A DNA stretch of 64,000 nucleotides from Bernardetia sp. (GTDB lineage Bacteria; Bacteroidota; Bacteroidia; Cytophagales; Bernardetiaceae), in the NCBI RefSeq assembly GCF_020630935.1, contig NZ_JAHDIG010000002.1:13395-77394 (forward strand), written 5' to 3'. The position numbers and the translations under genes were made by a program. Under the pieces are notes generated by a model. It was not told the origin of the DNA. It did not search any database and saw nothing but the letters and a program-made list of their open reading frames with translations. Below are positions 1 through 64,000 of the stretch, one piece after another. The number at the start of each line of letters is the position of its first letter. Position 1 is the stretch's first letter.

Positions 1-26
1 AAGGCTGATAACGGTTTTTTTTTATT

Positions 27-48
27 CTAATTTTTGGAGAAAAATTAG
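27..48. terminator. Small AT-rich hairpin at the 3' end of the lipoprotein gene
   Basis: A perfect 9-bp inverted repeat (CTAATTTTT/AAAAATTAG) with a GGAG loop overlaps the stop codon. It is AT-rich and no T-tract follows it in the direction of the gene, so its role as a terminator is doubtful. Confidence 0.25.
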
Positions 49-971
49 TTACTAATAATTTTATTACGGATAGATGCCACCAAACTATTGATAGATTGTA
101 CGTCGGAATCAGAAATATTTACAACTGTTTCTTTTGTGTCTTGGATGACGATTTCCCCATTTACAACTTCCATTTTGGGTTGTCCATCTTTTTCTACAAT
201 TTCAACGTTTTCATATACCTTTTGTAGCTCTTCCAAATCTGCTATAAAACCACTAAAGTTAGGTTTGTTTTTGTAAACATTTAATACTAACAGAATGCGA
301 TTCAAAACAAGTTTTTGTTCACCTATTTTTTCTTTGAGTTCGGCATTGTTACTTTCTTTATATACTAAAGAAGTAATATAGTTTGCTTCTAACCAACCTC
401 CAGTAAGAATAAGAATACTCAAATACTCACGCTTTTGCTTGCGAAGCTCTGTATTGATTTTTTCAAAGTTTTGGGTAGTGAGTTGTAGGAGAGAGTCTAA
501 GTCTTTATTTGATTGTGTAAGTTTTTTGATAGTGGTATAGTCGAAGAACTGACCAATATTAAGACCATCTGCCAATTTCTTAACAGAGTTGAGGTAGTTT
601 AGTGCATCTTGATTTTTTTCATAGATATTTGCATATCCCAAATCTGTACTATAAACTCCTAAATTGAGTGCTTTTTTATAGTTATTCGTATAGTTATCTA
701 CTAAATCTGGGTTACTCAGATTGTCTTTGTGATAATCTGTACCCAAGTCCTTAATCAAAATAGAAACTTCTAAAGGAGAAGGAATAGACTGAATAATGTC
801 ATTCATAACACCAGGAGCTAAAATATCTTCCTCTGCTGCTGCATCGGTAGTTCCTGCATTGGCTTCTGTCGTTCCTGTGTTTTCTTCTTTTGGCTTATCT
901 TCGCCTCCACAAGAAGTGAGTGAAAAGAGACCAAATGTTAGAATAAAGGCTATAAGTTGTAGTTTTTTCAT
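45..971 (-). CDS. Putative lipoprotein of unknown function
   Basis: I do not recognise the family. From the ATG at 971 the protein has 308 residues and begins MKKLQL, with a hydrophobic stretch and a lipobox LTSC (Cys at about residue 21), followed by a low-complexity Glu/Thr/Ala linker. That is a classical SPII signal, so the product is probably tethered to a membrane. An upstream in-frame ATG at 1040 would add 23 residues before the signal peptide and is less likely. The body is mostly predicted helical, with many Leu, Asn and Lys residues and no Cys after the lipobox. It is the last gene of the minus-strand run that contains the SiaB/SiaC-like genes and the ABC transporter, 165 bp downstream of the transporter. 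Gene reality is secure; function is unknown. Confidence 0.8.
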   Translation of the reverse strand: MKKLQLIAFILTFGLFSLTSCGGEDKPKEENTGTTEANAGTTDAAAEEDILAPGVMNDIIQSIPSPLEVSILIKDLGTDYHKDNLSNPDLVDNYTNNYKKALNLGVYSTDLGYANIYEKNQDALNYLNSVKKLADGLNIGQFFDYTTIKKLTQSNKDLDSLLQLTTQNFEKINTELRKQKREYLSILILTGGWLEANYITSLVYKESNNAELKEKIGEQKLVLNRILLVLNVYKNKPNFSGFIADLEELQKVYENVEIVEKDGQPKMEVVNGEIVIQDTKETVVNISDSDVQSINSLVASIRNKIISN

Positions 972-1136
972 AGAAAGCATTTTTTTCTCATATAAAGATT
1001 TGAGAGAGAGAACAGGGATAGAATAAAATGAATATTTCATATAAAAAAGTATTGGCGTATTGAAAATAATTTTAATGAACTCAAGTTTGATAAACTAAAT
1101 TAGTAAATCTATTAGAAAAGTCAAGTATAAGCCTCG

Positions 1137-4100
1137 TTATTTTTTACTCTTCTTAAAACTAATACTTCCTAGCATGTCAATTAATTTTTTGAGCCATTCG
1201 AAGTAGAGTGTGATGAGCAAAAGTATTGTCATTGCCCACATTACACAGACATTGAACCACATTGTATCGAAGTAATTGCCTAGAAAATGTTTTTCTGGAG
1301 CAAAGAAATGTGTACGATAATCCAAAGGATTTGAGATATTATTCGGATTACGAACAGCAAAGATAGGGTCGGTTTGTTGCACCAAAAATCCATCCCCCTC
1401 TACATATCTATCCTTTATCATTTCATTTTTTACTTGTGATTCTAAATACTCATTGGTGTATTTATTTTTTAGTTCTACTACAGATAGTTTGTTTGAAGGG
1501 TCTTGTTCCATAGCATTGATAATACTATCTTTTCGCTCGCCTGCCATAACAAACTTAGGTGTCATCACTTTTGAGCGTATCATTTCCAAAACTGCCTTTA
1601 GCTTATCTGCCATTGCTCTATCAAACTCTATGATTTGAAGTGTTTTTTCCAAATCGGTAGTTAATAGCTTTTGTTCTTCAGAAGAGAGTTCTAAATCTTC
1701 AGCTTGTAGTTTTAAGCGTTCCAGTATTTCATTTACTTTTTCGCTTTGCCACTCGTGCTTTAAAAGAGCAATATCACTTTGTAATAACACCATAACCGAA
1801 TCTGCATTTTCATTTTGTGCACTTTCAGCATAGTTGGCAGCACGGTCTAAAATTTCCTGCATCTTAGGAATCCAAAAGTTCGCTTTGTGTTGATACTGAC
1901 TGATTTCAAATTCTACATCAAAAATCTCTCTTTCGAACGGATTGTCTTTAAATTGCTCTACTGCTAAGGCTTCATACGCCCAACGAGATGCCATAAAATC
2001 AGCAATAAGTGGAATACGTCCCTTTTCTACAATAGCGTTGTTGAGTTGGTCAAATCTAAAAATTGCACCACTCAAAATCATTTGAGGAATCAAGAGAAGT
2101 GGAATTAAGATATAAACTGTAACAGCTGAGTTGAAAGAAGCCGAAATATTTAAACCCAAAGCATTGGCAAAACAAGAAATACTAAACAGTACGAGCCAAT
2201 ATTGCCAATACATACCTTGAATTTCAAGAATTGTATTTCCAATGATGGCAAAAGTAAAGGTTTGAATCGCCGAGAGTGTAAATAAAATAAGAATCTTAGA
2301 AGTTAGGTAACTTATTCTACTCAAATTAAGGAAGGATTCTCGCCTTTGAATTTTTCTATCCCGAATAATTTCCTCTGCACTGACAGTCAGTCCCATAAAG
2401 AGGGCTACAATAATAGCAATAAGCATATAGGCAGGGACATTGTCATTATATCTGAAAATATATTCAGAAGTATCTTTAGCATTTTTGAAACGCACAATAA
2501 CAGATAATAGAAGTGCAAGCAAAGGAGCTTCCAACAAATTTATCATCATGTATTGCGTATTGCTTATTTTAGAGAGAAAATCTCTCGTCGTAAAAATAGC
2601 AGCTTGTTTTATCTTTGATGGAATACTAAGCGAATTCGGTGGTGGCTCATTGACCGTATCTACTGGAGTGATAGAGTGAGTTTGTTTGTAAAGGTCATTC
2701 CATTCTGGTGGAGCAATTTTTCGTACTCCTGTATATTCTCCATATTCATTTACTACTCGTGCTTCAATAATATTGAAGAGAAGCTCTGGCGTAACCGTAC
2801 CACATGTTTGGCACTGTCCGTTATCACTTCCGACTTGATTTGTAGCACGCTTAAAGTATGCAATCGCCTCAACAGGATTGCCGTAATAGATAGGATAACC
2901 ACCAGTATCTAACAAAATCATCTTATCAAACATCTTATAAATGTCTGATGATGGTTGGTGAATAACCACAAAAATAAGTTTACCTTTTAAAGAGAGTTCT
3001 TTCAGAAGGTCAATTACATTTTCTGAATCTCTTGAGGACAGTCCAGAAGTAGGTTCATCTACAAACATGACAGCAGGCTCACGAATAAGCTCTAAAGCAA
3101 TATTCAAACGCTTACGCTGTCCTCCACTAATCATTTTATTCAGAACACTACCAACAGTAATATCTTTTATTCTATCTAATCCCAAACTTGCCAATACCTC
3201 CATCACACGAGTATCTAACTCTTCTTCACTAAGGTCTTTAAAACAAAGTTTAGCATTATAATACAAGTTTTGATAGACACTAAGCTCTTCTATAAGTAAG
3301 TCGTCTTGAGAAACATAACCAATTACGCCCTCTACTTTGTCAGATTCTGTGTGAATATTGAATCCATTGATTCTGACTTCTCCTTTATACGGCGTTTCTA
3401 AACCAGCCAAAACATTGAGAAGTGTCGTTTTTCCTGCGCCACTTGCTCCCATTATACTAAGAAGTTTGCCTGGACCTTCAGCAATATTTACATTTCGAAG
3501 TCCGATAGTTCCATCTGGAAAACGAAAATCTATATTGATGGCGTTAAAAGAGATAGGGTTTTGCTTTGCCGAATCATTGAAGCGAGTAACAAGATCACTA
3601 TAATAAAGAGGCGCACCTTTTGGTGTTTTGAAAACACTACCATTAGAGAAAAGAACAATCGTATCTTTCTTTACAAGCTGACCATTTAGGAAAATCTCAT
3701 CCTTACCATTATATTTTGTGAAATATAAATCAACACTTTCAAGGCGAATAAATACAATTTCACCATCTAAAAGACCAGAATCAATGAATTTTTTTCTACT
3801 TTCTACAGGAGGAGCTTCCTCATCGAAGACTAAGAAGTTTGGAGAATCAAACATCTGTTGAGAGTCTGTGGAAATAACAAAGTTTTCCATCAGCTCATAT
3901 TCCTTTTTTGGAATTTTAAAAATTTCAGAAGCTGTCTTGATAATTTCTAATCTGTGGCTACTAAAGTTTCTATCCACAGCCAACATCTCCAAAATCTTGA
4001 AGGTAACAATTACTTTTTGTTTTTGAGCAAGCGTTTTGTTAATATCTCTACAAACTCTTAGCGTACGCATACTATCCTTGAGCTTGATATTACCTCCTCC

Positions 4101-4457
4101 TTCTGCTGCTTTTTTTGCTTTTCTCTTCGCTTTTCGTATAGCTCTAGCTTTGTCTTTCTCTTGTTGTTCTATTTCTTCTGGCGTTTTGCCTTCTGTAATG
4201 ATTACTATATCTTCTGGATTTATTTCTTCCTTTTCTGCTGTGGCTTCTTCTCCTTTTTTATCTTTATTTTTTTCGCCATCTACTCCAAACTCTGCATATT
4301 GGTCATACAGTGCTACATACTCATTTAGCCTTTTTCTATCCAATTCTTGTTCGAAGAATCGGATGACAAAGTTACGTTCGGCTTCTGATACACCACCGTC
4401 TTGTTTTGAGACAACTGCAAATAATTGGGTTAGGGCTTTTAGTATTTCCTCACTCAT
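1137..4457 (-). CDS. ABCG-type ABC transporter fusion with TerB-like N-terminus
   Basis: This 1106-residue protein fuses an ATPase and a membrane domain in the ABCG order. Residues 1-60 and 125-195 look like a split TerB-like helical domain (VSKQDGGVSEAE), interrupted by a Lys/Glu-rich linker. Residues 230-275 resemble a small beta-rich FHA-like fold. The ATPase follows: Walker A GASGAGKTT near 337-345, signature SGGQRKR 444-450, Walker B VMFVDEP near 464, and the switch His at 500. A CxxC pair lies at 549/552. Membrane helices occupy about 630-800, then a 230-residue soluble insertion (about 840-1070) precedes a final helix. It lies 318 bp downstream of the SiaC-like gene on the same strand. 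By family such half-transporters export lipophilic or polysaccharide-like substrates; the substrate here is unknown. A regulatory link to SiaC is inference. Confidence 0.88.
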   Translation of the reverse strand: MSEEILKALTQLFAVVSKQDGGVSEAERNFVIRFFEQELDRKRLNEYVALYDQYAEFGVDGEKNKDKKGEEATAEKEEINPEDIVIITEGKTPEEIEQQEKDKARAIRKAKRKAKKAAEGGGNIKLKDSMRTLRVCRDINKTLAQKQKVIVTFKILEMLAVDRNFSSHRLEIIKTASEIFKIPKKEYELMENFVISTDSQQMFDSPNFLVFDEEAPPVESRKKFIDSGLLDGEIVFIRLESVDLYFTKYNGKDEIFLNGQLVKKDTIVLFSNGSVFKTPKGAPLYYSDLVTRFNDSAKQNPISFNAINIDFRFPDGTIGLRNVNIAEGPGKLLSIMGASGAGKTTLLNVLAGLETPYKGEVRINGFNIHTESDKVEGVIGYVSQDDLLIEELSVYQNLYYNAKLCFKDLSEEELDTRVMEVLASLGLDRIKDITVGSVLNKMISGGQRKRLNIALELIREPAVMFVDEPTSGLSSRDSENVIDLLKELSLKGKLIFVVIHQPSSDIYKMFDKMILLDTGGYPIYYGNPVEAIAYFKRATNQVGSDNGQCQTCGTVTPELLFNIIEARVVNEYGEYTGVRKIAPPEWNDLYKQTHSITPVDTVNEPPPNSLSIPSKIKQAAIFTTRDFLSKISNTQYMMINLLEAPLLALLLSVIVRFKNAKDTSEYIFRYNDNVPAYMLIAIIVALFMGLTVSAEEIIRDRKIQRRESFLNLSRISYLTSKILILFTLSAIQTFTFAIIGNTILEIQGMYWQYWLVLFSISCFANALGLNISASFNSAVTVYILIPLLLIPQMILSGAIFRFDQLNNAIVEKGRIPLIADFMASRWAYEALAVEQFKDNPFEREIFDVEFEISQYQHKANFWIPKMQEILDRAANYAESAQNENADSVMVLLQSDIALLKHEWQSEKVNEILERLKLQAEDLELSSEEQKLLTTDLEKTLQIIEFDRAMADKLKAVLEMIRSKVMTPKFVMAGERKDSIINAMEQDPSNKLSVVELKNKYTNEYLESQVKNEMIKDRYVEGDGFLVQQTDPIFAVRNPNNISNPLDYRTHFFAPEKHFLGNYFDTMWFNVCVMWAMTILLLITLYFEWLKKLIDMLGSISFKKSKK

Positions 4458-4775
4458 ATTCTATTTTTTATCTTTCTTTTGGTAGTACTAAATTATAATT
4501 TTTCTAGTCAGAAAACAGATTTACTCAAAAGGCATAAAAGGGCAAACTTCGAATAGAGAAGACTCTTAGCGAAATTACCCTATAAAAGTTAATTGACAAG
4601 AGACAACTAAAAATAGTTGATAATCAAAACTATAAGTCAAATGACAGGTAAACAAGCCAAAAACGTATAGTTGATTGAGATATAACATTGATTTTAAACG
4701 AGAGCCTATTTGCTTTGAGATTGTCGTTTAAATATTAAAGTCTGTATAACTCTAATTTTGCAATGATTTAGACTA
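4458..4775. other. Intergenic region between the SiaC-like gene and the transporter gene
   Basis: This 318-bp AT-rich stretch carries no convincing ORF. I saw a CAAAACTA motif near 4626 that could be a minus-strand -7 box (TAGTTTTG), but no well-spaced -33 partner. I found no strong terminator hairpin, so read-through from the SiaC-like gene into the transporter gene remains possible. Confidence 0.4.
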
Positions 4776-5138
4776 TTAATAGGTCTTGAAATCAAATGGA
4801 ATATCTACAAGGTCAGAAAACTCTTCACCAGCTTCTTCCATATCCTCGTCGTCTTCGTGGAAATACCAAATCACAGATGCGCCTTCAATTTCCTCTAGCT
4901 TAGAGAGAATATCTAAGATAAGTTTTGAAGATGCTGTGTTGAAGTATTCCAGCTTAAACATAAAGTTAGTATCTGGATTTACTTGATTTTCGTACTCATC
5001 TAGCCAATCTAAGATAGGCTGATAAAACTCGGCTGCATCTTCTGGAAGAGAACGTCCTGATATTTCAAATACTTGACGGTCTTTGTCTAAGATTACTTTT
5101 GGAGTGTCTTCTGTTGGTTCTAAGTTGATTACGTCCAT
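4776..5138 (-). CDS. SiaC family regulatory phosphoprotein (DUF1987)
   Basis: This 120-residue acidic protein matches the SiaC/DUF1987 family in length and pattern. The motif EYFNTASSK places a threonine at residue 68, the same number as the phosphorylated Thr68 of Pseudomonas aeruginosa SiaC. In that system SiaB phosphorylates SiaC, the PP2C phosphatase SiaA dephosphorylates it, and the unphosphorylated form activates the diguanylate cyclase SiaD. Here a SiaB-like kinase lies 110 bp upstream and a SpoIIE phosphatase precedes that, so the three-part switch is present. No diguanylate cyclase is encoded in this window, so the SiaC target is unknown. The C-terminus is strongly acidic (DEDMEEAGEE). 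Family assignment is firm; the output is inference. Confidence 0.9.
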   Translation of the reverse strand: MDVINLEPTEDTPKVILDKDRQVFEISGRSLPEDAAEFYQPILDWLDEYENQVNPDTNFMFKLEYFNTASSKLILDILSKLEEIEGASVIWYFHEDDEDMEEAGEEFSDLVDIPFDFKTY

Positions 5139-5248
5139 ATTATTTATAGAGTATATTTAGATTAAAATGCTAAATTGAATTGTAAGTTTAATATATGTGC
5201 TTGTATAAGCTTTATTTTTTATTTTTGAGCGATTCGTTCAATAAAGAA

Positions 5249-5839
5249 TTAATCGTCGCTGCTTTTACCTTTTGATTCTAAGTTTCTATCAATAGTCATG
5301 CGAAGAGAGAAGAAAGATAATTCGTCATTGATTTTCTCAAAGTCAAAGCGAATTTGATTCCCTGACTTACGAGCCATATCTATGAAACCAAGACCAGCAC
5401 CACCTTTTTCAGATAGTCCTTCCTTACCAACACCTTTCTTACTTTTAATTATTCGCTTGTATTCTTCTTTAAGACCAGCAGCATCTAACTTGTTTATTTC
5501 TGTCAAGCGATGTTCTAAATCTCCTACTTCGTTTGTAAAGAGTGGATTACCTGACAATACAAAATAATAATCATCAGTCTTAGCAAGAGAAAAAATAGCG
5601 TTATTTTTTCCGTATATCTCTTCTTGATAACTCTGTGAATGCTTAAAAATATTTTGGAGTAATTCTACCATGACATTAAACACTTTTGTTTTGACTTTAC
5701 GCTGTTCTCCAAAAGAGTCCATATTACGTTCTGCCATAGCCAAAACTGCCTTAGTTATCTCTTGGCTAAACTCACCTTCATATACTAAAAGCAAGTTTTG
5801 TTTGAGCATAACTTTATGTAAGTCATAAATATATTTCAT
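5249..5839 (-). CDS. SiaB family protein kinase (GHKL-type)
   Basis: This 196-residue soluble protein looks like the SiaB family, which uses a GHKL ATPase fold to phosphorylate SiaC on a Thr. An N-box-like helix is visible (VELLQNIFKHS), with the Asn and His that contact Mg-ATP. A glycine-rich ATP-lid segment GGAGLGFIDMARKSG follows near 147-161. There is no HisKA dimerisation domain, which is typical for SiaB and for anti-sigma-type serine/threonine kinases. The gene lies between the SpoIIE phosphatase (391 bp upstream) and the SiaC-like gene (110 bp downstream), all on the minus strand. The likely substrate is Thr68 of the neighbouring SiaC-like protein. A candidate promoter lies about 130 bp upstream. 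Confidence 0.9.
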   Translation of the reverse strand: MKYIYDLHKVMLKQNLLLVYEGEFSQEITKAVLAMAERNMDSFGEQRKVKTKVFNVMVELLQNIFKHSQSYQEEIYGKNNAIFSLAKTDDYYFVLSGNPLFTNEVGDLEHRLTEINKLDAAGLKEEYKRIIKSKKGVGKEGLSEKGGAGLGFIDMARKSGNQIRFDFEKINDELSFFSLRMTIDRNLESKGKSSDD

Positions 5840-6230
5840 AATGAGTGGCTTAAATATCTTGAGAGTATCTGTAAAATATTTTTAGTATTCGTATTAAAAA
5901 TTAGATAGCCCAGCTAAAAATAAACTAAAATATTTGCATTGATAAACCTTCTAATAAGTCAGTTTAACAAAAGTACATAGAAAATAATGTTCTAAGCAAA
6001 GGTTTTATCCAAATAAAAAGGGGCTTTAGCGAAAACACACTTAAATTAAAAGTAAGTTGTATTATTTCTCGTTTTAACTAAGAACTTTATAGAAATTAGT
6101 TTTCTACCTTTTTATTTTTAAACTTGCCTTTAAGTTAGGATAAATTCTTAGAAGAACAAAGGAAGATACAAAATAACTTTCAAAATTATCTCCATTTTTT
6201 TGAAAAAACGAAATCTTTAAGACAAACACA
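5840..6230. other. Intergenic region between the SpoIIE phosphatase and SiaB-like genes
   Basis: This 391-bp AT-rich stretch has no credible ORF. Apart from the candidate minus-strand promoter at 5968-6000 I see no strong terminator or repeat. Its length suggests that the SiaB/SiaC-like genes can be transcribed separately from the phosphatase gene. Confidence 0.5.
5968..6000 (-). promoter_or_regulatory. Candidate Bacteroidota-type promoter for the SiaB-like gene
   Basis: Read on the minus strand, TTTG at 6000-5997 is followed after 21 bp by TACTTTTG at 5975-5968. This fits the TTTG / TAnnTTTG pattern known for Bacteroidota housekeeping promoters. It would give a leader of roughly 120 nt before the SiaB-like start at 5839. 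The call rests on pattern alone. Confidence 0.4.
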
Positions 6231-9200
6231 TTAAAACTTTATACCAATCATTAATATATCATCAATCTGTTTGCTTGTTCCCATCCATTCGTTAAAGGAA
6301 TTTTCAAAGGTATTACACATTTCTTCCATATTTTGAGTTCTGTTTTCCATCAAAATTTCTCTTATTTGTCTTGCAGAGAATTTTCTGTCCTCTTCTCCAC
6401 CAAATTGGTCTGGTAAGCCATCAGAGAAGATATAAATAGAATCTCCTTTCGAAATTTTTTGACTATGATTTGTAAAGTCATCACTTTGACTATAAATAGC
6501 CCCTCCACCAATCGGTTTTCTATCGCCTTTAACTTGTATTAAGTCTCCTTCTTTTGGTACAATATATAGAGGGCGATGCGCTCCAGCAAACTCTAGTTTA
6601 TTCTGTTTTTGATTGATACGACAAAGCGCAATGTCCATACCGTCTTTTGTATTTCCTTCTGTATCTTGTCGTAGTGTTTGGGCAACACCTCGGTTGAGTT
6701 TGTCCAATATTTGTGCTGGTGAGAGAACTTCTTGGCTAGAGCTTAAAATCTCATTTAAAATAAAATATCCAATAAGAGAAATTAAAGCCCCCGGAACGCC
6801 GTGTCCTGTACAGTCCACAGCTGCAACATAAACATCGTCTCCTTTCTGTACATACCAAGGAAAATCTCCACTTACAATATCTCTAGGTTTGTATAGAATG
6901 AAAGAATCTGGGAAAATACTTTGCAAATGACGACTTTCTGGCAAAATTGCTCCTTGAATACGCCTTGCATAGTTGATACTTTCAGAAATTTTACGATTGG
7001 TTTCTCTGACTTCAAACTCAGTTCTTTTTCTTTCTGTAATATCATGAGAAACTACCAAAATAGATTCTAAATAGCCTTGGTCGTTGTATTCTGGAATAGC
7101 TGTGGTTTGCATCACACGTTCACCAGCCACAGAGTCAATTTCTAGTTCTCTTAATACTTTATTTCCTGTACGATTAACTTTAGCAGTAATTTCCTCAATT
7201 TTGTTAATGATTGGAGTAGGTAACTCTGAGCCTTTCATCATTTTGTTATTCAAAATTGAAGGTTCTAATCCTGTCAAATTTTTAATAGTTGGATTGACAT
7301 AAAAAATCTTTCCTTCTGGGTTCAGACGCATAATAAGGTCGGGAGAGTTTTCAGAAAGAGCCTGCATTTGTCCACGCATACGAGCTTCTTGTTCTGCACG
7401 CCTGCGTTCTGTAATATCTCTAGAGTTGATTACAATTCCTCTAATAGCAGGGTCTGACAGACGATTTGTACCTGTTGCTTCCAACCAAACAGGGTCGCCA
7501 TTTTTCTTACGATATTCATATTGAATAGTAATATTTTCGTCTGGATGTTCTAAAAGATTTTCAAAAAGCTGTCGGAAAGTGTCTTTACTTCCTTGTTGAA
7601 CATTTTCTACATCATTTGTTCCTATAAGTTCAGATTGTTCGTATCCCAAAATAGATTCAATAGACGGACTTATATAACGCACTTTTCCATTTTTTTCATA
7701 AATCGTAATTACCTCAGAAGCATTTTCTAAGAGAACCTGCATACGTTTTTGCGTTCGGTTTACCTCCAAAATTTGCTCTTCTAGTCTTGCATTAGATTTA
7801 CGCAATTCTTCTTGTGTAGATTCCATCTCTTCTGCATTTTGGCGCAAAACTTCTTGTTGTAGTTGAAGTTCTTCACTCATTTGTTGAGATTCTTGTAAGA
7901 GAGAAACTGTACGGTTATTTACTTTTATATTGAAGATTGTTCTTGCTATGATAATGCTAATCTCACGAAGGAAATTAATTTCAGTATCTGAAAACCTTGT
8001 CAGTCCTGCAAATTCCATTACTCCATATACTTTTTCATCTGTAATGAGAGGTACGATAAGTAGTGCCTTTGGTTTTTGTTCTCCCAAAAGTCCAGAACTA
8101 ATAGTCATATAATTATCTGGAATTTCTGTACGAAGAATAATGTCTTGTTCGATAGCAGCCTGCCCTACCAATCCTTCAGCAAAACGAAATGATTTTTTTA
8201 AGTATTTCCTTTTGTGGTAAGCATACGTCGCACGTATTTCAATGGTTTTTTCTTGGGTAATCTCGTCTTCCTCAACAACATAAAAACTACCTTGAACAGC
8301 ATTTATTTTTTCGGTAATAAAAGCAATTATTTTTTCAGAGAGAAGTTCAATAGTCTGATATTCACGCAAAATTTGTCCTACTTCTGCTACACCAGAAACA
8401 ATCCAGTTTCTTTGTTTGTCTTTGCTATCTGCATCTTGAATGCTATCTCGCATCGTAATAAGAGCATTACCAAAAGTATCATTTTTTCCCATAGGGCGAA
8501 AAGAAGCCTTATAGTTTCCTTTTCCTATTTGGTGGGCAAAATCAGCCGTTCTTTTGAGAGCTTGCACCAAATTATTGACAGCTTCTGTCATTTGTCCAAT
8601 CTCGTCCTTAGTTCCTTTTTTAATTTCTCTTGGCAACTCTCCTTTGGCTACAATCCCCAAAACTACTTGTAGGCGTTCAATAGGACGAGTTAGAATAGTA
8701 GAAAAGCCAAACGCAAGACCACCAGCAACAATAATAATAATGGCTCCTGTTAGGATAAAGGCAAGAACAAGCCCATTCAAATCACTTTCGACGGCACTCC
8801 TATTTATTTGTGTTACCATTCCCCAATCTACAATTTCTATATAATTCCAAGCAGCAAGCGTTTTCTCTCCTTTATAATCTATTGAAGAACCGTAACCAGT
8901 TGTTTTTTCTTTTAATACTCTTTCTAAACCCTCTGCTTTTCCATCTCCTATAATTTTGGGGGTATTGGGATTCTGCTCCTTCAATTTATTTAAAAAGGTA
9001 AGTGTAGTTCCACTTTTTTGTCTTCCCAAAACAATTTCACCTGTTTCTCCTAATCCTGTTCTATCAGCCACTACATCATATACTACTTGCATATCTAGTT
9101 CTACAATGATATAGCCTATAATCAAATAATTTTGCTCTGGGTCATAAATGGGTGCAATAGCTTCCATTCTTGGAGCATCGGAAAGTTCTTTTGCTATTCG

Positions 9201-9695
9201 TGGTTCATTGAAATAAATACCATCACCTGCATGGGTGAGAAGAACTTGATAACGGTCATAAATTCTACCAAAGACAAGGTAATCTGCTGTTGGATTTGTT
9301 TTGTATATAACTCTTCCATCCTTGTTTATCAACACTAAGTTTGGATAATTATATGTTTTTTGAAAGGGAAGTAAAGACTTATCTAGTTGATTTCTAAGTT
9401 GATTTTGTAGTGTGTCAGTATAACTTTTTTCATTAATTGTATTGACACGACGAAGAGATTGTAATACAGAAGAATACTCTTGAAGCAGGTTAACATGTGA
9501 ACTAATTTGAGAAAAAACACCTTGAATTTCTTTACTCTTTAGTGTATTGATTACCTTCAAGTTTTGCCAATAACGTAACTCAATAGCCTCTTTTCCACGG
9601 TAGTAGGAAACCCAACTAAGCACTAATGCAGCACCAAGCACTACTGTTAAAAGTAATAGCGTGATTTTATTACGAATGCTGAACCGATTGAGCAT
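6231..9695 (-). CDS. Membrane sensor serine phosphatase: Cache-HAMP-GAF-PAS-PAS-SpoIIE (SiaA-like)
   Basis: The 1154-residue protein begins with a membrane helix (about 11-30), then a long periplasmic Cache-like sensor (to about 305) and a second helix (about 308-335). A HAMP domain, a GAF domain (about 430-600), a coiled coil and two PAS domains (about 655-770 and 785-905) follow. The SpoIIE/PP2C domain fills the C-terminus, with metal-binding motifs VDCTGHGVPGALIS and FSDGLPDQFGGE and a DGMDIAL segment. The linker INYARRIQGAILPE recurs in three other phosphatases of this window. By analogy with SiaA it would dephosphorylate the neighbouring SiaC-like protein in response to a periplasmic ligand. 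The loop reads GDFPWY where relatives have GDFYW. The architecture is clear; the ligand is unknown. Confidence 0.92.
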   Translation of the reverse strand: MLNRFSIRNKITLLLLTVVLGAALVLSWVSYYRGKEAIELRYWQNLKVINTLKSKEIQGVFSQISSHVNLLQEYSSVLQSLRRVNTINEKSYTDTLQNQLRNQLDKSLLPFQKTYNYPNLVLINKDGRVIYKTNPTADYLVFGRIYDRYQVLLTHAGDGIYFNEPRIAKELSDAPRMEAIAPIYDPEQNYLIIGYIIVELDMQVVYDVVADRTGLGETGEIVLGRQKSGTTLTFLNKLKEQNPNTPKIIGDGKAEGLERVLKEKTTGYGSSIDYKGEKTLAAWNYIEIVDWGMVTQINRSAVESDLNGLVLAFILTGAIIIIVAGGLAFGFSTILTRPIERLQVVLGIVAKGELPREIKKGTKDEIGQMTEAVNNLVQALKRTADFAHQIGKGNYKASFRPMGKNDTFGNALITMRDSIQDADSKDKQRNWIVSGVAEVGQILREYQTIELLSEKIIAFITEKINAVQGSFYVVEEDEITQEKTIEIRATYAYHKRKYLKKSFRFAEGLVGQAAIEQDIILRTEIPDNYMTISSGLLGEQKPKALLIVPLITDEKVYGVMEFAGLTRFSDTEINFLREISIIIARTIFNIKVNNRTVSLLQESQQMSEELQLQQEVLRQNAEEMESTQEELRKSNARLEEQILEVNRTQKRMQVLLENASEVITIYEKNGKVRYISPSIESILGYEQSELIGTNDVENVQQGSKDTFRQLFENLLEHPDENITIQYEYRKKNGDPVWLEATGTNRLSDPAIRGIVINSRDITERRRAEQEARMRGQMQALSENSPDLIMRLNPEGKIFYVNPTIKNLTGLEPSILNNKMMKGSELPTPIINKIEEITAKVNRTGNKVLRELEIDSVAGERVMQTTAIPEYNDQGYLESILVVSHDITERKRTEFEVRETNRKISESINYARRIQGAILPESRHLQSIFPDSFILYKPRDIVSGDFPWYVQKGDDVYVAAVDCTGHGVPGALISLIGYFILNEILSSSQEVLSPAQILDKLNRGVAQTLRQDTEGNTKDGMDIALCRINQKQNKLEFAGAHRPLYIVPKEGDLIQVKGDRKPIGGGAIYSQSDDFTNHSQKISKGDSIYIFSDGLPDQFGGEEDRKFSARQIREILMENRTQNMEEMCNTFENSFNEWMGTSKQIDDILMIGIKF

Positions 9696-9841
9696 AGAGC
9701 TAAATTAGAGTTTTAAATTTATTTTTAAAAATAATTAAGTAAATCGACAATTAAAAATTAAAAATCACGAATACGCCAATGTGTTGGATTTTTGATAGGA
9801 TATAATAGACTAACAATATATTTGAATTTCCTAAGCAAAAA

Positions 9842-10630
9842 TTATAAATGTTTGGCTACCAAATCGGCTACTTTATCTACATATTCCTTTTCTGAATCGC
9901 TAAACTCTTTGAAGGAAGCCAATTCGATAACTCCTTTCACTGGATTTTCTTTTATTTCTTTCTCTGTATTGTCTTGCTGGATAGGTACAGCCAAAAGAAC
10001 AGAAGGTTGGCTCTCTCCCAAACCAGAAAGAATGTTGAGATAACCTTCTGGAATGTTTTTTATATATGTTTTTTGTCCTATTTTGGCTACTTGTCCTGCT
10101 ATTCCTTCACCAAATTCATAAAATAGTTTCTGACTATCAGGAAGTGCAAAAGCATACGCAGCTACCAATTCTATTCTCCTTATGTCCGTATCCGTTTGAG
10201 CAATATAGAAAGCTCCCGAAACTGCTTCTAATTGGCTACATACGTGCCTAAGAATATCATTTGATAACTGATTTTTATTTGAGTTTTTTAATAATTTGGA
10301 TAATTCTTCTCTTTGTTTGTTCCAGTCCAATACTTTTATTTGTGTATCATCATCATTTGTTTCTTCACTGACATATCTATCTACATAAATAATGTCTCCT
10401 TGTGCTTGTTTGCGCTGCCACTGCACATAAAAAGCAACCATCAGAATAAGCCCTAAAAGTAATTCAGAAAGAATAAAGCCCATCCAATAATTTCTATTAT
10501 CATCTAACAGACTAGCATCTTGGAGTGTCTTATTTAATTGAAGCAAAAGAAAGCCAGATACAAAAATACCAATGGAATATACTCCAATGGTGATTATAAA
10601 CCAAGTGCTATTTTGAAAGAATTTTTTCAT
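9842..10630 (-). CDS. Membrane-anchored GAF domain protein
   Basis: This 262-residue protein has two hydrophobic helices near the N-terminus (about 11-33 and 48-65), then a short charged linker and a single GAF domain (about 100-262). There is no recognisable output domain. The GAF resembles the one inside the adjacent SpoIIE phosphatase: both contain the order GxFY, AAYAF/ATYAY, F-EG-GQ, SGLGE/GLLGE, VP and a final FSD/E segment. It lies 146 bp upstream of that phosphatase gene and 81 bp downstream of the CheB-like gene, all on one strand. It may sense a small molecule or pair with the phosphatase GAF at the membrane; that is inference. A plain hypothetical GAF sensor is the safe reading. 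Confidence 0.82.
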   Translation of the reverse strand: MKKFFQNSTWFIITIGVYSIGIFVSGFLLLQLNKTLQDASLLDDNRNYWMGFILSELLLGLILMVAFYVQWQRKQAQGDIIYVDRYVSEETNDDDTQIKVLDWNKQREELSKLLKNSNKNQLSNDILRHVCSQLEAVSGAFYIAQTDTDIRRIELVAAYAFALPDSQKLFYEFGEGIAGQVAKIGQKTYIKNIPEGYLNILSGLGESQPSVLLAVPIQQDNTEKEIKENPVKGVIELASFKEFSDSEKEYVDKVADLVAKHL

Positions 10631-10711
10631 ATTTTCTTAACAAATTAAACTCATTTCTTATTTAATTGGGTTTGTACTAGCAAATACTGGCAGTAATACT
10701 GAGTTTTGATA

Positions 10712-11308
10712 CTACTGATAAATTTTGTTGAGCTTTAATAGAAACTCTATAATTTCATCTACTTTCAATTCATAATCAATATCTACTATATTTTTCGCTG
10801 CCATTGGCATTGCATTTATCATACTCTCTTCAATATCTTGAATTATGGTCAGACCCTTTCTATATTTTATTTTTTGCATTCCTACTGCTCCATCTTTGTT
10901 TGCTCCAGAGAGTAAAATACCTATCAACTTATCACGATATACATACGCTGCCGATTCGAAGGTAATATCTATTGCAGGACGAGAATTATTTATTAGTTCT
11001 TCTGTATTTAAAGAGATAGAATTTCCAAGTTCTACTGCCATGTGATAATTGGCAGGGGCTAAATATACAATTCCTTTTTTGATGCTTTCTTTATCTGTTG
11101 GCTCAATAATTTCTTTCTGACTTTTTATAGAAAGTGCTTCTACAAACCCATGGCGTACGTGTTTGAGCCTATGTAAACACAGAAAAATAGGCAATGGAAA
11201 CTCACGAGGAATAGAGGAAAGAATCTGAACCATAGGTTGAAAACTTCCAGCCGAACCTCCAATAACAACTGCCTTGTATTTGCTTATAAGATGTGTTTCT
11301 TTTACCAT
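10712..11308 (-). CDS. cheB: Stand-alone CheB-type methylesterase domain
   Basis: The 198 residues correspond to the catalytic half of CheB without the receiver domain. Visible family marks are the nucleophile region VVIGGSAGSF near the N-terminus, CLHRLKH (catalytic His region), VYLAPANYHM, and LLSGANKDGAVGM with the catalytic-site Asp, followed by a MINAMPMAA segment matching the canonical GMP-A motif. CheB removes methyl groups from glutamates of chemoreceptors, or deamidates them. No receptor, CheA or CheW gene is in the window. It follows the CheR-like gene by 60 bp, so the two probably form an antagonistic pair. Without a receiver domain it cannot be activated by the usual phosphorelay. 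The substrate is unknown. Confidence 0.88.
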   Translation of the reverse strand: MVKETHLISKYKAVVIGGSAGSFQPMVQILSSIPREFPLPIFLCLHRLKHVRHGFVEALSIKSQKEIIEPTDKESIKKGIVYLAPANYHMAVELGNSISLNTEELINNSRPAIDITFESAAYVYRDKLIGILLSGANKDGAVGMQKIKYRKGLTIIQDIEESMINAMPMAAKNIVDIDYELKVDEIIEFLLKLNKIYQ

Positions 11309-11368
11309 TTAGCTCAAAAATTAGCTACTAATAGTTTGAAAAAATAGGATAGTTTAAAATAATTAGTT

Positions 11369-12193
11369 TTAATCTTTAATTTTTTTGTAAATTTTTTCTT
11401 CATTATTTACTACAATAAACTTGTGTGCAATATCACACCAAATTAAAGATTCCTTCGAACCAATAACTAAGTAACCATATTTAAACAAACTCTCGTGGAG
11501 ACGGTGCAATACTTGATTTTGTAATGTTTGATTGAAATAAATCATTACATTTCTACACAAGACTAAGTCAAATTTTGAAAATACACTTCCCTGTACTAAA
11601 TCGTGTTTGCGATAGGAAACATTTTCTAAAAGAGCTTTATTGATAACAGCCTCTGAGCCTACTTCTGTATAATATTTTTCTAACGAAAATTTGCCTTGGT
11701 AGCGTAAATAATTTTTACGATTTACCTCCATGTGTTTGAGGGGATAGCGTCCTTCTTTTGCTTTTGCAATAATAGAACGGTCAATATCTGTGGCTACAAT
11801 TTTGGCTTTGTCTAAAATTCCCATTTCATCTAAAACGATAGACATAGAAACAATTTCTTCTCCTGAAGAACAGCCAGCGTGCCAAATACTGATTTTGTTG
11901 TGGTTGAGCATAATATTAGGAATGATATGCTCTTTCAAAACACGCCAAAATGTAGGGTCTCTGAACATTTCTGTAACATTTACAGTCAATTCGGATACAA
12001 ACTCTTCAAAAAAACCTTCTTTTGTATTCAGAATATGGATAAGTTCATCTACAGTTTGTAGCTTATACAAATCTAACATACGCTTAATGCGTCTTCTAAA
12101 CGAAGACATAGCATAATCTTTAAAGTTATAATCAAACTTATCTTTGATGAAAGTAGTCAGTTTACGTAGTTCAGCTATTTCTATTTCGCCCAT
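11369..12193 (-). CDS. cheR: CheR-type protein-glutamate methyltransferase
   Basis: The 274-residue protein has the CheR layout: an N-terminal helical domain (about 1-75, with RRIKRMLDLY) and a SAM-binding domain. The SAM loop reads WHAGCSSGEE, followed by IVATDID and the signature DLVLCRNVMIYFN. CheR methylates glutamates on chemoreceptors. Length and motifs match the full family. It is the first gene of a same-strand run with the CheB-like domain, the GAF protein and the SpoIIE phosphatase, and no chemotaxis receptor is encoded nearby. It could methylate a distant receptor or another helical signalling protein. Identification is firm; the target is unknown. Confidence 0.92.
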   Translation of the reverse strand: MGEIEIAELRKLTTFIKDKFDYNFKDYAMSSFRRRIKRMLDLYKLQTVDELIHILNTKEGFFEEFVSELTVNVTEMFRDPTFWRVLKEHIIPNIMLNHNKISIWHAGCSSGEEIVSMSIVLDEMGILDKAKIVATDIDRSIIAKAKEGRYPLKHMEVNRKNYLRYQGKFSLEKYYTEVGSEAVINKALLENVSYRKHDLVQGSVFSKFDLVLCRNVMIYFNQTLQNQVLHRLHESLFKYGYLVIGSKESLIWCDIAHKFIVVNNEEKIYKKIKD

Positions 12194-12367
12194 ATTTAAA
12201 AACTAAGGGGTTTGAGAGTTATTTTCTATTTCTTCAAAAAACTCAGATACAACAAAAGTTTATTCTGAATTTTAAAGTTTATGTAGGCAAAGTACATCCT
12301 TCTTTTAAACTTTACAAGTCTAAGTTAGCATTTTTTATCAATTATTTAAAGTTATTTTAGACAGAGT

Positions 12368-12406
12368 AAAACCCAACAAAGATTTTTAATAGTCTTTATT
12401 GGGTTG
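12368..12406 (-). terminator. Terminator hairpin downstream of the first coiled-coil gene
   Basis: An imperfect hairpin pairs AACCCAACAAAGA with TCTTTATTGGGTT, with a short AT loop. It lies 40 bp beyond the stop of the minus-strand coiled-coil gene (12446) and upstream of the cheR-like gene, so it should separate the two units. Confidence 0.6.
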
Positions 12407-12445
12407 AATTTGTTTAGTGATAAGTAGTTTAGAAAGTTGTTTTTT

Positions 12446-13558
12446 TTATTTCTTCCCATTCTGTTTAGACTGCTCAAAAGCTACTTCACGAAGTGCAGCG
12501 AGTGATTTTGCGCCCGACGCTCCATCTATTGCCTTGATAGCCAATTCTTTTGCCTCTTTGAGTGCGCTAGTCAGTTGTGCGTTGAGCGACTTAATTTGAG
12601 CATCTTGGTGTGCAATTTTTCCAGAAAGAGCTGTAATTTGGCGTTCTGCAATGCGTTTTTTGCCTTCGTTTTCTTTTGCTAACAAATCAGATTTAGATTT
12701 ATTTTCTCTCTGAATGACAGCTTTGGTCTTCTCATAAACACGTTTTGTTTCGTTGTCTAGTTTCTTAGGAAGTTCCTCTGCTTTTTGTGTTGCTTCTTCA
12801 TAGCTTTGCTCTTTTTCAGATAGAAGTTTTTCACGCAATGCCCACTCTTTTTCTTGCTCTTCTTTAAGCGTAGCAAGTTCTTCTGCACGAACTTTGGCAA
12901 GCTGTGCTGCCTCGTCTTTTATTTGCTGACGCTCCAAATTGCGCTGATAATGATAGGCTTCGTTTTCTCTGTCTAGGCTGGTTTGCCACTCTTTTTTACG
13001 TTCAGAAAGTGTTGAATTATGCAAGTCTTCGGCTTCTTCATAAGCCTTTTTAGCTTCCTCTTCGGCTTCTAATTGCTCTTTTTCAGTTTGAGTAATTATT
13101 TTCTCAAAAGATTCTGATTTCTCAATATATTCTCTAATAATGTCAGAAAGCGTGCTTTCTTCGGCTTCTTCAATCTGATGAAGCTCTAAAAGTTGGCTTT
13201 CAATCTCGTTGCTCTCTTCCTGCAAAACAGCCAAGTTTGCAGCTTCTTTTGTCAGATTATCTGAAAGCCCACTAATGGCAATACCAACATTACCTTTGAT
13301 GTTTTCAAATGCTGTAACTACGCTTTCTACCGACTGATAACCTCCCCCATTGAAAGAAACTGCTGGAGTTGTTTTTATAGGTTGTGCTTTGGTTTGCACC
13401 ACTTTTTGCACAGTAAGTCCTTTTTCTAAATTGCTTTGCAGTGTTCGGTTCTCGGTTTTAAGTTTTGTAATTTCTGCTTGGAGCGATTTATTTTCTCTTT
13501 CAAGAGACCTATATGCATCGATAATCTCTTTTTTTGTGTTTTTCATTGAAATTGCCAT
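12446..13558 (-). CDS. Coiled-coil protein of unknown function (paralogue A)
   Basis: The 370-residue protein is almost entirely Glu/Lys/Gln-rich heptad-type sequence, with no signal peptide and no membrane helix. A central tract near 160-280 has many EE, KE and AE repeats. It ends with a short conserved tail in which AQLTSALKEAKELAIKAIDG parallels the tail of the next gene. The two proteins also share the NxxLxxEKE / RExxLxEKE pattern, so they look like diverged paralogues. They are 119 bp apart on the same strand. I recognise no enzyme domain; a cytoskeletal, scaffold or gliding-related filament is possible, but nothing in the sequence proves it. Hydrophobicity is too regular for a random ORF. 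Confidence 0.8.
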   Translation of the reverse strand: MAISMKNTKKEIIDAYRSLERENKSLQAEITKLKTENRTLQSNLEKGLTVQKVVQTKAQPIKTTPAVSFNGGGYQSVESVVTAFENIKGNVGIAISGLSDNLTKEAANLAVLQEESNEIESQLLELHQIEEAEESTLSDIIREYIEKSESFEKIITQTEKEQLEAEEEAKKAYEEAEDLHNSTLSERKKEWQTSLDRENEAYHYQRNLERQQIKDEAAQLAKVRAEELATLKEEQEKEWALREKLLSEKEQSYEEATQKAEELPKKLDNETKRVYEKTKAVIQRENKSKSDLLAKENEGKKRIAERQITALSGKIAHQDAQIKSLNAQLTSALKEAKELAIKAIDGASGAKSLAALREVAFEQSKQNGKK

Positions 13559-13677
13559 AATACTAATATTTTTTGAAGATTTTGAAAGTGTTTTGAAATA
13601 AAAAATTTGATAGAGTAGATGACTACGGATTTTGGGCAGATTTTTTATTTATTCAAAAGGTTTTGGAATGAACAGAT

Positions 13678-14643
13678 TTATTTAGAAGAAGTAGGGTTAT
13701 CAAAAGCTCTCAATGAAAGCGACTGAACCTGTTCTAATGCGTGATTGAGCTGGCTTGTCAAGTTATCGATTTCTAATTTGCCAGTTTCCACGTTGAGTTT
13801 TAAATCTTCTATTTGTTCAGCAAAGATTTGTGCGTTGGCAGTTTCTTCTCTTTCCATAAGGTCAGCAACTATTTTTCCTTCTTTAGTAGCTTCATTAGCT
13901 GCTTTTTCTCTTGCTTTTTTGACTTCATTTTTGAGTTTTTCATCAAATTCTGCAATCAAAGTAAGATTTTTTTGGTGCTTTTCGTCTTTTTCAGACAATA
14001 CTTCCTCACGACCATTCCAAGCCTTTTCTTTTTCAGCTTTTTGCTCAGCAAGTTTGCGTACAGTTTGTTTTTTCTGTGCTTCAAAAGCATCAGTGGCAAG
14101 TTGTGTGTTACGCTGCTGGTCGTACTCAAAACGTTCTTCTTCTTGCTGACGAGTTTTCTGTGTGCGTTCTTCCGATTCTTTTACTTCTTTCTCAAAAAGA
14201 TTATTTTCCTTTTTCCAAAAAGCCTCATCTTCTTTGCGAGAGTTTGCCATCAGTTCCATTCTCTTTTGGTGGGCTTCTGTCAGTTCTGCTAGTTTAGATT
14301 CGTGTTCTTGTTTGAGCAAATACAGCGCATCAGCAGCAAGTTTTACTTGGTGTAAGTTTTGAAGCCTTTTTTTCTCAATTTCGATAGCATCCTCAATCTG
14401 TGAGCGTTTTTCAGATTCGTCTTGTAGTTTTTTAGACCATTGTGTAAGTGTATCAGCAAAAGTAAGTTGGAGCGAGCCAAGACCTTTTACAATGCTGTCT
14501 GGAGTGTAGGTACGAGCTGTCTGCAAAAGAGTAATTTCCTTTGCCTTTGCTACAGATTCTTCCTTCGTTATCACTTCGTGACGTTGGTGATAATAGTTTT
14601 TTAGGAGAGAAGAAAAGTCGTTTTTAATTTGATTCTTGTCCAT
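13678..14643 (-). CDS. Coiled-coil protein of unknown function (paralogue B)
   Basis: This 321-residue cytoplasmic protein is predicted to be nearly continuous coiled coil, rich in Glu, Lys, Gln and Ala. It shares with the downstream gene the motif AWNGREEVLSEKDEKH (the partner has WALREKLLSEKEQSY) and the C-terminal pattern LTSQLNHALEQVQSLSLRAF. It lies immediately upstream of paralogue A on the same strand and is divergent from proC. No catalytic or membrane domain is visible. Gene reality is supported by the paralogy and by the length of the open frame. The function is unknown. Confidence 0.8.
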   Translation of the reverse strand: MDKNQIKNDFSSLLKNYYHQRHEVITKEESVAKAKEITLLQTARTYTPDSIVKGLGSLQLTFADTLTQWSKKLQDESEKRSQIEDAIEIEKKRLQNLHQVKLAADALYLLKQEHESKLAELTEAHQKRMELMANSRKEDEAFWKKENNLFEKEVKESEERTQKTRQQEEERFEYDQQRNTQLATDAFEAQKKQTVRKLAEQKAEKEKAWNGREEVLSEKDEKHQKNLTLIAEFDEKLKNEVKKAREKAANEATKEGKIVADLMEREETANAQIFAEQIEDLKLNVETGKLEIDNLTSQLNHALEQVQSLSLRAFDNPTSSK

Positions 14644-14923
14644 AATAAATAAATAGGTAAATTTGGTTTGAAAATTTAATTACGAGTTGTTCAATTACGA
14701 ATTATGAATTGGTAAATTAGCAGAGCTAATGAAATCACAGAATAAATAGGTCATTTATCACTTACCATTTACCACTTATAATTCTTTCAAAGAGTCGTTT
14801 TTCTCTTTGTTTATATTACAAATTTAGAGTAGCAGACCGTAATCTATTTGAGGACTAAAAAAAAGATTGAAATTTATTTATTTTTTTGTAAAATACTATT
14901 TGTCATTCGAATACTTCAATAAA

Positions 14924-15724
14924 ATGAAAATACTGATTGTAGGTGCAGGAAATATGGGAACAACGTATGCAGAGAGTTTCCTTTTATCGCATTCCATTAC
15001 CAAAGACGATTTACTTATTTTGGAAAAAACCACAGAAAAAGCTGATTTGCTTAGAAAAAAAGGGTATCAGTATGTTATTTCGTCTCCAGATGAGAGAGTG
15101 TCAAAAGTAAAGCTCATCATCTTGGCAGTCAAACCACAGGATACGTCTCTACTTTTTGAGAACTTGAAAAATTATATTCTGCCTACTCAAACAATTCTTT
15201 CTATTATGGCAGGTGTAAAAATAGAAACCTTGAAAAAGGCTTTGGGAACAACAAAAGTTGTTCGTGCAATGCCCAACTTACCCTCACAAATTGGAATGGG
15301 AATGACAGGCTTTACAGCAGACGAATCTGTTACAAGAGAAGAGCTATTTTTTGTGCAAAACCTATTGAATACTACTGGAAAATCTCTTTATTTTTCAGAA
15401 GAAGAAAAAATTGATGCCGTTACAGCAATTTCTGGAAGCGGTCCTGCCTATGTTTATTATTTTATGGAAGCTATGATAAAAAAGGCGCAAGAAATGGGTT
15501 TTTCTCATTCGGAAGCAGAGCTATTGGTTACACAGACATTTATGGGTGCTGTACATTTGGAAAACAGAAGCAACTATTCGTGTGAAGAATGGATAAAGAG
15601 AGTTTCCTCTAGGGGAGGAACAACTGAAGCTGCTTTAAAAGTTTTTTCAGAGGAAAGTTTAGGCGAAAAAATAGGAAATGGACTTACAGCAGCACAAAAA
15701 AGAGCAAAAGAGTTAGGAGAATAA
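14924..15724 (+). CDS. proC: Pyrroline-5-carboxylate reductase
   Basis: The 266-residue enzyme catalyses the last step of proline synthesis, NAD(P)H-dependent reduction of 1-pyrroline-5-carboxylate. The ATG at 14924 is chosen because the next residues KILIVGAGNMG are the N-terminal Rossmann motif; an upstream in-frame ATG at 14867 would add 19 hydrophobic residues unlike the family. Further marks are VKPQD, RAMPNLP, the substrate-site segment AISGSGPAYVYYFMEA, and RGGTTEAAL near the end. Length is normal. It is monocistronic in appearance: the coiled-coil genes diverge upstream, and the next gene starts 124 bp downstream on the same strand. Identification is firm. Confidence 0.96.
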   Translation: MKILIVGAGNMGTTYAESFLLSHSITKDDLLILEKTTEKADLLRKKGYQYVISSPDERVSKVKLIILAVKPQDTSLLFENLKNYILPTQTILSIMAGVKIETLKKALGTTKVVRAMPNLPSQIGMGMTGFTADESVTREELFFVQNLLNTTGKSLYFSEEEKIDAVTAISGSGPAYVYYFMEAMIKKAQEMGFSHSEAELLVTQTFMGAVHLENRSNYSCEEWIKRVSSRGGTTEAALKVFSEESLGEKIGNGLTAAQKRAKELGE

Positions 15725-15848
15725 ATTAATTATCAAGAGAATAACAAAATTAGTTTTTGTAGGTTGTAGTTATATCAGAGCAAAGTCATTATTTAATATG
15801 CTTTTTGCTTTATATTTTTTAGACTTCATTTTTTAATCTTTACATTAT

Positions 15849-16769
15849 ATGGCTCGCAAATTTAGATTCAAAGATTTAGGCAAACTGCTTAAAGAAACTT
15901 ATACAGAATGGAATGCTTTAGACCCTTTTCGTGAAAGTGCTGTGATTGCTTATTACACTATTTTTTCTTTACCTGGACTTTTGATTATGGTAATAAAGTC
16001 AGCAGGAGCATTATTTGGAGAAGAGGCTGTCAGAGGAGAAGTTACTGGACAAATTTCTGGAATGATAGGACAAGACGCAGCCGAAGCCGTACAAGAAATG
16101 ATAAAAAATGCACTGAGTACAGAAGATTCTACCTTTGCTTTGATTGTAGGTATTGGCTCACTGATTTTTGGTGCTACTGGAGTTTTTGTGCAGCTTCAAA
16201 AGTCATTTAATCATATTTGGGAAGTAGAACCTGATGCTTCAAATGGAATTATGAAATTAGTTACTGATAGAGCAACTTCTTTTGGAATGATTGTTATCAT
16301 AGCTTTCTTATTACTAATCTCCCTCGTTGTTTCTGCTCTCATATCTACACTTTCTGATTGGATGATGAGATTTTTGCCTGATTTTATGGTGTATGGCATG
16401 ACAGCGATTGAAATTTTAATTTCTTTACTCATCATAGGTGTTTTGTTTGGTTTTATGTTCAAAACACTTCCAGACAGAGAAATTCCTTGGAAAACTGTTG
16501 GAATTGGAGGAGTTGTAACAGCTATTTTATTTACGATAGGTAAAGAAGGATTGAGTCTTTATTTTGGAATGGCAGAACCTGCCTCTACGTATGGTGTTGC
16601 TGGGTCGATAGTTTTGATTTTGCTTTGGGTTTCTTATGCTTGCTTAATTTTGTTTTTTGGAGCAGAATTTACAAAAGTCTATGCTCGTTTTTATGGACAC
16701 AGGACAAAAGTTTCTAAGCATGCAAAGAGTACTGAAAAATTAGAAAGCGTACGTCCTACTTCTTTGTAG
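15849..16769 (+). CDS. YihY/BrkB family inner-membrane protein
   Basis: The 306-residue protein shows the YihY/BrkB pattern: an N-terminal AYYTIFSLPGLLIM helix, a charged loop with IGSLIFGATGVFVQLQKSFNHIW, then several further hydrophobic helices, including a final pair around 215-275 with a TYGVAGSIVLILLWVSY motif. About six membrane segments are expected. The family is often annotated as virulence factor BrkB or putative ribonuclease BN, but the RNase BN assignment is historically wrong. The biochemical role is uncertain. The stop codon lies only 4 bp from the stop of the convergent gene at 16774. A short charged tail (KVSKHAKSTEKLES) follows the last helix. Confidence 0.9.
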   Translation: MARKFRFKDLGKLLKETYTEWNALDPFRESAVIAYYTIFSLPGLLIMVIKSAGALFGEEAVRGEVTGQISGMIGQDAAEAVQEMIKNALSTEDSTFALIVGIGSLIFGATGVFVQLQKSFNHIWEVEPDASNGIMKLVTDRATSFGMIVIIAFLLLISLVVSALISTLSDWMMRFLPDFMVYGMTAIEILISLLIIGVLFGFMFKTLPDREIPWKTVGIGGVVTAILFTIGKEGLSLYFGMAEPASTYGVAGSIVLILLWVSYACLILFFGAEFTKVYARFYGHRTKVSKHAKSTEKLESVRPTSL

Positions 16770-16773
16770 TTCT

Positions 16774-17352
16774 CTATTTGTTTGCTTCATTATAATCTCT
16801 TATAAAATCCATTACTAGATAACCTTTAAAAACACTAACTTTCTTTAGTAATTCTAACCCCATTTTATCTTTTCTTTTTTTTAAGGCTCTTCTGAGATTG
16901 TTTTTACTCAACAATTCCATATCTCCATTTGTACCAAATGAAAATAAGTAAGGAGTGGAAGAGGTAGAAGAAAAACCTGTTTGTGGGTCTCGCTTTGTTA
17001 CAATGCTATATCCTTTTTCAGTATAGTTGCCATAAACAACAATTTTACCGAAAGATGTAATCTTGCGAGGATAGTTCTTTTCATCTACTCTATATACATC
17101 TCCATTATTATTTTTATATCCCCAAATATTTCCTTTTCTTATTTTTATATCTGTTTTTTTTCCTCTCTCATTTTCGAAACTAACAGTAAACCTCCCCAAA
17201 AAATGATATACACTTGAATACCGACCGTAGTTTGTCAAGTTATTGTTCAAATAATCTTTATAAGTTTTATATACCCCTGCTTGCGAAAAAGCAACGTTAG
17301 AAATTAGAAGTAAAACTGAAGTTAGGATAAAGACTCTTTTAGTAACCCACAT
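16774..17352 (-). CDS. Secreted protein of unknown function
   Basis: The 192-residue product starts with a signal peptide (ILTSVLLLISNVAFSQ, cleavage near residue 24). The mature part is rich in Lys, Tyr, Asn and Gly and looks beta-stranded (YGNYTEKGYSIV, GTNGDMELLSK). It ends with a helical KKRKDK-containing segment. I know no named family for it; small secreted proteins of this kind are common in Cytophagales. It converges on the BrkB gene with 4 bp between the stop codons, and the divergent pdxA gene starts 125 bp beyond its own start. Confidence 0.75.
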   Translation of the reverse strand: MWVTKRVFILTSVLLLISNVAFSQAGVYKTYKDYLNNNLTNYGRYSSVYHFLGRFTVSFENERGKKTDIKIRKGNIWGYKNNNGDVYRVDEKNYPRKITSFGKIVVYGNYTEKGYSIVTKRDPQTGFSSTSSTPYLFSFGTNGDMELLSKNNLRRALKKRKDKMGLELLKKVSVFKGYLVMDFIRDYNEANK

Positions 17353-17477
17353 AATTTTATAAGATTGAGTTTTTTGTGTAAAAATACAAAATTAAGGAAT
17401 ATTAAATAAAACTGAAATAGTAAAATAGTTTTGTAATTTTGTAATTCAAATATTTGTCCCACTAGTCATTCATTACC

Positions 17478-18665
17478 TTGGAAAACGAAAACAAAACCTC
17501 CTTTTATCCTTTTGAATCAAATAACGGAGAAGACAAATTAGATAATTTATCAGCAAAGAAAAAAGAACGACCAAAGCGTTTTCGTCCGAAAATAGGAATT
17601 TCTATGGGCGATTTTAACGGAATTGGAATCGAAGTAATCTTGAAAACACTTACTGATACAAGAGTTTTAGACCTTTGTATTCCTGTAATTTTTGGCGCAG
17701 CACGAGTTTTTTCTCACTATAAAAAATTATTAAATATAGACTTTGCCTTCCAACAACATTTCATAGATGATGAAAATTTAGCTACTTCTATTCATAGACA
17801 CAAAGTAAATATCATCAACTGTTCTTCTGCAAAAGTAGAAGTGGAGGCTGGAAAAATTACAAAAGAGGCAGGTGCTTGTGCATTGGCAGCCTTAGAGGGA
17901 GCAACAAAAGCAATGCAAGAGGGATGGATAGATGCACTAGTTACTGCCCCCATAAATAAAGATAATATTCAGTCAGAAGAGTTTAATTTTCCTGGACACA
18001 CAGAATATTTGACAGAAAAATTTAGTAAAGAAGAATTCAAAGATAGCTTGATGTTTTTGGTCTATGAAGGTTTGCGTGTGGGTGTAGTTACAGGACATAT
18101 TCCTTTAAAAGATGTTCCAACAGCTATCACAGCCAAAAAGATAGAAAGTAAACTCAACTTGATGTTATATTCTCTAAAACAAGATTTTGGTATTGAAAAA
18201 CCCAAAGTAGCTCTTTTAGGATTGAATCCACATGCAGGAGAAAATGGTCTTTTAGGTAGTGAAGAAAAAGAGATTATTGAGCCTGTTATTGAAAAATTCA
18301 GACAAAAAGGACATTTAGTGTATGGAGCTTTTCCTTCTGATGGTTTTTTTGGGGCAAGGGAATACAAAAAATTTGATGGAATTTTGGCTATGTATCACGA
18401 CCAAGGGCTTATTCCATTCAAAACACTGGCATTTCATGATGGAATAAATTTTACAGCAGGTTTGCCTATTGTCAGAACTTCTCCAGACCACGGAACGGCC
18501 TATGGCATTGCAGGAAAGAATAAGGCTGATGAAAGTTCGTTTCGCAATGCTCTGTTTTTAGCCATTGATACTGTTAAAAATAGGATAGATTTTGAAATTA
18601 CAAGTCAAGAAAGAATAGAACACAAACAAAGACGAAAAGAAGAGCGAAGAAGAAACAGAGGTTAA
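17478..18665 (+). CDS. pdxA: 4-hydroxythreonine-4-phosphate dehydrogenase, TTG start
   Basis: PdxA oxidises 4-phosphohydroxy-L-threonine in the DXP-independent branch of pyridoxal phosphate synthesis. Family marks are ISMGDFNGIGIEV, TAPINKDNI, the metal-binding FPGHTEYLTEKF, YHDQGLIPFK, and LPIVRTSPDHGTAYGIAG. The protein has 395 residues, longer than the usual 330-350, owing to a charged N-terminal extension (to about residue 38) and a basic C-terminal tail (HKQRRKEERRRNRG). No in-frame ATG lies upstream before a TAG at 17463, and the first internal ATG falls inside ISMGDFNG, so TTG at 17478 is the likely start. Bacteroidota commonly encode pdxA with such extensions, so the gene is probably functional. 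Confidence 0.94.
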   Translation: MENENKTSFYPFESNNGEDKLDNLSAKKKERPKRFRPKIGISMGDFNGIGIEVILKTLTDTRVLDLCIPVIFGAARVFSHYKKLLNIDFAFQQHFIDDENLATSIHRHKVNIINCSSAKVEVEAGKITKEAGACALAALEGATKAMQEGWIDALVTAPINKDNIQSEEFNFPGHTEYLTEKFSKEEFKDSLMFLVYEGLRVGVVTGHIPLKDVPTAITAKKIESKLNLMLYSLKQDFGIEKPKVALLGLNPHAGENGLLGSEEKEIIEPVIEKFRQKGHLVYGAFPSDGFFGAREYKKFDGILAMYHDQGLIPFKTLAFHDGINFTAGLPIVRTSPDHGTAYGIAGKNKADESSFRNALFLAIDTVKNRIDFEITSQERIEHKQRRKEERRRNRG

Positions 18666-18766
18666 TTTTTTGTATATTTACACGTTTCTATTAGTATGAG
18701 AAACACTATTTTTCTGAATTGCCATCCTATTTTACACGACTAAAGCTAACTAAGAATTTTTATTTT

Positions 18767-20854
18767 ATGTTAGACAAATACATTTTCAAATTTTATTGTA
18801 ACTATCTAGTTTTATTCTTAACATTCACTTGCTATTTTTTTTGTGTATCTACTGTGTACGCTCAACTAGATAGCACTTACTCTGAAGGAGTAGAAGTAGA
18901 AAAGGATAGAAAAATAAAACAAAAAGAGAAAGAAGCAGAGCAGCTCATTTTGCAAGCCAAAAGTGCAAAGTCCATTAAAAAAGTAGAGTTGTTAGTAGAA
19001 ATATCAAATTTTTATAGAAGACAATTAAGAGATTCAGAAAAAGCATTAGAATATGCAACATTAGCAGTAAAAGAAGCCACCGAAATCAGAGATAGTTTTT
19101 GGATAGCCAAAACATCTATACACGCTGGAGTAATACATAGAAATCAAGGAGAATCTGATTTTGCACTTACTTTGTTACTTAGAGGTGTAAGCATAGCTGA
19201 AGAATTAGGAAACGATTCGCTCCAAACAGATGCTATTCATAAAGTAGCTGTTACCTATCTTCTTATGAGAGATTACGAACAGTCATATAAATATTCTATA
19301 AAAGAAGAAAAATTATGGCGAGAAATGGGTTCTGAATACGGATTTGCAAGTGCATTAAACTTGAAAGGAATCAGTCTTATCTATTTGAAACGTTTTGATG
19401 AAGCTATCGAACCTATAGAGCAAGGCTTAGTCATTGCAGAGAAATTAGAAGATGAAGATTTGATGTATAAATTATACTTTAATTTGGCAGATGCTTATCT
19501 CAAAAAAGAAGATTTAGGAAAAGCGACTTCATACATTTCTAAAAGTTCAGAGATAACAACAAGAATCAATGATAATTATGGCAATCTTGTCAATATGATA
19601 AAATTAGGGGAGATTTATGCAGCAAAAGGCGACCTCTCTAAAGCCATAAATACAGTGGAAGAAGGCGTAGATTTAGCCCAAAAATTTCGTTATGCTGCTT
19701 TGGTTCGGAACGGACATGAGGCATTACGTGATATTTACTTTAGAGCAGGAGATTATAAAAAAGCCTTTGAGAATCAAGCTATTGCTACAATTATGAATGA
19801 TAGCCTTTCAAATATCAGTCGTAAACACCAAGTAGCAAATATGCAAACGTACTATGAGTCAGAACGAAAAGCAAAAGAAAACCAACTACTAAGAGAAGAA
19901 AGTAAAAATAAAAGTCTTACAATTTATCTAGTTTCAGCAATTACGATAATAGCTCTTTTGTTAGTAGCTTTGTTTGTGTACAGCGCACAAATAAAAAAGA
20001 AAACTATTATAAGATTGCGTTCTCAAAATGATGAAATTCGCTCTGTATATGAGAAAATGTCTAAACAGACTGCTATCATAGAAAGTAATAATGTAACACT
20101 CAAACAAAGTATTAATTATGCTAGACTTATACAAAATGCAGTACAGGTAAATACAACGTCTATTTTTGATGAATTAAATGATTATTTTGTCATTGACCGT
20201 CCTAGAGATATTGTAAGTGGAGACGGATATTGGTTTGAGGAGCGAGAAGGAGAGTTTTATGTAGCTTTAGCTGATTGTACAGGACACGGAATTCCGGGGG
20301 CATTTATGAGTATTCTTTGTAATTCTCTTTTACAAGATATTTTTGCTTCACAGGCTGGAGTACGTTCTCCTGCTCAAATGCTCCTTGAGCTTCATAACCG
20401 TTTGCTCAACCACTTACACAAGCAGGCAACAAACATACAAGATGGAATGGATATAGCTATTTGTCGTATCAATACAAAAGAAAAAGCAATTACTTATGCA
20501 GGAGCAAAACAGCCTATGTTGTATGTAGATAAAGATGGAGAATTCAATCGCTTCAAAGCAGGGGCATTGCCTATCGGTGGACACGAATTAAAAATCAAAC
20601 GTAAATACGAAGACATAACTATTTATTATCAAGTGGGAGATACTATTTATCTTGCTTCTGATGGCTATCAAGACCAGTTTGGAGGAAAAAATGATAAAAA
20701 ATTTATGACAAAACGCCTATATACAATGCTTAGTCAAATTCACAAAATGCCACTACAAAAGCAAAAAATTCATATAGAGAATCAGTTGGAAAAATGGCAG
20801 GCAAATAATAGCCAAACTGATGATATTATGATGATTGGAATAAGATTATTATAG
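18767..20854 (+). CDS. TPR-containing membrane serine phosphatase (TPR-TM-SpoIIE)
   Basis: From the ATG at 18767 the protein has 695 residues; an upstream TTG at 18719 is a poorer start because the signal peptide would begin late. After the signal peptide (ending near TVYAQ), tandem TPR-like helices run to about residue 360. A hydrophobic segment (ISAITIIALLLVALFVY in outline) crosses the membrane near 385-405. A coiled coil and the linker INYARLIQNAVQV lead into the SpoIIE/PP2C domain with ADCTGHGIPGAFMS, DGMDIAI and SDGYQDQFGGK. It should sense an envelope partner through the TPRs and dephosphorylate a cytoplasmic phosphoprotein. No SiaC-like partner lies beside it. It stands alone between pdxA and the MsbA-like exporter. 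Confidence 0.9.
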   Translation: MLDKYIFKFYCNYLVLFLTFTCYFFCVSTVYAQLDSTYSEGVEVEKDRKIKQKEKEAEQLILQAKSAKSIKKVELLVEISNFYRRQLRDSEKALEYATLAVKEATEIRDSFWIAKTSIHAGVIHRNQGESDFALTLLLRGVSIAEELGNDSLQTDAIHKVAVTYLLMRDYEQSYKYSIKEEKLWREMGSEYGFASALNLKGISLIYLKRFDEAIEPIEQGLVIAEKLEDEDLMYKLYFNLADAYLKKEDLGKATSYISKSSEITTRINDNYGNLVNMIKLGEIYAAKGDLSKAINTVEEGVDLAQKFRYAALVRNGHEALRDIYFRAGDYKKAFENQAIATIMNDSLSNISRKHQVANMQTYYESERKAKENQLLREESKNKSLTIYLVSAITIIALLLVALFVYSAQIKKKTIIRLRSQNDEIRSVYEKMSKQTAIIESNNVTLKQSINYARLIQNAVQVNTTSIFDELNDYFVIDRPRDIVSGDGYWFEEREGEFYVALADCTGHGIPGAFMSILCNSLLQDIFASQAGVRSPAQMLLELHNRLLNHLHKQATNIQDGMDIAICRINTKEKAITYAGAKQPMLYVDKDGEFNRFKAGALPIGGHELKIKRKYEDITIYYQVGDTIYLASDGYQDQFGGKNDKKFMTKRLYTMLSQIHKMPLQKQKIHIENQLEKWQANNSQTDDIMMIGIRLL

Positions 20855-20950
20855 AATTACGACCTGTTAAAGCAGTGAAGCTAATATTCCCTTTAAGAGA
20901 TAGTTTTAACTTAGCAATAAAATACAACAAAAACACAGTTTCGTCTTGAT

Positions 20951-20971
20951 AACTGATAACTGATAACTGAT
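20951..20971 (+). repeat. Three tandem copies of a 7-bp repeat abutting the exporter start codon
   Basis: The unit AACTGAT occurs three times in a row, and the last copy shares its final AT with the ATG start at 20970. A change in copy number would alter the leader spacing but not the reading frame. The sequence may be a chance or remnant repeat. Confidence 0.6.
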
Positions 20972-22805
20972 GAATGTAATTTGGCGATTAATGGGCTTTA
21001 TGCGCCCTTTCAGAAATTTTGTACCTTTATACATACTGGTATCTGTTTTAGCTATTATTTTTGGAGCAATCAACTTTACACTTTTAGTACCACTTCTCAA
21101 CATATTGTTTCCAGACGAAACGCCTACAAAAATTGTAGGAGAAGCTCCTAATTTTGCTTGGACTTTTGGTTATTTTAAAGCTCTTTTCAATTATCACGTC
21201 TCAAAAACTGTTGTAGAAGAGGGAAAGATGGAAGCATTATATTTTGTCTGTAAAGTGCTTGTTATAACCGTTTTCTTATCTAATATTTTTCGTTATTTAG
21301 CTCTATTTATCGTTAATAACATTCGTTTTAAAGCGACAGCACGTCTTCAAAAAGCTCTTTTTGAAAACGTTCTTTCATTGAATGTGGGCTATTTTTCACA
21401 AGAAAGAAAAGGCGATTTGATGTCTCGTTTTTCAAACGATGCTAGAGAAGTAGAAAGTTCTGTTTACAATGAGTTTAAAAGCCTTTTGCGTGCGCCTCTT
21501 ACGTTTATTGTCTATTTCATTTTACTTGTGTATTGGTCGTGGAAACTAACACTTTTTTCTTTTGTGTTTTTACCGATTTCAGGAGGAATTATCGCACTTA
21601 TTTCAAGAAAACTTCGTAAGAGTAGTAATGTATCACAGACAACTCTAGGTGATATTTTGTCGATGTTAGATGAGCTTCTTTCTGGAGCAAAAATAGTAAG
21701 TGCTTTCAATGCCCAAAAATTTATTCTTTCAAGGTTTGACAAGCTCAATGAACGTTATCGCCATGCCAAAACTTCTTACGATAATAAAAGAGACATATCA
21801 GCACCACTATCAGAGTTTTTGGGTGTTATTACCATTGCTGTTATTTTGCTTTATGGTGGAAATATGGTAATTGATGGCGAAATATCAGCAGAAATTTTTA
21901 TTGCCTATATTGCTGTATTTTCTCAAATTATTCCTCCAATAAAAGAAGGTTCTACACTCATAACAAATATGCAACGTGGAATTATATCTGGAAGAAGAGT
22001 TTTGGAGGTATTAGATACAAAAACAGCAATAAGCGATTTGCCAAATGCCAAGAAATTAGAAAATTTTTCTGATAAAATAGAAATCAAAGACCTTAGTTTT
22101 TCATACAGAAATGAAGAAGATACAGAAAGAAAGGTATTGAATAACGTAAATCTAACTATAAACAAAGGCGAAATAGTGGCATTGGTTGGAATGTCGGGAG
22201 GAGGGAAATCTACCTTAGCTGATTTAGTGGCTCGTTTCTACGACCCACAAGAAGGAGATATTTTGTTAGATAATGTTTCCCTAAAACAGTGGACATTAGA
22301 GTCGTTACGTTCTCAAATGGGAATTGTTACGCAAGAGGCCATTCTTTTCAATGATACTATTTTTAATAATATTGCCTTCGGAATAGAAACTGCTACTGAG
22401 GAAGATGTAGAAAAAGCTGCCAAAATTGCCAATGCACACGAATTTATCATTAAAACAGATGAAGGTTATCAGACTAATATAGGCGACCGAGGAAGCAAAC
22501 TCTCTGGAGGACAACGTCAACGCATCAGTATTGCAAGAGCCGTTTTGAAAAACCCAGCTATTCTAATTTTAGATGAAGCTACTTCGGCACTAGATTCTGA
22601 ATCGGAACAGCTAGTGCAGGAAGCTCTTTACAAGCTAATGGAAGGAAGAACAACACTCGTTATTGCTCACCGTTTGAGTACAATTCAACACGCAGATAAA
22701 ATTATAGTTATCAATGAAGGCAAAGTAGTAGAAACAGGGACACACCAAAGCCTAATAGAGCAACAAGGAGCATATTCAAAACTTGTTGAAATGCAGACAA
22801 TGTAA
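20970..22805 (+). CDS. MsbA-like ABC exporter (lipid or multidrug half-transporter)
   Basis: The 611-residue half-transporter has an N-terminal six-helix exporter domain (about 15-310) and a C-terminal ATPase. ATPase marks are Walker A GMSGGGKST, signature LSGGQRQR, Walker B ILILDEATSALD, and the switch histidine in IAHRLST. The coupling helix motif NDAREVESSVYNEF fits the MsbA/LmrA class. In Bacteroidota such proteins are often annotated as lipid A export permease MsbA, but multidrug or peptide export cannot be excluded without more context. The ATG at 20970 overlaps a tandem heptamer. A long palindromic repeat follows 50 bp after the stop. Confidence 0.92.
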   Translation: MNVIWRLMGFMRPFRNFVPLYILVSVLAIIFGAINFTLLVPLLNILFPDETPTKIVGEAPNFAWTFGYFKALFNYHVSKTVVEEGKMEALYFVCKVLVITVFLSNIFRYLALFIVNNIRFKATARLQKALFENVLSLNVGYFSQERKGDLMSRFSNDAREVESSVYNEFKSLLRAPLTFIVYFILLVYWSWKLTLFSFVFLPISGGIIALISRKLRKSSNVSQTTLGDILSMLDELLSGAKIVSAFNAQKFILSRFDKLNERYRHAKTSYDNKRDISAPLSEFLGVITIAVILLYGGNMVIDGEISAEIFIAYIAVFSQIIPPIKEGSTLITNMQRGIISGRRVLEVLDTKTAISDLPNAKKLENFSDKIEIKDLSFSYRNEEDTERKVLNNVNLTINKGEIVALVGMSGGGKSTLADLVARFYDPQEGDILLDNVSLKQWTLESLRSQMGIVTQEAILFNDTIFNNIAFGIETATEEDVEKAAKIANAHEFIIKTDEGYQTNIGDRGSKLSGGQRQRISIARAVLKNPAILILDEATSALDSESEQLVQEALYKLMEGRTTLVIAHRLSTIQHADKIIVINEGKVVETGTHQSLIEQQGAYSKLVEMQTM

Positions 22806-22856
22806 GTAAATGAATAATCTAAAATTAGCTTTGTTGAACGAACGTTTGATAATGGG

Positions 22857-23007
22857 TAGTTAAGTAGTACAATTTAGTTTATAAAAACTATTGTCAAGGT
22901 CTGTTTTTTTCTTCGCAAAGACCATTGACAAAGTTAAAATTCAACTTTTTATAAAATTGCACTAGCTTTTGAAAATAACAAAATTATACCAGCTAACTAC
23001 TTAATTA
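22857..23007. repeat. Long imperfect palindromic element, copy A
   Basis: The ends form an 11-bp inverted repeat with one mismatch (TAGTTAAGTAG / CTACTTAATTA). Inside lie nested inverted segments, including CTATTGTCAAGGTCT paired with AGACCATTGACAAAG around a short TTC-containing loop. The whole 151 bp could fold into one long hairpin. A close relative lies at 46465-46618, with shared inner sequence and the same trailing CCATT context. Such non-coding palindromes resemble REP/BIME or miniature elements; I cannot tell which. Confidence 0.75.
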
Positions 23008-23108
23008 TCCATTGTCCATTTACCTATGTGTTTATGTGGTTCAAAAATTAGTCGTATTTTATCTTCATATAAATTATTATGACAAAAATCATTGTCTGAA
23101 TACCAAGA

Positions 23109-23136
23109 TTTGTATTTCTTTAGGCTATTAAATTTG
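23109..23136 (+). promoter_or_regulatory. Candidate promoter upstream of the acyl-ACP desaturase
   Basis: TTTG at 23109-23112 and TAAATTTG at 23129-23136 are spaced 16 bp, somewhat short for the phylum consensus. A second -7-like motif, TATATTTG at 23201-23208, lies closer to the start (23259) but lacks a clear -33 partner. Either could serve. Confidence 0.35.
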
Positions 23137-23258
23137 TATCTTGCAAATCAAAATAAACACCACACAAATACACACAATCAAATAAATAACTTATCAATTT
23201 TATATTTGTAAGAAAAAAATACAGATACTATAATAAATTGATGTTAAAAAAATAGTCT

Positions 23259-24254
23259 ATGAATAATGTACTCACCCTTTCGCCTTCTCGTTTGGAAGTG
23301 ATGCGCCACTTAGAAAGCTATGTGGACAAAATGACAACTAAATTTTTACGCCCAATTGAAAGTAATTGGCAGCCTTCAGACCTTTTACCAGATGCTTCTA
23401 AATTTGAATTTTTTGATAAAATAAAAGAGCTTCAAGAGCGAGCAAGAGAACTCTCTTACGATTTTTGGATTGTTTTGATAGGCGATATGATAACAGAAGA
23501 AGCGCTTCCAACGTATGAGTCGTGGCTGATGGATGTAGAAGGCGTACACCAAGGCGAAAAAGAAAACCCTTGGACAAAATGGGTAAGAGGCTGGACAGCA
23601 GAAGAAAATCGTCATGGCGACGTACTCAACAAGTATCTCTATCTTTCTGGCAAGGTAAATATGAAGCAAGTAGAAATTTCTACACAACACCTAATTGCCG
23701 ATGGATTTGATATAGGAACAGCCACTGACCCTTATCGTAATTTTGTCTATACTTCTTTTCAAGAATTAGCTACTAACATTTCACATAAAAGAGTAGCGCA
23801 GCTTGCAGGCTCACATGATAATACTGAATTGGAAAAGATGTGTAATTTGGTAGCTGCCGACGAAGCTCGCCATGCGTATGCGTACATGGCTTTTGTAGAA
23901 AAAATTATGGAAGTAGATACTAATGAAATGCTACTCGCTTTTGAGGATATGATGCGTAAAAAAATAGTAATGCCAGCCCATTTTCTTAAAGAAATAGGTG
24001 GAAAAGCTGGTGAAACTTTCAAACATTTTTCTGATTGCGCCCAACGACTAGGAGTTTATACAGCAGAAGATTATGTAGATATTATGGAAATGCTGATTAA
24101 AAAATGGAATCTTGCCAACCTTACAGACCTCAACGAAAAAGGAGAAAAAGCTAGAGACTATATTATGAAACTACCAGCAAGACTTATGCGAGTAGCAGAA
24201 CGAATGAAACCTGAAACAAGTGTAGGATACAAATTTAAGTGGATAGACGAATAA
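23259..24254 (+). CDS. Acyl-ACP desaturase (soluble diiron, FAB2-type)
   Basis: The 331-residue soluble protein carries two diiron-ligand motifs of the acyl-ACP desaturase family: EENRHGD near residue 125 and DEARHAY near 205, with carboxylate partners in preceding helices (EEALPTYESW, SFQELATN). The family introduces a cis double bond into saturated acyl-ACP, usually at C9, using oxygen and reduced ferredoxin. Length and motifs match stearoyl-ACP 9-desaturase homologues. There is no membrane helix. The gene stands alone, after a palindromic repeat and before a convergent YwqK-like gene. The exact chain length and position of desaturation cannot be read from sequence. Confidence 0.93.
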   Translation: MNNVLTLSPSRLEVMRHLESYVDKMTTKFLRPIESNWQPSDLLPDASKFEFFDKIKELQERARELSYDFWIVLIGDMITEEALPTYESWLMDVEGVHQGEKENPWTKWVRGWTAEENRHGDVLNKYLYLSGKVNMKQVEISTQHLIADGFDIGTATDPYRNFVYTSFQELATNISHKRVAQLAGSHDNTELEKMCNLVAADEARHAYAYMAFVEKIMEVDTNEMLLAFEDMMRKKIVMPAHFLKEIGGKAGETFKHFSDCAQRLGVYTAEDYVDIMEMLIKKWNLANLTDLNEKGEKARDYIMKLPARLMRVAERMKPETSVGYKFKWIDE

Positions 24255-24267
24255 GCTATAAATAATA

Positions 24268-24311
24268 AATGGTAAATCGTAACTTTTTAGTTTCTGATTT
24301 ACCATTTTTTG
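24268..24311. terminator. Bidirectional terminator between convergent desaturase and YwqK-like genes
   Basis: AATGGTAAATC pairs perfectly with GATTTACCATT, followed on the plus strand by TTTTGTTTT and on the minus strand by an AT-rich run. It lies between two converging stop codons, the expected place for a shared intrinsic terminator. Confidence 0.75.
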
Positions 24312-24313
24312 TT

Positions 24314-25057
24314 TTAGCTCTCTTCAAACTCTAAATCTTTGATGGGAAGTTTGCTGTTCTTTATTTTTTTGCGTTTGCCTTTTTTGTAGTAAAACCAATC
24401 GCCCACAACTTTTCCATTTTCATATTTTCCTTCATATTGAGGTTTTCCTTTTTCATCGTAGTGAATCCAATAACCACTTTTTTTACCCTCTGTATAGATT
24501 CCTCGGCTCATCACGATACCACTTTCATCATAATATGTCCAAGAACCTTGTTTTTTTCCGTTTTTATATGTTCCAGATTGTATCATACTCCCATCCGAAA
24601 AATATTCTTCTACTAAGCCATCCAACTGCCCTTTTACATAAAAAACTCTTCTAGCAAGCGTTCCATCTTCATAAAAAGATAACCAAAGACCTTCATAAGC
24701 TCCATCTCTATATACTCCTTTTCGTTTTATTTGTCCGTTGGGATAGTAAAAAAAAGCTGAATCTTGTAACATCCCATTTACCCACATTTCTTTTCTCTCT
24801 AATTTTCCTTCTGGAGTGTAATATTTAGAAATACCATTGAGTTTGTTGTATTGATATTTTTCAAAAGCCATAGTCGTTCCATTAGGATAATATAAAAACC
24901 AATAGCCTTCTTTGTTGTCTTTTACTTTTTTTCCCTCTGCTTTCAACGCTCCGTTAGTATAAAATTCTTGTTGCTTCGACTGTGCCAACCCATCTGATAA
25001 TGAATTAAGGTATAGGAAGAGAGTTAGAAAGACGATAGGATAATGCCAATTTTTCAT
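24314..25057 (-). CDS. Secreted YwqK/MORN-variant repeat protein
   Basis: The 247-residue product has a signal peptide (cleavage near SDGLAQ) and then about eight copies of a 22-24-residue repeat with the pattern G-W-x-Y-Y-x-x-G (examples: GYWFLYYPNGT, GLWLSFYEDGT, GSWTYYDESG). This is the MORN-variant repeat often labelled 'YwqK antitoxin'. That name comes from a Bacillus toxin-antitoxin pair and does not imply an antitoxin here, since the protein is exported and no toxin is adjacent. The C-terminus is Lys-rich (KKGKRKKIKNSK). In Bacteroidota these repeats are frequent in cell-surface or periplasmic proteins. The function is unknown. Confidence 0.85.
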   Translation of the reverse strand: MKNWHYPIVFLTLFLYLNSLSDGLAQSKQQEFYTNGALKAEGKKVKDNKEGYWFLYYPNGTTMAFEKYQYNKLNGISKYYTPEGKLERKEMWVNGMLQDSAFFYYPNGQIKRKGVYRDGAYEGLWLSFYEDGTLARRVFYVKGQLDGLVEEYFSDGSMIQSGTYKNGKKQGSWTYYDESGIVMSRGIYTEGKKSGYWIHYDEKGKPQYEGKYENGKVVGDWFYYKKGKRKKIKNSKLPIKDLEFEES

Positions 25058-25387
25058 GTATTTTTCTGTTGGACTAAACGTTATTAAGTTAATTTAGGTA
25101 CTATTTTTCCATAGCATTGGATGTGCAAACCCAACGTTATGAAGAAATAGACACGATTTGATTTTTTATGAATCATTGATAATCAGACCTGTAAAAACCT
25201 TGACAACCTTTAATAATTGTAAAAAAGATATGATTAAGAACTACCAATTACCATGCTACAATCCTGTTTTTCAAATTCTAAAATATCAGAATCCTTTGTA
25301 AAGTCAGAAAAAATAGTATTTTTGTAGTATCTAAATCTTAGCAACTGTTAAAAAATGTGTTTTCATTCAAAATAGACTATTTTTCCT
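25058..25387. other. Intergenic region between divergent YwqK-like and propeller phosphatase genes
   Basis: This 330-bp AT-rich stretch separates two divergent genes. It contains a short motif CAGACCTGTAAAAACCTTGA at about 25187 that resembles shorter fragments elsewhere in the window, and a good plus-strand promoter candidate at 25295-25324. No ORF of interest is seen. Confidence 0.5.
25295..25324 (+). promoter_or_regulatory. Candidate Bacteroidota-type promoter for the propeller phosphatase
   Basis: TTTG at 25295-25298 and TATTTTTG at 25317-25324 are 18 bp apart, close to the TTTG-N19-TAnnTTTG consensus. The implied leader is about 57 nt before the TTG start at 25388. This is the best promoter match I found in the window. 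Confidence 0.5.
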
Positions 25388-28300
25388 TTGAAACAATTAC
25401 AAGATAGACACTTTTTTTTAAACTTCTTTTGCTCATCTACTAAAAATTATTTCCATTTAGTAAGATGCTTTTTAGCACTGCTTTGTTTGTGTGTTGGAAT
25501 ATCTGTATATGCTCAAAAAGTAAATAAACACGCCCCATTTGACCCAAACAAACAGCTTTCTCAGTTTTTGATAGATATTTGGGATAGTGAAAAAGGGCTT
25601 CCTTCTAGCTCATTACTCCAACTTATTCAAACAAAAGACGGATACTTGTGGATAAGTAGTTACGATGGACTTTTGCGTTTTGATGGAAATAGTTTTGATA
25701 GTTACAATAAAAATACAAATGATGTATTCAAGACAAATAATGTCAATAGACTGAAAGAATCAAAGGATAGCACACTTTGGATTGGAACACAAGGAAGTGG
25801 TTTATTGAGCTACAAAAATGGTGCATTTCAATCTCATGGTTTAGAAAGTGAGTATATTGAAGCTGTCCATATTACAGATAATGGCGATTCTATTTATGTA
25901 GGTACTAGAGGAGGGGGAATGTTTGTATATGATGTAAACAAGAAAAAATTTACCCCTATTTTTACAAAAGAGTTATCTTCTGAGTCTATCTATGATATTT
26001 TAGAATATCCTAGAGGCAAATTTTGGTTAGCTACTCTCAAACAAGGTGTTTTGACTTTAGAAGAAAATAGGTTGCGCCAAGTACCCTCAGAGATAGAAAA
26101 TGTCCGTATATCTAAACTATATCAAGATGAACAAAAAAGAGTTTGGGTAGGAACATATAGTGGTATATTGAGATATGATAATGATACCTTAGTAAAACAA
26201 CTGCCAGAACTGTCAGAGGATAGAATTCATGATATGAAATTTGATCCAGCAGGAAACTTTTGGATAGTTACTCGTAATAATATTTATCGTCGTAATGTCT
26301 TGACAGAAAAATTGGAACTCCTCACTACAGAAACAGGAGAGGCGTTTGACGATGTACGTGCTATATGTTTAGACCAAGAGGAAGATTTATGGATTCCGAC
26401 TGCCCGACACGGACTTTGCCGTTTGCGTGATGGAAAATTTATTAACTATACTGTTCGTGAGGGACTCTCATACCCTGCTATAAATTCAGTAGGTGTGTAT
26501 GATACTACAGAAGTTTTGGTAGGTACAAGTAGTGGAACAATCCATCGTATAAATCCTGAAGAGAATAAAGTCTATGATTATCCAATCAAAACAAACCTCA
26601 ATGGGCAAGAAGTTTTTAACATACGACAAGACAAAACAGGCACAGTTTGGGTAGTTACCTATGGTGGACTACTAAAAAAAGAGCATAATGGCAATGAAAA
26701 ATTATATACTAGAAAGGATGGATTGCCAACAGATATATTACGACTTACCTATGAAGATTTGAAAGGACGTTTTTGGATAGGAACAAGAGGAGAAGGCTTA
26801 GTACAATACAAAAAAGATGAAAAAACAGGAAAAGAAGTTTTTGAGAAAATAGGCTTAAAAAGAGGTTTTACTCCAGACTTCGTAATGACAATAGCAGAAG
26901 ATAATGATGGTAATCTATTAGTAGGAACAAACAATGGAGGACTAGCCATAGAAAATGGGAGTACATTTGATTTGTTTACCATAGACAACGGTCTGCCTAC
27001 CAATCTAATTTTTAATATTCATTGTGATAAACAAAACGTAGTGTGGTTGGCGACAAATGCTGGTTTAGTACGTTGGAAAGATAAAAAAGCCTTTGTATTT
27101 GATGCTTCTTCTGGACTTCCTAACGAAACTATTTTTGATATTGTAGAAGATGATAAAGGCTATTTCTGGTTTTCTTCAAACAGAGGAGTATTGCGTGTAA
27201 GAAAAAATGAACTCAATGCTTTAGCCAATGGTGAGAAAATTCGATTAAATTGGACACAATATGATAAAGACGATGGAATGCGTTCAGAACAGTGCAAGGG
27301 AGCAACACAATCTCTACTATCTCCACAAGGAATTATATGGATTCCAACCAATAATGGAGTTTTACATATAGACCCAGATTTTTTACCTATCAACTCTCGT
27401 CGTCCTCCTGTATATGTTCAGAAAGTTTTGCTAGACGATGATTTGTTTTTAGAACCTGTAAAAGTGATTGTTAAGCCCAACCAGCAGCGTCTTATCATTG
27501 ATTTTACAGCACTTAGCTTTCGTGCGCCTGAAAAAGTCAAATTCAAATATAAGTTAGAAGGTTTTGATAAAGATTGGATAGTGGGAAAGGATAACAAAAG
27601 AGAAGCTGTATATACAAATTTACCCAACGGTACATACAATTTCCAAGTTATTGCTGCTAATAATGATGGGGTTTGGAACAATGAAGGAGCAAACGTAACC
27701 GTAGTAGTTCAACCTCATATTTACGAAACACCTTGGTTTATTGGCATTGTTATTCTCTTAATAGGAGGTTCTATTTGGGGAGTTGTAACTGCAAGAACAA
27801 AACAAATGCAAGCAAGAGCAAAAGAATTAGAGGAAATGGTAAAGTTGCGTACTGTTGAACTTCGCTCTTCCAATGAAGAACTGCTTACACAACAACAAGT
27901 AGTGGATGAAAGAAATAAAATTATTGAAGAGCAAAATCGAAATATAATTTCTAGCATAAATTATGCTAAGCGTATTCAAGTGGCAATGCTTCCAACGTCA
28001 GAAAAAATTAAGGAAATTCTGCCTCAATCTTTTATTCTTTTCCTTCCAAGAGATATAGTTTCTGGAGACTTTTATTGGATGGAAGAGCAAAGTGATAAAG
28101 TGGTGGTAGCAACAGCAGATTGTACTGGACATGGAGTTCCAGGGGCTTTTATGTCGCTGATAGGAAATGACATGCTCAACAAAGTAATCTTAGACTATTC
28201 TATTTCGCAATCTAATTTGATTTTAGATGTCCTCAATGAAGAAGTAAGTAATATCTTAAAACAGAGAGAAACTGAAAATCGTGATGGAATGGATATGAAT

Positions 28301-28702
28301 ATATGGGTTTGGGATAAGAAAAATAATAGTGTAGAGTTTGCTGGGGCAAAAAATCCATTAATTTATATCAAGAATGGAGAATTGCACGAAATAAAAGCAG
28401 ATAAAGTGTCTATTGGTGGAAACTACAATGAAAAGAAGGTAGTAAAATACACAAGACACACTATCAAAATTGATTCGCCAACGGTCTTATATACTTTCTC
28501 TGATGGCTTTCAAGACCAATTTGGAGGAGAGAATAATAAAAAGTTTATGAAAAAACAACTCAAAAACTTACTCTTAAAAATTCATCAGCTTCCTATGGAA
28601 AAGCAGTATGAAATATTGGAAACTACATTCCAAGAGTGGAGAGGAGAGTACACACAGATAGATGATGTTTTGATAATAGGAGCAAGATTAGATAAAGTCT
28701 AA
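25388..28702 (+). CDS. Two-component-regulator propeller, Y_Y_Y, SpoIIE serine phosphatase; TTG start
   Basis: The 1104-residue protein begins with a signal peptide (ending in ISVYAQ), followed by two stacked seven-bladed regulator propellers (about 35-690) whose blades carry the W-IGT-G and D-G-LW pattern. A Y_Y_Y domain (about 705-775) and a single membrane helix (about 782-803) follow. A coiled coil and the linker INYAKRIQVAMLP lead to the SpoIIE/PP2C domain with ADCTGHGVPGAFMS, DGMDMNI and SDGFQDQFGGE. The shape copies hybrid two-component sensors of Bacteroides, but the kinase is replaced by a phosphatase. No in-frame ATG occurs between a TAG at 25373 and the propeller, so TTG at 25388 is required for the signal peptide. 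The propeller presumably binds an envelope ligand, perhaps a glycan. Confidence 0.92.
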   Translation: MKQLQDRHFFLNFFCSSTKNYFHLVRCFLALLCLCVGISVYAQKVNKHAPFDPNKQLSQFLIDIWDSEKGLPSSSLLQLIQTKDGYLWISSYDGLLRFDGNSFDSYNKNTNDVFKTNNVNRLKESKDSTLWIGTQGSGLLSYKNGAFQSHGLESEYIEAVHITDNGDSIYVGTRGGGMFVYDVNKKKFTPIFTKELSSESIYDILEYPRGKFWLATLKQGVLTLEENRLRQVPSEIENVRISKLYQDEQKRVWVGTYSGILRYDNDTLVKQLPELSEDRIHDMKFDPAGNFWIVTRNNIYRRNVLTEKLELLTTETGEAFDDVRAICLDQEEDLWIPTARHGLCRLRDGKFINYTVREGLSYPAINSVGVYDTTEVLVGTSSGTIHRINPEENKVYDYPIKTNLNGQEVFNIRQDKTGTVWVVTYGGLLKKEHNGNEKLYTRKDGLPTDILRLTYEDLKGRFWIGTRGEGLVQYKKDEKTGKEVFEKIGLKRGFTPDFVMTIAEDNDGNLLVGTNNGGLAIENGSTFDLFTIDNGLPTNLIFNIHCDKQNVVWLATNAGLVRWKDKKAFVFDASSGLPNETIFDIVEDDKGYFWFSSNRGVLRVRKNELNALANGEKIRLNWTQYDKDDGMRSEQCKGATQSLLSPQGIIWIPTNNGVLHIDPDFLPINSRRPPVYVQKVLLDDDLFLEPVKVIVKPNQQRLIIDFTALSFRAPEKVKFKYKLEGFDKDWIVGKDNKREAVYTNLPNGTYNFQVIAANNDGVWNNEGANVTVVVQPHIYETPWFIGIVILLIGGSIWGVVTARTKQMQARAKELEEMVKLRTVELRSSNEELLTQQQVVDERNKIIEEQNRNIISSINYAKRIQVAMLPTSEKIKEILPQSFILFLPRDIVSGDFYWMEEQSDKVVVATADCTGHGVPGAFMSLIGNDMLNKVILDYSISQSNLILDVLNEEVSNILKQRETENRDGMDMNIWVWDKKNNSVEFAGAKNPLIYIKNGELHEIKADKVSIGGNYNEKKVVKYTRHTIKIDSPTVLYTFSDGFQDQFGGENNKKFMKKQLKNLLLKIHQLPMEKQYEILETTFQEWRGEYTQIDDVLIIGARLDKV

Positions 28703-28849
28703 CACCTATAATAATCTGTTAGAACTCAAAACTAAAGAACTAAAAAAACAGATTTATTCTAAAAAAAACTCACACAAATATTTTTTTTTCATAAATTAAA
28801 GTCAAAATAAGATAAGACCATCTGATTTTACTATAAAAGCAGGTATTTA

Positions 28850-31800
28850 ATGCCCCACACAAGTCCTTTTTTTGAATTATCTACAGAAGCATTGTGCATA
28901 CTAGACACTGAAAATAGTATTTTGCACGCCAATGCTGCTATGGAGAAGTTCACAAAAAAAGAACGAGAAGAGATCATTGACAAAAATTTAATTAAAGAAA
29001 TTAGTGATAGATTTGATGATAGTGGCTTAGGTTTAGCACAGCAAATAAAAAAAGCTCGTGAGCAAATAGATACAAATATAGCTGAGTCGTATATTTTAGT
29101 AAATCAGAAAGTAGAGAGTAGTGATAAAAAAGAATATTTAATTAGCCTAATGGCTAATAAAGAACAAGAAGTGTATGTTGCAATTACTTATATAAATACA
29201 TTTTCTAATGATATAGCCAATGAAAATATAAGAAACACACAGCTAAATGTTATTCTGTCCACAATTCTTGATGGAATACTTATCATTAATGCAAAAGGTC
29301 GTATAACATTAGTCAATCCTGCTGCTGAAGCTATATTTGGTTATCAAGAAAACGAATTACTTGGCAAGTCAATAGAAATATTATTGTCTGACCAACCTAT
29401 ACCTACAAAAATTACAGAGCTGATAACAAAAGCATCAGCGAATATGAAAGTAATTCATAATATTGAACTGATAGCGAAACATAAGAATGGACACAACTTT
29501 CCTTTAAGTTTTTCTTTGAATGAGACTTATTTTGAAGAAGCAAGTACTGTATATATTGTATTGGTAAGAGACCTTAAAAAATCAAAAGAGGCACAAAACA
29601 AGCTCATTGATAGCCAAAACTTTGGGGAATCTATCTTCCAATCTGCTAAAATTGGTCTAGCTGTTATCAACGAATGGGGATATTTTGTAAATGTAAATAA
29701 GCAATATGCTCTCATGACAGGCTACACACCAGAAGAACTTATTGGCAAGGTTTATTCTATTATTGTTCCAGATTTTGAATTAGAAGATGCTATCTACACC
29801 ATTAAGCAAGCAAGAAGAGGAAATACCAACACAAAAGAACTATGGAAATTACAGCAAAAAGATACTTCTCTTATTGATATAGAACTTCATATCAACGATT
29901 TCTATAACCGTCGTGGTGAACAGTTTTTTATTCTTTCTTCAGAAGATGTTACTGAAAAGCAGAGAGTAGAAAAAGATTTACGTAATACAAAAGAGCTATT
30001 GGAAGGCATATTCCAGTCTTTAGATAATGTTTTTTGGTCGTATGATGTCAAGAAAGAAAAATTACTTACTATTTCTGCTGCTGTTGAAAAAATATATGAT
30101 GTATCACAGCAAGAGCTAAAAAAAGATCCCAATATTTGGCTTAAAAGAGTACACAAGGAAGATATAGAAGCTGTTAAAGAAGCTCGCACCAAAGCAAGAC
30201 AGGGGCAGAGTATTTCTTATGAGTATCGTATCATTGATACAAAGGGTAATGTACGATGGATTCAGACCGATGTTAAGGTAACATTAGGAGAAGACAAAAA
30301 ACCAATTCGTATAGAAGGAGTAGATACTGAAATTACACAACGGATTTCTGCCAATCAAGAACTGGACAGTACTAAGCGAATGTTGCAGTTTATATTAGAT
30401 GCTCTTCCAGATGGTGTAATATTTACCAATCCCAATTTGGAAATAGAATGGGTAAATCCTGCCATAAAAGGTTTATTAGGCTATAGTGAAAGAGAGTTTA
30501 GGGGAAGAGTTTTTTCTTCACTATTTGAAGAGAAAAGTTTTTTTCTTGTTTCTGACCATTTCGATATTATGGAGAAAACCTCTATTTTCGAAATTGCTCT
30601 AAAGGCAAAGAATGGCGCACTGATTTATTCAGAAACGATTTCTACTCCTGTATATAATTCAGAGAAGTCAATTATTGGATATTTGTATGTACTAAGAGAC
30701 ATTAGAGAAAAGAAGATATTTGAAGAAGAGAAGGCTCAAATTATGCGCTCACTCACTCAGTTCAAACGAACCTTAGATGTTACAAAAGATAGCGTGTTTA
30801 TGTTTGATGCTGATTCTCATTTATTTATTTATGCCAATAAAGGAGCTACCGAAGCAGTGGGTTATACCTTTGAAGAACTGCGTAAGATGAGGTTCATTGA
30901 TTTGATGGCTGATATACATCCAAAAGATTTTCAACAACTAACCTCCTATGTCATCAACAACACAAACCATCAAATCAACTTAGATACTAATTTTTTACAT
31001 AAAAGTGGTGCTAAGTTTCCAGTGGCACTCTTGTTACAATATGTAGATTTAGATGATGGGAGAAATCGTTTTGTAGCGATTGTAAGGGATATTAGTGAAA
31101 GAAAAATTACAGAACAACTTCTCAAAGAGAGTGAATTAAAATTTCGTTCTACCTTCGAACAAGCAGGAATAGGTATTGCTCACTTAGGAATAGATTTGTC
31201 TTGGGCAGCTTTTAACGTACACTTTTGTAAGATGACAGGCTATTCTCAAAATGAACTAAGTGTAAGAAAACTAAGAGAGATTACACATCCGAAAGATTTA
31301 CCTAGAGATATTATGCAACTACGACGTGTTTTGAATGGAGAAAGTGAGGGCTACTCTATGCGAACCCGTTATATTCATAAAAATGGAGATACAATTTGGC
31401 TTAACCTTTCTCTTTCATTGGTAAAAGATGATGAGAAAAAACCAACCTTTATAGTAATGTTTGTAGAGAATATTTCCGACCAAGTAGAGGCAGAAGAAAT
31501 GCTCCGACAGACACTAGAGGAACTCAAAGTTAGTAATTATGAATTAGACCAATTTGTCTATAAGGCTTCTCACGATTTGCGCTCTCCACTTACTTCTATT
31601 CTAGGGTTGCTCAATATCGCTGAGATTGACAAGGAAAATGCCCTTTCTCATATCAAAATGATTAGAGGAAGAATTCATAAGTTAGATGAGTTTGTGCAGT
31701 CTATTATCAACTACTCACAGACAAGCAATTTAGAAACAAAATATGAACCTCTAAGGATAGAGTATATTATTCATAAAAATATTGCTGACCTAGATTTTTT

Positions 31801-32275
31801 ACCTTACTCTAACGAAATTAAGTTTAAAATTGATTCTAAACATAAAGGAGCAATTTATACAGATAGTTTGAGGCTCAATGTCATTTTAAGAAATTTACTC
31901 TCCAATGCTATCAAGTTTTCAGACCGAACTAAGAAAGTATCAGTAATACTTATAGAAACTGATTTGAGAGAGGATAATACTTTTGTGTTGAGCATTACAG
32001 ACAACGGCGTAGGGATAGATAAGGAGTATCAAGAGCGAATTTTTGATATGTTTTATCGTGGTAATGAAAGGTCAGATGGAAATGGATTAGGGCTTTATAT
32101 TGTCCGTCAAGCTGTAGAAAAATTGGGAGGTACATTGAAGTTTGCTAGTCAGCTTGGAAAAGGCTCTTCTTTTATGGTAACTTTGCCCAATTATTCTCCC
32201 AAAACGGAAGAAGAACTAGGAAAGCTATTTATTCCTCACAAAACAAAAATAACAAAACCGAATAGAGATAATTAG
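28850..32275 (+). CDS. Cytoplasmic multi-PAS sensor histidine kinase
   Basis: The 1141-residue protein has no signal peptide or membrane helix. I count about seven PAS-like modules (roughly 1-110, 128-250, 258-375, 380-500, 505-625, 630-745 and 752-870), several ending in PAC-type motifs such as YEYRIIDTKGNVRWIQTDV and KNGDTIWLNL. A HisKA domain follows with phosphoacceptor His in FVYKASHDLRSPLTSILG, then a HATPase with DNGVGIDKEYQERIFDMFYR and NGLGLYIVRQAV. There is no receiver domain, so a separate response regulator is needed and none is adjacent. It ends 9 bp before the TTG start of miaA, so the two are probably co-transcribed. Signals could be redox, oxygen or ligands; none can be read off. 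Confidence 0.93.
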   Translation: MPHTSPFFELSTEALCILDTENSILHANAAMEKFTKKEREEIIDKNLIKEISDRFDDSGLGLAQQIKKAREQIDTNIAESYILVNQKVESSDKKEYLISLMANKEQEVYVAITYINTFSNDIANENIRNTQLNVILSTILDGILIINAKGRITLVNPAAEAIFGYQENELLGKSIEILLSDQPIPTKITELITKASANMKVIHNIELIAKHKNGHNFPLSFSLNETYFEEASTVYIVLVRDLKKSKEAQNKLIDSQNFGESIFQSAKIGLAVINEWGYFVNVNKQYALMTGYTPEELIGKVYSIIVPDFELEDAIYTIKQARRGNTNTKELWKLQQKDTSLIDIELHINDFYNRRGEQFFILSSEDVTEKQRVEKDLRNTKELLEGIFQSLDNVFWSYDVKKEKLLTISAAVEKIYDVSQQELKKDPNIWLKRVHKEDIEAVKEARTKARQGQSISYEYRIIDTKGNVRWIQTDVKVTLGEDKKPIRIEGVDTEITQRISANQELDSTKRMLQFILDALPDGVIFTNPNLEIEWVNPAIKGLLGYSEREFRGRVFSSLFEEKSFFLVSDHFDIMEKTSIFEIALKAKNGALIYSETISTPVYNSEKSIIGYLYVLRDIREKKIFEEEKAQIMRSLTQFKRTLDVTKDSVFMFDADSHLFIYANKGATEAVGYTFEELRKMRFIDLMADIHPKDFQQLTSYVINNTNHQINLDTNFLHKSGAKFPVALLLQYVDLDDGRNRFVAIVRDISERKITEQLLKESELKFRSTFEQAGIGIAHLGIDLSWAAFNVHFCKMTGYSQNELSVRKLREITHPKDLPRDIMQLRRVLNGESEGYSMRTRYIHKNGDTIWLNLSLSLVKDDEKKPTFIVMFVENISDQVEAEEMLRQTLEELKVSNYELDQFVYKASHDLRSPLTSILGLLNIAEIDKENALSHIKMIRGRIHKLDEFVQSIINYSQTSNLETKYEPLRIEYIIHKNIADLDFLPYSNEIKFKIDSKHKGAIYTDSLRLNVILRNLLSNAIKFSDRTKKVSVILIETDLREDNTFVLSITDNGVGIDKEYQERIFDMFYRGNERSDGNGLGLYIVRQAVEKLGGTLKFASQLGKGSSFMVTLPNYSPKTEEELGKLFIPHKTKITKPNRDN

Positions 32276-32284
32276 AGATATAGT

Positions 32285-33256
32285 TTGAAAAAATTACTTG
32301 TTATAGCAGGGGCAACAGCTGTAGGCAAAACAGCCTTATGTATCCATCTAGCAGCCCATTTTGATACCGAAGTCATATCAGCAGACTCCCGACAGTTTTA
32401 TAAAGAAATGAGCATTGGAACGGCAAAACCAACTGCTCAAGAAATGATTTTTGTAGATGAAAATAATGATAAAAAAGTCATACAACATCATTTCATAGAT
32501 TCTCATTCTATCCACCACTCAATTTCAGCAGGGCAGTTTGAAAAGCAGGCTCTACCACTGATACAAAATCTCTTTAAAACTAGAAATAAAAAAAATGATG
32601 TTCTTATCCTAACAGGAGGGTCAGGACTTTTTATTCAAGCCATTTGTGATGGATTCGATGAAATGCCTACTATTCCTAAAGAAATCAGAAAGCAGTTAAA
32701 TCAAGAGTTGGAGCAGAAAGGCTTAGAGATTCTAGTTTCTGAATTACAAGAAAAAGATGCAGAATATGCAAAAGAAGCAGATTTACATAATCCTCAACGA
32801 GTAATTAGGGCATTAGAAATTATCAGAAGCACAGGAAAAACATTTTCAGAATTTAGAAAACAAAATGCTCAAAATAGTGAGAAAAGAAAGCAAGAGAGAA
32901 CAAAAGAGTTAGGTTTTGAGATTATAAAAATTGTCTTAGACAGACCAAGAGAAGAACTCTATGCAAGAATAAATCAGCGAGTATTGCAAATGATAGAAAT
33001 GGGTTTGGTAGAAGAAGTAACAAAACTTAAACCACATGAAAACCTCCTGCCACTCAAAACGGTAGGCTATCAAGAAATTTTTGATTATTTAGATGGAAAA
33101 TGGGACTTAGAAACGGCTATTTCAATGATTCAACAAAACACTAGGCGATTTGCCAAACGACAACTCACTTGGTTTAGAAAAGATAAAGACTTTATTTGGA
33201 TTGACGTTTCGAAAACGGATGCTAAAGAAAAGATAATTGCCCTTATTGAAGGTTAG
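32285..33256 (+). CDS. miaA: tRNA dimethylallyltransferase, TTG start
   Basis: MiaA transfers a dimethylallyl group to N6 of A37 in tRNAs that read UNN codons. Motifs are the P-loop GATAVGKT at residues 9-16, SADSRQFYKEMSIGTAKP, GGSGLFIQA, and TVGYQEIFDYL. Length (323) is normal for the family. The TTG at 32285 is the only start that keeps the N-terminal beta strand and P-loop. The gene starts 9 bp after the PAS kinase stop codon, suggesting translational coupling or at least a shared transcript. That pairing is probably positional, not functional. Confidence 0.96.
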   Translation: MKKLLVIAGATAVGKTALCIHLAAHFDTEVISADSRQFYKEMSIGTAKPTAQEMIFVDENNDKKVIQHHFIDSHSIHHSISAGQFEKQALPLIQNLFKTRNKKNDVLILTGGSGLFIQAICDGFDEMPTIPKEIRKQLNQELEQKGLEILVSELQEKDAEYAKEADLHNPQRVIRALEIIRSTGKTFSEFRKQNAQNSEKRKQERTKELGFEIIKIVLDRPREELYARINQRVLQMIEMGLVEEVTKLKPHENLLPLKTVGYQEIFDYLDGKWDLETAISMIQQNTRRFAKRQLTWFRKDKDFIWIDVSKTDAKEKIIALIEG

Positions 33257-33301
33257 TTTGTGGAAAAAATAATTTTAGAACATCCTTATTTTAAAGATTA
33301 G

Positions 33302-33447
33302 AGTTGTTTAAGAATGTAGTTTATACACTTGTCGGTACTGACCTGTCGGTCTGACCTTGGTTCTATTAGGTCAGTCTCGCTAGAGTAGACCATAAATAAT
33401 TTGTTTTTTCTCTATTGGCTTCGCCGACTTTCAAGTCTTAAACAACT
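33302..33447. mobile_element. Miniature inverted-terminal element (TIR-bounded), copy 1
   Basis: A 146-bp stretch is bounded by AGTTGTTTAAGA and its exact reverse complement TCTTAAACAACT. The left end reads AGTTGTTTAAGAATGTA, identical over 17 bp to the left end of the element at 62913-63040. The interior differs between the two copies: here it has GACCTGTCGGTCTGACC and GGTCAGTCTCGCTAGAGTAGACC inverted segments. No ORF is present and I see no clear target-site duplication. A MITE-like non-autonomous element or a modular intergenic hairpin are both possible. Confidence 0.6.
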
Positions 33448-33467
33448 TCATTAAAATATTTAAGATA

Positions 33468-33791
33468 ATGAAATACCAAAAACTAATTTTTGTCGCCCTA
33501 TTTTCTGTATCATTCTATCTGATAGTTTCTCCAAACATAGAAGATATACCAACATTTAAAATATATGGAGAGCTTGCTCCAGATGGATATTTAGATTGGG
33601 GAAATCCTATTACAGAAAAGTATGGTTTTCGTTTAGAACGTATTGCAGGCTGTAATGTACAAGAGTATGAAGTATGGTGGGCAAATAGAAACAATAAAGA
33701 TGCTTTGCAAGAAATGAATGATAAGTATGGAAAGGACTGGCAAGCAAAATTTGAAAAGGAAACAGGTTATAAACTTCTCATTCCCTATTGA
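33468..33791 (+). CDS. Small predicted secreted or membrane-anchored protein of unknown function
   Basis: The 107-residue product begins with a hydrophobic segment (LIFVALFSVSFYLIVS) that could be a signal peptide or anchor. The rest is hydrophilic, with a single Cys in RIAGCNVQEYEVWW and a Lys/Asp-rich C-terminal part (NDKYGKDWQAKFEKETGYK). I know no family. It begins 20 bp after the inverted-terminal element, so that element lies in its promoter region. The next gene, hisG, starts 112 bp downstream. Codon use and the signal-like start support a real gene. Confidence 0.65.
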   Translation: MKYQKLIFVALFSVSFYLIVSPNIEDIPTFKIYGELAPDGYLDWGNPITEKYGFRLERIAGCNVQEYEVWWANRNNKDALQEMNDKYGKDWQAKFEKETGYKLLIPY

Positions 33792-33828
33792 TTACTGATT
33801 TTTAAATATTCATAACTTTATTTTTTTG

Positions 33829-33836
33829 TAGTTTTG
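33829..33836 (+). promoter_or_regulatory. Candidate -7 box for hisG
   Basis: TAGTTTTG at 33829-33836 fits the TAnnTTTG -7 element, 67 bp before the ATG at 33904. A clean -33 TTTG at the right distance is not present, so confidence is limited. Confidence 0.35.
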
Positions 33837-33903
33837 CCTTTTAAAAAATCAAGGAAAAACAACAACTAAAACAAAATTTATTAACCCGAACAGATACAAA
33901 TCC

Positions 33904-34773
33904 ATGTCTATTTCTTCTAATCGTTTGAAAATAGCGATACAAAAATCAGGTCGTTTGAGTGAAAAATCACTGGCTTTACTCAAAGAATGTGGAATCCAAA
34001 TCACGACAAGCCCTAATGCGCTTCGTGCAGAAGCCTCTAATTTTCCTTTAGAAATTTTATTTTTAAGAGATGATGATATTCCAGAATACGTACAAGATGG
34101 TGTAGCAGATGTGGGAATCATTGGCGAAAATGTAATGCTTGAAAAAGGTAAAAAGCTAGAACTTATCGACAAACTAGGCTTTGCAAAATGCCGTCTTTCA
34201 CTTGCTGTTCCTAGAGCAACAGAATATAAAGATGTTTCATTTTTTGATGGAAAACGCATAGCTACATCTTACCCAAAAATTTTGGCAGATTATTTCAAAG
34301 AAAAAAATGTCAATGCTGAAATTCACATGATTAGTGGTTCGGTTGAAATTGCTCCAAGTATCGGACTTTCAGAAGGTGTTTGTGATATTGTAAGTTCTGG
34401 AAGCACGCTTTTAAGCAACGGACTAAAAGAAGTAGAGACCGTTTTGAAGTCAGAAGCTGTATTGGTAGCTAATCCAACTTTTAATGGAGAAAAACGCAAA
34501 AACTTTGAAAAACTTTTGTTCAGAATGCAGTCTGTAAGGCGTTCTAATAAAAATAAATATATTCTTCTGAATGCTCCGAAATCCAAAGTAGAAGAGGTTA
34601 TTTCTGTTCTCCCTGGTTTGAAAAGCCCAACAGTTATGCCTTTGGCTGATGAAAACTGGGTTTCTGTTCATACAGTTATCAATGAAGACGATTTTTGGAA
34701 TAAGATAGATGCGCTAAAAGATGCAGGTGCAGAAGGAATTTTAGTTGTTCCGATTGAAAAAATGATTGTGTAG
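33904..34773 (+). CDS. hisG: ATP phosphoribosyltransferase, long form
   Basis: HisG condenses ATP with PRPP in the first committed step of histidine synthesis. At 289 residues this is the long form, which carries a C-terminal regulatory domain and needs no HisZ. Marks are KIAIQKSGRLSEKSLALLKE at the N-terminus, DVGIIGENV, the PRPP-type loop ISGSVEIAPSIGLSE, and the C-terminal SPTVMPL and VHTVINEDDFW of the regulatory domain. No other his gene is seen; a strong terminator follows 10 bp after the stop, so hisG seems to be transcribed alone. Confidence 0.96.
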   Translation: MSISSNRLKIAIQKSGRLSEKSLALLKECGIQITTSPNALRAEASNFPLEILFLRDDDIPEYVQDGVADVGIIGENVMLEKGKKLELIDKLGFAKCRLSLAVPRATEYKDVSFFDGKRIATSYPKILADYFKEKNVNAEIHMISGSVEIAPSIGLSEGVCDIVSSGSTLLSNGLKEVETVLKSEAVLVANPTFNGEKRKNFEKLLFRMQSVRRSNKNKYILLNAPKSKVEEVISVLPGLKSPTVMPLADENWVSVHTVINEDDFWNKIDALKDAGAEGILVVPIEKMIV

Positions 34774-34782
34774 TTTGCATTT

Positions 34783-34810
34783 GTAAGGAAAAGGAATGCC
34801 TTTTCCTTAC
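34783..34810. terminator. Strong bidirectional terminator after hisG
   Basis: A perfect 12-bp stem (GTAAGGAAAAGG / CCTTTTCCTTAC) with a 4-base loop lies between the convergent ends of hisG and the propeller phosphatase gene. The stem is followed by AT-rich runs on both sides. Confidence 0.75.
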
Positions 34811-34841
34811 ACGCTTAAAAAGTAACTTTTACGAGTTTTTA

Positions 34842-37800
34842 TCAAACTCTCAAACCAATCAGACTAATATCATCTACTTGTGCGCTTTCTTGTTGATGTT
34901 CTCTTAGTAGTTTCAACAGATTCATGCGCTGTTTTTCCATGTCATTAGAGGCATTGTGTTCTATAAATTTTCTTAGCCCTAAAGACCCTATTTTTTTGCG
35001 TTCTGTATTGGGCTGGTCTGCAAAACCATCTGTGGTAAGATAAATTTGTGTTCCTTTTTTTACCAAACACTCATTATTTGTAAATGGAATAGGATTATTT
35101 CTCAATCGTCCTCCAATAGAACGACGGTCGCCTTTTATAACTTCTATTTTTGAATCCTCTACATAATATAACGGACGCTTTGCTCCTGAAAATGTAATTT
35201 TGATTTTTTCGTCTGTTGGGCTATCCTCTATACAAAAAAGAGCAATGTCCATTCCATCGTCGTTAGAAGTCTGGTCTTGCTTCAAAACAGCACGAGTGTT
35301 TTTATCTAAAATCTCTAAAACTTTTGCAGGTTCTTTGATTTGTTGTGTTTGCACAATCTCATCTAAAAGTGTTTTTCCAATAACAGACATAAAACCACCT
35401 GGTACGCCATGTCCTGTACAATCAATAATGGCTGCATACGTTCTGTTTTCTACTTTAGTTACCCAATAAAAATCTCCCGAAACCATAGAAAGAGGCTTGA
35501 AGATAACAAAGTGTTCTTCAAAGAGAGAACTTAATAATTCTCTCTCTGGCAACATGGCTTGCTGAATGGTAAGCGCATAACGAATAGAGTCAGTAATGTT
35601 TCGGTTGTTGGTCTCAATGGTTTTGTATGCTCTTGCATTGTCTAAGGCAATCGAAGTATAGGCTGCCAAAGAACGCAAAATAGTAAGCTGCTGCTCAGAA
35701 TAGGCATTTTTTTGAAAACTCTGTACAGTAAGAATACCAATGGCGTGCTGCTCTACACTCAAAGGAAAATAGGCTGCTGATTTTGGAGTTTTGCCAAGTT
35801 CCATTTCAATTCCGTCTGTGCCATAATTTTTATTCTCCTTTTCAAAATCATTGATACAGATTTCCTTTTGATTTTCATAACAAATTACAGAAAGTCGTTT
35901 TTTATCTCTCAACGACTTTGTATGAAACGGAAAATAGGTTTCTTCTTCCACAAAAAACGGAAATTCTATTCGCTGAGACTCTTCATTGAAAACACCAATT
36001 CCAAATCTATCGACAGGCATAAGATTGCTTACATTCTGAAAAACCGTTTCTATCATTTGTCGCATATCTAAGGTAGAAGTAATTTTTTGTCCTACTTCAC
36101 TAAGCGTATTTACATTATCGTAAGCCACTTGTATTTCCTTCGATTGTTTTTCTAAAAGTGCATTTTGGCTTTCAAGTTGTTTGGTCTGATTTTCTAGTTC
36201 CCACGTTTTTTCAGCTAGTTCGTTAGTACGCTCTTCTACTTGATATTCCAAGCGACGTTTTTGTTCTTGTATCTGATACGTTCTGATTCTATAACCCCCA
36301 ATAACAGCAGCTAAGGAAAAGAAAAAACTAAGTGAAATAAACCACCACGTACGCCAAAACGGAGGCGTTACAATAATACTCATCTCAATGCCTGTATCGT
36401 TCCAAATTCCATCGCTATTAGAGCCTTTTACTTTCAAAGTATAATTTCCAGAGGCAAGATTGGTATAAGTAACAAAATTACGGCTTGTAGTGTGCCACTC
36501 TTTGTCAAATCCTTCCAAATAATAAGAGTAGGTAGTTTTGTGTGGAGCAATAAAATCTAAAACTGAAAATTCAATAGAAAAAACATTGGCATCGTAGGGT
36601 AGCTCAATTTGATTTGTATAAGGAATAGTTTTTTCCAAATAAGAATCTTTATTAGAAGGAGATAAAGGTTGATTGAAAAGTGAGAACTGTGTAAAAACAA
36701 GTTTGGGAACATCAGTATTGTAGCTCAAACTATCAGGATTAAAACGGTTGTAACCATTTATTCCACCAAAATAGATAAATCCTTGTTTTTCCTCTCCATC
36801 TACTATAATTTTTTCTTGAAAAGACGAACCCGAAATAAACTCGTTACTCTGTAAACCATCAGAAATATCATAAGAGCGAATAGTTTTGGAATAAGGGTCA
36901 AGCTCTGCTATCCCTTGGCTTGTACTAACCCAAATACGGTTTTGCAAATCACAAACTACGCCATGAATAATGTTGTTAGGCAATCCTTCTTTTTCAGTAA
37001 GAGTAGTAAAAATTCCATTTTTGACATCAAACTTATTCAAACCATTGGCTGTACCCACCCAAATATTACCATTGTCATCTTCTGTAATTGATAAAATCTC
37101 ATCGTTACTAATGCTATTTGGGTTTTCTATTTGGTGCATATAACGCACAAACTTTTCACTATTTGGAGAATTATCATAGAGATTTAGTCCATCTTCTGTA
37201 CCTATCCAAAGATTTCCGATACGGTCTTCAAAGATTACTCTGACATAATCATTACTCAAACTAAAGTCGTTGTAAGGTTCGGTTTTAAAAAGTTTGGTTT
37301 CTCCAGTAGGCGAAATTTTCAATAATCCTTGTTGATACAAGCCTATCCAATAATTATTTTTAGTATCTTGATGGATAGCTTTTACGGATAGTTTATTGCT
37401 CTGACTAAGTTTTTCATTATATAATACTACTTCTTCAAAAATATTTTTGTCAGCATTAAATTTTTCTAAGCCTTCTGATGTACCTATCCAAATTTGATTT
37501 TGATGGTCTTCATAAATAACAGAAACTTTATCACTAGCAATCGTTGTTTTGTCGTTTTCCCTATGCTGATAGGTTTTGAAAATACGTTCCTTTATATTTT
37601 CTTTAAGCAAAACAGCTACACCTCCACTTGCTGTTCCAATCCAAAGATTATTGTTTTTTGATTTAATAATGCTGGTGATTCTACTGTCTGGAAGGCTACC
37701 TGTTTTGTCTGCTTCTTCTCTGAAGTGGGCAAATTTATTTTTAATAGGATTGAATTTATTTACTCCTTCAGCAAGAGTTCCTATCCAAATACTATTCTGA

Positions 37801-38918
37801 TTGTCTTTAAAAATACTTGTAATATGATTGTTACTCAACGAATAACGCAAGGAAGGGTTAGATTCTAGTCTTTTTATCTGATTTGTCAGAGCGTTTATAA
37901 TCAAAACACCATCTTCTTGCGTGCCTACAAAAATCTCATTTTCAAAACTCTTGAAGGTGGTAACTATTTTCCCAGAAAAAAGATTGCTTGTTGTAGGCTT
38001 TCCAGCTTTATCAATAGTTCTTTTTTCATTTGCTTCCAACACAGTAAATATTTCAGTATCTAAGTCTAAAATATTTATACCACCATCCCGAGTGGCTACC
38101 CATAATTTGTTGGAAAGTGCTGTGTTTTTTGAGTTTGTATTATTTAAAACTTCTAACCCTACAATTTGCTCACTACTTGGTGCGCTAGAACTGCTACCAT
38201 AAATGCTAGGTCTGAAGTGTACGAACTTATTTTCACTTTCTTCAAAACGGTCTAGCCCTCCGTCTGCTGTGGCTACCCAAAGTCGTTTTTGGTAATCTTC
38301 AATGAGGTCAGTAATATGATTTTGTGCAATAGAATTCTGATTTTTTTCATCGTTTCTATAATGGTCAAAGGTTTTTGAAGTTGGATTAAAAAGGTTTAGT
38401 CCACCAACAGAAGTTCCTACCCAAAGCCTCCCTTTAGAGTCTTCTAAGATACAAGTAACTATTCCTGCACTCAGACTAAGAGGGTTTTGCGAATTGTGTG
38501 AAAATGTTTCAAATTCTTCTGTGATAGTATTTAGCCTTGCTAATCCTCCATTTTGTGTACCAATCCAAATAAAATTATCTTCGGTTTGTAGTAGGTAGGT
38601 AATATGATTGTCGGGAAGTGAGGTTTTATTTTTTTGAGGTTTGTAGATTTTGAAACTACTAGCATCGTATCTGTTCAAACCATTTTGTGTACCCATCCAA
38701 ATAAATCCTAAGTTGTCTTGCAGCATGCAAGTTACAGTGTTTTGAGACAAGCCATCTTGTGAAGTAATTTTATCAAAACGCCACTCTAAGATAGGAGTTT
38801 GGGCATATAACCCTGTTGTCTTTTGGTTTTCCAGTACGAATGTATTTTGAAAAACAAAAAAGAGGAGAAAAATAACACGGAGAAAAAACGAAAAATGACT
38901 TTTTATAGAAAATGACAT
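34842..38918 (-). CDS. Two-component-regulator propeller, Y_Y_Y, GAF, SpoIIE serine phosphatase
   Basis: This is the largest protein in the window, 1358 residues. After a hydrophobic signal-like region (about 5-40), regulator-propeller blades run to about 760 (many copies of D-G-x-IWIGT-GLN). A Y_Y_Y domain (about 790-855) and a membrane helix (about 863-884) follow, then a coiled coil and a GAF domain (about 935-1090). The linker IRYALTIQQAMLPE joins the SpoIIE/PP2C domain, with IDCTGHGVPGGFMS, DGMDIAL and TDGFADQPN. In the last motif relatives have QFGG. It shares architecture with the 25388-28702 phosphatase but adds a GAF module. It probably senses an extracellular carbohydrate or related ligand and controls a phosphoprotein. 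Confidence 0.92.
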   Translation of the reverse strand: MSFSIKSHFSFFLRVIFLLFFVFQNTFVLENQKTTGLYAQTPILEWRFDKITSQDGLSQNTVTCMLQDNLGFIWMGTQNGLNRYDASSFKIYKPQKNKTSLPDNHITYLLQTEDNFIWIGTQNGGLARLNTITEEFETFSHNSQNPLSLSAGIVTCILEDSKGRLWVGTSVGGLNLFNPTSKTFDHYRNDEKNQNSIAQNHITDLIEDYQKRLWVATADGGLDRFEESENKFVHFRPSIYGSSSSAPSSEQIVGLEVLNNTNSKNTALSNKLWVATRDGGINILDLDTEIFTVLEANEKRTIDKAGKPTTSNLFSGKIVTTFKSFENEIFVGTQEDGVLIINALTNQIKRLESNPSLRYSLSNNHITSIFKDNQNSIWIGTLAEGVNKFNPIKNKFAHFREEADKTGSLPDSRITSIIKSKNNNLWIGTASGGVAVLLKENIKERIFKTYQHRENDKTTIASDKVSVIYEDHQNQIWIGTSEGLEKFNADKNIFEEVVLYNEKLSQSNKLSVKAIHQDTKNNYWIGLYQQGLLKISPTGETKLFKTEPYNDFSLSNDYVRVIFEDRIGNLWIGTEDGLNLYDNSPNSEKFVRYMHQIENPNSISNDEILSITEDDNGNIWVGTANGLNKFDVKNGIFTTLTEKEGLPNNIIHGVVCDLQNRIWVSTSQGIAELDPYSKTIRSYDISDGLQSNEFISGSSFQEKIIVDGEEKQGFIYFGGINGYNRFNPDSLSYNTDVPKLVFTQFSLFNQPLSPSNKDSYLEKTIPYTNQIELPYDANVFSIEFSVLDFIAPHKTTYSYYLEGFDKEWHTTSRNFVTYTNLASGNYTLKVKGSNSDGIWNDTGIEMSIIVTPPFWRTWWFISLSFFFSLAAVIGGYRIRTYQIQEQKRRLEYQVEERTNELAEKTWELENQTKQLESQNALLEKQSKEIQVAYDNVNTLSEVGQKITSTLDMRQMIETVFQNVSNLMPVDRFGIGVFNEESQRIEFPFFVEEETYFPFHTKSLRDKKRLSVICYENQKEICINDFEKENKNYGTDGIEMELGKTPKSAAYFPLSVEQHAIGILTVQSFQKNAYSEQQLTILRSLAAYTSIALDNARAYKTIETNNRNITDSIRYALTIQQAMLPERELLSSLFEEHFVIFKPLSMVSGDFYWVTKVENRTYAAIIDCTGHGVPGGFMSVIGKTLLDEIVQTQQIKEPAKVLEILDKNTRAVLKQDQTSNDDGMDIALFCIEDSPTDEKIKITFSGAKRPLYYVEDSKIEVIKGDRRSIGGRLRNNPIPFTNNECLVKKGTQIYLTTDGFADQPNTERKKIGSLGLRKFIEHNASNDMEKQRMNLLKLLREHQQESAQVDDISLIGLRV

Positions 38919-39299
38919 AAATTATAATGACTACAAAGTTGGGTTTTATTTTCTTTGTCTTTGAGTTTATCTTTGAAGTGTTGTTTAGTGAAAGATAGAA
39001 AAAAACTCTCATACTACAATAAAAATTTAGATCAATCGCTTTATAGAAAGACTAATTTGTATTATTTGAATAAAAAATCAGAGAATACTCTACAAACTTT
39101 CATTTATTTTGCTTATCTTGAATTAGGTAACATCATTTTTTACTCTAATGATTATCATAGTTATTTACGTAGGTCAGACTTCTAGTCTGATGGGAAAAAT
39201 TAAAAAGACTTTGTTTGAATCAAAAACTTAGTGTTTTACTTTACAAACCAGCCTGTAAAACTCTGATAACATTTTCTAGCTATCTTTCAATTTTTTTAC
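38919..39299. other. Intergenic region between divergent propeller phosphatase and acpH-like genes
   Basis: This 381-bp AT-rich stretch has no convincing gene; short frames across it lack any family signal. A small perfect palindrome TCAGACTTCTAGTCTGA lies at 39174-39190 and a CAGCCTGTAAAA motif at about 39250, both similar to fragments in other intergenic repeats of the window. I see no clear promoter pair. Confidence 0.45.
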
Positions 39300-39899
39300 A
39301 TGAATTTTCTCGCCCATTTTTTCTTATCCAATGAAATAGAAAATATAATTGTTGGTAATTTTTTAGGAGATTTTGTACGAGGAAAGCAATATAAAAACTA
39401 TCCAAATGAAGTAGCTAAAGGTATTTTGCTACATAGGCAGATAGATACCTTTACAGACAAACACCCAGTGGTATTACAAACCAACCAACGTTTGCACAAG
39501 AGTTTTAGAAAATATGCGCCTGTTATTACAGATATTTATTATGACCACTTTCTAGGAGTACATTTTAATAAATATAATTTTGAAAATCAAAGTAAAGATA
39601 GTGAGTTATCTAGTTTTGCAGTATTTATTTATCAAACACTAGAAAAAAATTATGAACTATTACCCTCATTAGCACAACAAGTATTTTTGAGAATGAAAAA
39701 ACAAGATTGGCTCTTTCATTATTCTACGCTATACGGTATGGAACAGTCCTTAAATGGACTCTCAAGAAGAGCAAAATATGCAACACATTTGCACGAAGCA
39801 TTTGACTTTTTGAAACAAAATTATTCGACTATTGAAAATGATTTTTTACTGTTTTTTCCAGATATTATACAATTTGTTCAAGAAAAATTAAATGAATAA
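39300..39899 (+). CDS. acpH: Acyl carrier protein phosphodiesterase-like protein (AcpH/DUF479)
   Basis: The 199-residue protein matches the AcpH family, which removes the 4'-phosphopantetheine arm from holo-ACP. The N-terminus MNFLAHFFLS, GNFLGDFVRGK and LHRQIDTFTDKH are family signatures, with conserved His and Asp residues of the HD-like metal site; DHFLGVHF follows. Length is typical. The stop codon overlaps the first ATG of the next frame by 8 bp, though the downstream kinase more probably starts at 40051. Assignment to the family is firm; true ACP activity in Bacteroidota is less well tested. Confidence 0.88.
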   Translation: MNFLAHFFLSNEIENIIVGNFLGDFVRGKQYKNYPNEVAKGILLHRQIDTFTDKHPVVLQTNQRLHKSFRKYAPVITDIYYDHFLGVHFNKYNFENQSKDSELSSFAVFIYQTLEKNYELLPSLAQQVFLRMKKQDWLFHYSTLYGMEQSLNGLSRRAKYATHLHEAFDFLKQNYSTIENDFLLFFPDIIQFVQEKLNE

Positions 39900-40050
39900 A
39901 TTTGTAAAAATACCATTTTTTAGTAACTGGCATAATAGCTCATTTTACTCCATGTATATGCAATTTTTGATACAATATTTTCCTTGTTATTTGAAACAGA
40001 AGAGAAGAAATATCTCTTTATGGAAAAATGGTGTAAATGGTTTTTTTATT

Positions 40051-42213
40051 ATGAAGTTTATAGTATCACTTATTTTAGTTAGTGGTTTGTATTGGACTGT
40101 GGGTTATTCACAAAATGTAAAAGAGTTAGATAGCCTAATACATGCCTTAGACCTTCGTCAGAATGAAGATAGTATTAAGTTACATCTTTACAATACTATC
40201 GTAATGAAGACTATAAAAAATGATAATGAAACGGCATTTCAATATGCCGAAAAAGGCTATACATTGGCACAAAAGTTTGTACCTACTCGTTTAGTTGCTA
40301 TTGCCTCTTATCATTATGCCAAAGTATTGCAGACAAAAGGAGAACATTTGAAGGCTGCACAAGTCATCGAACATCAAATTTTAGATTTTGTAACACAAAG
40401 AAAAATTACTCCTCCATTTCTATTCCATCAATTAGGTAAAATATATGATGAAACAGGCAATAAGGTAGAGGCTTTGAATAGTTATTTGAGAGCTTTCGAA
40501 GTTTGGCGAAGTTATGAACAGCCTTTACTTACCAAAGAAGATTTTTATGAAAGTATAGGAAATCTATATTTAGAGAGTAATCAATACAAGGAAGCCCAAT
40601 ATTACTATTCAGAACTCTTGAAATGGGCGAGTAAAACTGAAGGTGAGAATAAAAAAACACAAGCTACAGCAGCTCACGGTTTAGCCAAAGTATTTATTGC
40701 TAAAAAGGATTATAAAAATGCTTTAAATTACCTCCAAAAGTCGGAAGAATTTTGTGTAGGAAAGTCAAAAAAGAAATGTTTGTTGGCTACCTACGACTTA
40801 TATTCTGAACTTTATTTTACACAATTTGAATACAACCTTGCCAAAGAATATGCTTTTGAAGCATTACAAATTGCTGAAGTATTAGGAGAGAAGCAGCAAG
40901 CTATTTTGTTATCTATCCGTTTAGGAGATATTTATAGTGCAGAAGGCTCTTATGATAAAGCAGAGTTGTTTTTAAAACGTGCAGAAACCACTGCTCTGTC
41001 GCTAAACAACAATCTACTGTACAAACAAGTCTATTTTTCTTTTGCCAACCTGTATGAAAAGAACCAAAAAGCAAAGATGGCTTTAAATTATTATAGGAAA
41101 TACTTGGCTTATAAGGATTCGGTAAACAATGAACTCTCTATTCGAAAAATCAATAGCCTTCAAATGCAATTCGAACAAGAAAGGCATCGACAGGAGATTG
41201 ATATGTTGGAGATGAACCAGCGAGAAAAACAATTACAACAACAAGCAGAGGTAGAAAAGGCACAAATGTTTAATATTGTGGGCTTAATAGCTGTCATTAC
41301 CTTAGGAATAATTGCATTTCTTATCTACAACCGTTATCGTTATGGAGAACGCACACAGAAAATCCTTAAACAACAGAGTGATTCCATTCAAAAACAAAAT
41401 CAAAAGTTACAGTCTATAAATCAGCAACTTACAGAGTCAAGAAATGAACTCAATGCCATTAATAAGACAAAAGACCGTTTTTTTTCTATCGTAGCTCACG
41501 ACCTCAAAGGTCCTCTAAATTCTTTGAAGGGATATTCTCATCTTATTGCTACTTTCGGAGAAAAACTTCCAAAAGAGGAAATAATAAGTATGGCTGCTGA
41601 CCAAGAACGCACACTAGACAATCTATACAAATTTTTAGAAGACCTACTCTCTTGGTCAAGAATACAGATGAAAGCTGTTGAAATCAAGCCTAAAAATGTA
41701 GAGGTAAAGGAAATAGTAGATAAAATGTGTGATATATTGATACCTCAAATAGAAGAAAAACAGATAGATGCAAGATGTATTAATATAGAGGAAAAGGTAG
41801 TATTTGCCGATGAAAATGCTGTTTTTACAATATTGAGAAATTTGGTTTCAAATGCAATAAAATTTACACCAAGAGAAGGTAAAATAAGAGTAGAGGCAGA
41901 GTGGCAGGATAAAAAGAACTTTGTAAAAATATCGGTTAGCGATACAGGGGTTGGTATGCCTCAAGAAGTAGCTAAAAAGCTATTCAAATTAGATAATAAA
42001 TACTCTACAAAAGGAACAGAGGGCGAAAAAGGAACAGGATTAGGACTAATTATTTGTAAAGAATTTGTAGAGCAAAACAAAGGCGAAATAGGTGTAGAAA
42101 CTAAAGAAGGAGAAGGCACAACATTTTGGTTTACGCTCCCTTCAAAAAACACCTCTCTTGATTCAACAGACATACAAGAAGAAGAAATTTCTACTCTACA
42201 AACATCTAACTAA
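40051..42213 (+). CDS. TPR-containing membrane sensor histidine kinase
   Basis: From the ATG at 40051 the protein has 720 residues, starting with a signal peptide ([14 protein letters not shown], ending near YSQ). An upstream in-frame ATG at 39892 overlaps acpH and would place 53 extra residues before the signal, so I reject it. TPR-like helices fill about 30-360. A membrane helix ([18 protein letters not shown]) lies near 405-425, then a coiled coil, HisKA with [20 protein letters not shown], and HATPase with DTGVGMPQE and [12 protein letters not shown]. This is the same TPR-TM layout as the phosphatase at 18767-20854, but with a kinase output. No response regulator lies next to it. Confidence 0.92.
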
Positions 42214-42288
42214 AGGAACTTTTATTTCGATTTCAGCCTTATCTATCATTTTAAAGTAGATAAAACTTTTCTATACACAACAATCTTT

Positions 42289-43653
42289 ATGCTATTAGAA
42301 ATCACAACTACCCACACTCCTGCAACGGACTTGGGTTTTTTGCTCCATAAACATCCAGATAATATTCAAGAAAAGAAATTAGCTGTTGGAAAAGCTCATA
42401 TTTTTTATTCAGAAGCGAATCAAAATCGTTGTACAGCTTGTCTTCTGCTAGACATTAATCCGATTGAGGTAATAAAGAATAAGAAAGGAATGCGTCATTT
42501 TTTGAAGGAAAATTATGTAAATGACCGAACCTATACGAGTAACTCTTTTATGAGTACAGCTATTGTAAAATCCTTTGGCTCTGCTATCAATGGAACGTGT
42601 CATACTCGTCCAGAACTGCCTTCTACAAAAATGCCTTTTGAGGTAAGACTTCACGCTGTCAATGTAGAAAATGAAGAACAACTAGAAAAACTTTTTAAGC
42701 CTTTAGGTTATGAAATTGAATATGAAAGGTATGATTTGGATAGTCAATTTACAGAGTGGGGAACAAGCAAAACACTTACACTTTCTCTTAAAAAAACAAC
42801 GACTTTGCAAGAATTGCTCTCACAACTCTATGTCTTTATTTTGGTTTTGGATAATCAACGTCATTATTGGATTGCAGAAGGAGAAATTGACCTATTAAAA
42901 AGACGTGGAAAAGGTTGGTTAGATACACACCCAGAAAAAGAGTGGATTGTAAAACGTTTTTTAAAATATATTCCAGAACTGACTTATTCTGCTAAACTTA
43001 ATCTTTTGCAAGACGAAGAAGATGTAAATACAATTCAAAAAAAAGAAAAAGAGCCTAATCTTCATCAAAAAAGACTGCTCAAAGCCTTTCAACTTCTAAA
43101 AAAGAGCGATGCTAAGAGTGTATTGGATGTAGGATGTGGAGAGGGAAAGTTGTTGAAATTACTTTTGAAAGATTCACAGTTTCAAAAAATTGGAGGAACA
43201 GATGTAGCCTTTTCAGAACTTCAAAAAGCTAATGAAAAATTGTATTTAGACACGGCTTCACCTTATATTAAGGAAAAAATAACATTGTTTCAAAGCTCAG
43301 TTACATATCAAGATGAGCGATTTTTAGATTACGATGCGATTGCGCTTGTTGAGGTTATAGAACATATTGATGAGGAACGTTTGGAAGTATTTGAGAAAAA
43401 TATTTTTGGCTATGCTCGTCCCAAAACAGTAGTTCTTTCTACTCCAAATTCGGAATATAATGTTCTTTTTGAAAAACTCTATGCCGATGAGTTTAGACAC
43501 GACGACCATCGCTTTGAATGGTCAAGAGAAGAGTTTAAAAACTGGTGTCAGAAAATTTCAAAAAACTATGGCTATGATTTTGAAATTTTTCCTGTGGGAG
43601 AAGAAATAGAAAACGTAGGCGCACCTTCTCAAACCGTACTTTTCAAGTTGTAG
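42289..43653 (+). CDS. hen1: Hen1 3'-terminal RNA ribose 2'-O-methyltransferase
   Basis: Bacterial Hen1 methylates the 2'-OH of the 3'-terminal nucleotide at an RNA break before Pnkp seals it, protecting the repaired site from re-cleavage. The 454-residue protein has the N-terminal Hen1-specific domain (about 1-245), which in other bacteria activates the Pnkp ligase, and a C-terminal methyltransferase domain. The SAM loop is VLDVGCGEGKLL near 279-290; metal-binding residues lie in EVIEH (355-359) and the His residues of FRHDDHRFEW (404, 407). Length and motifs match the intact bacterial family. It precedes pnkp on the same strand, in the usual order, with 127 bp between the genes containing hairpins. 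Confidence 0.95.
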   Translation: MLLEITTTHTPATDLGFLLHKHPDNIQEKKLAVGKAHIFYSEANQNRCTACLLLDINPIEVIKNKKGMRHFLKENYVNDRTYTSNSFMSTAIVKSFGSAINGTCHTRPELPSTKMPFEVRLHAVNVENEEQLEKLFKPLGYEIEYERYDLDSQFTEWGTSKTLTLSLKKTTTLQELLSQLYVFILVLDNQRHYWIAEGEIDLLKRRGKGWLDTHPEKEWIVKRFLKYIPELTYSAKLNLLQDEEDVNTIQKKEKEPNLHQKRLLKAFQLLKKSDAKSVLDVGCGEGKLLKLLLKDSQFQKIGGTDVAFSELQKANEKLYLDTASPYIKEKITLFQSSVTYQDERFLDYDAIALVEVIEHIDEERLEVFEKNIFGYARPKTVVLSTPNSEYNVLFEKLYADEFRHDDHRFEWSREEFKNWCQKISKNYGYDFEIFPVGEEIENVGAPSQTVLFKL

Positions 43654-43655
43654 TA

Positions 43656-43702
43656 CACACTTTAATGTGTGAGGCTTGCAGTTTGCTCGTGAAACATGAG
43701 CA
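43656..43702 (+). repeat. Two small hairpins in the hen1-pnkp gap
   Basis: ACACACTTTAATGTGT forms a 5-bp stem (43656-43671) directly after the hen1 stop codon, and TGCTCGTGAAACATGAGCA forms a second hairpin with one bulge (43684-43702). No T-tract follows. They may attenuate, stabilise or process the transcript between the two repair genes, or be a repeat remnant. Confidence 0.4.
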
Positions 43703-43780
43703 ACAATAAAGCTCATTAATTTTCATTGAATAAGAAACTACCATTGCTTGTCTTCTAACGAGCAATTCATAAACATAAAA

Positions 43781-46408
43781 ATGAATAAAGAATCAAAAAA
43801 TACACTCAAAATTCCAGAAATTGCTTTGGTAATGCTCATTGGAGCAAGTAGTTCTGGAAAATCTACCTTTGCTAAAAAGCATTTTTTACCTACTGAAGTT
43901 ATTTCTTCCGACAACTGCAGAGCCTTGATTTCAGATGACGAAAATAATCTCTCTGTTACAAAAGAAGCCTTTGAAGTAGTTCATTTTTTAGCAAAAAAAC
44001 GCTTGGAACTTGGAAAATTGGTCGTTATTGATGCGCTTAACATTCGTAAAGATGACCGTGCAAAACTTGTCCAGTTGGCAAAAGATAATTATGCGCTTGC
44101 TGTGGCTGTGGTGTTGGATAATCCTATCAAAGTCTTATTAGAAAGACACGAAAATCGAAATGATAGAAACTTTCCTAAAAGTGTTATTGACAAACAATAC
44201 AACGACTATAAACAATCTCTAAAATCACTCAAATTTGAAGGTTTTAGTTATATCCATCGTATTAATCCAAGAGAAGAATATACATTTCTAAGACAAAAAC
44301 TTTGGAACAATAAAAAAGAAGAAATAGGAGCTTTTGACATCATTGGAGATGTTCATGGTTGTTTTGATGAGCTTACAGAGCTTCTTGAAAAACTTGGTTA
44401 TGACATCAAAAAAATGGAAAACAATACTTTTGAAAAAGGAACGTATAAAGTCAGCCATCCAGAAAATAGAAGAGTTATTTTCTTAGGAGATTTGACAGAC
44501 AGAGGAAGCAAATCACCAAAAGTTTTGCGCCTTGTGATGGATATGGTAGCTGATGGGAAGGCATTTTGCGTTTGTGGAAATCACGACGATAAACTTAAAA
44601 AGTATTTATTAGGAAAAAATGTAAATCTCAATCACGGATTAGAAAAAACAGTCTTGCAACTAGACGAAATTGATGAAGAACAAAGAGATAATTTTAAAAA
44701 TGAAGTCAAATCTTTTCTTTCTTCTCTGATTGCTCACTATGTTTTGGATGATGGGAAACTGGTAGTGGTTCACGCTGGACTGCCAGAAAACATGCACGGT
44801 CGTGCTTCGGCTTCGGTGCGTGCATTTTGTTTGTTTGGAGAAACAACTGGAGAAATTGACGAATTTGGTTTGCCTGTACGTTATAACTGGGCTAAGAATT
44901 ATCGTGGTGATGCGATGGTGGTGTATGGACATACGCCAGTTCCTAAAGCTGAATGGCTTAATGGTACAATCAACATCGATACAGGCTGCGTTTTTGGGGG
45001 GGAAATGACAGCTTTGCGCTACCCAGAACAAGAATTGATAAGTGTAGAGAGCAAAAAAGTTTATGAAAACCCTGCCAAGCCTTTAGAACTAGAACTAAGC
45101 GAGCTAAATGGGAATATAAGTGCTAAAAACATTGAGAGTCAACTTTCCATTCAACAACAACAAGATGATACCCTCAATATTGAATCTATTTTAGGAAAAT
45201 ACATTGTTCAGACCAAAGACTTTGGAAAAGTAATTATCAGAGAAGAAAATTCGGCTGCTGCCTTAGAGGTAATGAGCCGTTTTGCAGCTAATCCAAAGTG
45301 GCTTATTCATTTACCACCTACAATGTCACCACCAGAAGCAAGCAAGGAGGAAAGTTTTTTAGAACACCCTATCGAAGTTTTCAATTATTATCACAAAAGA
45401 GGAATTCGAAAAGTGGTTTGTCAAGAAAAACACATGGGTTCTCGTGCTTTAGCAATTATCTGTAAAGATGAAAATATAGCCATTTCTCGTTTTGGGCTTT
45501 CAAAGCCAGCAAAAGGAATTATTTATACACGAACAGGAAGACATTTTTTCAATGAATCAGAACACGAAAATGCTTTTTTGACAGAGATTCATAAAGCACT
45601 TACAAAATCTAATTTTTGGGAAAAACATGGTACAGAATGGGTTTGCCTAGATGGCGAACTGCTGCCGTGGAGTGCGAAGGCAAAAGAACTCATTATTCGT
45701 CAGTATGCAGCTGTGGGAAGTGCTGCCAGTTTGGGAATCAGTGGAGCATTGGAGGCTTTGGAGAAGGCAAAAAAGCGAGGCTTGGAAGTGGAAAACATTG
45801 AAAGTACGTTCCAAAATCGTCAAACTCAAATTCAGAAATATATTCAGTCTTATAGAAATTATTGTAGAAAAACGAATGGCATTGAAGGACTTGTCTTTGC
45901 ACCCTTTCATATTTTGGCAACGGAAAATGCCACTTATTTCGATAAATCGCACAATTGGCATTTGAATGAAATTGATACATTTTGTAAACAAAACTCTACT
46001 TATCTTCAAGTTACAAATCACTTGTTTGTGGATTTGGATAACGAAGAGGAAAAACAAAAAGCGATAGATTGGTGGCTTTCTATGACTAAAAAAGGAGGAG
46101 AGGGAATGGTCGTAAAGCCAATAAATTATCTCAACAGGCACAAGGGGAAACTAATTCAGCCAGCCATGAAATGCAGAGGAAGTGAGTATTTGAGAATTAT
46201 CTACGGTGCAGAATACGACACGCCAGAAAATTTAGAAAAACTCAAAAATCGTTTTGTAAAGAAAAAGCGAGAGCTTGCCATAGATGAGCTTTCATTAGGA
46301 ATAGAATCTTTAGAACGATTCATTAGAAAAGAACCATTGAGAAATATTCATCAATGCGTTTTTGGAGTTTTGGCATTAGAAAGTGAAGGTGTTGACCCTC
46401 GTTTATAA
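43781..46408 (+). CDS. pnkp: Polynucleotide kinase-phosphatase-ligase (Pnkp)
   Basis: Pnkp heals and seals broken RNA: it phosphorylates 5'-OH ends, removes 2',3'-phosphates and ligates. From the ATG at 43781 the protein has 875 residues; a TTG at 43748 is a weaker start. The kinase domain has P-loop GASSSGKST at 21-29. The binuclear metallophosphatase has GDVHG (189-193), GDLTDRG (236-242), GNHD (266-269), VVHAG and GHTPVPK. The adenylyltransferase/ligase domain has CQEKHMGSR with the predicted AMP-accepting Lys at about 550. All three modules look intact. Known Pnkp ligates only when Hen1 is present, and the Hen1 gene is directly upstream. A strong terminator follows the stop. Confidence 0.95.
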   Translation: MNKESKNTLKIPEIALVMLIGASSSGKSTFAKKHFLPTEVISSDNCRALISDDENNLSVTKEAFEVVHFLAKKRLELGKLVVIDALNIRKDDRAKLVQLAKDNYALAVAVVLDNPIKVLLERHENRNDRNFPKSVIDKQYNDYKQSLKSLKFEGFSYIHRINPREEYTFLRQKLWNNKKEEIGAFDIIGDVHGCFDELTELLEKLGYDIKKMENNTFEKGTYKVSHPENRRVIFLGDLTDRGSKSPKVLRLVMDMVADGKAFCVCGNHDDKLKKYLLGKNVNLNHGLEKTVLQLDEIDEEQRDNFKNEVKSFLSSLIAHYVLDDGKLVVVHAGLPENMHGRASASVRAFCLFGETTGEIDEFGLPVRYNWAKNYRGDAMVVYGHTPVPKAEWLNGTINIDTGCVFGGEMTALRYPEQELISVESKKVYENPAKPLELELSELNGNISAKNIESQLSIQQQQDDTLNIESILGKYIVQTKDFGKVIIREENSAAALEVMSRFAANPKWLIHLPPTMSPPEASKEESFLEHPIEVFNYYHKRGIRKVVCQEKHMGSRALAIICKDENIAISRFGLSKPAKGIIYTRTGRHFFNESEHENAFLTEIHKALTKSNFWEKHGTEWVCLDGELLPWSAKAKELIIRQYAAVGSAASLGISGALEALEKAKKRGLEVENIESTFQNRQTQIQKYIQSYRNYCRKTNGIEGLVFAPFHILATENATYFDKSHNWHLNEIDTFCKQNSTYLQVTNHLFVDLDNEEEKQKAIDWWLSMTKKGGEGMVVKPINYLNRHKGKLIQPAMKCRGSEYLRIIYGAEYDTPENLEKLKNRFVKKKRELAIDELSLGIESLERFIRKEPLRNIHQCVFGVLALESEGVDPRL

Positions 46409-46424
46409 CATAAATTTAAAAGAA

Positions 46425-46459
46425 AAAACCGTCTTTTGTGTTCAACAGAAGACGGTTTT
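46425..46459 (+). terminator. Terminator downstream of pnkp
   Basis: AAAACCGTCTTTTGTG pairs with CAGAAGACGGTTTT in a stable GC-containing hairpin 17 bp after the pnkp stop codon, preceded and followed by A and T runs. It should end the hen1-pnkp transcript and could also stop the convergent regulator transcript. Confidence 0.8.
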
Positions 46460-46464
46460 AAGTT

Positions 46465-46618
46465 ATTAAGTAATTGATGAGTGCAATTTGTTTCGTAACA
46501 ACTATTGTCAAGGTCTGATTTTTCTTCGAAAAAGACCATTGACAAAGTTGAAACTAGCTTTTTAGAAAATTGCACTAACATTTAAAAGTAACAAAATTGT
46601 AAGGCATAATTACTTAAT
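46465..46618. repeat. Long imperfect palindromic element, copy B
   Basis: ATTAAGTAATT at the left and AATTACTTAAT at the right are exact reverse complements. Next inward, AGTGCAATTT and AAATTGCACT form a second stem, then CTATTGTCAAGGTCT with AGACCATTGACAAAG. The same inner segments occur in copy A at 22857-23007. The element sits between the pnkp terminator and the 3' end of the minus-strand regulator gene. It is non-coding; origin as a miniature element or REP-like sequence is open. Confidence 0.75.
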
Positions 46619-46643
46619 TCTCCATTTTCAACTGTCCATTAAA

Positions 46644-47798
46644 TCAAGCGTGCTTCTTCACATCATCAATAGTAATTGATTTTCCACTCATAATAATAAG
46701 GCGTTCCACAACGTTTCGAAGTTCACGAATATTACCTGTCCAGTCGTGTTGTTGAAGCTCTTTAATAGCTGCTGCATCAATTTTCTTTTTAGGTTCGCCA
46801 TACTCGCCAGCAATTTGTTCTAAAAAGTGTTCTACCAAAAGAGGAATGTCTTCTCTGCGTTCATTTAGAGGTGGAACTTTTATCAAAATTACACCCAAAC
46901 GATGGTATAAATCTTCTCTAAAGTTGCCTTTCTTGATTTCTTCTTTGAGGTCTTTATTTGTTGCAGCTACCACACGCACATTAACTTTAATTTCCTTATC
47001 GCCACCCACACGAGTAATTTTGTGTTCTTGTAGCGCACGCAAAACTTTTGCTTGTGCCGAAAGGCTCATATCTCCAATTTCATCAAGAAATAACGTTCCT
47101 TTGTCTGCTAGTTCAAACTTTCCGATACGCTGTTTGATAGCTGATGTAAATGAGCCTTTTTCGTGTCCGAAAAGTTCACTTTCTATCAGTTCGGCTGGAA
47201 TGGCAGCACAGTTTACCTCTACTAAAAGATGAGCAGAGCGTTCACTTTTTTCGTGTAACCACTTAGCTACCAATTCTTTACCAGAGCCATTAGGACCTGT
47301 TACCATTACACGAGCATCCGTAGGCGCAACTTTTTCAATCGTTTCTTTTACATCTTGAATGGCTTGTGATTCTCCAATGATGTCGATGGTTTTGGGTACT
47401 TTTTTCTTGAGCGTTTTGGTCTCCGTAACGAGTTTGGTTTTTTCCATCGCATTACGAATCGTTACCAAAAGACGGTTCAAATCTGGTGGTTTTTCGATAA
47501 AATCAAACGCTCCTTTTTTGGTGCATTCTACGGCAGTTTCGATGTTTCCATGTGCCGAAATCATAATAAAGGCACTTTCCCTGCCTAGTTCTACGGCTTT
47601 TTGTAATACTTCTATGCCGTCCATTTTAGGCATTTTAATATCACAAAGCACCACATCGTAGTTATTGATAAGCAACATATCAAGACCTTGCTGACCGTCT
47701 TTGGCTTCGTCTATTTCGTACTTTTCGTACTCCAAAATATCTCGCAGCGTATGACGAATGGCAGCTTCATCGTCTATGATAAGAATTTTTTTGGGCAT
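46644..47798 (-). CDS. NtrC-like response regulator without DNA-binding domain
   Basis: Starting at ATG 47798 (MPKKILIIDDE) the protein has 384 residues; the longer ORF start at 47852 lies in a repeat and is unlikely. A receiver domain (phosphoacceptor D53 in LCDIKMPKMDG, K103 in IEKPPD) is followed by an AAA+ sigma-54-interaction domain with Walker A GPNGSGKE (168-175) and Walker B LFLDEIGDMS. The sigma-54 contact loop reads GSFTSA (215-220) instead of GAFTGA, and the protein ends after the AAA+ helical subdomain with no Fis-type HTH. From memory, similar GSFTSA-bearing, HTH-less regulators are widely conserved in Bacteroidota. It probably does not act as a classical enhancer-binding activator. 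Confidence 0.9.
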   Translation of the reverse strand: MPKKILIIDDEAAIRHTLRDILEYEKYEIDEAKDGQQGLDMLLINNYDVVLCDIKMPKMDGIEVLQKAVELGRESAFIMISAHGNIETAVECTKKGAFDFIEKPPDLNRLLVTIRNAMEKTKLVTETKTLKKKVPKTIDIIGESQAIQDVKETIEKVAPTDARVMVTGPNGSGKELVAKWLHEKSERSAHLLVEVNCAAIPAELIESELFGHEKGSFTSAIKQRIGKFELADKGTLFLDEIGDMSLSAQAKVLRALQEHKITRVGGDKEIKVNVRVVAATNKDLKEEIKKGNFREDLYHRLGVILIKVPPLNERREDIPLLVEHFLEQIAGEYGEPKKKIDAAAIKELQQHDWTGNIRELRNVVERLIIMSGKSITIDDVKKHA

Positions 47799-47811
47799 AA
47801 GTTGATAATTA

Positions 47812-47972
47812 GTTGTTGGTGGAGACACCAAAAACGACGATTCCAACAACAACGAGGTTAAAAAATGTTTTATGTTCTACAATCTACAATAAGAAAAGTT
47901 TTTTTACAAGAAAAAGGTAAAATATTATGTGTCGTGTTTGGTCGTCGGTGGGGACACTGACAACGGCAGAGG
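47812..47972. repeat. Two related short inverted-repeat units upstream of the regulator gene
   Basis: GTTGTTGGTGGAGACACC (from 47812) and GTCGTCGGTGGGGACACT (from 47941) are similar over about 27 bp, each followed by an AACGAC/CAACGG-like segment and a GAGG. The first unit also forms GTTGTTGG...CCAACAAC. They lie upstream of the regulator start at 47798 and immediately after the STAND gene stop at 47975. Function unknown; one may act as terminator for the STAND gene. Confidence 0.5.
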
Positions 47973-47974
47973 TT

Positions 47975-50401
47975 TTATTTGTCTTCTAGCTCTTTGAGCC
48001 TGTATTCTATCCAGTTTAGATTATTTCTAAATTTAACATATTGAGGAAAATCTTTAACTAAATTTTTATGAAATTTCTGAGCATATGAATAGTAATATCT
48101 AGCCTTAGAATAATTTTTAGCTGCCTCTTGCACTTCTCCCAAAGCAAAATAGGAGTCTGCAAGTCCACTTCTGAAGTTTACATTATTTCCATAATTCTCA
48201 TTAAGATCTACCATCAAATTGTTATACTTTACAAGCAATTCATGACCTTTTTTAATGCTACCTAATGAAATTTGCACTTTTCCCAATACAGCACATGAAA
48301 TCGCTAAACCATTTTTAAAATCAACGTTATCAGGGTTACTTGCACTAAGTTCGATACCTAACTTATGTCTTTCCTTAAGTAAGAACAAGGCTTTTTCGTA
48401 ATATTTCAAATTATAGTATAAAGTACCTAACTTTTCGCACGAAACTGCAAATGCATGTTTTATATTTATGTCATCTTGATAAGATGTGTATAATTTATTC
48501 ATTAGGTAATTGAATTTTTCAAAAAACTCCAATGCTTTGTCTAATTGCGTTAAATGTTGATAGATTTCTCCTACTTTTTGGTATGCAATAGCCAAACTAT
48601 AAATTAAATGTTCACTATTACTATACTTTTCCAAAGTCTCTTCATACATTGTAACTGTTTCCATAGAAAATTGAAGAGCTGTTGTTGTTTCTCCTAACGA
48701 CATGTACGTTTGACCCAAGTTTTGCTTAGAAAGAGCTAGACCATTCAAAAACTCTAATTTTTCTTGACTATTTTTTAATGCTACTTGGTATGCTTTATGA
48801 GACTTTTTATAGAAAAACAATTCTTTATTTAAATTACCCATTTTTTTATAAAAGCTTCCTATTCGTTCCATTAATAAAGCTATTTCAGTTCCCTTATGAG
48901 ACGAAAAATTAATGCCAAGTTTGAGAAATACTTCTTCACAATAGCTTACTATATTTTCTGTAATAGCAATATAAATAGAGGTATATTTATAATTTTCATA
49001 GTTATAACTAGGATTATCTCTCCAATTTAATTTATCTATTAAATTAATTATGGCTTGATAACAGTCAGCATAAAGCTCTGTCTCATTCTTATACCTAACA
49101 ATTTCAGCCAAGAGAGCGTGAATTTCAAAAGCTTTTCCGTTTTGGTTTATAAGCCCTTTCTCATTGAGTTCAGTAGATAATTCCTGCCAGTAATCTTCTG
49201 TATTGCCTAATAGTGTTTTCCAAGTTTGTTTTGTAACAGATAAGTTGGGCAAAATGCTGTATAGATTGAGCAGTTTTGTTTCTTCTTCGGTAAGATTTTC
49301 TAAAGGAAATATTTCAAGCAAATACTCAAAAATATCTTTTATTCGCTGTTCTCCACTATGTTCGGTCGTGAGTTTTGTATGATTATCGATATTTAATCCT
49401 TTTTCGGCTAGTTTTTGATTGGTTTCTTCAAATGTCCAGTTTTTTCGTTTGATATTTTTGGCTACTAATTCTATCGCTAAAGGGTGATATGCCAAACGAT
49501 TTACGATATTTCGTACTTGTTCTTGTATCGTTTCATCAAAACTGTCTATACTTTTTCCATAATAAACACAAAAAATAGCGACAGCATCTTTCGGAGTAGC
49601 TTGTAGAAGCTCAAAAGATTCCATAAAATCAATATGCTGGCGAGAAGTAGTCAATATTTCCCACCCTGCCGAGGTCAGATTTTTAAGCAAATGAGCGTTT
49701 GGAGAAGCATCATCAATGAGTAGCAGCTTTTTTCCTTCTAAGTTGGAAAGCTCGCTTTTTATCATTTCAAATATCTTTTCTTGTCTGTTAGGAGTTTGAG
49801 GAGGAACAGCATTTACCTTTTCAGAAATGCCTAGATTTTCTAAAAGTGTATAGTTATTTAGCGTGTCGTGTATGTTAGATTGTCCCTTTAGAAATAAACA
49901 GTAATCGTATTTTTTGTAATGTTCTAAGAAAAAAGCCTTTGAAAGTGCTGATTTTCCAATTCCACCAATTCCGTTTATACTGACAATAGAAACGCTTTTA
50001 TGTACTGATATTTTTTCTCTAATTTCTGTAAGTTCTTTTTCTCGTCCTTCAAACTTTTCGTTGTTGGGAAGTTCGGTTAGAATGCGATTGATTTTTTTCT
50101 CTTCAATCTGATTGATGATAATGTTGATATTTATTCCTGCATTTTCAAATCTTTGCCATTCAAATTCATTAAAGTTGAGAGGAAGAGAAGCTAAAAGTTT
50201 TTCTAGCTCTTCACGACTTATTTCATTTTGTTCTTCTACTGGAAGTTCTCTCAAAAAATTGATTTTAGTTTCTAAATCTTCAATTCTCTTTTCTAATTCA
50301 TACTTGTATGAAATATGAGATGAAATAACGTGTTCTTTTCGATAAACAGCAAGCCTATCAAGAAGCTCATCAATCAGTCGGTGAATGGAATTTGGTTTCA
50401 T
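47975..50401 (-). CDS. STAND ATPase (NB-ARC/NACHT-like) with C-terminal TPR repeats
   Basis: The 808-residue protein has a helical N-terminal domain (about 1-110), then the prelude FEGREKELTEI and a P-loop GIGGIGKSA at 144-152, the hallmark of STAND NTPases. A Walker B-like KKLLLIDDA (about 225) and a sensor-like ILTTSRQ follow; a winged-helix-like region (about 355-450) leads to TPR-like repeats (about 500-800). Such proteins bind a ligand through the repeats, oligomerise and drive an N-terminal effector. In bacteria many act in antiphage defence or signalling. The N-terminal domain here is not one I recognise as a nuclease, TIR or protease. It appears to be a solitary gene, so a defence role is only possible. 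Confidence 0.87.
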   Translation of the reverse strand: MKPNSIHRLIDELLDRLAVYRKEHVISSHISYKYELEKRIEDLETKINFLRELPVEEQNEISREELEKLLASLPLNFNEFEWQRFENAGININIIINQIEEKKINRILTELPNNEKFEGREKELTEIREKISVHKSVSIVSINGIGGIGKSALSKAFFLEHYKKYDYCLFLKGQSNIHDTLNNYTLLENLGISEKVNAVPPQTPNRQEKIFEMIKSELSNLEGKKLLLIDDASPNAHLLKNLTSAGWEILTTSRQHIDFMESFELLQATPKDAVAIFCVYYGKSIDSFDETIQEQVRNIVNRLAYHPLAIELVAKNIKRKNWTFEETNQKLAEKGLNIDNHTKLTTEHSGEQRIKDIFEYLLEIFPLENLTEEETKLLNLYSILPNLSVTKQTWKTLLGNTEDYWQELSTELNEKGLINQNGKAFEIHALLAEIVRYKNETELYADCYQAIINLIDKLNWRDNPSYNYENYKYTSIYIAITENIVSYCEEVFLKLGINFSSHKGTEIALLMERIGSFYKKMGNLNKELFFYKKSHKAYQVALKNSQEKLEFLNGLALSKQNLGQTYMSLGETTTALQFSMETVTMYEETLEKYSNSEHLIYSLAIAYQKVGEIYQHLTQLDKALEFFEKFNYLMNKLYTSYQDDINIKHAFAVSCEKLGTLYYNLKYYEKALFLLKERHKLGIELSASNPDNVDFKNGLAISCAVLGKVQISLGSIKKGHELLVKYNNLMVDLNENYGNNVNFRSGLADSYFALGEVQEAAKNYSKARYYYSYAQKFHKNLVKDFPQYVKFRNNLNWIEYRLKELEDK

Positions 50402-50436
50402 AGTAAAGAAAGTAGTTTTTAGAGTTTGGATATAAC

Positions 50437-50511
50437 CCTAAACGAGGCGTGAAGCCGTTGTTTAGGGTTATTAAATCCTCGTTTACGGCTATAAGCCTAA
50501 ACGACGGTTTA
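50437..50511. repeat. GC-richer hairpin repeat block
   Basis: The block contains two consecutive inverted units: CCTAAACGAGGCGTGAAGCC...GTTTAGGG and CCTCGTTTACGGCTATAAGC...AACGACGG. The interior of the element at 62913-63040 carries closely related sequence (AAACGAGGTTTAAAACCGTC and CCTCGTTGACGGCTGTA). G+C is clearly higher than the surroundings. It is a dispersed, structured, non-coding repeat between divergent genes. Confidence 0.7.
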
Positions 50512-50662
50512 CATATATTCAGAACTCTATTTGTTTTGATTATTCTAATCATCAAAAACAATATACATAGAAAAATAAAAAAAGAGCCTATATTTTCACT
50601 CACTCACAACATTTCAAAACATTCTCCTTCATCAAATTATTTCAAATCTGAATCTTTATTTG

Positions 50663-50670
50663 TATTTTTG
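50663..50670 (+). promoter_or_regulatory. Candidate -7 box for lepA
   Basis: TATTTTTG matches TAnnTTTG; no clear TTTG lies about 19 bp upstream. The distance to the lepA start at 50772 is about 100 bp. Confidence 0.3.
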
Positions 50671-50771
50671 TTAATTAATTTCAGAGCGAAAAGCAGGGCA
50701 GCAAACCATCACATTTAGAAAAGCATAAAACAAATTACCCATTCTAAAAAATGGGCTACATAGAACGATAT

Positions 50772-52568
50772 ATGAAAAATATTAGAAACTTTTGCATCAT
50801 TGCACACATAGACCACGGAAAAAGTACGCTTGCCGACCGTCTTCTCCAAACCACCAATACCATTACTGAACGTCAAATGCAGGCGCAAGTTTTGGACGAT
50901 ATGGATTTGGAACGTGAGCGTGGAATTACAATAAAAAGCCACGCTATCCAAATGAATTATATTGACCCAAAGACAAAGGAAGAGTATATCCTCAACTTGA
51001 TTGACACTCCTGGTCACGTAGATTTTTCGTACGAAGTTTCTCGTTCTATTGCTGCCTGTGAGGGTGCATTGCTTATCGTAGATGCAGCGCAAGGTATTGA
51101 AGCACAGACGATTTCAAATCTTTACTTAGCATTAGGAAATGACTTGACTATCATTCCAGTAATGAACAAGATTGATTTGCCAAGTGCACAGCCAGAAGTG
51201 GTGGCAGATGAGATTATGAATTTGATTGACTGTGAGCGTGAAGATATTATTTCAGCGTCAGCAAAAGAAGGAATAGGAATAGATGAAATTTTAGATGCGA
51301 TTGTAAAACGTATTTCTCCTCCTGTGGGAAATCCAGATGAAGAACTCCAAGCTCTTATCTTTGATTCTGAATTTAATACATACAGAGGAATTGAGGTTAT
51401 TTTTAGAGTGATGAATGGTAAGATAAAGAAAGGCGATAAAGTAAAATTTATGGCGACTGGCAGAGAATATGAAGCCGATGAAATTGGTGTTTTGAAGCTA
51501 GAACAAGAGCCTAGAAAGGAAATTTCGGCTGGAAATGTAGGGTATCTTATCTCTGGAATCAAGCAAGCTAAGGAGGTAAAAGTCGGAGATACGATTACAC
51601 ATGTGGAGAAGCCTTGTAAGAAAATGATTGAAGGTTTTGAGAATGTTAAGCCAATGGTTTTTGCAGGAATTTATCCTGTGGATACAACAGAGTTTGAAGA
51701 GCTTCGCACTTCTATGGAAAAACTTCAACTCAACGACTCTGCCCTAATTTGGGAGCCTGAAACATCGGCAGCCTTGGGCTTTGGTTTCCGTTGTGGATTC
51801 TTAGGAATGCTTCACATGGAAATCATACAAGAGCGTTTGGAAAGAGAGTTTGACATGACAGTTATTATGACTGTTCCTTCTGTGAAATTCCAAGTTACTA
51901 CGAAGCGTAAAGAAACTTATTTTGTAAGTGCGCCATCTGAAATGCCAGAACCAGGAGTATTGGACTTTGTAGAAGAGCCATTTATTAGAGCTTCCATTAT
52001 TACAAAAGCTGATTACATTGGTGCTGTAATTAAACTCTGTATGGAAAAACGTGGAATTTTGATGAATCAGTCTTACCTCACAACAGACCGTGTAGAGATG
52101 ATTTTTGAAATGCCACTTGCAGAGATTGTATTTGATTTTTATGATAGGCTAAAAACAGTTTCTCGTGGATATGCTTCATTTGATTACGAACTAATTGAAC
52201 TTCGTAAATCTGACATGGTAAAGCTAGATGTGATGCTCAATGGAGAACCTGTCGATGCACTTTCTGCCATCGTACACAGAGATAAAGCGTATGAGTGGGG
52301 TAAGCGTCTTTGTGAAAACTTAAAATCACTTCTTCCTCGTCAGCAGTTCGAAATTGCTATTCAAGCAGCTATTGGAGCAAAAGTAATTGCAAGAGAAACC
52401 ATTTCAGCACTTCGTAAGAACGTAATTGCAAAATGTTATGGTGGTGATATTTCTCGTAAGCGTAAACTACTAGAAAAGCAGAAAAAAGGTAAGAAACGTA
52501 TGCGTCAAATTGGTTCAGTAGAAGTTCCACAGGAGGCATTTATGGCAGTTTTGAAAATCAATAACTAA
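50772..52568 (+). CDS. lepA: Elongation factor 4 (LepA), ribosome back-translocating GTPase
   Basis: The 598-residue protein starts at ATG 50772 ([19 protein letters not shown]), the family N-terminus; an in-frame ATG 21 bp upstream is unneeded. G motifs are AHIDHGKST (G1), RGITIKSHA (G2), DTPGHVDF (G3) and NKIDLP (G4). The C-terminal LepA-specific domain carries [20 protein letters not shown] and ends EAFMAVLKI. Length is exactly typical. LepA acts on ribosomes, probably in biogenesis and under ionic stress. A strong terminator follows the stop, so it is transcribed as a single gene. Confidence 0.97.
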
Positions 52569-52583
52569 AATATTTTGCCTATC

Positions 52584-52640
52584 AGACCTTGTTTAAAATG
52601 ATTTTTCAAATCAGATATTTTAAACAAGGTCTTATTTTTT
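52584..52640 (+). terminator. Strong intrinsic terminator after lepA
   Basis: AGACCTTGTTTAAAAT pairs with ATTTTAAACAAGGTCT through an AT-rich loop, followed by TATTTTTTTATTA. The stem is long and is placed 16 bp after the lepA stop codon. Confidence 0.85.
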
Positions 52641-52664
52641 TATTACTTCTCAAACTACAATGTT

Positions 52665-53225
52665 ATGAACGATAACCTTTCTGATATGATGTGTTTAGAT
52701 GTCTATTTATCACTACTAAAATCTAGTAAAAACACTATCAATGCAAGTATTTTTGAGCAAAGTAAATTATCAGTTTTTCCTCTTTTAAGTAGAGATGTTT
52801 TTAGTCTGATGCATCAAGAAGCCATTTTGAGTCAAAATGTAGATATAGATAAAGTAAAATCGTTTGCTAAGAAATTCAAATGGAAAAATAATTTCGAAGA
52901 AATATTTTCTGCCAACGATTTTGAAGCTATTATAATTACGGATGTGCTAGAAAAAATCATGTGGGTAAATAATGGCTTTACAAAAATGACAGGCTATTCA
53001 AGAAAGTTTGCGACAGGCAAACACCCTAATTTTTTGCAGGGCAACAGAACATCTAACAAAACAAAAGCAAACATACAGAACAGGCTTAGAGAAGGACAAC
53101 CTTTTGAAACTTCAATCATCAATTACAAAAAAGATAAAACTCCTTATAAGTGTAAGATTAAAATATTTCCTCTATACACAGACAGTATAACTCACTTTAT
53201 GGCATTAGAACAACAAATAAAGTGA
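52665..53225 (+). CDS. Small PAS protein, LOV-like but lacking the photoactive cysteine
   Basis: The 186-residue soluble protein carries one PAS domain (about 85-186) after a helical N-terminal part. The domain follows the LOV pattern: TDVLEKIMWVNNGFTKMTGY, then GKHPNFLQGNRTS at 118-130 where true LOV domains have GxNCRFLQGxxT, and INYKKDKTPYKCKIKIFPLY, which parallels the flavin-binding NYRKDGTPFWN segment. The position of the photoactive Cys is Pro121, so a light-driven flavin adduct cannot form. The second flavin-contact Asn is replaced by Cys163. It may bind another cofactor or act as a protein-interaction PAS. No output domain is attached. It lies between two terminators and looks monocistronic. 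Confidence 0.82.
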   Translation: MNDNLSDMMCLDVYLSLLKSSKNTINASIFEQSKLSVFPLLSRDVFSLMHQEAILSQNVDIDKVKSFAKKFKWKNNFEEIFSANDFEAIIITDVLEKIMWVNNGFTKMTGYSRKFATGKHPNFLQGNRTSNKTKANIQNRLREGQPFETSIINYKKDKTPYKCKIKIFPLYTDSITHFMALEQQIK

Positions 53226-53241
53226 AAAGTCAAATAGAACA

Positions 53242-53282
53242 AACAACCTCATTTTTAAACTAAAAGTGAGGTTGTTTTTTTG
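53242..53282 (+). terminator. Intrinsic terminator after the PAS gene
   Basis: AACAACCTCA pairs perfectly with TGAGGTTGTT, followed by a run of seven T residues. It lies 16 bp beyond the PAS gene stop codon. Confidence 0.85.
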
Positions 53283-53499
53283 TTGGGCACGAATCAGCCA
53301 ACAAATAATGCGTATATGATAAGTTGTAGTAGTTTATTAAAAAATATTTCTGCTTGTTATTCTATGGTTTATCACTTTTCATTTAGACAATCATTTTTTT
53401 TATCTTTGGTATAGATATAACCCCAAATGCTGTTTTGGCAAAATAAAAATATACCCTTTCTGTAATCAGCTACCCTAAAGTTAGGATAAATCAAAAATT

Positions 53500-54738
53500 A
53501 TGAAAACATTTACCCTTAGTTATATATTTTTTCTAGCTATCTTTTTCTATCCTTTTACGCTACCAGCACAAACCAATGAAGCAAGTGGAACGCAAGATGA
53601 AGTAGAAGAAGAGAAAGCTCCTCCTTATGATAGAAAATGGATTGTAGATATTATAGGAAATTTTTTTGAAAATCAGCGCACAGCTCCTTTAATAATCATT
53701 GATTCGGTAGAAAATGTATATTTGGCAGGAACATTCTCAGAAGAAATAAACATAAATCAGCAAACAAACTTACAGAGCAAAGGAGGTACAGATGTTTTCC
53801 TTCTAAAGTTTGATACAAATGGAAAGCTACTTTGGAAAAAACAGGCTGGAGGCATTGGAGATGATTATGTAGGAGCAATACGAAGTTCAGCAGAAGGAGG
53901 TGTTATTTTGTCTGGACATTTTGAAGACTCTACTTATTTTGATAGAATAAAAGTAGATAAAAAAGCAGGAGGATATGTGGCTAATTATGATAAAAATGGG
54001 ACAGTTTTATGGGTCAAGACAGAAGACAAAACAGAGTATTCTCTTCCTCAAACAGACAGGCAGCATAATCTGTATTTATCTGAGGCTTACAAGGATAAAG
54101 TTAAAATAGATACTACAATCATCAACAACCCTACTCGCTACTATAATAGTTATTTATCCAAATATAATAGTAGCGACCAATTAGAGTGGTTTACAATTAT
54201 CAATAAGATGAACAAAAATGGAAGGGGGGAAGTAAAAACCTCCGACATGGCAATAGATGATGAGGGAAATATTTTTTTAGGAGGTACATTCAAATATGCT
54301 CCTGTGTTTGATAATATAGAGGTTCGCAGTGGTAAGAAAGATGATATTTTTTTAGCAAAATATAATAATCAAGGACAATTAGGATGGGTCTTGCAACTTA
54401 CCAATAGCGATGATGAGTATGAAGTGGACAGAGTATTTTTGCATGATGGAAATATTTATCTTCGTGCAACAGCTTATATGATAGAAGGAACAGATACTAC
54501 AGAAACACATCATCAGTTTGAGTATAATGAGCAAGCTACTTCAGTAGAGTATTATTCTTTTTACGGTTGGGAAACAGGTGAAGATATTACAGGAGATTCC
54601 TTAAACTACCAATACAGCAATTTTACACAAAATACAGTAAAGAACACTGTTTACAAATTTGGGATTGTAGGAAATAAGTTGATGTTAATGAAGTTTCGTA
54701 GAAAACCTTTAACTAATGCTAGAAAAGAAGATGAATAA
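53500..54738 (+). CDS. Secreted SBBP-like beta-propeller repeat protein
   Basis: The 412-residue product starts with a signal peptide (FFLAIFFYPFTLPAQ) and an acidic linker. The body has repeated units of the type VYLAGTFSEEI, VFLLKFDTNGKLLWKKQAGG, GGVILSGHFEDS, IFLGGTFKYAP and IFLAKYNNQGQLGWVLQL, the pattern of SBBP/beta-propeller repeats of secreted Bacteroidota proteins. No PorSS C-terminal sorting domain is obvious, as the C-terminus ends RRKPLTNARKEDE. The role is unknown; such proteins are commonly surface or periplasmic. It converges with the TPR gene at 54837 over a shared terminator. Confidence 0.82.
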   Translation: MKTFTLSYIFFLAIFFYPFTLPAQTNEASGTQDEVEEEKAPPYDRKWIVDIIGNFFENQRTAPLIIIDSVENVYLAGTFSEEININQQTNLQSKGGTDVFLLKFDTNGKLLWKKQAGGIGDDYVGAIRSSAEGGVILSGHFEDSTYFDRIKVDKKAGGYVANYDKNGTVLWVKTEDKTEYSLPQTDRQHNLYLSEAYKDKVKIDTTIINNPTRYYNSYLSKYNSSDQLEWFTIINKMNKNGRGEVKTSDMAIDDEGNIFLGGTFKYAPVFDNIEVRSGKKDDIFLAKYNNQGQLGWVLQLTNSDDEYEVDRVFLHDGNIYLRATAYMIEGTDTTETHHQFEYNEQATSVEYYSFYGWETGEDITGDSLNYQYSNFTQNTVKNTVYKFGIVGNKLMLMKFRRKPLTNARKEDE

Positions 54739-54775
54739 TCGCTGTACCAAGCTAATTTGTGAAAAGATATACACA

Positions 54776-54813
54776 AAAAAGCCATTCAATTTTTTATATA
54801 ATTGAATGGCTTT
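54776..54813. terminator. Bidirectional terminator between convergent genes
   Basis: AAAAGCCATTCAATT pairs with AATTGAATGGCTTT over about 14 bp with an AT loop, flanked by A and T runs on both sides. It lies between the 3' ends of the SBBP-like gene and the TPR gene. Confidence 0.85.
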
Positions 54814-54836
54814 CTTTATAAAATAGAAAACAATAA

Positions 54837-56330
54837 TTATTCTTCTACTTCTTCTTCCATGTCTTCGTCCATAGCACTATCTGGGTCTTCTACAGAAATA
54901 CTAGCAATTTCATATTTAGAAGCTGGTCCGAAAGCTGGACTCAAAATAGCAGCTTTTTTTAGGTTTTTAACAGCTAGTGCATACTGTTTGCCTCTGTGCT
55001 GAAAAATACCAAGTGCAAAAGCGGCCATAGCACGGGCATTTCTATTGATTTGAGGCGTACTACTAATAGCTAAAAGTAATGATTCTGCCTCTACCTCATC
55101 TCCTACTTTTTGCAAGGCAAGTGCTTGATAAAACAAAATAAGAGGGTTTCTAGGGTCAATCGCCGTATATTGGCGAGAATACTCTAGGGCATCGTCGTAG
55201 TTCGCTAATTCTAAATAAACCTTAGTTAGTTTACCATAAATTTCTAGTTTTTGAGGTGTGTTGAGCATAAACTTTCTAGGGTCTTGGTCGCCCTCTAGTT
55301 TTCCTGAACGTGCTTTCTCGTTCATCTCCAAACGAAAGTTTAACTTTTGTAAGAGCGTATCTTTGTCTGCTTTGTTTTCTATATATGACTTCAACTCTTG
55401 TGCATCTGGAAAAGGGTCTCTCATAGCAATTACTTTTTCTAACAGTTGTCTGGCATCGTTAAACTCATAAACTTTAGAGTATCCATTAGCAACTTTCATC
55501 AAAAACTCTGGACTAAATTCGTTTGCACGAGCTGCAAACTGACTTCCTTTGGTTATTTTACTAAAAGCACGTTCTGCCTCTGCATAATTTCCTAGTTTAA
55601 AATGCGTATAACCTAATTCGTAAAAGTCTTTGTCATAACCGATTCCTGTTTCTCCTCCTGTAATTTCCATAAGTTGAGTCATAAGCTCCAATGCCTTCTC
55701 ATTATTTCCTACTGTATTCTCATAACGAGCTTGCAGATAAAATAAGTCTGGCATTCCAGGGAATAGCTCATTAGCACTCTTGATGTATTTTCCAGCTTTT
55801 TCTACGTTTCCTGTTCTGAAAAGAAGGTCGATAGTACGAAACTGATACGCAAATTTTTCACCATCATCTTCTGCAATGCTAATAATTTTGTCATACATAC
55901 TGACAGCATTGTCATATTCTTTCTTTTGTTTGTATGTATTGGCTAACATCTCATAAGCAGGAATATAGTTAGCCTTTTTTTCTAAAACAGATTGAAAGCA
56001 AGGCTCTGCAGCAGCAAAGTTGCGTCCTTCATAATAACACATACACTTATTGTAAAGATATTCTAAGTTGTTAGGCTCTTTAGCTATGGCTTGGTCGTAA
56101 AAAGCAATCGCCTTAGGATATTTTTGTGTCATGCGTAGCTGCTCTGCAATTACATATTCATCAAGACCTTCACCTTTATTTGACTTTGGTAAGGTATGCA
56201 TATCATCTACATTTGTTGTATCACTTTGTGCTTGAACTAAAGTAGAAGTAATAAAAAATGAACTACATATAAAGGCTAGAAAAAAATAGCTTTTATATAG
56301 CTTTTGTGATAGTCGTTTACGTGTTATCAT
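54837..56330 (-). CDS. Secreted TPR protein
   Basis: The 497-residue protein has an N-terminal signal sequence (FFLAFICSSFFITSTLVQAQ) and then TPR-type repeats over most of its length, such as KAIAFYDQAIAKEPNNLEYLYNK, AIPAYEMLANTYKQKKEYDNAVSMY in outline, and YDDALEYSRQYTAIDPRNPLILFYQ. The C-terminus is very acidic (MDEDMEEEVEE). TPR proteins in this position are periplasmic scaffolds. It lies on the minus strand downstream of a second TPR gene, the lipoprotein gene and the caspase-like gene, but with terminators between them, so shared function is only suggested. Confidence 0.85.
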   Translation of the reverse strand: MITRKRLSQKLYKSYFFLAFICSSFFITSTLVQAQSDTTNVDDMHTLPKSNKGEGLDEYVIAEQLRMTQKYPKAIAFYDQAIAKEPNNLEYLYNKCMCYYEGRNFAAAEPCFQSVLEKKANYIPAYEMLANTYKQKKEYDNAVSMYDKIISIAEDDGEKFAYQFRTIDLLFRTGNVEKAGKYIKSANELFPGMPDLFYLQARYENTVGNNEKALELMTQLMEITGGETGIGYDKDFYELGYTHFKLGNYAEAERAFSKITKGSQFAARANEFSPEFLMKVANGYSKVYEFNDARQLLEKVIAMRDPFPDAQELKSYIENKADKDTLLQKLNFRLEMNEKARSGKLEGDQDPRKFMLNTPQKLEIYGKLTKVYLELANYDDALEYSRQYTAIDPRNPLILFYQALALQKVGDEVEAESLLLAISSTPQINRNARAMAAFALGIFQHRGKQYALAVKNLKKAAILSPAFGPASKYEIASISVEDPDSAMDEDMEEEVEE

Positions 56331-56521
56331 AAAATTAAATTTGGTTTCAATATACTTATGTTAAATAATACTTAGGGCTAGATTTCTAATCCTAAAGTAT
56401 TAATTTTAATATACTTGCTGAAGGGTAATAATTATATCATAGACAAAAACTCTACCTAATTTGATGCTGTTAGTTTCGTATTAAAATTTGTTTATAATCT
56501 TTGATATATTACAAATATAAT

Positions 56522-56556
56522 AAAAGGCTTTTCGAAAACATCAAAAAGCCTTTTAA
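56522..56556 (-). terminator. Terminator after the second TPR gene
   Basis: AAAAGGCTTTTCGAAAAC and its reversed partner CAAAAAGCCTTTT form an 8-10-bp stem followed on the minus strand by an AT-rich run. It lies 38 bp beyond the stop of the minus-strand gene ending at 56594. Confidence 0.75.
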
Positions 56557-56593
56557 AAGTATCTATTTATTGAAAGAAAGCTAACTCCTTTTA

Positions 56594-57760
56594 CTATTCT
56601 TCAGAGTGTATCTTGACAGCAAATGGGTCTGAAAGTCTATTCTTATTATCCTTGAAACGTACATAAAGTGTTTTGGTATCTGCTTTTAGCTTTTTTTCTG
56701 TCATAAGAGCAGGTTCGTAAGTATTCCATTTACTACCCTTAAACTCTTCACTATCTGAAACCATATATTCTGTTGCTCCAACAGCATAAATACGCATTTG
56801 AGCTGTACCTTCTTCTATTTTTGAAGGGTTTACAGCAACTCCTACTGCTAAAGGCTGACGGTCTAATGTGTCTGTCATGCTTGCCCAAGAGTACATCACT
56901 AAGTTATTAACCATAGAATAGGTAGCACTTTTGAGTTGGTCTCCTTTTTCCATAGTACGTAAATATTGTATATAGTTCTCCACAGCGTCTTCATGCTTGC
57001 CCAAAACTTGGTACACATCACCTAATGTATATAAAATATTTGCAACCTCTGGGTTATCTACACCAACAGCTTCAATGGTTTGTAGTGAGATTTCTTCTGC
57101 TTCTATATAATTTCCAATATTTAAGTTAAGTTGAATCTGACTACTTAGTGCATCCAAATATTCCTTTGATTGTGTGCCTTCTTCTTTTACCACTTGGTCT
57201 ATGTACATGTTCAAATATTCTTGTGCGCTTTCGTAATCATACTGTTGTTCATAATGCTTTGCCAAAAATTTCTGATATTTAGATTCTCCAGCTTTTGCTT
57301 TTTCTGTGGCATCTTCCAAACTTGCCAATAAAACATTATCAAAAAATAAATCAGATTCGCTACCATCTCCCTCTCTAAGTGTAATTACTTCAGCATTTTC
57401 TGGTAATGCTTCAAAGACTAAATGAAAGTATTGTACACTCATCATATTACACTGAACTACTCCTGGTTCGATTCCATTGACTCTCAGTAAAGAATATGTT
57501 TTGTCTCCCACTAGCATTTTATAAGCGTGAATTGAACCTTTTTCGTGAAGTGTATATTCTAGCCCTTCATAACATGTTAGTTCCATTTGAAAAACAGTGC
57601 TGTCAGGAGAAGTCGTAATTTTAGAAATAGTAATATATTCACTATTTGTTCCTGCAATGATAGGATTGTCTATTTCCTTTTGAGCAGAAGCAGAAAATGT
57701 AGTTGCCATAGAAGCTATACAGGCAAAACTGAAAGCGAAATAACGTAAAATATTATTCAT
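56594..57760 (-). CDS. Secreted TPR protein with C-terminal beta domain
   Basis: From ATG 57760 the protein has 388 residues. The start is chosen because a typical signal peptide follows (MNNILRYFAFSFACIASMAT, ending FSASAQ); a longer frame from 57850 would put 30 residues before it. The N-terminal half (to about 150) is beta-rich and contains GDKTYSLLRVNGIEPGVVQ; TPR-like helices occupy about 155-285 (LGDVYQVLGKHEDAVENYIQ). The C-terminal part (about 295-388) looks like a small beta domain with YMVSDSEEFKGSKW and LYVRFKDNKNRLSDPF. No named family is evident beyond TPR. The gene is likely transcribed on its own. Confidence 0.8.
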   Translation of the reverse strand: MNNILRYFAFSFACIASMATTFSASAQKEIDNPIIAGTNSEYITISKITTSPDSTVFQMELTCYEGLEYTLHEKGSIHAYKMLVGDKTYSLLRVNGIEPGVVQCNMMSVQYFHLVFEALPENAEVITLREGDGSESDLFFDNVLLASLEDATEKAKAGESKYQKFLAKHYEQQYDYESAQEYLNMYIDQVVKEEGTQSKEYLDALSSQIQLNLNIGNYIEAEEISLQTIEAVGVDNPEVANILYTLGDVYQVLGKHEDAVENYIQYLRTMEKGDQLKSATYSMVNNLVMYSWASMTDTLDRQPLAVGVAVNPSKIEEGTAQMRIYAVGATEYMVSDSEEFKGSKWNTYEPALMTEKKLKADTKTLYVRFKDNKNRLSDPFAVKIHSEE

Positions 57761-58016
57761 AGAAAGTACGTATAAAAGACTTAAAAATATATTAGTTTTG
57801 AGAGATAAAATAATTTGATATATCGTAATCTTGGGTATTTGAACAAACAATAAGACACCAAGTTTGTAGTCAGAATTTGTTGTTTAGAAGCTCTATTTTG
57901 TTGATTTGAAAAAAATAGAGTAAATCCTTTAATTAAAAACAATATAATTGATTACTTGGAATTTGACAAACATTAAGCCATTATTTATGAATAGGCTTGT
58001 TTTGAGAGGTAAAAAC

Positions 58017-58553
58017 TCATTCTGATACGGCGAGTATCTCTTCAATAGTTTTGATGATGCTATTCTTTTCTGTCAAATCTACATAGAAAACTCCTTCTTT
58101 TTTATCTTTATCTACAAGATTTTTAATGTGAGAGCTATTAGCAATCGCTTTAGCACATGGGTTGTCTGAAAAAACAATATCTAAGGTATCCTTTTTAGTT
58201 TGAAATCGCATAGCATACTTAGGCATCATCATACATTTTTTTTCCATATCATAAATATAGTTTGTGGTGTCTAAAAGGGCTAATTTAAGACTATCCGATT
58301 GCTGTTTTGATATAGAAATTTTAGATGAGACTTCGTAATCACACAAATATATTTTATCTGCAATTTGCTCTGATGGATTAGTAGGTGTATCTGATACAAA
58401 AAATAACTCTGTTTCTTTAGAGCTTTTTACAATTTGTTCCATTGTTCGTAGGTCTTTTTCTTTACAACTACTCAATGCAGATAAGAAAAAACTTACTGAA
58501 AAAGTAATTATATAAAAATTAAATAGTGTATTTTTCTTTAGTAATGGGTTCAT
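58017..58553 (-). CDS. Putative lipoprotein of unknown function
   Basis: The 178-residue product has an N-terminal hydrophobic signal and a lipobox ALSSC, with Cys at residue 30. The mature part is mixed helical and beta, with two further Cys residues (YLCDYEV and KKCMMMPKYAMRF) and a DNPCAKAIANSS motif near the C-terminal third. I do not recognise the family. It lies 66 bp downstream of the caspase-like gene on the same strand, separated by a hairpin that may terminate or attenuate. A functional link to the protease is possible but not shown. Confidence 0.75.
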   Translation of the reverse strand: MNPLLKKNTLFNFYIITFSVSFFLSALSSCKEKDLRTMEQIVKSSKETELFFVSDTPTNPSEQIADKIYLCDYEVSSKISISKQQSDSLKLALLDTTNYIYDMEKKCMMMPKYAMRFQTKKDTLDIVFSDNPCAKAIANSSHIKNLVDKDKKEGVFYVDLTEKNSIIKTIEEILAVSE

Positions 58554-58572
58554 AGAAATAAGTTAAAACTAT

Positions 58573-58603
58573 AAAATCTGTATCTTTTACAAATACAGAT
58601 TTT
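58573..58603 (-). terminator. Terminator-like hairpin after the caspase gene
   Basis: AAAATCTGTAT pairs with ATACAGATTTT around a CTTTTACAA loop, in the 66-bp gap between the caspase-like stop and the downstream lipoprotein start. It is AT-rich but symmetrical and followed by an AT stretch. Confidence 0.6.
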
Positions 58604-58619
58604 ATAGGCTAATTGAATG

Positions 58620-60005
58620 TTATCGCTTACTAATTTTGGTATAATATACAGGGTTTTGAGTAGTACAATTTCTACAGCCTTCATCTGTTTTGTTTACAGT
58701 ATTGCTATGAGACTTTCTCAAAATATTTTCCCAAGATGGTTCTTGAGTTTTGAGGTAGCTAATCTCTTCGTGAAATGCTTGTAAAAAACTAAGTGTAAAG
58801 AAACCTCCATTGACACTATTTGACCACGAAACCTGTCCTGCACTAGAAGAAGTAACAATCAGATTTCCTTTTGTGGCTAAAAATAGCTTTTGTAATTTTT
58901 CTATATGAGGAGTTTGGTAAGAACGACCCGCCAAAAAGCTCGTTTCAGTCATTTTATTTACGCCAATATCAGAGTTACAGCAGTCTGTAATGACAATATT
59001 TAATCTTGCTCCTTTTTTATCTAAGAGGTTATAGACCGAAGATACTGACATGGTTGTTTCTGCCGATATTTTTGTGTAAGGAGATGCACGAATATCCATT
59101 TGAGGGTAAGCATCTGTTTGGTCAGACCAACGAAAACCATGTCCACTATAATAAAAAACTACAATATCGTTACTTCCTGGATTTAGTCCATTTAGTACTC
59201 TCGTTGCATTTTCTTTAGTAAAACTACTTCCTTTGATTTCATATTTTCTAAAATCTACCTTCAAAGCTGCTGCAATATCTTCAAACTCTTTAGACATGTT
59301 TCTGCTGTCTGTCTCACAGCTTGCGCCAATATCTCCAATGCTACTATTTACAAGCATTACCAAGTGCATTTTTGCTGCGCCATAATTAGCTTCTTGTTGT
59401 TGTTGCTGTACAGTATTGTTTTCATAATGCTCTTGTGCCACATGAGTTTCTAGTTCATTATCACGCATTCCTTGAAAAGCTAAATAATCTTCTTCAGTTT
59501 TTCCAAAAAACTCATTGAGATATGCATCTGTAAGTTCAGAAACTTTTAGTTCTTTATAAGAATCTACTCGTTTTAAAGATTCTTCACTAAAATTAGGGTC
59601 GTCAGTAACAAATGGTTTTTCTCCTTTGGTTGTTTCGTCCCATACCCACACAAAATGGTCAGGGTTATAGGTTTGGCGATTTGCTCTTGAACCCGTATTA
59701 TCTGTAATAAAACGAGGATTTTCGCCTTGCATTACAAAATAATTGTAACCGTCTTCTTTTCCAGAAACAGACGTATAATCTACTTCTACCACATTATATT
59801 TGCCATTGTAGTTGTAAGCAATACGCATGTAGGCATCGTCTTCATTGAAATAGACTAAAAAGGCTTTATATTTTGTGCTACCAGAAGAAAATTGAATCTC
59901 ATAAAGAGATTGAGAAAAAACAGGGGCAGACCAACTCAAAAAGAAAACCAACAGGAAGAGTTGATAGAGACGAGAGAACTTTATGTTCCTAATGTAATTT
60001 TTCAT
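58620..60005 (-). CDS. Secreted caspase-like peptidase (C14 family)
   Basis: The 461-residue protein has a signal peptide (SWSAPVFSQ, cleavage near 32), a beta-rich N-terminal half and a Gln-rich linker (about 198-206). The caspase-like domain (about 212-460) carries the His of VFYYSGHGF (H289) and the Cys of ITDCCNSDIG (C343 by alignment to the metacaspase DSCHSG motif), so the catalytic dyad appears intact. Substrate-pocket residues cannot be judged by eye. In bacteria C14 peptidases take part in regulated proteolysis, and some in phage-triggered cell death. The export signal argues against an intracellular defence executioner and points to envelope or extracellular action. The next gene downstream is a small lipoprotein. 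Confidence 0.88.
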   Translation of the reverse strand: MKNYIRNIKFSRLYQLFLLVFFLSWSAPVFSQSLYEIQFSSGSTKYKAFLVYFNEDDAYMRIAYNYNGKYNVVEVDYTSVSGKEDGYNYFVMQGENPRFITDNTGSRANRQTYNPDHFVWVWDETTKGEKPFVTDDPNFSEESLKRVDSYKELKVSELTDAYLNEFFGKTEEDYLAFQGMRDNELETHVAQEHYENNTVQQQQQEANYGAAKMHLVMLVNSSIGDIGASCETDSRNMSKEFEDIAAALKVDFRKYEIKGSSFTKENATRVLNGLNPGSNDIVVFYYSGHGFRWSDQTDAYPQMDIRASPYTKISAETTMSVSSVYNLLDKKGARLNIVITDCCNSDIGVNKMTETSFLAGRSYQTPHIEKLQKLFLATKGNLIVTSSSAGQVSWSNSVNGGFFTLSFLQAFHEEISYLKTQEPSWENILRKSHSNTVNKTDEGCRNCTTQNPVYYTKISKR

Positions 60006-60068
60006 AGGTAAGATATGGATAAGTAAAGAAATCTAGTTTGAAAAGTAGCTATCTTACCTAAATCAAAA

Positions 60069-60092
60069 AAAAAGCCAAAAGATTTGGCTTTC
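60069..60092 (-). terminator. Terminator after the CPBP protease gene
   Basis: AAAGCCAAA pairs with TTTGGCTTT around a short AGA loop, 33 bp beyond the minus-strand stop at 60125 and flanked by A and T runs. Confidence 0.75.
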
Positions 60093-60124
60093 AATTTTGA
60101 TTGAAACTTTATGATTTAATGTAA

Positions 60125-61102
60125 TTATTTCATATTCTGAGAGGCTACTTTTTGCATCGTATTTTTGATAAATTTCAAAATTCCTATACAAAGTAGCAAG
60201 CTCAAAATTCCTAGTTGAATCATAGTCAGTAAATCGCTTGTTGCTAGTGTTGGAGTATTGAGCATGTCTTTACCAACAAACAAAGTCATTATCAAGGTCA
60301 GACCATTGTTTAAAATATGCGCCCAAATAGGAACTGTGATATTATTGGTATAAATGTACAAGTAACCAAACAAAGCTCCTAAAAGCATACGAGGAATAAA
60401 GCCATAGAATTGAAAATGAATAGCACTAAAAATAATAGCCGTTATCCATACAGCTACATGTTTATTTTTTGTAAGGTTTTGGAAAATGGGTTGCATTACC
60501 CCTCTAAAAAAGACTTCTTCACACAGACCTGCAAGTACTGCAATGACTACAAAACCTAATAAGGCTTGAAAAGGACTAGCAAAATCAATCATAAAAAGAG
60601 TAAGAACTTGGTTTTGGTCTTCTTTTTCTCTCATCCAATTTTCCAAACCTTGTAGAGCCTCTGGAAAATCTACTGCTCCATTTAGTGCGCCTGTTACCCA
60701 AACTGCTGGAAAAGCAACAATAGCAAGTACAATAACAACTAAAAAAATAAGTGCAGGAGTTTTATAGCGTTGTAATAGAGGCTCTTCTAAAAAATGCTGT
60801 GCTAGTTTTGGATTCATTACGTGAACTGCTCCACTATCACTATTTGCTTGGTTGTATTTGTAAACAAATTTTGCAAAAAAGATGGCGACAGCAAAAAAGC
60901 TAAAGAACTGTGTTGCTCCCTGCAATAGTAAAATAGGTGTACGAAGCTCTGGATATTGATTTATGTTTTGTAACCTAGAAGCTACTTCTACAGGAGATAT
61001 TCCCAAAGAAATAGATAATACTCCTAGTCCAATAAACTGTGTGGCTGCCATAACAAATATGGCAATAATGGAGAGAATAAAGAGTGCAAATATATGTTTC
61101 AT
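60125..61102 (-). CDS. CPBP family intramembrane metalloprotease
   Basis: The 325-residue polytopic protein contains the CPBP/Abi signature: GLCEEVFFRGVMQPIF with E195, E196 and R200, then SAIHFQFYGFIPRMLLGALF (His229) and PIWAHILNNGLTL (His262, Asn265). These are the predicted metal ligands and catalytic residues of the family, which includes CAAX-prenyl endopeptidases and bacteriocin-immunity proteins. About eight hydrophobic segments are seen. Its natural substrate in Bacteroidota is unknown. It lies on the same strand as the caspase-like gene, 119 bp upstream of it, with a terminator hairpin in between. Confidence 0.9.
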   Translation of the reverse strand: MKHIFALFILSIIAIFVMAATQFIGLGVLSISLGISPVEVASRLQNINQYPELRTPILLLQGATQFFSFFAVAIFFAKFVYKYNQANSDSGAVHVMNPKLAQHFLEEPLLQRYKTPALIFLVVIVLAIVAFPAVWVTGALNGAVDFPEALQGLENWMREKEDQNQVLTLFMIDFASPFQALLGFVVIAVLAGLCEEVFFRGVMQPIFQNLTKNKHVAVWITAIIFSAIHFQFYGFIPRMLLGALFGYLYIYTNNITVPIWAHILNNGLTLIMTLFVGKDMLNTPTLATSDLLTMIQLGILSLLLCIGILKFIKNTMQKVASQNMK

Positions 61103-61191
61103 GAATGTTGTTCCAAAGATTAAGTTTGTTACTACTTTAAAGTAGTATCTTTTTTAGCTTTTAAATTACAATCGATATTAGGTTTTTAGGA

Positions 61192-62097
61192 TTATTTCAC
61201 AACAAAAAAGCCATCATTTCCTTCGTCTTGATACAAAGGCATCAGAATATATCCATTGTAAGGAGAACGAATTTCTTTTCCATCCTGATGAGCGAGAAGT
61301 TGTCCTTTTTCTATGCTATCAAAATTTCCAAAGCCCTCTAGCATTTTAAATACTGAACCTTGTGGTACTTTATGAATATACTCACAACTCAGCGTACTTG
61401 GAACTCCATTTTGAATTGTCTCTCCCAAAGTATGTTCTAAGTTGGGAATAGGTTGTGTTGTCATTTGCAGTGCTTGCATGATACGCCAAACTCCAGTAAT
61501 CAGATTGTTAGCAGAGTTTTCTTTGCCTATTGTTCCTCCTTCGAAAGCAAAAGTTTCATAATCCCATTGTTCCATATAGGTCATGGCTGTTCCTTCCAGT
61601 TTTTTATCTAAACCAAAAATAATAGGCACTTCTAGAAGCTTTGCTAGTGTATCGTCTGTGGTGGTAGTACGTACTACAAAAGCTCCATTTGGTGCAGATG
61701 TAGTGTGTAAATCTATCAAGATGCGTCTTTTATATGTATCGTGAGGAATTACACGCAAAACTTCAATAAGCTGACGCAATTCTTCATATTCTGCAACCTC
61801 CGAATCAGTCGGAATATTGTCTATCAAGTCATTGAGCCAAATTCGGTTAAGGTCGGTTTGTAGATAGCGTTTCTGTGCTTTTAGAGCTTCTAAGTTTCCT
61901 CCAATAGCTACAAAATGACCATTGAAGAGTCTTTTGTCTAAGTTTTTGGAAAGATACTCCAACGCATTGTAACCTGCTTGTTCGTTGCCATGCAAACCAC
62001 CAATACAAACCAAAAGAGTTTGATTGTCTCCTCCAGATATATTTCCAATAATACGTTTAAAAAGTGTTGATGTGTTGGTTTGTGAATTTTGAGCCAT
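61192..62097 (-). CDS. Succinylglutamate desuccinylase/aspartoacylase family zinc deacylase
   Basis: The 301-residue protein has the zinc-site motif GGLHGNE (H36, E39), the third ligand in LIDLHTTSAPNG (H131), and TDLNRIW and FAFEGGTIG as further family marks. The family cleaves N-acyl amino acids (N-acetylaspartate, N-succinylglutamate) or related amides. Which acyl amino acid is hydrolysed here cannot be decided, because no arginine-catabolism (ast) genes are nearby. Length is normal. The gene lies 89 bp upstream of the CPBP gene on the same strand. Confidence 0.9.
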   Translation of the reverse strand: MAQNSQTNTSTLFKRIIGNISGGDNQTLLVCIGGLHGNEQAGYNALEYLSKNLDKRLFNGHFVAIGGNLEALKAQKRYLQTDLNRIWLNDLIDNIPTDSEVAEYEELRQLIEVLRVIPHDTYKRRILIDLHTTSAPNGAFVVRTTTTDDTLAKLLEVPIIFGLDKKLEGTAMTYMEQWDYETFAFEGGTIGKENSANNLITGVWRIMQALQMTTQPIPNLEHTLGETIQNGVPSTLSCEYIHKVPQGSVFKMLEGFGNFDSIEKGQLLAHQDGKEIRSPYNGYILMPLYQDEGNDGFFVVK

Positions 62098-62452
62098 TTA
62101 ATATAAATTGACAATTAGCTTCGCTGAGCTAAAGGTTTAGAATGGATAATGGATAATTCTGTATTACCACATAAATTTATAGTGAAGTATCTAAATCTAT
62201 CCTATGTTGTTGTTAAGTAATTGAGCAAATTTATTTTACATTATAAATCTTGATAAATGATTGAAAATTAATAAGTTATATAACTTTCGGTTATCAGTTT
62301 CAAATTATCCATTTACTTAAGTTTTTTTTTTGATGTTCAGAATAGCGAACAAAGATACGAAAAACTAAATGGACAAAAATTAAGACACAAAGAAACTTCT
62401 CAAAACTATCTATCTAGTCTTGAGAAGTTTTTGGGGTGTAATGATATAAAAA
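62098..62452. other. Intergenic region with hairpin remnants
   Basis: This 355-bp stretch contains TTAGCTTCGCTGAGCTAA (about 62113-62130), a small hairpin, and a possible weak third relative of the long palindromes bounded by TTAAGTAA (62213-62220) and TTACTTAA (62313-62320). A terminator for the DUF5684-like gene lies near 62393-62433. No gene is seen. Confidence 0.45.
62393..62433 (-). terminator. Terminator after the first DUF5684-like gene
   Basis: AAACTTCTCAAAACTA and its partner TAGTCTTGAGAAGTTT form a 10-13-bp stem with one mismatch, 20 bp beyond the minus-strand stop at 62453. Confidence 0.75.
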
Positions 62453-62884
62453 CTAACCTCTATCTAAAACCTTATCATCATAAAATATTTCTTTACGTCC
62501 TTCAAGCTGTGCGTCTCCAAACGCCAATATTGGTAAGAAGACAAAAGGTAAAAGTGTCATTCCGACTCCAAAACCTGCATTTTTTTGAAATTTTTTGGCA
62601 AGTTGAATATACACTATAAAATGAAAAACATAATTTACAATAGGAAAAAATAAAAATATAATCCATTGTTTTGGTTTTTCGATGATTTCCAATACAATAA
62701 TAAAGTTAATAATAGGAATAAGTGCGAGCCAAGGGGTTTTGCCTGCTTTATCAAAAACTTTCCATAAACAAAGAAAAGGCACAACATAATATAAAAACAT
62801 TACTATTAGATAGGTAGGAAGAAATTGCGAAATTAATTCAACAGGCAAATCTCCACCAAAAGAAGAAGCTATTAGGTTGAGCAT
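62453..62884 (-). CDS. Small polytopic membrane protein (DUF5684-like), copy 1
   Basis: The 143-residue protein has about four hydrophobic segments. The motif KVFDKAGKTPWLALIPIINFIIVLEI (first part only shown in family form as FDKAGKTPW and NFIIVLEI) is typical for DUF5684, and the C-terminus ends in DDKVLDRG, matching the neighbouring paralogue at 63128. In Bacteroidota such proteins often lie near signal-peptidase genes; none is visible here. The role is unknown. The gene is separated from its paralogue by an inverted-terminal element. Confidence 0.82.
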   Translation of the reverse strand: MLNLIASSFGGDLPVELISQFLPTYLIVMFLYYVVPFLCLWKVFDKAGKTPWLALIPIINFIIVLEIIEKPKQWIIFLFFPIVNYVFHFIVYIQLAKKFQKNAGFGVGMTLLPFVFLPILAFGDAQLEGRKEIFYDDKVLDRG

Positions 62885-62912
62885 AATGTATTTGAGTAGG
62901 AAGTAGTTTTTG

Positions 62913-63040
62913 AAGTTGTTTAAGAATGTATTTTTTCAACCGTAAACGAGGTTTAAAACCGTCGTTTAGGGTAATTTATCCTCGTTGACGGCTGTATTTT
63001 GAGCCTCAACGACGGTTATTTGTCTATTCTTAAACAACTT
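62913..63040. mobile_element. Miniature inverted-terminal element (TIR-bounded), copy 2
   Basis: The 128-bp stretch is bounded by AAGTTGTTTAAGAAT and its exact 15-bp reverse complement ATTCTTAAACAACTT. The interior consists of the GC-richer hairpin repeats also seen at 50437-50511. It lies between two paralogous membrane-protein genes, 28 bp upstream of one start. The left terminus matches that of 33302-33447 over 17 bp, although the interiors differ. I see no target duplication and no ORF. Confidence 0.65.
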
Positions 63041-63065
63041 TTTTATAAAACAGAAGATACAAAAA

Positions 63066-63106
63066 AAACTTCTTAAATCAGAATCAAAACTGACCTAAGA
63101 AGTTTC
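63066..63106 (-). terminator. Terminator after the second DUF5684-like gene
   Basis: AAACTTCTTAAATCAG and CTAAGAAGTTT form a 9-10-bp stem, about 22 bp beyond the minus-strand stop at 63128. The stem resembles the one after copy 1, suggesting duplication of gene plus terminator. Confidence 0.7.
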
Positions 63107-63127
63107 TAGTATGTCTTAAAGAAAAAA

Positions 63128-63550
63128 TTATCCTCTGTCTAAAATTCCGTCGTCATAAGATTTTGCTCCTCCTGCTCCTTGATATTGAGCATCACTAAAA
63201 CCAAGAATCATATAAAATACAACAGGTAAGAGAATAAGACCAATGGCAAAGCCAGTGTCTTTACCAAAGACTTTTGCTAAATCTAAACCTGATATGACTA
63301 AAAAAACTAAAGCAAAAATAATATTAACTACAGGTATTAAGAAAAATACAATCCACCAAATAGGACGATTTATAATTTCTAAAAATACAATTAAATTATA
63401 TATTGGAATAATTGATGCCCACCCTGGTTTTCCTGCTTTTTCAAAGATTTTCCATTGAGCAACTACTACGGCAATAATAATAACTAGGTAGATAATTCCA
63501 AAAACACCACCGAATAGTGTTCCAATGATTTCTGCTGATTGTTGATCCAT
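63128..63550 (-). CDS. Small polytopic membrane protein (DUF5684-like), copy 2
   Basis: The 140-residue protein has about four hydrophobic segments. It shares with copy 1 the order FEKAGKPGWASIIPIYNLIV, FLEIINRPIWWIVFFLIPVV and a final DDGILDRG. Length is similar and the 3' hairpin is also shared, so the two genes look like a tandem duplication later separated by the inverted-terminal element. Function is unknown. Confidence 0.82.
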   Translation of the reverse strand: MDQQSAEIIGTLFGGVFGIIYLVIIIAVVVAQWKIFEKAGKPGWASIIPIYNLIVFLEIINRPIWWIVFFLIPVVNIIFALVFLVISGLDLAKVFGKDTGFAIGLILLPVVFYMILGFSDAQYQGAGGAKSYDDGILDRG

Positions 63551-63716
63551 AAGAATAAATTAAATTAGAGTTAATTGATAAATAAATTTGAGTGATTCAG
63601 AGTTGCTTTAAAAGCCTTAATAACCTTTAAAACAACGCACAATAACCTAAATTTTTATCAAAATACAAAATTTTATTCGTGGAAGTTCCTTGTTTTGTGT
63701 TAAATGTAACGCAGGG

Positions 63717-64000
63717 TTAAAATATCTTGCCTGCATTTAATATTCCATTAGGGTCAAATACTTTTTTGATTTCTCTCATCAGACGAAGGTTTACATCGCC
63801 TAGTGCAATAGGCATATAAGGGCGTTTGGCGATGCCTATTCCGTGTTCGCCAGAGAGCATCCCTCCCAAACGAACTACTTCTTTAAAAATTTCTCCAATG
63901 CCTTCTACTACTTTTGTATTCCAGTCTTCATCTGAAATTTGTTCTTTCAAAACATTGACATGCAAATTGCCATCACCTACATGTCCAAAACACACTGAAC
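63717..64000 (-). CDS. FAD-linked oxidase, C-terminal fragment (GlcD/D-lactate dehydrogenase type), partial
   Basis: Only the last 94 codons lie in the window; the frame stays open to the window edge, so the start is missing and an apparent GTG at 63995 is not the true start. FGHVGDGNLHVNV and SGEHGIGIAKRPYM are signatures of the C-terminal domain of glycolate oxidase subunit GlcD and D-lactate dehydrogenase, and the tail VFDPNGILNAGKIF is typical. The enzyme would oxidise a 2-hydroxy acid with FAD. Whether it is GlcD-like or D-lactate dehydrogenase-like cannot be told from this fragment. Confidence 0.9.
   Translation of the reverse strand, partial: SVCFGHVGDGNLHVNVLKEQISDEDWNTKVVEGIGEIFKEVVRLGGMLSGEHGIGIAKRPYMPIALGDVNLRLMREIKKVFDPNGILNAGKIF

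Follow-up and report, generated by a model that had tools for sequence, protein, structure and literature searches.

A SiaABC-like gene set apparently inherited together with an ABCG-type transporter in the Cytophagales

In Pseudomonas aeruginosa SiaABCD, Thr68 of the phosphoprotein SiaC lies at its interface with the diguanylate cyclase SiaD and phosphorylation at this residue blocks binding, as described in the available text of PMC8457831. The same source treats HsbA and BgrV, which are likewise STAS-type phosphoswitches with a non-sigma output but differ from the locus described here in that their outputs are diguanylate cyclases. A STAS-fold protein acts on an ABC transporter in the phospholipid transporter MlaFEDB, where MlaB binds the nucleotide-binding domain (NBD) MlaF and a phosphomimetic at Thr52, central on the helical face of MlaB, weakens binding; the available portion of PMC7367683 reports no experimental evidence of MlaB phosphorylation. 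The Mycobacterium tuberculosis pair PknF-Rv1747 combines a half-transporter ABC exporter carrying FHA domains with a Ser/Thr kinase encoded in the same operon, according to the available text of PMC3908365.

The locus studied here lies in a window of 64,000 nucleotides of Bernardetia sp. DNA, the whole stretch that was analysed. It resembles SiaABCD in having a PP2C sensor phosphatase, a SiaB kinase and a SiaC whose Thr68 stands in the same Y-x-N-T context as in P. aeruginosa, whereas the next gene encodes an ABCG-type transporter instead of SiaD and the sensor carries a GAF-PAS-PAS arrangement. The equivalog models built for SiaABCD score below their cut-offs (SiaA 205.4 against 700, SiaB 83.4 against 225 and SiaC 74.1 against 150 bits). 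In contrast to this locus, where the NBD is fused to the membrane domain, MlaF is a separate NBD subunit, and MlaB belongs to a separate STAS family. PknF differs in phosphorylating the transporter itself, Rv1747 has two FHA domains, and the accessible sections of PMC3908365 describe no SiaC-type switch. Our search of the open-access literature found no paper tying SiaC to an ABC transporter. To our knowledge, no partner switch with transport as its output has been described.

The earlier note on this DNA, which had reported SiaA-like, SiaB-like and SiaC-like (Thr68) genes in a minus-strand run followed by an ABC transporter gene, was accurate in coordinates, strands and identities (Table 1). 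Its span of 1137-9695 proved too short, as the block conserved across relatives comprises eight genes, CheR-CheB-GAF-SiaA-SiaB-SiaC-ABCG-lipoprotein, and takes in the lipoprotein gene at 45-1040 and the GAF, CheB and CheR genes at 9842-12193. The SiaC and transporter genes are 318 bp apart, so separate transcription is possible; counts of predicted promoters (46 against 46.2, in a scan that covers some promoter types only) and terminators (6 against 5.5) in the stretch equal those in shuffled sequence.

Table 1. Genes of the conserved block, with window coordinates.
Feature	Coordinates	Strand	Basis
Predicted lipoprotein, 331 aa, directly 3' of the transporter gene	45..1040	-	Homologue kept beside linked loci
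ABCG-type transporter, 1106 aa	1137..4457	-	Pfam ABC_tran 4e-30, ABC2_membrane 9.8e-16
SiaC phosphoprotein, 120 aa, Thr68	4776..5138	-	Pfam SiaC (PF09345) E 2.2e-39
SiaB-family kinase, 196 aa	5249..5839	-	NCBIfam SiaB_fam_kinase (NF038262) 168.7 bits
SiaA-like sensor phosphatase, 1154 aa, dCache-HAMP-GAF-PAS-PAS-PP2C	6231..9695	-	Pfam; 6k4e match
GAF protein, 262 aa, hydrophobic N-terminal segments	9842..10630	-	Pfam GAF_2 2.4e-7
CheB methylesterase domain without receiver, 198 aa	10712..11308	-	Pfam CheB_methylest 7.6e-45
CheR methyltransferase, 274 aa	11369..12193	-	Pfam CheR 4.7e-44

The three switch proteins carry the marks of their families. SiaC scores 134.3 bits against a Pfam cut-off of 24.5, has Thr as residue 68 and matches 6kko/6k4f with the Thr68 region aligned (E 7e-11), and SiaB exceeds the NCBIfam cut-off of 85 bits and aligns with 6kko chain A at E 7.5e-13. 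The last 229 residues of SiaA match the solved phosphatase 6k4e (E 2e-30), and its PP2C motif residues (GDF, DCTGHG, SDG and DD) are invariant in 58/58 aligned rows, the window's included; its dCache match, at 39.6 bits, falls under the cut-off of 45. With its Thr68-bearing SiaC, its SiaB kinase and a SiaA PP2C domain that keeps the metal-binding acidic residues, the locus appears to encode a SiaABC partner switch, in which SiaB is predicted to phosphorylate SiaC and SiaA to remove the phosphate. Thr68 is present in all 62 transporter-linked SiaC rows and is invariant too in 35 unlinked SiaCs, a sample made up mostly of top-scoring rows and the source genome's own proteins rather than of every paralogue. 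Linked SiaCs are monophyletic (support 0.83) in a tree of 98 sampled proteins and have residues of their own around Thr68 and on the helices, and by sequence the SiaC of the locus is assigned to this transporter-linked subtype.

The transporter comprises a probably TerB-like helical part (residues ~1-195, with a low-confidence loop at ~60-92), an FHA-like part (~205-291), an NBD (~301-540) and an ABC2 membrane domain from ~615, with a mostly helical insert at ~840-1060 that precedes the final membrane helix predicted. Foldseek searches with the full-length model (pLDDT 80.1, pTM 0.66) gave ABCG5/G8, ABCG2, ABCG1 and plant ABCGs as best rows (ABCG5/G8 7r88_A, E 4e-24, TMt 0.74), and the modelled fold, with the NBD fused N-terminal to the ABC2 membrane domain, is that of an ABCG-type transporter. 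A Pfam search at 1e-3 matched neither a TerB nor an FHA domain, and a model of residues 1-306 (pLDDT 84.9) returned nothing from Foldseek at E <= 0.001; its best rows there are nevertheless FHA domains, at a probability of ~1.0 and E 0.03 at best, and VIA-align gave FHA chains Z of about 6-7.7 (5yyx: Z 7.3, rmsd 2.0, 76 aligned). The two best VIA-align rows cover the helical part: 2h5n, which we take to be a TerB protein (Z 10.2, rmsd 3.5, 119 aligned), and the tellurite resistance protein 2ou3 (Z 9.2, rmsd 5.0, 137 aligned). The Foldseek E for 2h5n is 0.28, helical parts often reach such Z scores, and the aligned ranges exceed the domain. On the strength of these structural matches to the model, and despite the silence of Pfam, the earlier reading of the N-terminal domains is well supported for the FHA-like part and moderately for the other, which is probably TerB-like. 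The canonical phosphothreonine pocket of FHA domains requires a pThr-binding Arg and SxxH. In our alignment, the FHA part has no Arg or His among its invariant or nearly invariant columns, and thus seems to keep the fold without conserved pThr-reading residues.

The order SiaA-SiaB-SiaC-ABC, on one strand, is kept across 14 families of the Cytophagales, and among the matches listed the 67 transporters immediately preceded by SiaC, the window's included, all belong to a single clade of 79 with support 1.0; another 4 members of this clade have too little upstream sequence, 8 have no SiaC there, and the neighbouring group of transporter paralogues has SiaC upstream in 0 of 50 judgeable members. 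These upstream counts leave out 5 of 134 transporter proteins, which have less than 700 bp upstream, and the tree leaves out genome G043, which has an ABC match. Conservation over 14 families, together with this tree, excludes chance placement, and the gene order noticed earlier is borne out in relatives, in 67/79 of the clade transporters examined among the matches listed. In a set of named loci, which overlaps the unnamed one and from which 5 of 80 were dropped for having less than 700 bp upstream, SiaC lies within 700 bp upstream in 71 of 75 judgeable cases and at 1.2 kb in one more. The 133 loci fetched came from among the matches listed, the lower-ranked ones in part, and 3 of them lie outside the order.

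The association of SiaC and transporter extends to genomes in which the genes have separated. The transporter clade and the matching SiaC subtype (best identity >=61%, where the runners-up from other genomes reach <=50%) occur together in 75 of 148 genomes, one without the other in 3 and 1, and neither in 69, a count that treats genomes as independent of shared ancestry. All seven genomes with a clade transporter apart from SiaC keep the matching subtype elsewhere, in each case with SiaB adjoining (7/7). These counts show the matching SiaC subtype and the transporter clade to be co-inherited. Among the matches listed, the gene that follows the transporter codes for a homologue of the lipoprotein at 57 of the 65 linked loci that extend over 1.2 kb past it, at 2 of the 6 clade loci lacking SiaC and at 4 of 52 other loci, 3 of which are clade members with incomplete upstream sequence. 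A transporter match at 1e-100 was found in 7 of 296 genomes drawn from the phylum; 4 of these, counting the window genome, belong to the order, to which the transporter is thus largely confined. In one genome of another order in the same class (L247), a related transporter gene and a SiaB-SiaC pair face each other in convergent orientation across 57 bp, a single case that is suggestive.

We consider it probable that the locus encodes a partner switch with an ABC exporter as its output, in which SiaC, when unphosphorylated, would bind the exporter and gate it, much as MlaB acts on MlaF, and SiaB and SiaA would reset the switch through Thr68. The observed base of this proposal is the gene content, the intact PP2C motifs, the invariant Thr68, the lack of a detectable diguanylate cyclase, the conserved order and the co-inheritance; physical binding by SiaC, the sign of control, the docking site, the substrate and the signal are what we infer from it. 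In answer to a signal, the membrane sensor phosphatase SiaA would dephosphorylate Thr68 of SiaC, and the unphosphorylated protein would dock by its helical face, with Thr68 central, on a cytoplasmic part of the transporter (TerB-like or NBD), setting its assembly or ATPase activity. Rephosphorylation of Thr68 by SiaB would then free SiaC, and the transporter, which carries the long helical insert, would work with the lipoprotein encoded downstream to export a substrate from the inner membrane.

Attempts to place the docking site gave weak indications. The first 205 residues of the transporter are weakly enriched in residues peculiar to the linked clade (5/29 against 11/264 conserved columns, p 0.013), among them Q19, Y51 and R169 (position 169 being Arg in 94% of the linked rows and Glu in 94% of the unlinked ones), with none in the FHA part; the unlinked comparison set leaves out 12 of 62 rows, namely 8 clade members and 4 outliers. 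As the reverse comparison, of residues special to unlinked rows, is biased in the same way (p 0.047), fast evolution of the N-terminal part could explain the enrichment, and these residues only weakly indicate a site there. Paralogous transporters without an adjoining SiaC keep the same N-terminal architecture, so those domains do not serve SiaC alone. We rejected distance-matrix comparison as a guide to the contact site: over 40 non-redundant loci, partial correlations with SiaC were low across all transporter domains (0.05 to 0.21, with two control sets) and highest in the extracytoplasmic insert, out of SiaC's reach.

An unlikely alternative to a SiaC-gated exporter is that SiaABC acts on another protein, such as an unlinked enzyme, a sigma/anti-sigma pair or the GAF protein, and that the transporter is a co-regulated passenger sharing an operon and a stimulus. 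SiaC matches number 7 in the source genome and at least 27 in some genomes of the order, and the six other SiaC loci of the source genome have no transporter within the fetched stretch (roughly 14.7-19 kb around each); paralogues without an adjoining transporter are thus common, and SiaC proteins in the order have other partners. The CheR-CheB-GAF genes are also conserved beside the locus, with GAF, CheB and CheR present upstream in 47, 46 and 47, respectively, of the 58 linked loci that have over 9 kb of upstream sequence (among the matches listed). Against a target other than the transporter, the SiaC of linked loci forms a subtype of its own, which tracks the transporter clade also in genomes where the two genes lie apart, and CheR, CheB and GAF are absent from 11, 12 and 11 of those 58 loci, among the same matches. 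These neighbours also permit a tentative elaboration, somewhat less improbable than a separate target, in which CheR/CheB, as an adaptation pair of chemosensory type, methylates SiaA or the GAF neighbour and the SiaA/SiaB/SiaC switch then gates the ABCG exporter, making a receptor-methylation-tuned, STAS-switched pump whose eight genes form a single locus widespread in the order. The CheR of the locus is the sole CheR match in the source assembly, where searches for MCP and CheW gave no match. The Glu/Gln-rich pattern of the SiaA coiled coil is largely kept with or without CheR in the fetched stretch, and this independence neither supports nor excludes methylation of the coiled coil.

Quite improbable is a reading in which the FHA domain of the transporter recognises phospho-Thr68 and phosphorylated SiaC is the active partner. 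An FHA-like fold does adjoin a Thr-phosphorylated protein family, and Rv1747, an ABC exporter with FHA domains beside a Ser/Thr kinase gene, offers a precedent in the available text of PMC3908365, but the FHA part here lacks the nearly invariant Arg or His and any clade-specific residue, and phosphate, or its mimic in MlaB, weakens binding in the accounts of SiaC-SiaD and MlaB available to us. Scarcely credible, finally, is a continued role of SiaC in controlling cyclic-dinucleotide synthesis, by way of a cyclase that is highly divergent or escaped detection; the precedent is the activation of the diguanylate cyclase SiaD by SiaC in P. aeruginosa (PMC8457831, as available). The earlier note had seen no diguanylate cyclase at the locus, and the rest of the genome agrees: a GGDEF search of the 97.4%-complete source assembly gave 0 matches, and the same search, positive in 8 of 14 control genomes, found one among 148 genomes of the order (36.2 bits, above the family cut-off), in a genome without a SiaC match. 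Conserved order, this lack of GGDEF domains and co-inheritance support the note's suggestion that phosphorylation of SiaC may govern the transporter or another partner in place of c-di-GMP synthesis.

SiaC has matches in 95 of the order's 148 genomes, whereas diguanylate cyclases are almost absent there (1 of 148), and for SiaC in these bacteria the locus points to a concrete candidate for a dedicated partner. The authors of the MlaFB study, in the available text of PMC7367683, left open whether phosphorylation sets STAS control of an ABC transporter, and because a kinase, a phosphatase, a STAS-like protein and a transporter are here inherited together, that question becomes directly testable. 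Our findings suggest that a SiaC switch inherited with an ABC pump may be an unrecognised way to turn such a pump on and off.

The gene order whose conservation the earlier note had proposed checking is kept. When stretches around 133 transporter matches, among the matches listed, were fetched and the window was added to make 134, 67 had SiaC no more than 2.1 kb upstream of the transporter and on its strand, 62 lacked it there and 5 were not judgeable. Linked loci represent 14 families, and all 67 linked transporters fall in a single clade of 79 members (support 1.0); an upstream SiaC occurs in none of the 50 judgeable members of a neighbouring paralogue group of 51, whose own support is only 0.25. 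A named set, which is not independent because it shares loci with the unnamed set, places SiaC within 700 bp in 71 of 75 judgeable loci and at 1.2 kb in one more. At locus L137, three SiaB matches follow one another upstream of the SiaC and transporter genes, and no PP2C gene was detected there. At a locus from another order of the same class (L247:2986-7060), a related transporter (47% identity) and a SiaB-SiaC pair converge across a gap of 57 bp.

Among 98 SiaC proteins sampled, the 62 distinct transporter-adjoining SiaCs form one group (support 0.83). Thr68 is invariant in these 62 and in 35 unlinked SiaCs alike, and linked and unlinked proteins differ at many positions around Thr68 and on the helices. 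The linked subtype and the transporter clade occur together in 75 of 148 Cytophagales genomes and are both missing from 69, with the transporter only in 3 and SiaC only in 1 (Fisher value for co-occurrence 2e-37, which ignores shared ancestry). The four one-sided genomes look like contig-edge losses: a partial SiaC adjoins the transporter in G082, pieces of SiaC lie at contig ends in G051, the transporter match of G120 begins at contig base 2, and the SiaC of G111 lies 450 bases from the contig end, on the transporter's expected side. Seven genomes with a clade transporter away from SiaC retain the linked subtype elsewhere (61-79% identity), and SiaB adjoins that SiaC in all seven. Since some members of families f8, f15 and f19 have both linked types and others have neither, joint loss of the SiaC subtype and transporter clade probably occurred more than once.

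The lack of a diguanylate cyclase, remarked on from the window, extends to its own assembly, where a PF00990 search gave no matches (8 of 14 control genomes were positive). SiaC is present in 95 of the 148 genomes of the order and a GGDEF match in only one (36.2 bits, over the cut-off), from which SiaC is absent, so the SiaC proteins of the order must pair with something other than a GGDEF cyclase. The window genome has seven SiaC matches, and some other genomes have at least 27 (G047 and G102 in the order-level search). SiaB directly adjoins four of the six further matches in the window genome (L067-L072), one of the six is a divergent frame of 254 residues, and the fetched stretch around each of the six lacks this transporter. 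SiaC domains also lie within open frames of 324-348 residues (L305, L306, L307, G041:C2, G070:C1, G097:C16), possible fusions with another domain.

The window comes from contig C2 of an assembly that totals 4.75 Mb in 153 contigs and is 97.4% complete. Its SiaC, which matches solved structures 6kko and 6k4f, does carry the threonine at position 68 that had been claimed for it; SiaB matches 6kko chain A, and the phosphatase part of SiaA matches 6k4e. Two proteins without a Pfam match, encoded at 12446-14643, look coiled-coil-rich; a phmmer search of 61 linked loci with the first of them (12446-13558) gave no match.

Eight-gene block of the window, in transcription order
Gene	Position	Strand
CheR	12193-11369	minus
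CheB	11308-10712	minus
GAF protein	10630-9842	minus
SiaA-like phosphatase	9695-6231	minus
SiaB	5839-5249	minus
SiaC	5138-4776	minus
ABC transporter	4457-1137	minus
Lipoprotein	1040-45	minus

Much of this block recurs. Apart from the window, 58 linked loci extend over 9 kb upstream; SiaB is present in all 58, the PP2C gene in 54, GAF and CheR in 47 each and CheB in 46, and 43 keep the complete order CheR-CheB-GAF-SiaA-SiaB-SiaC. The gene after the transporter encodes the lipoprotein in 57 of 65 loci. The seven clade transporter loci without SiaC and with more than 9 kb upstream have no CheR, CheB or GAF, and one keeps a PP2C gene. The window's CheR is the sole CheR match in its genome, and the CheR/CheB pair (10712-12193) stands alone in a genome with no match to MCPsignal or CheW. 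As the usual partners were undetected, we infer that SiaA or the GAF protein is a candidate substrate of CheR and CheB.

Pfam recognises an NBD and an ABC2 membrane domain in the transporter, and its full-length model (pLDDT 80.1, pTM 0.66) resembles ABCG5/G8, ABCG2, ABCG1 and plant ABCGs. Ahead of the last predicted membrane helix, the model has an insert, about 220 residues long and mostly helical, for which ABCG topology predicts an extracytoplasmic location. For residues 1-306 (pLDDT 84.9, built on 54 aligned sequences), Foldseek gave no match at E ≤0.001, with FHA domains as its best rows, and VIA-align placed 2h5n (Z 10.2) and 2ou3, a tellurite-resistance protein (Z 9.2), above many FHA chains (Z about 6-7.7). 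The FHA-like N-terminal domain proposed earlier is thus well supported, and its TerB-like companion moderately so. Neither Arg nor His comes close to invariance at any aligned column of the FHA part, and this domain is therefore unlikely to recognise phosphothreonine by the canonical mechanism.

In Pseudomonas aeruginosa, SiaC uses its helices to bind the SiaD stalk, Thr68 lies at the interface, phosphorylation of Thr68 blocks this binding, and STAS domains are structural relatives of SiaC (PMC8457831); SiaA reportedly responds to membrane perturbation (PMC12834913). The STAS protein MlaB binds the MlaF NBD through a helical face with Thr52 central, and a phosphomimetic weakens its pull-down, phosphorylation control being a question its authors left open (PMC7367683). 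DUF1987 proteins have been suggested to be common modulators of adjacent proteins, in a paper whose main text does not contain the word "transporter" (PMC8457831). The simplest reading is that SiaC would gate the ABC transporter in a Thr68-dependent manner. A literature search of open-access papers found no report of a Sia-type partner switch with such an output; the parts are already known, and what is new is their combination, in which an ABC exporter is the likely output of a Sia-type switch.
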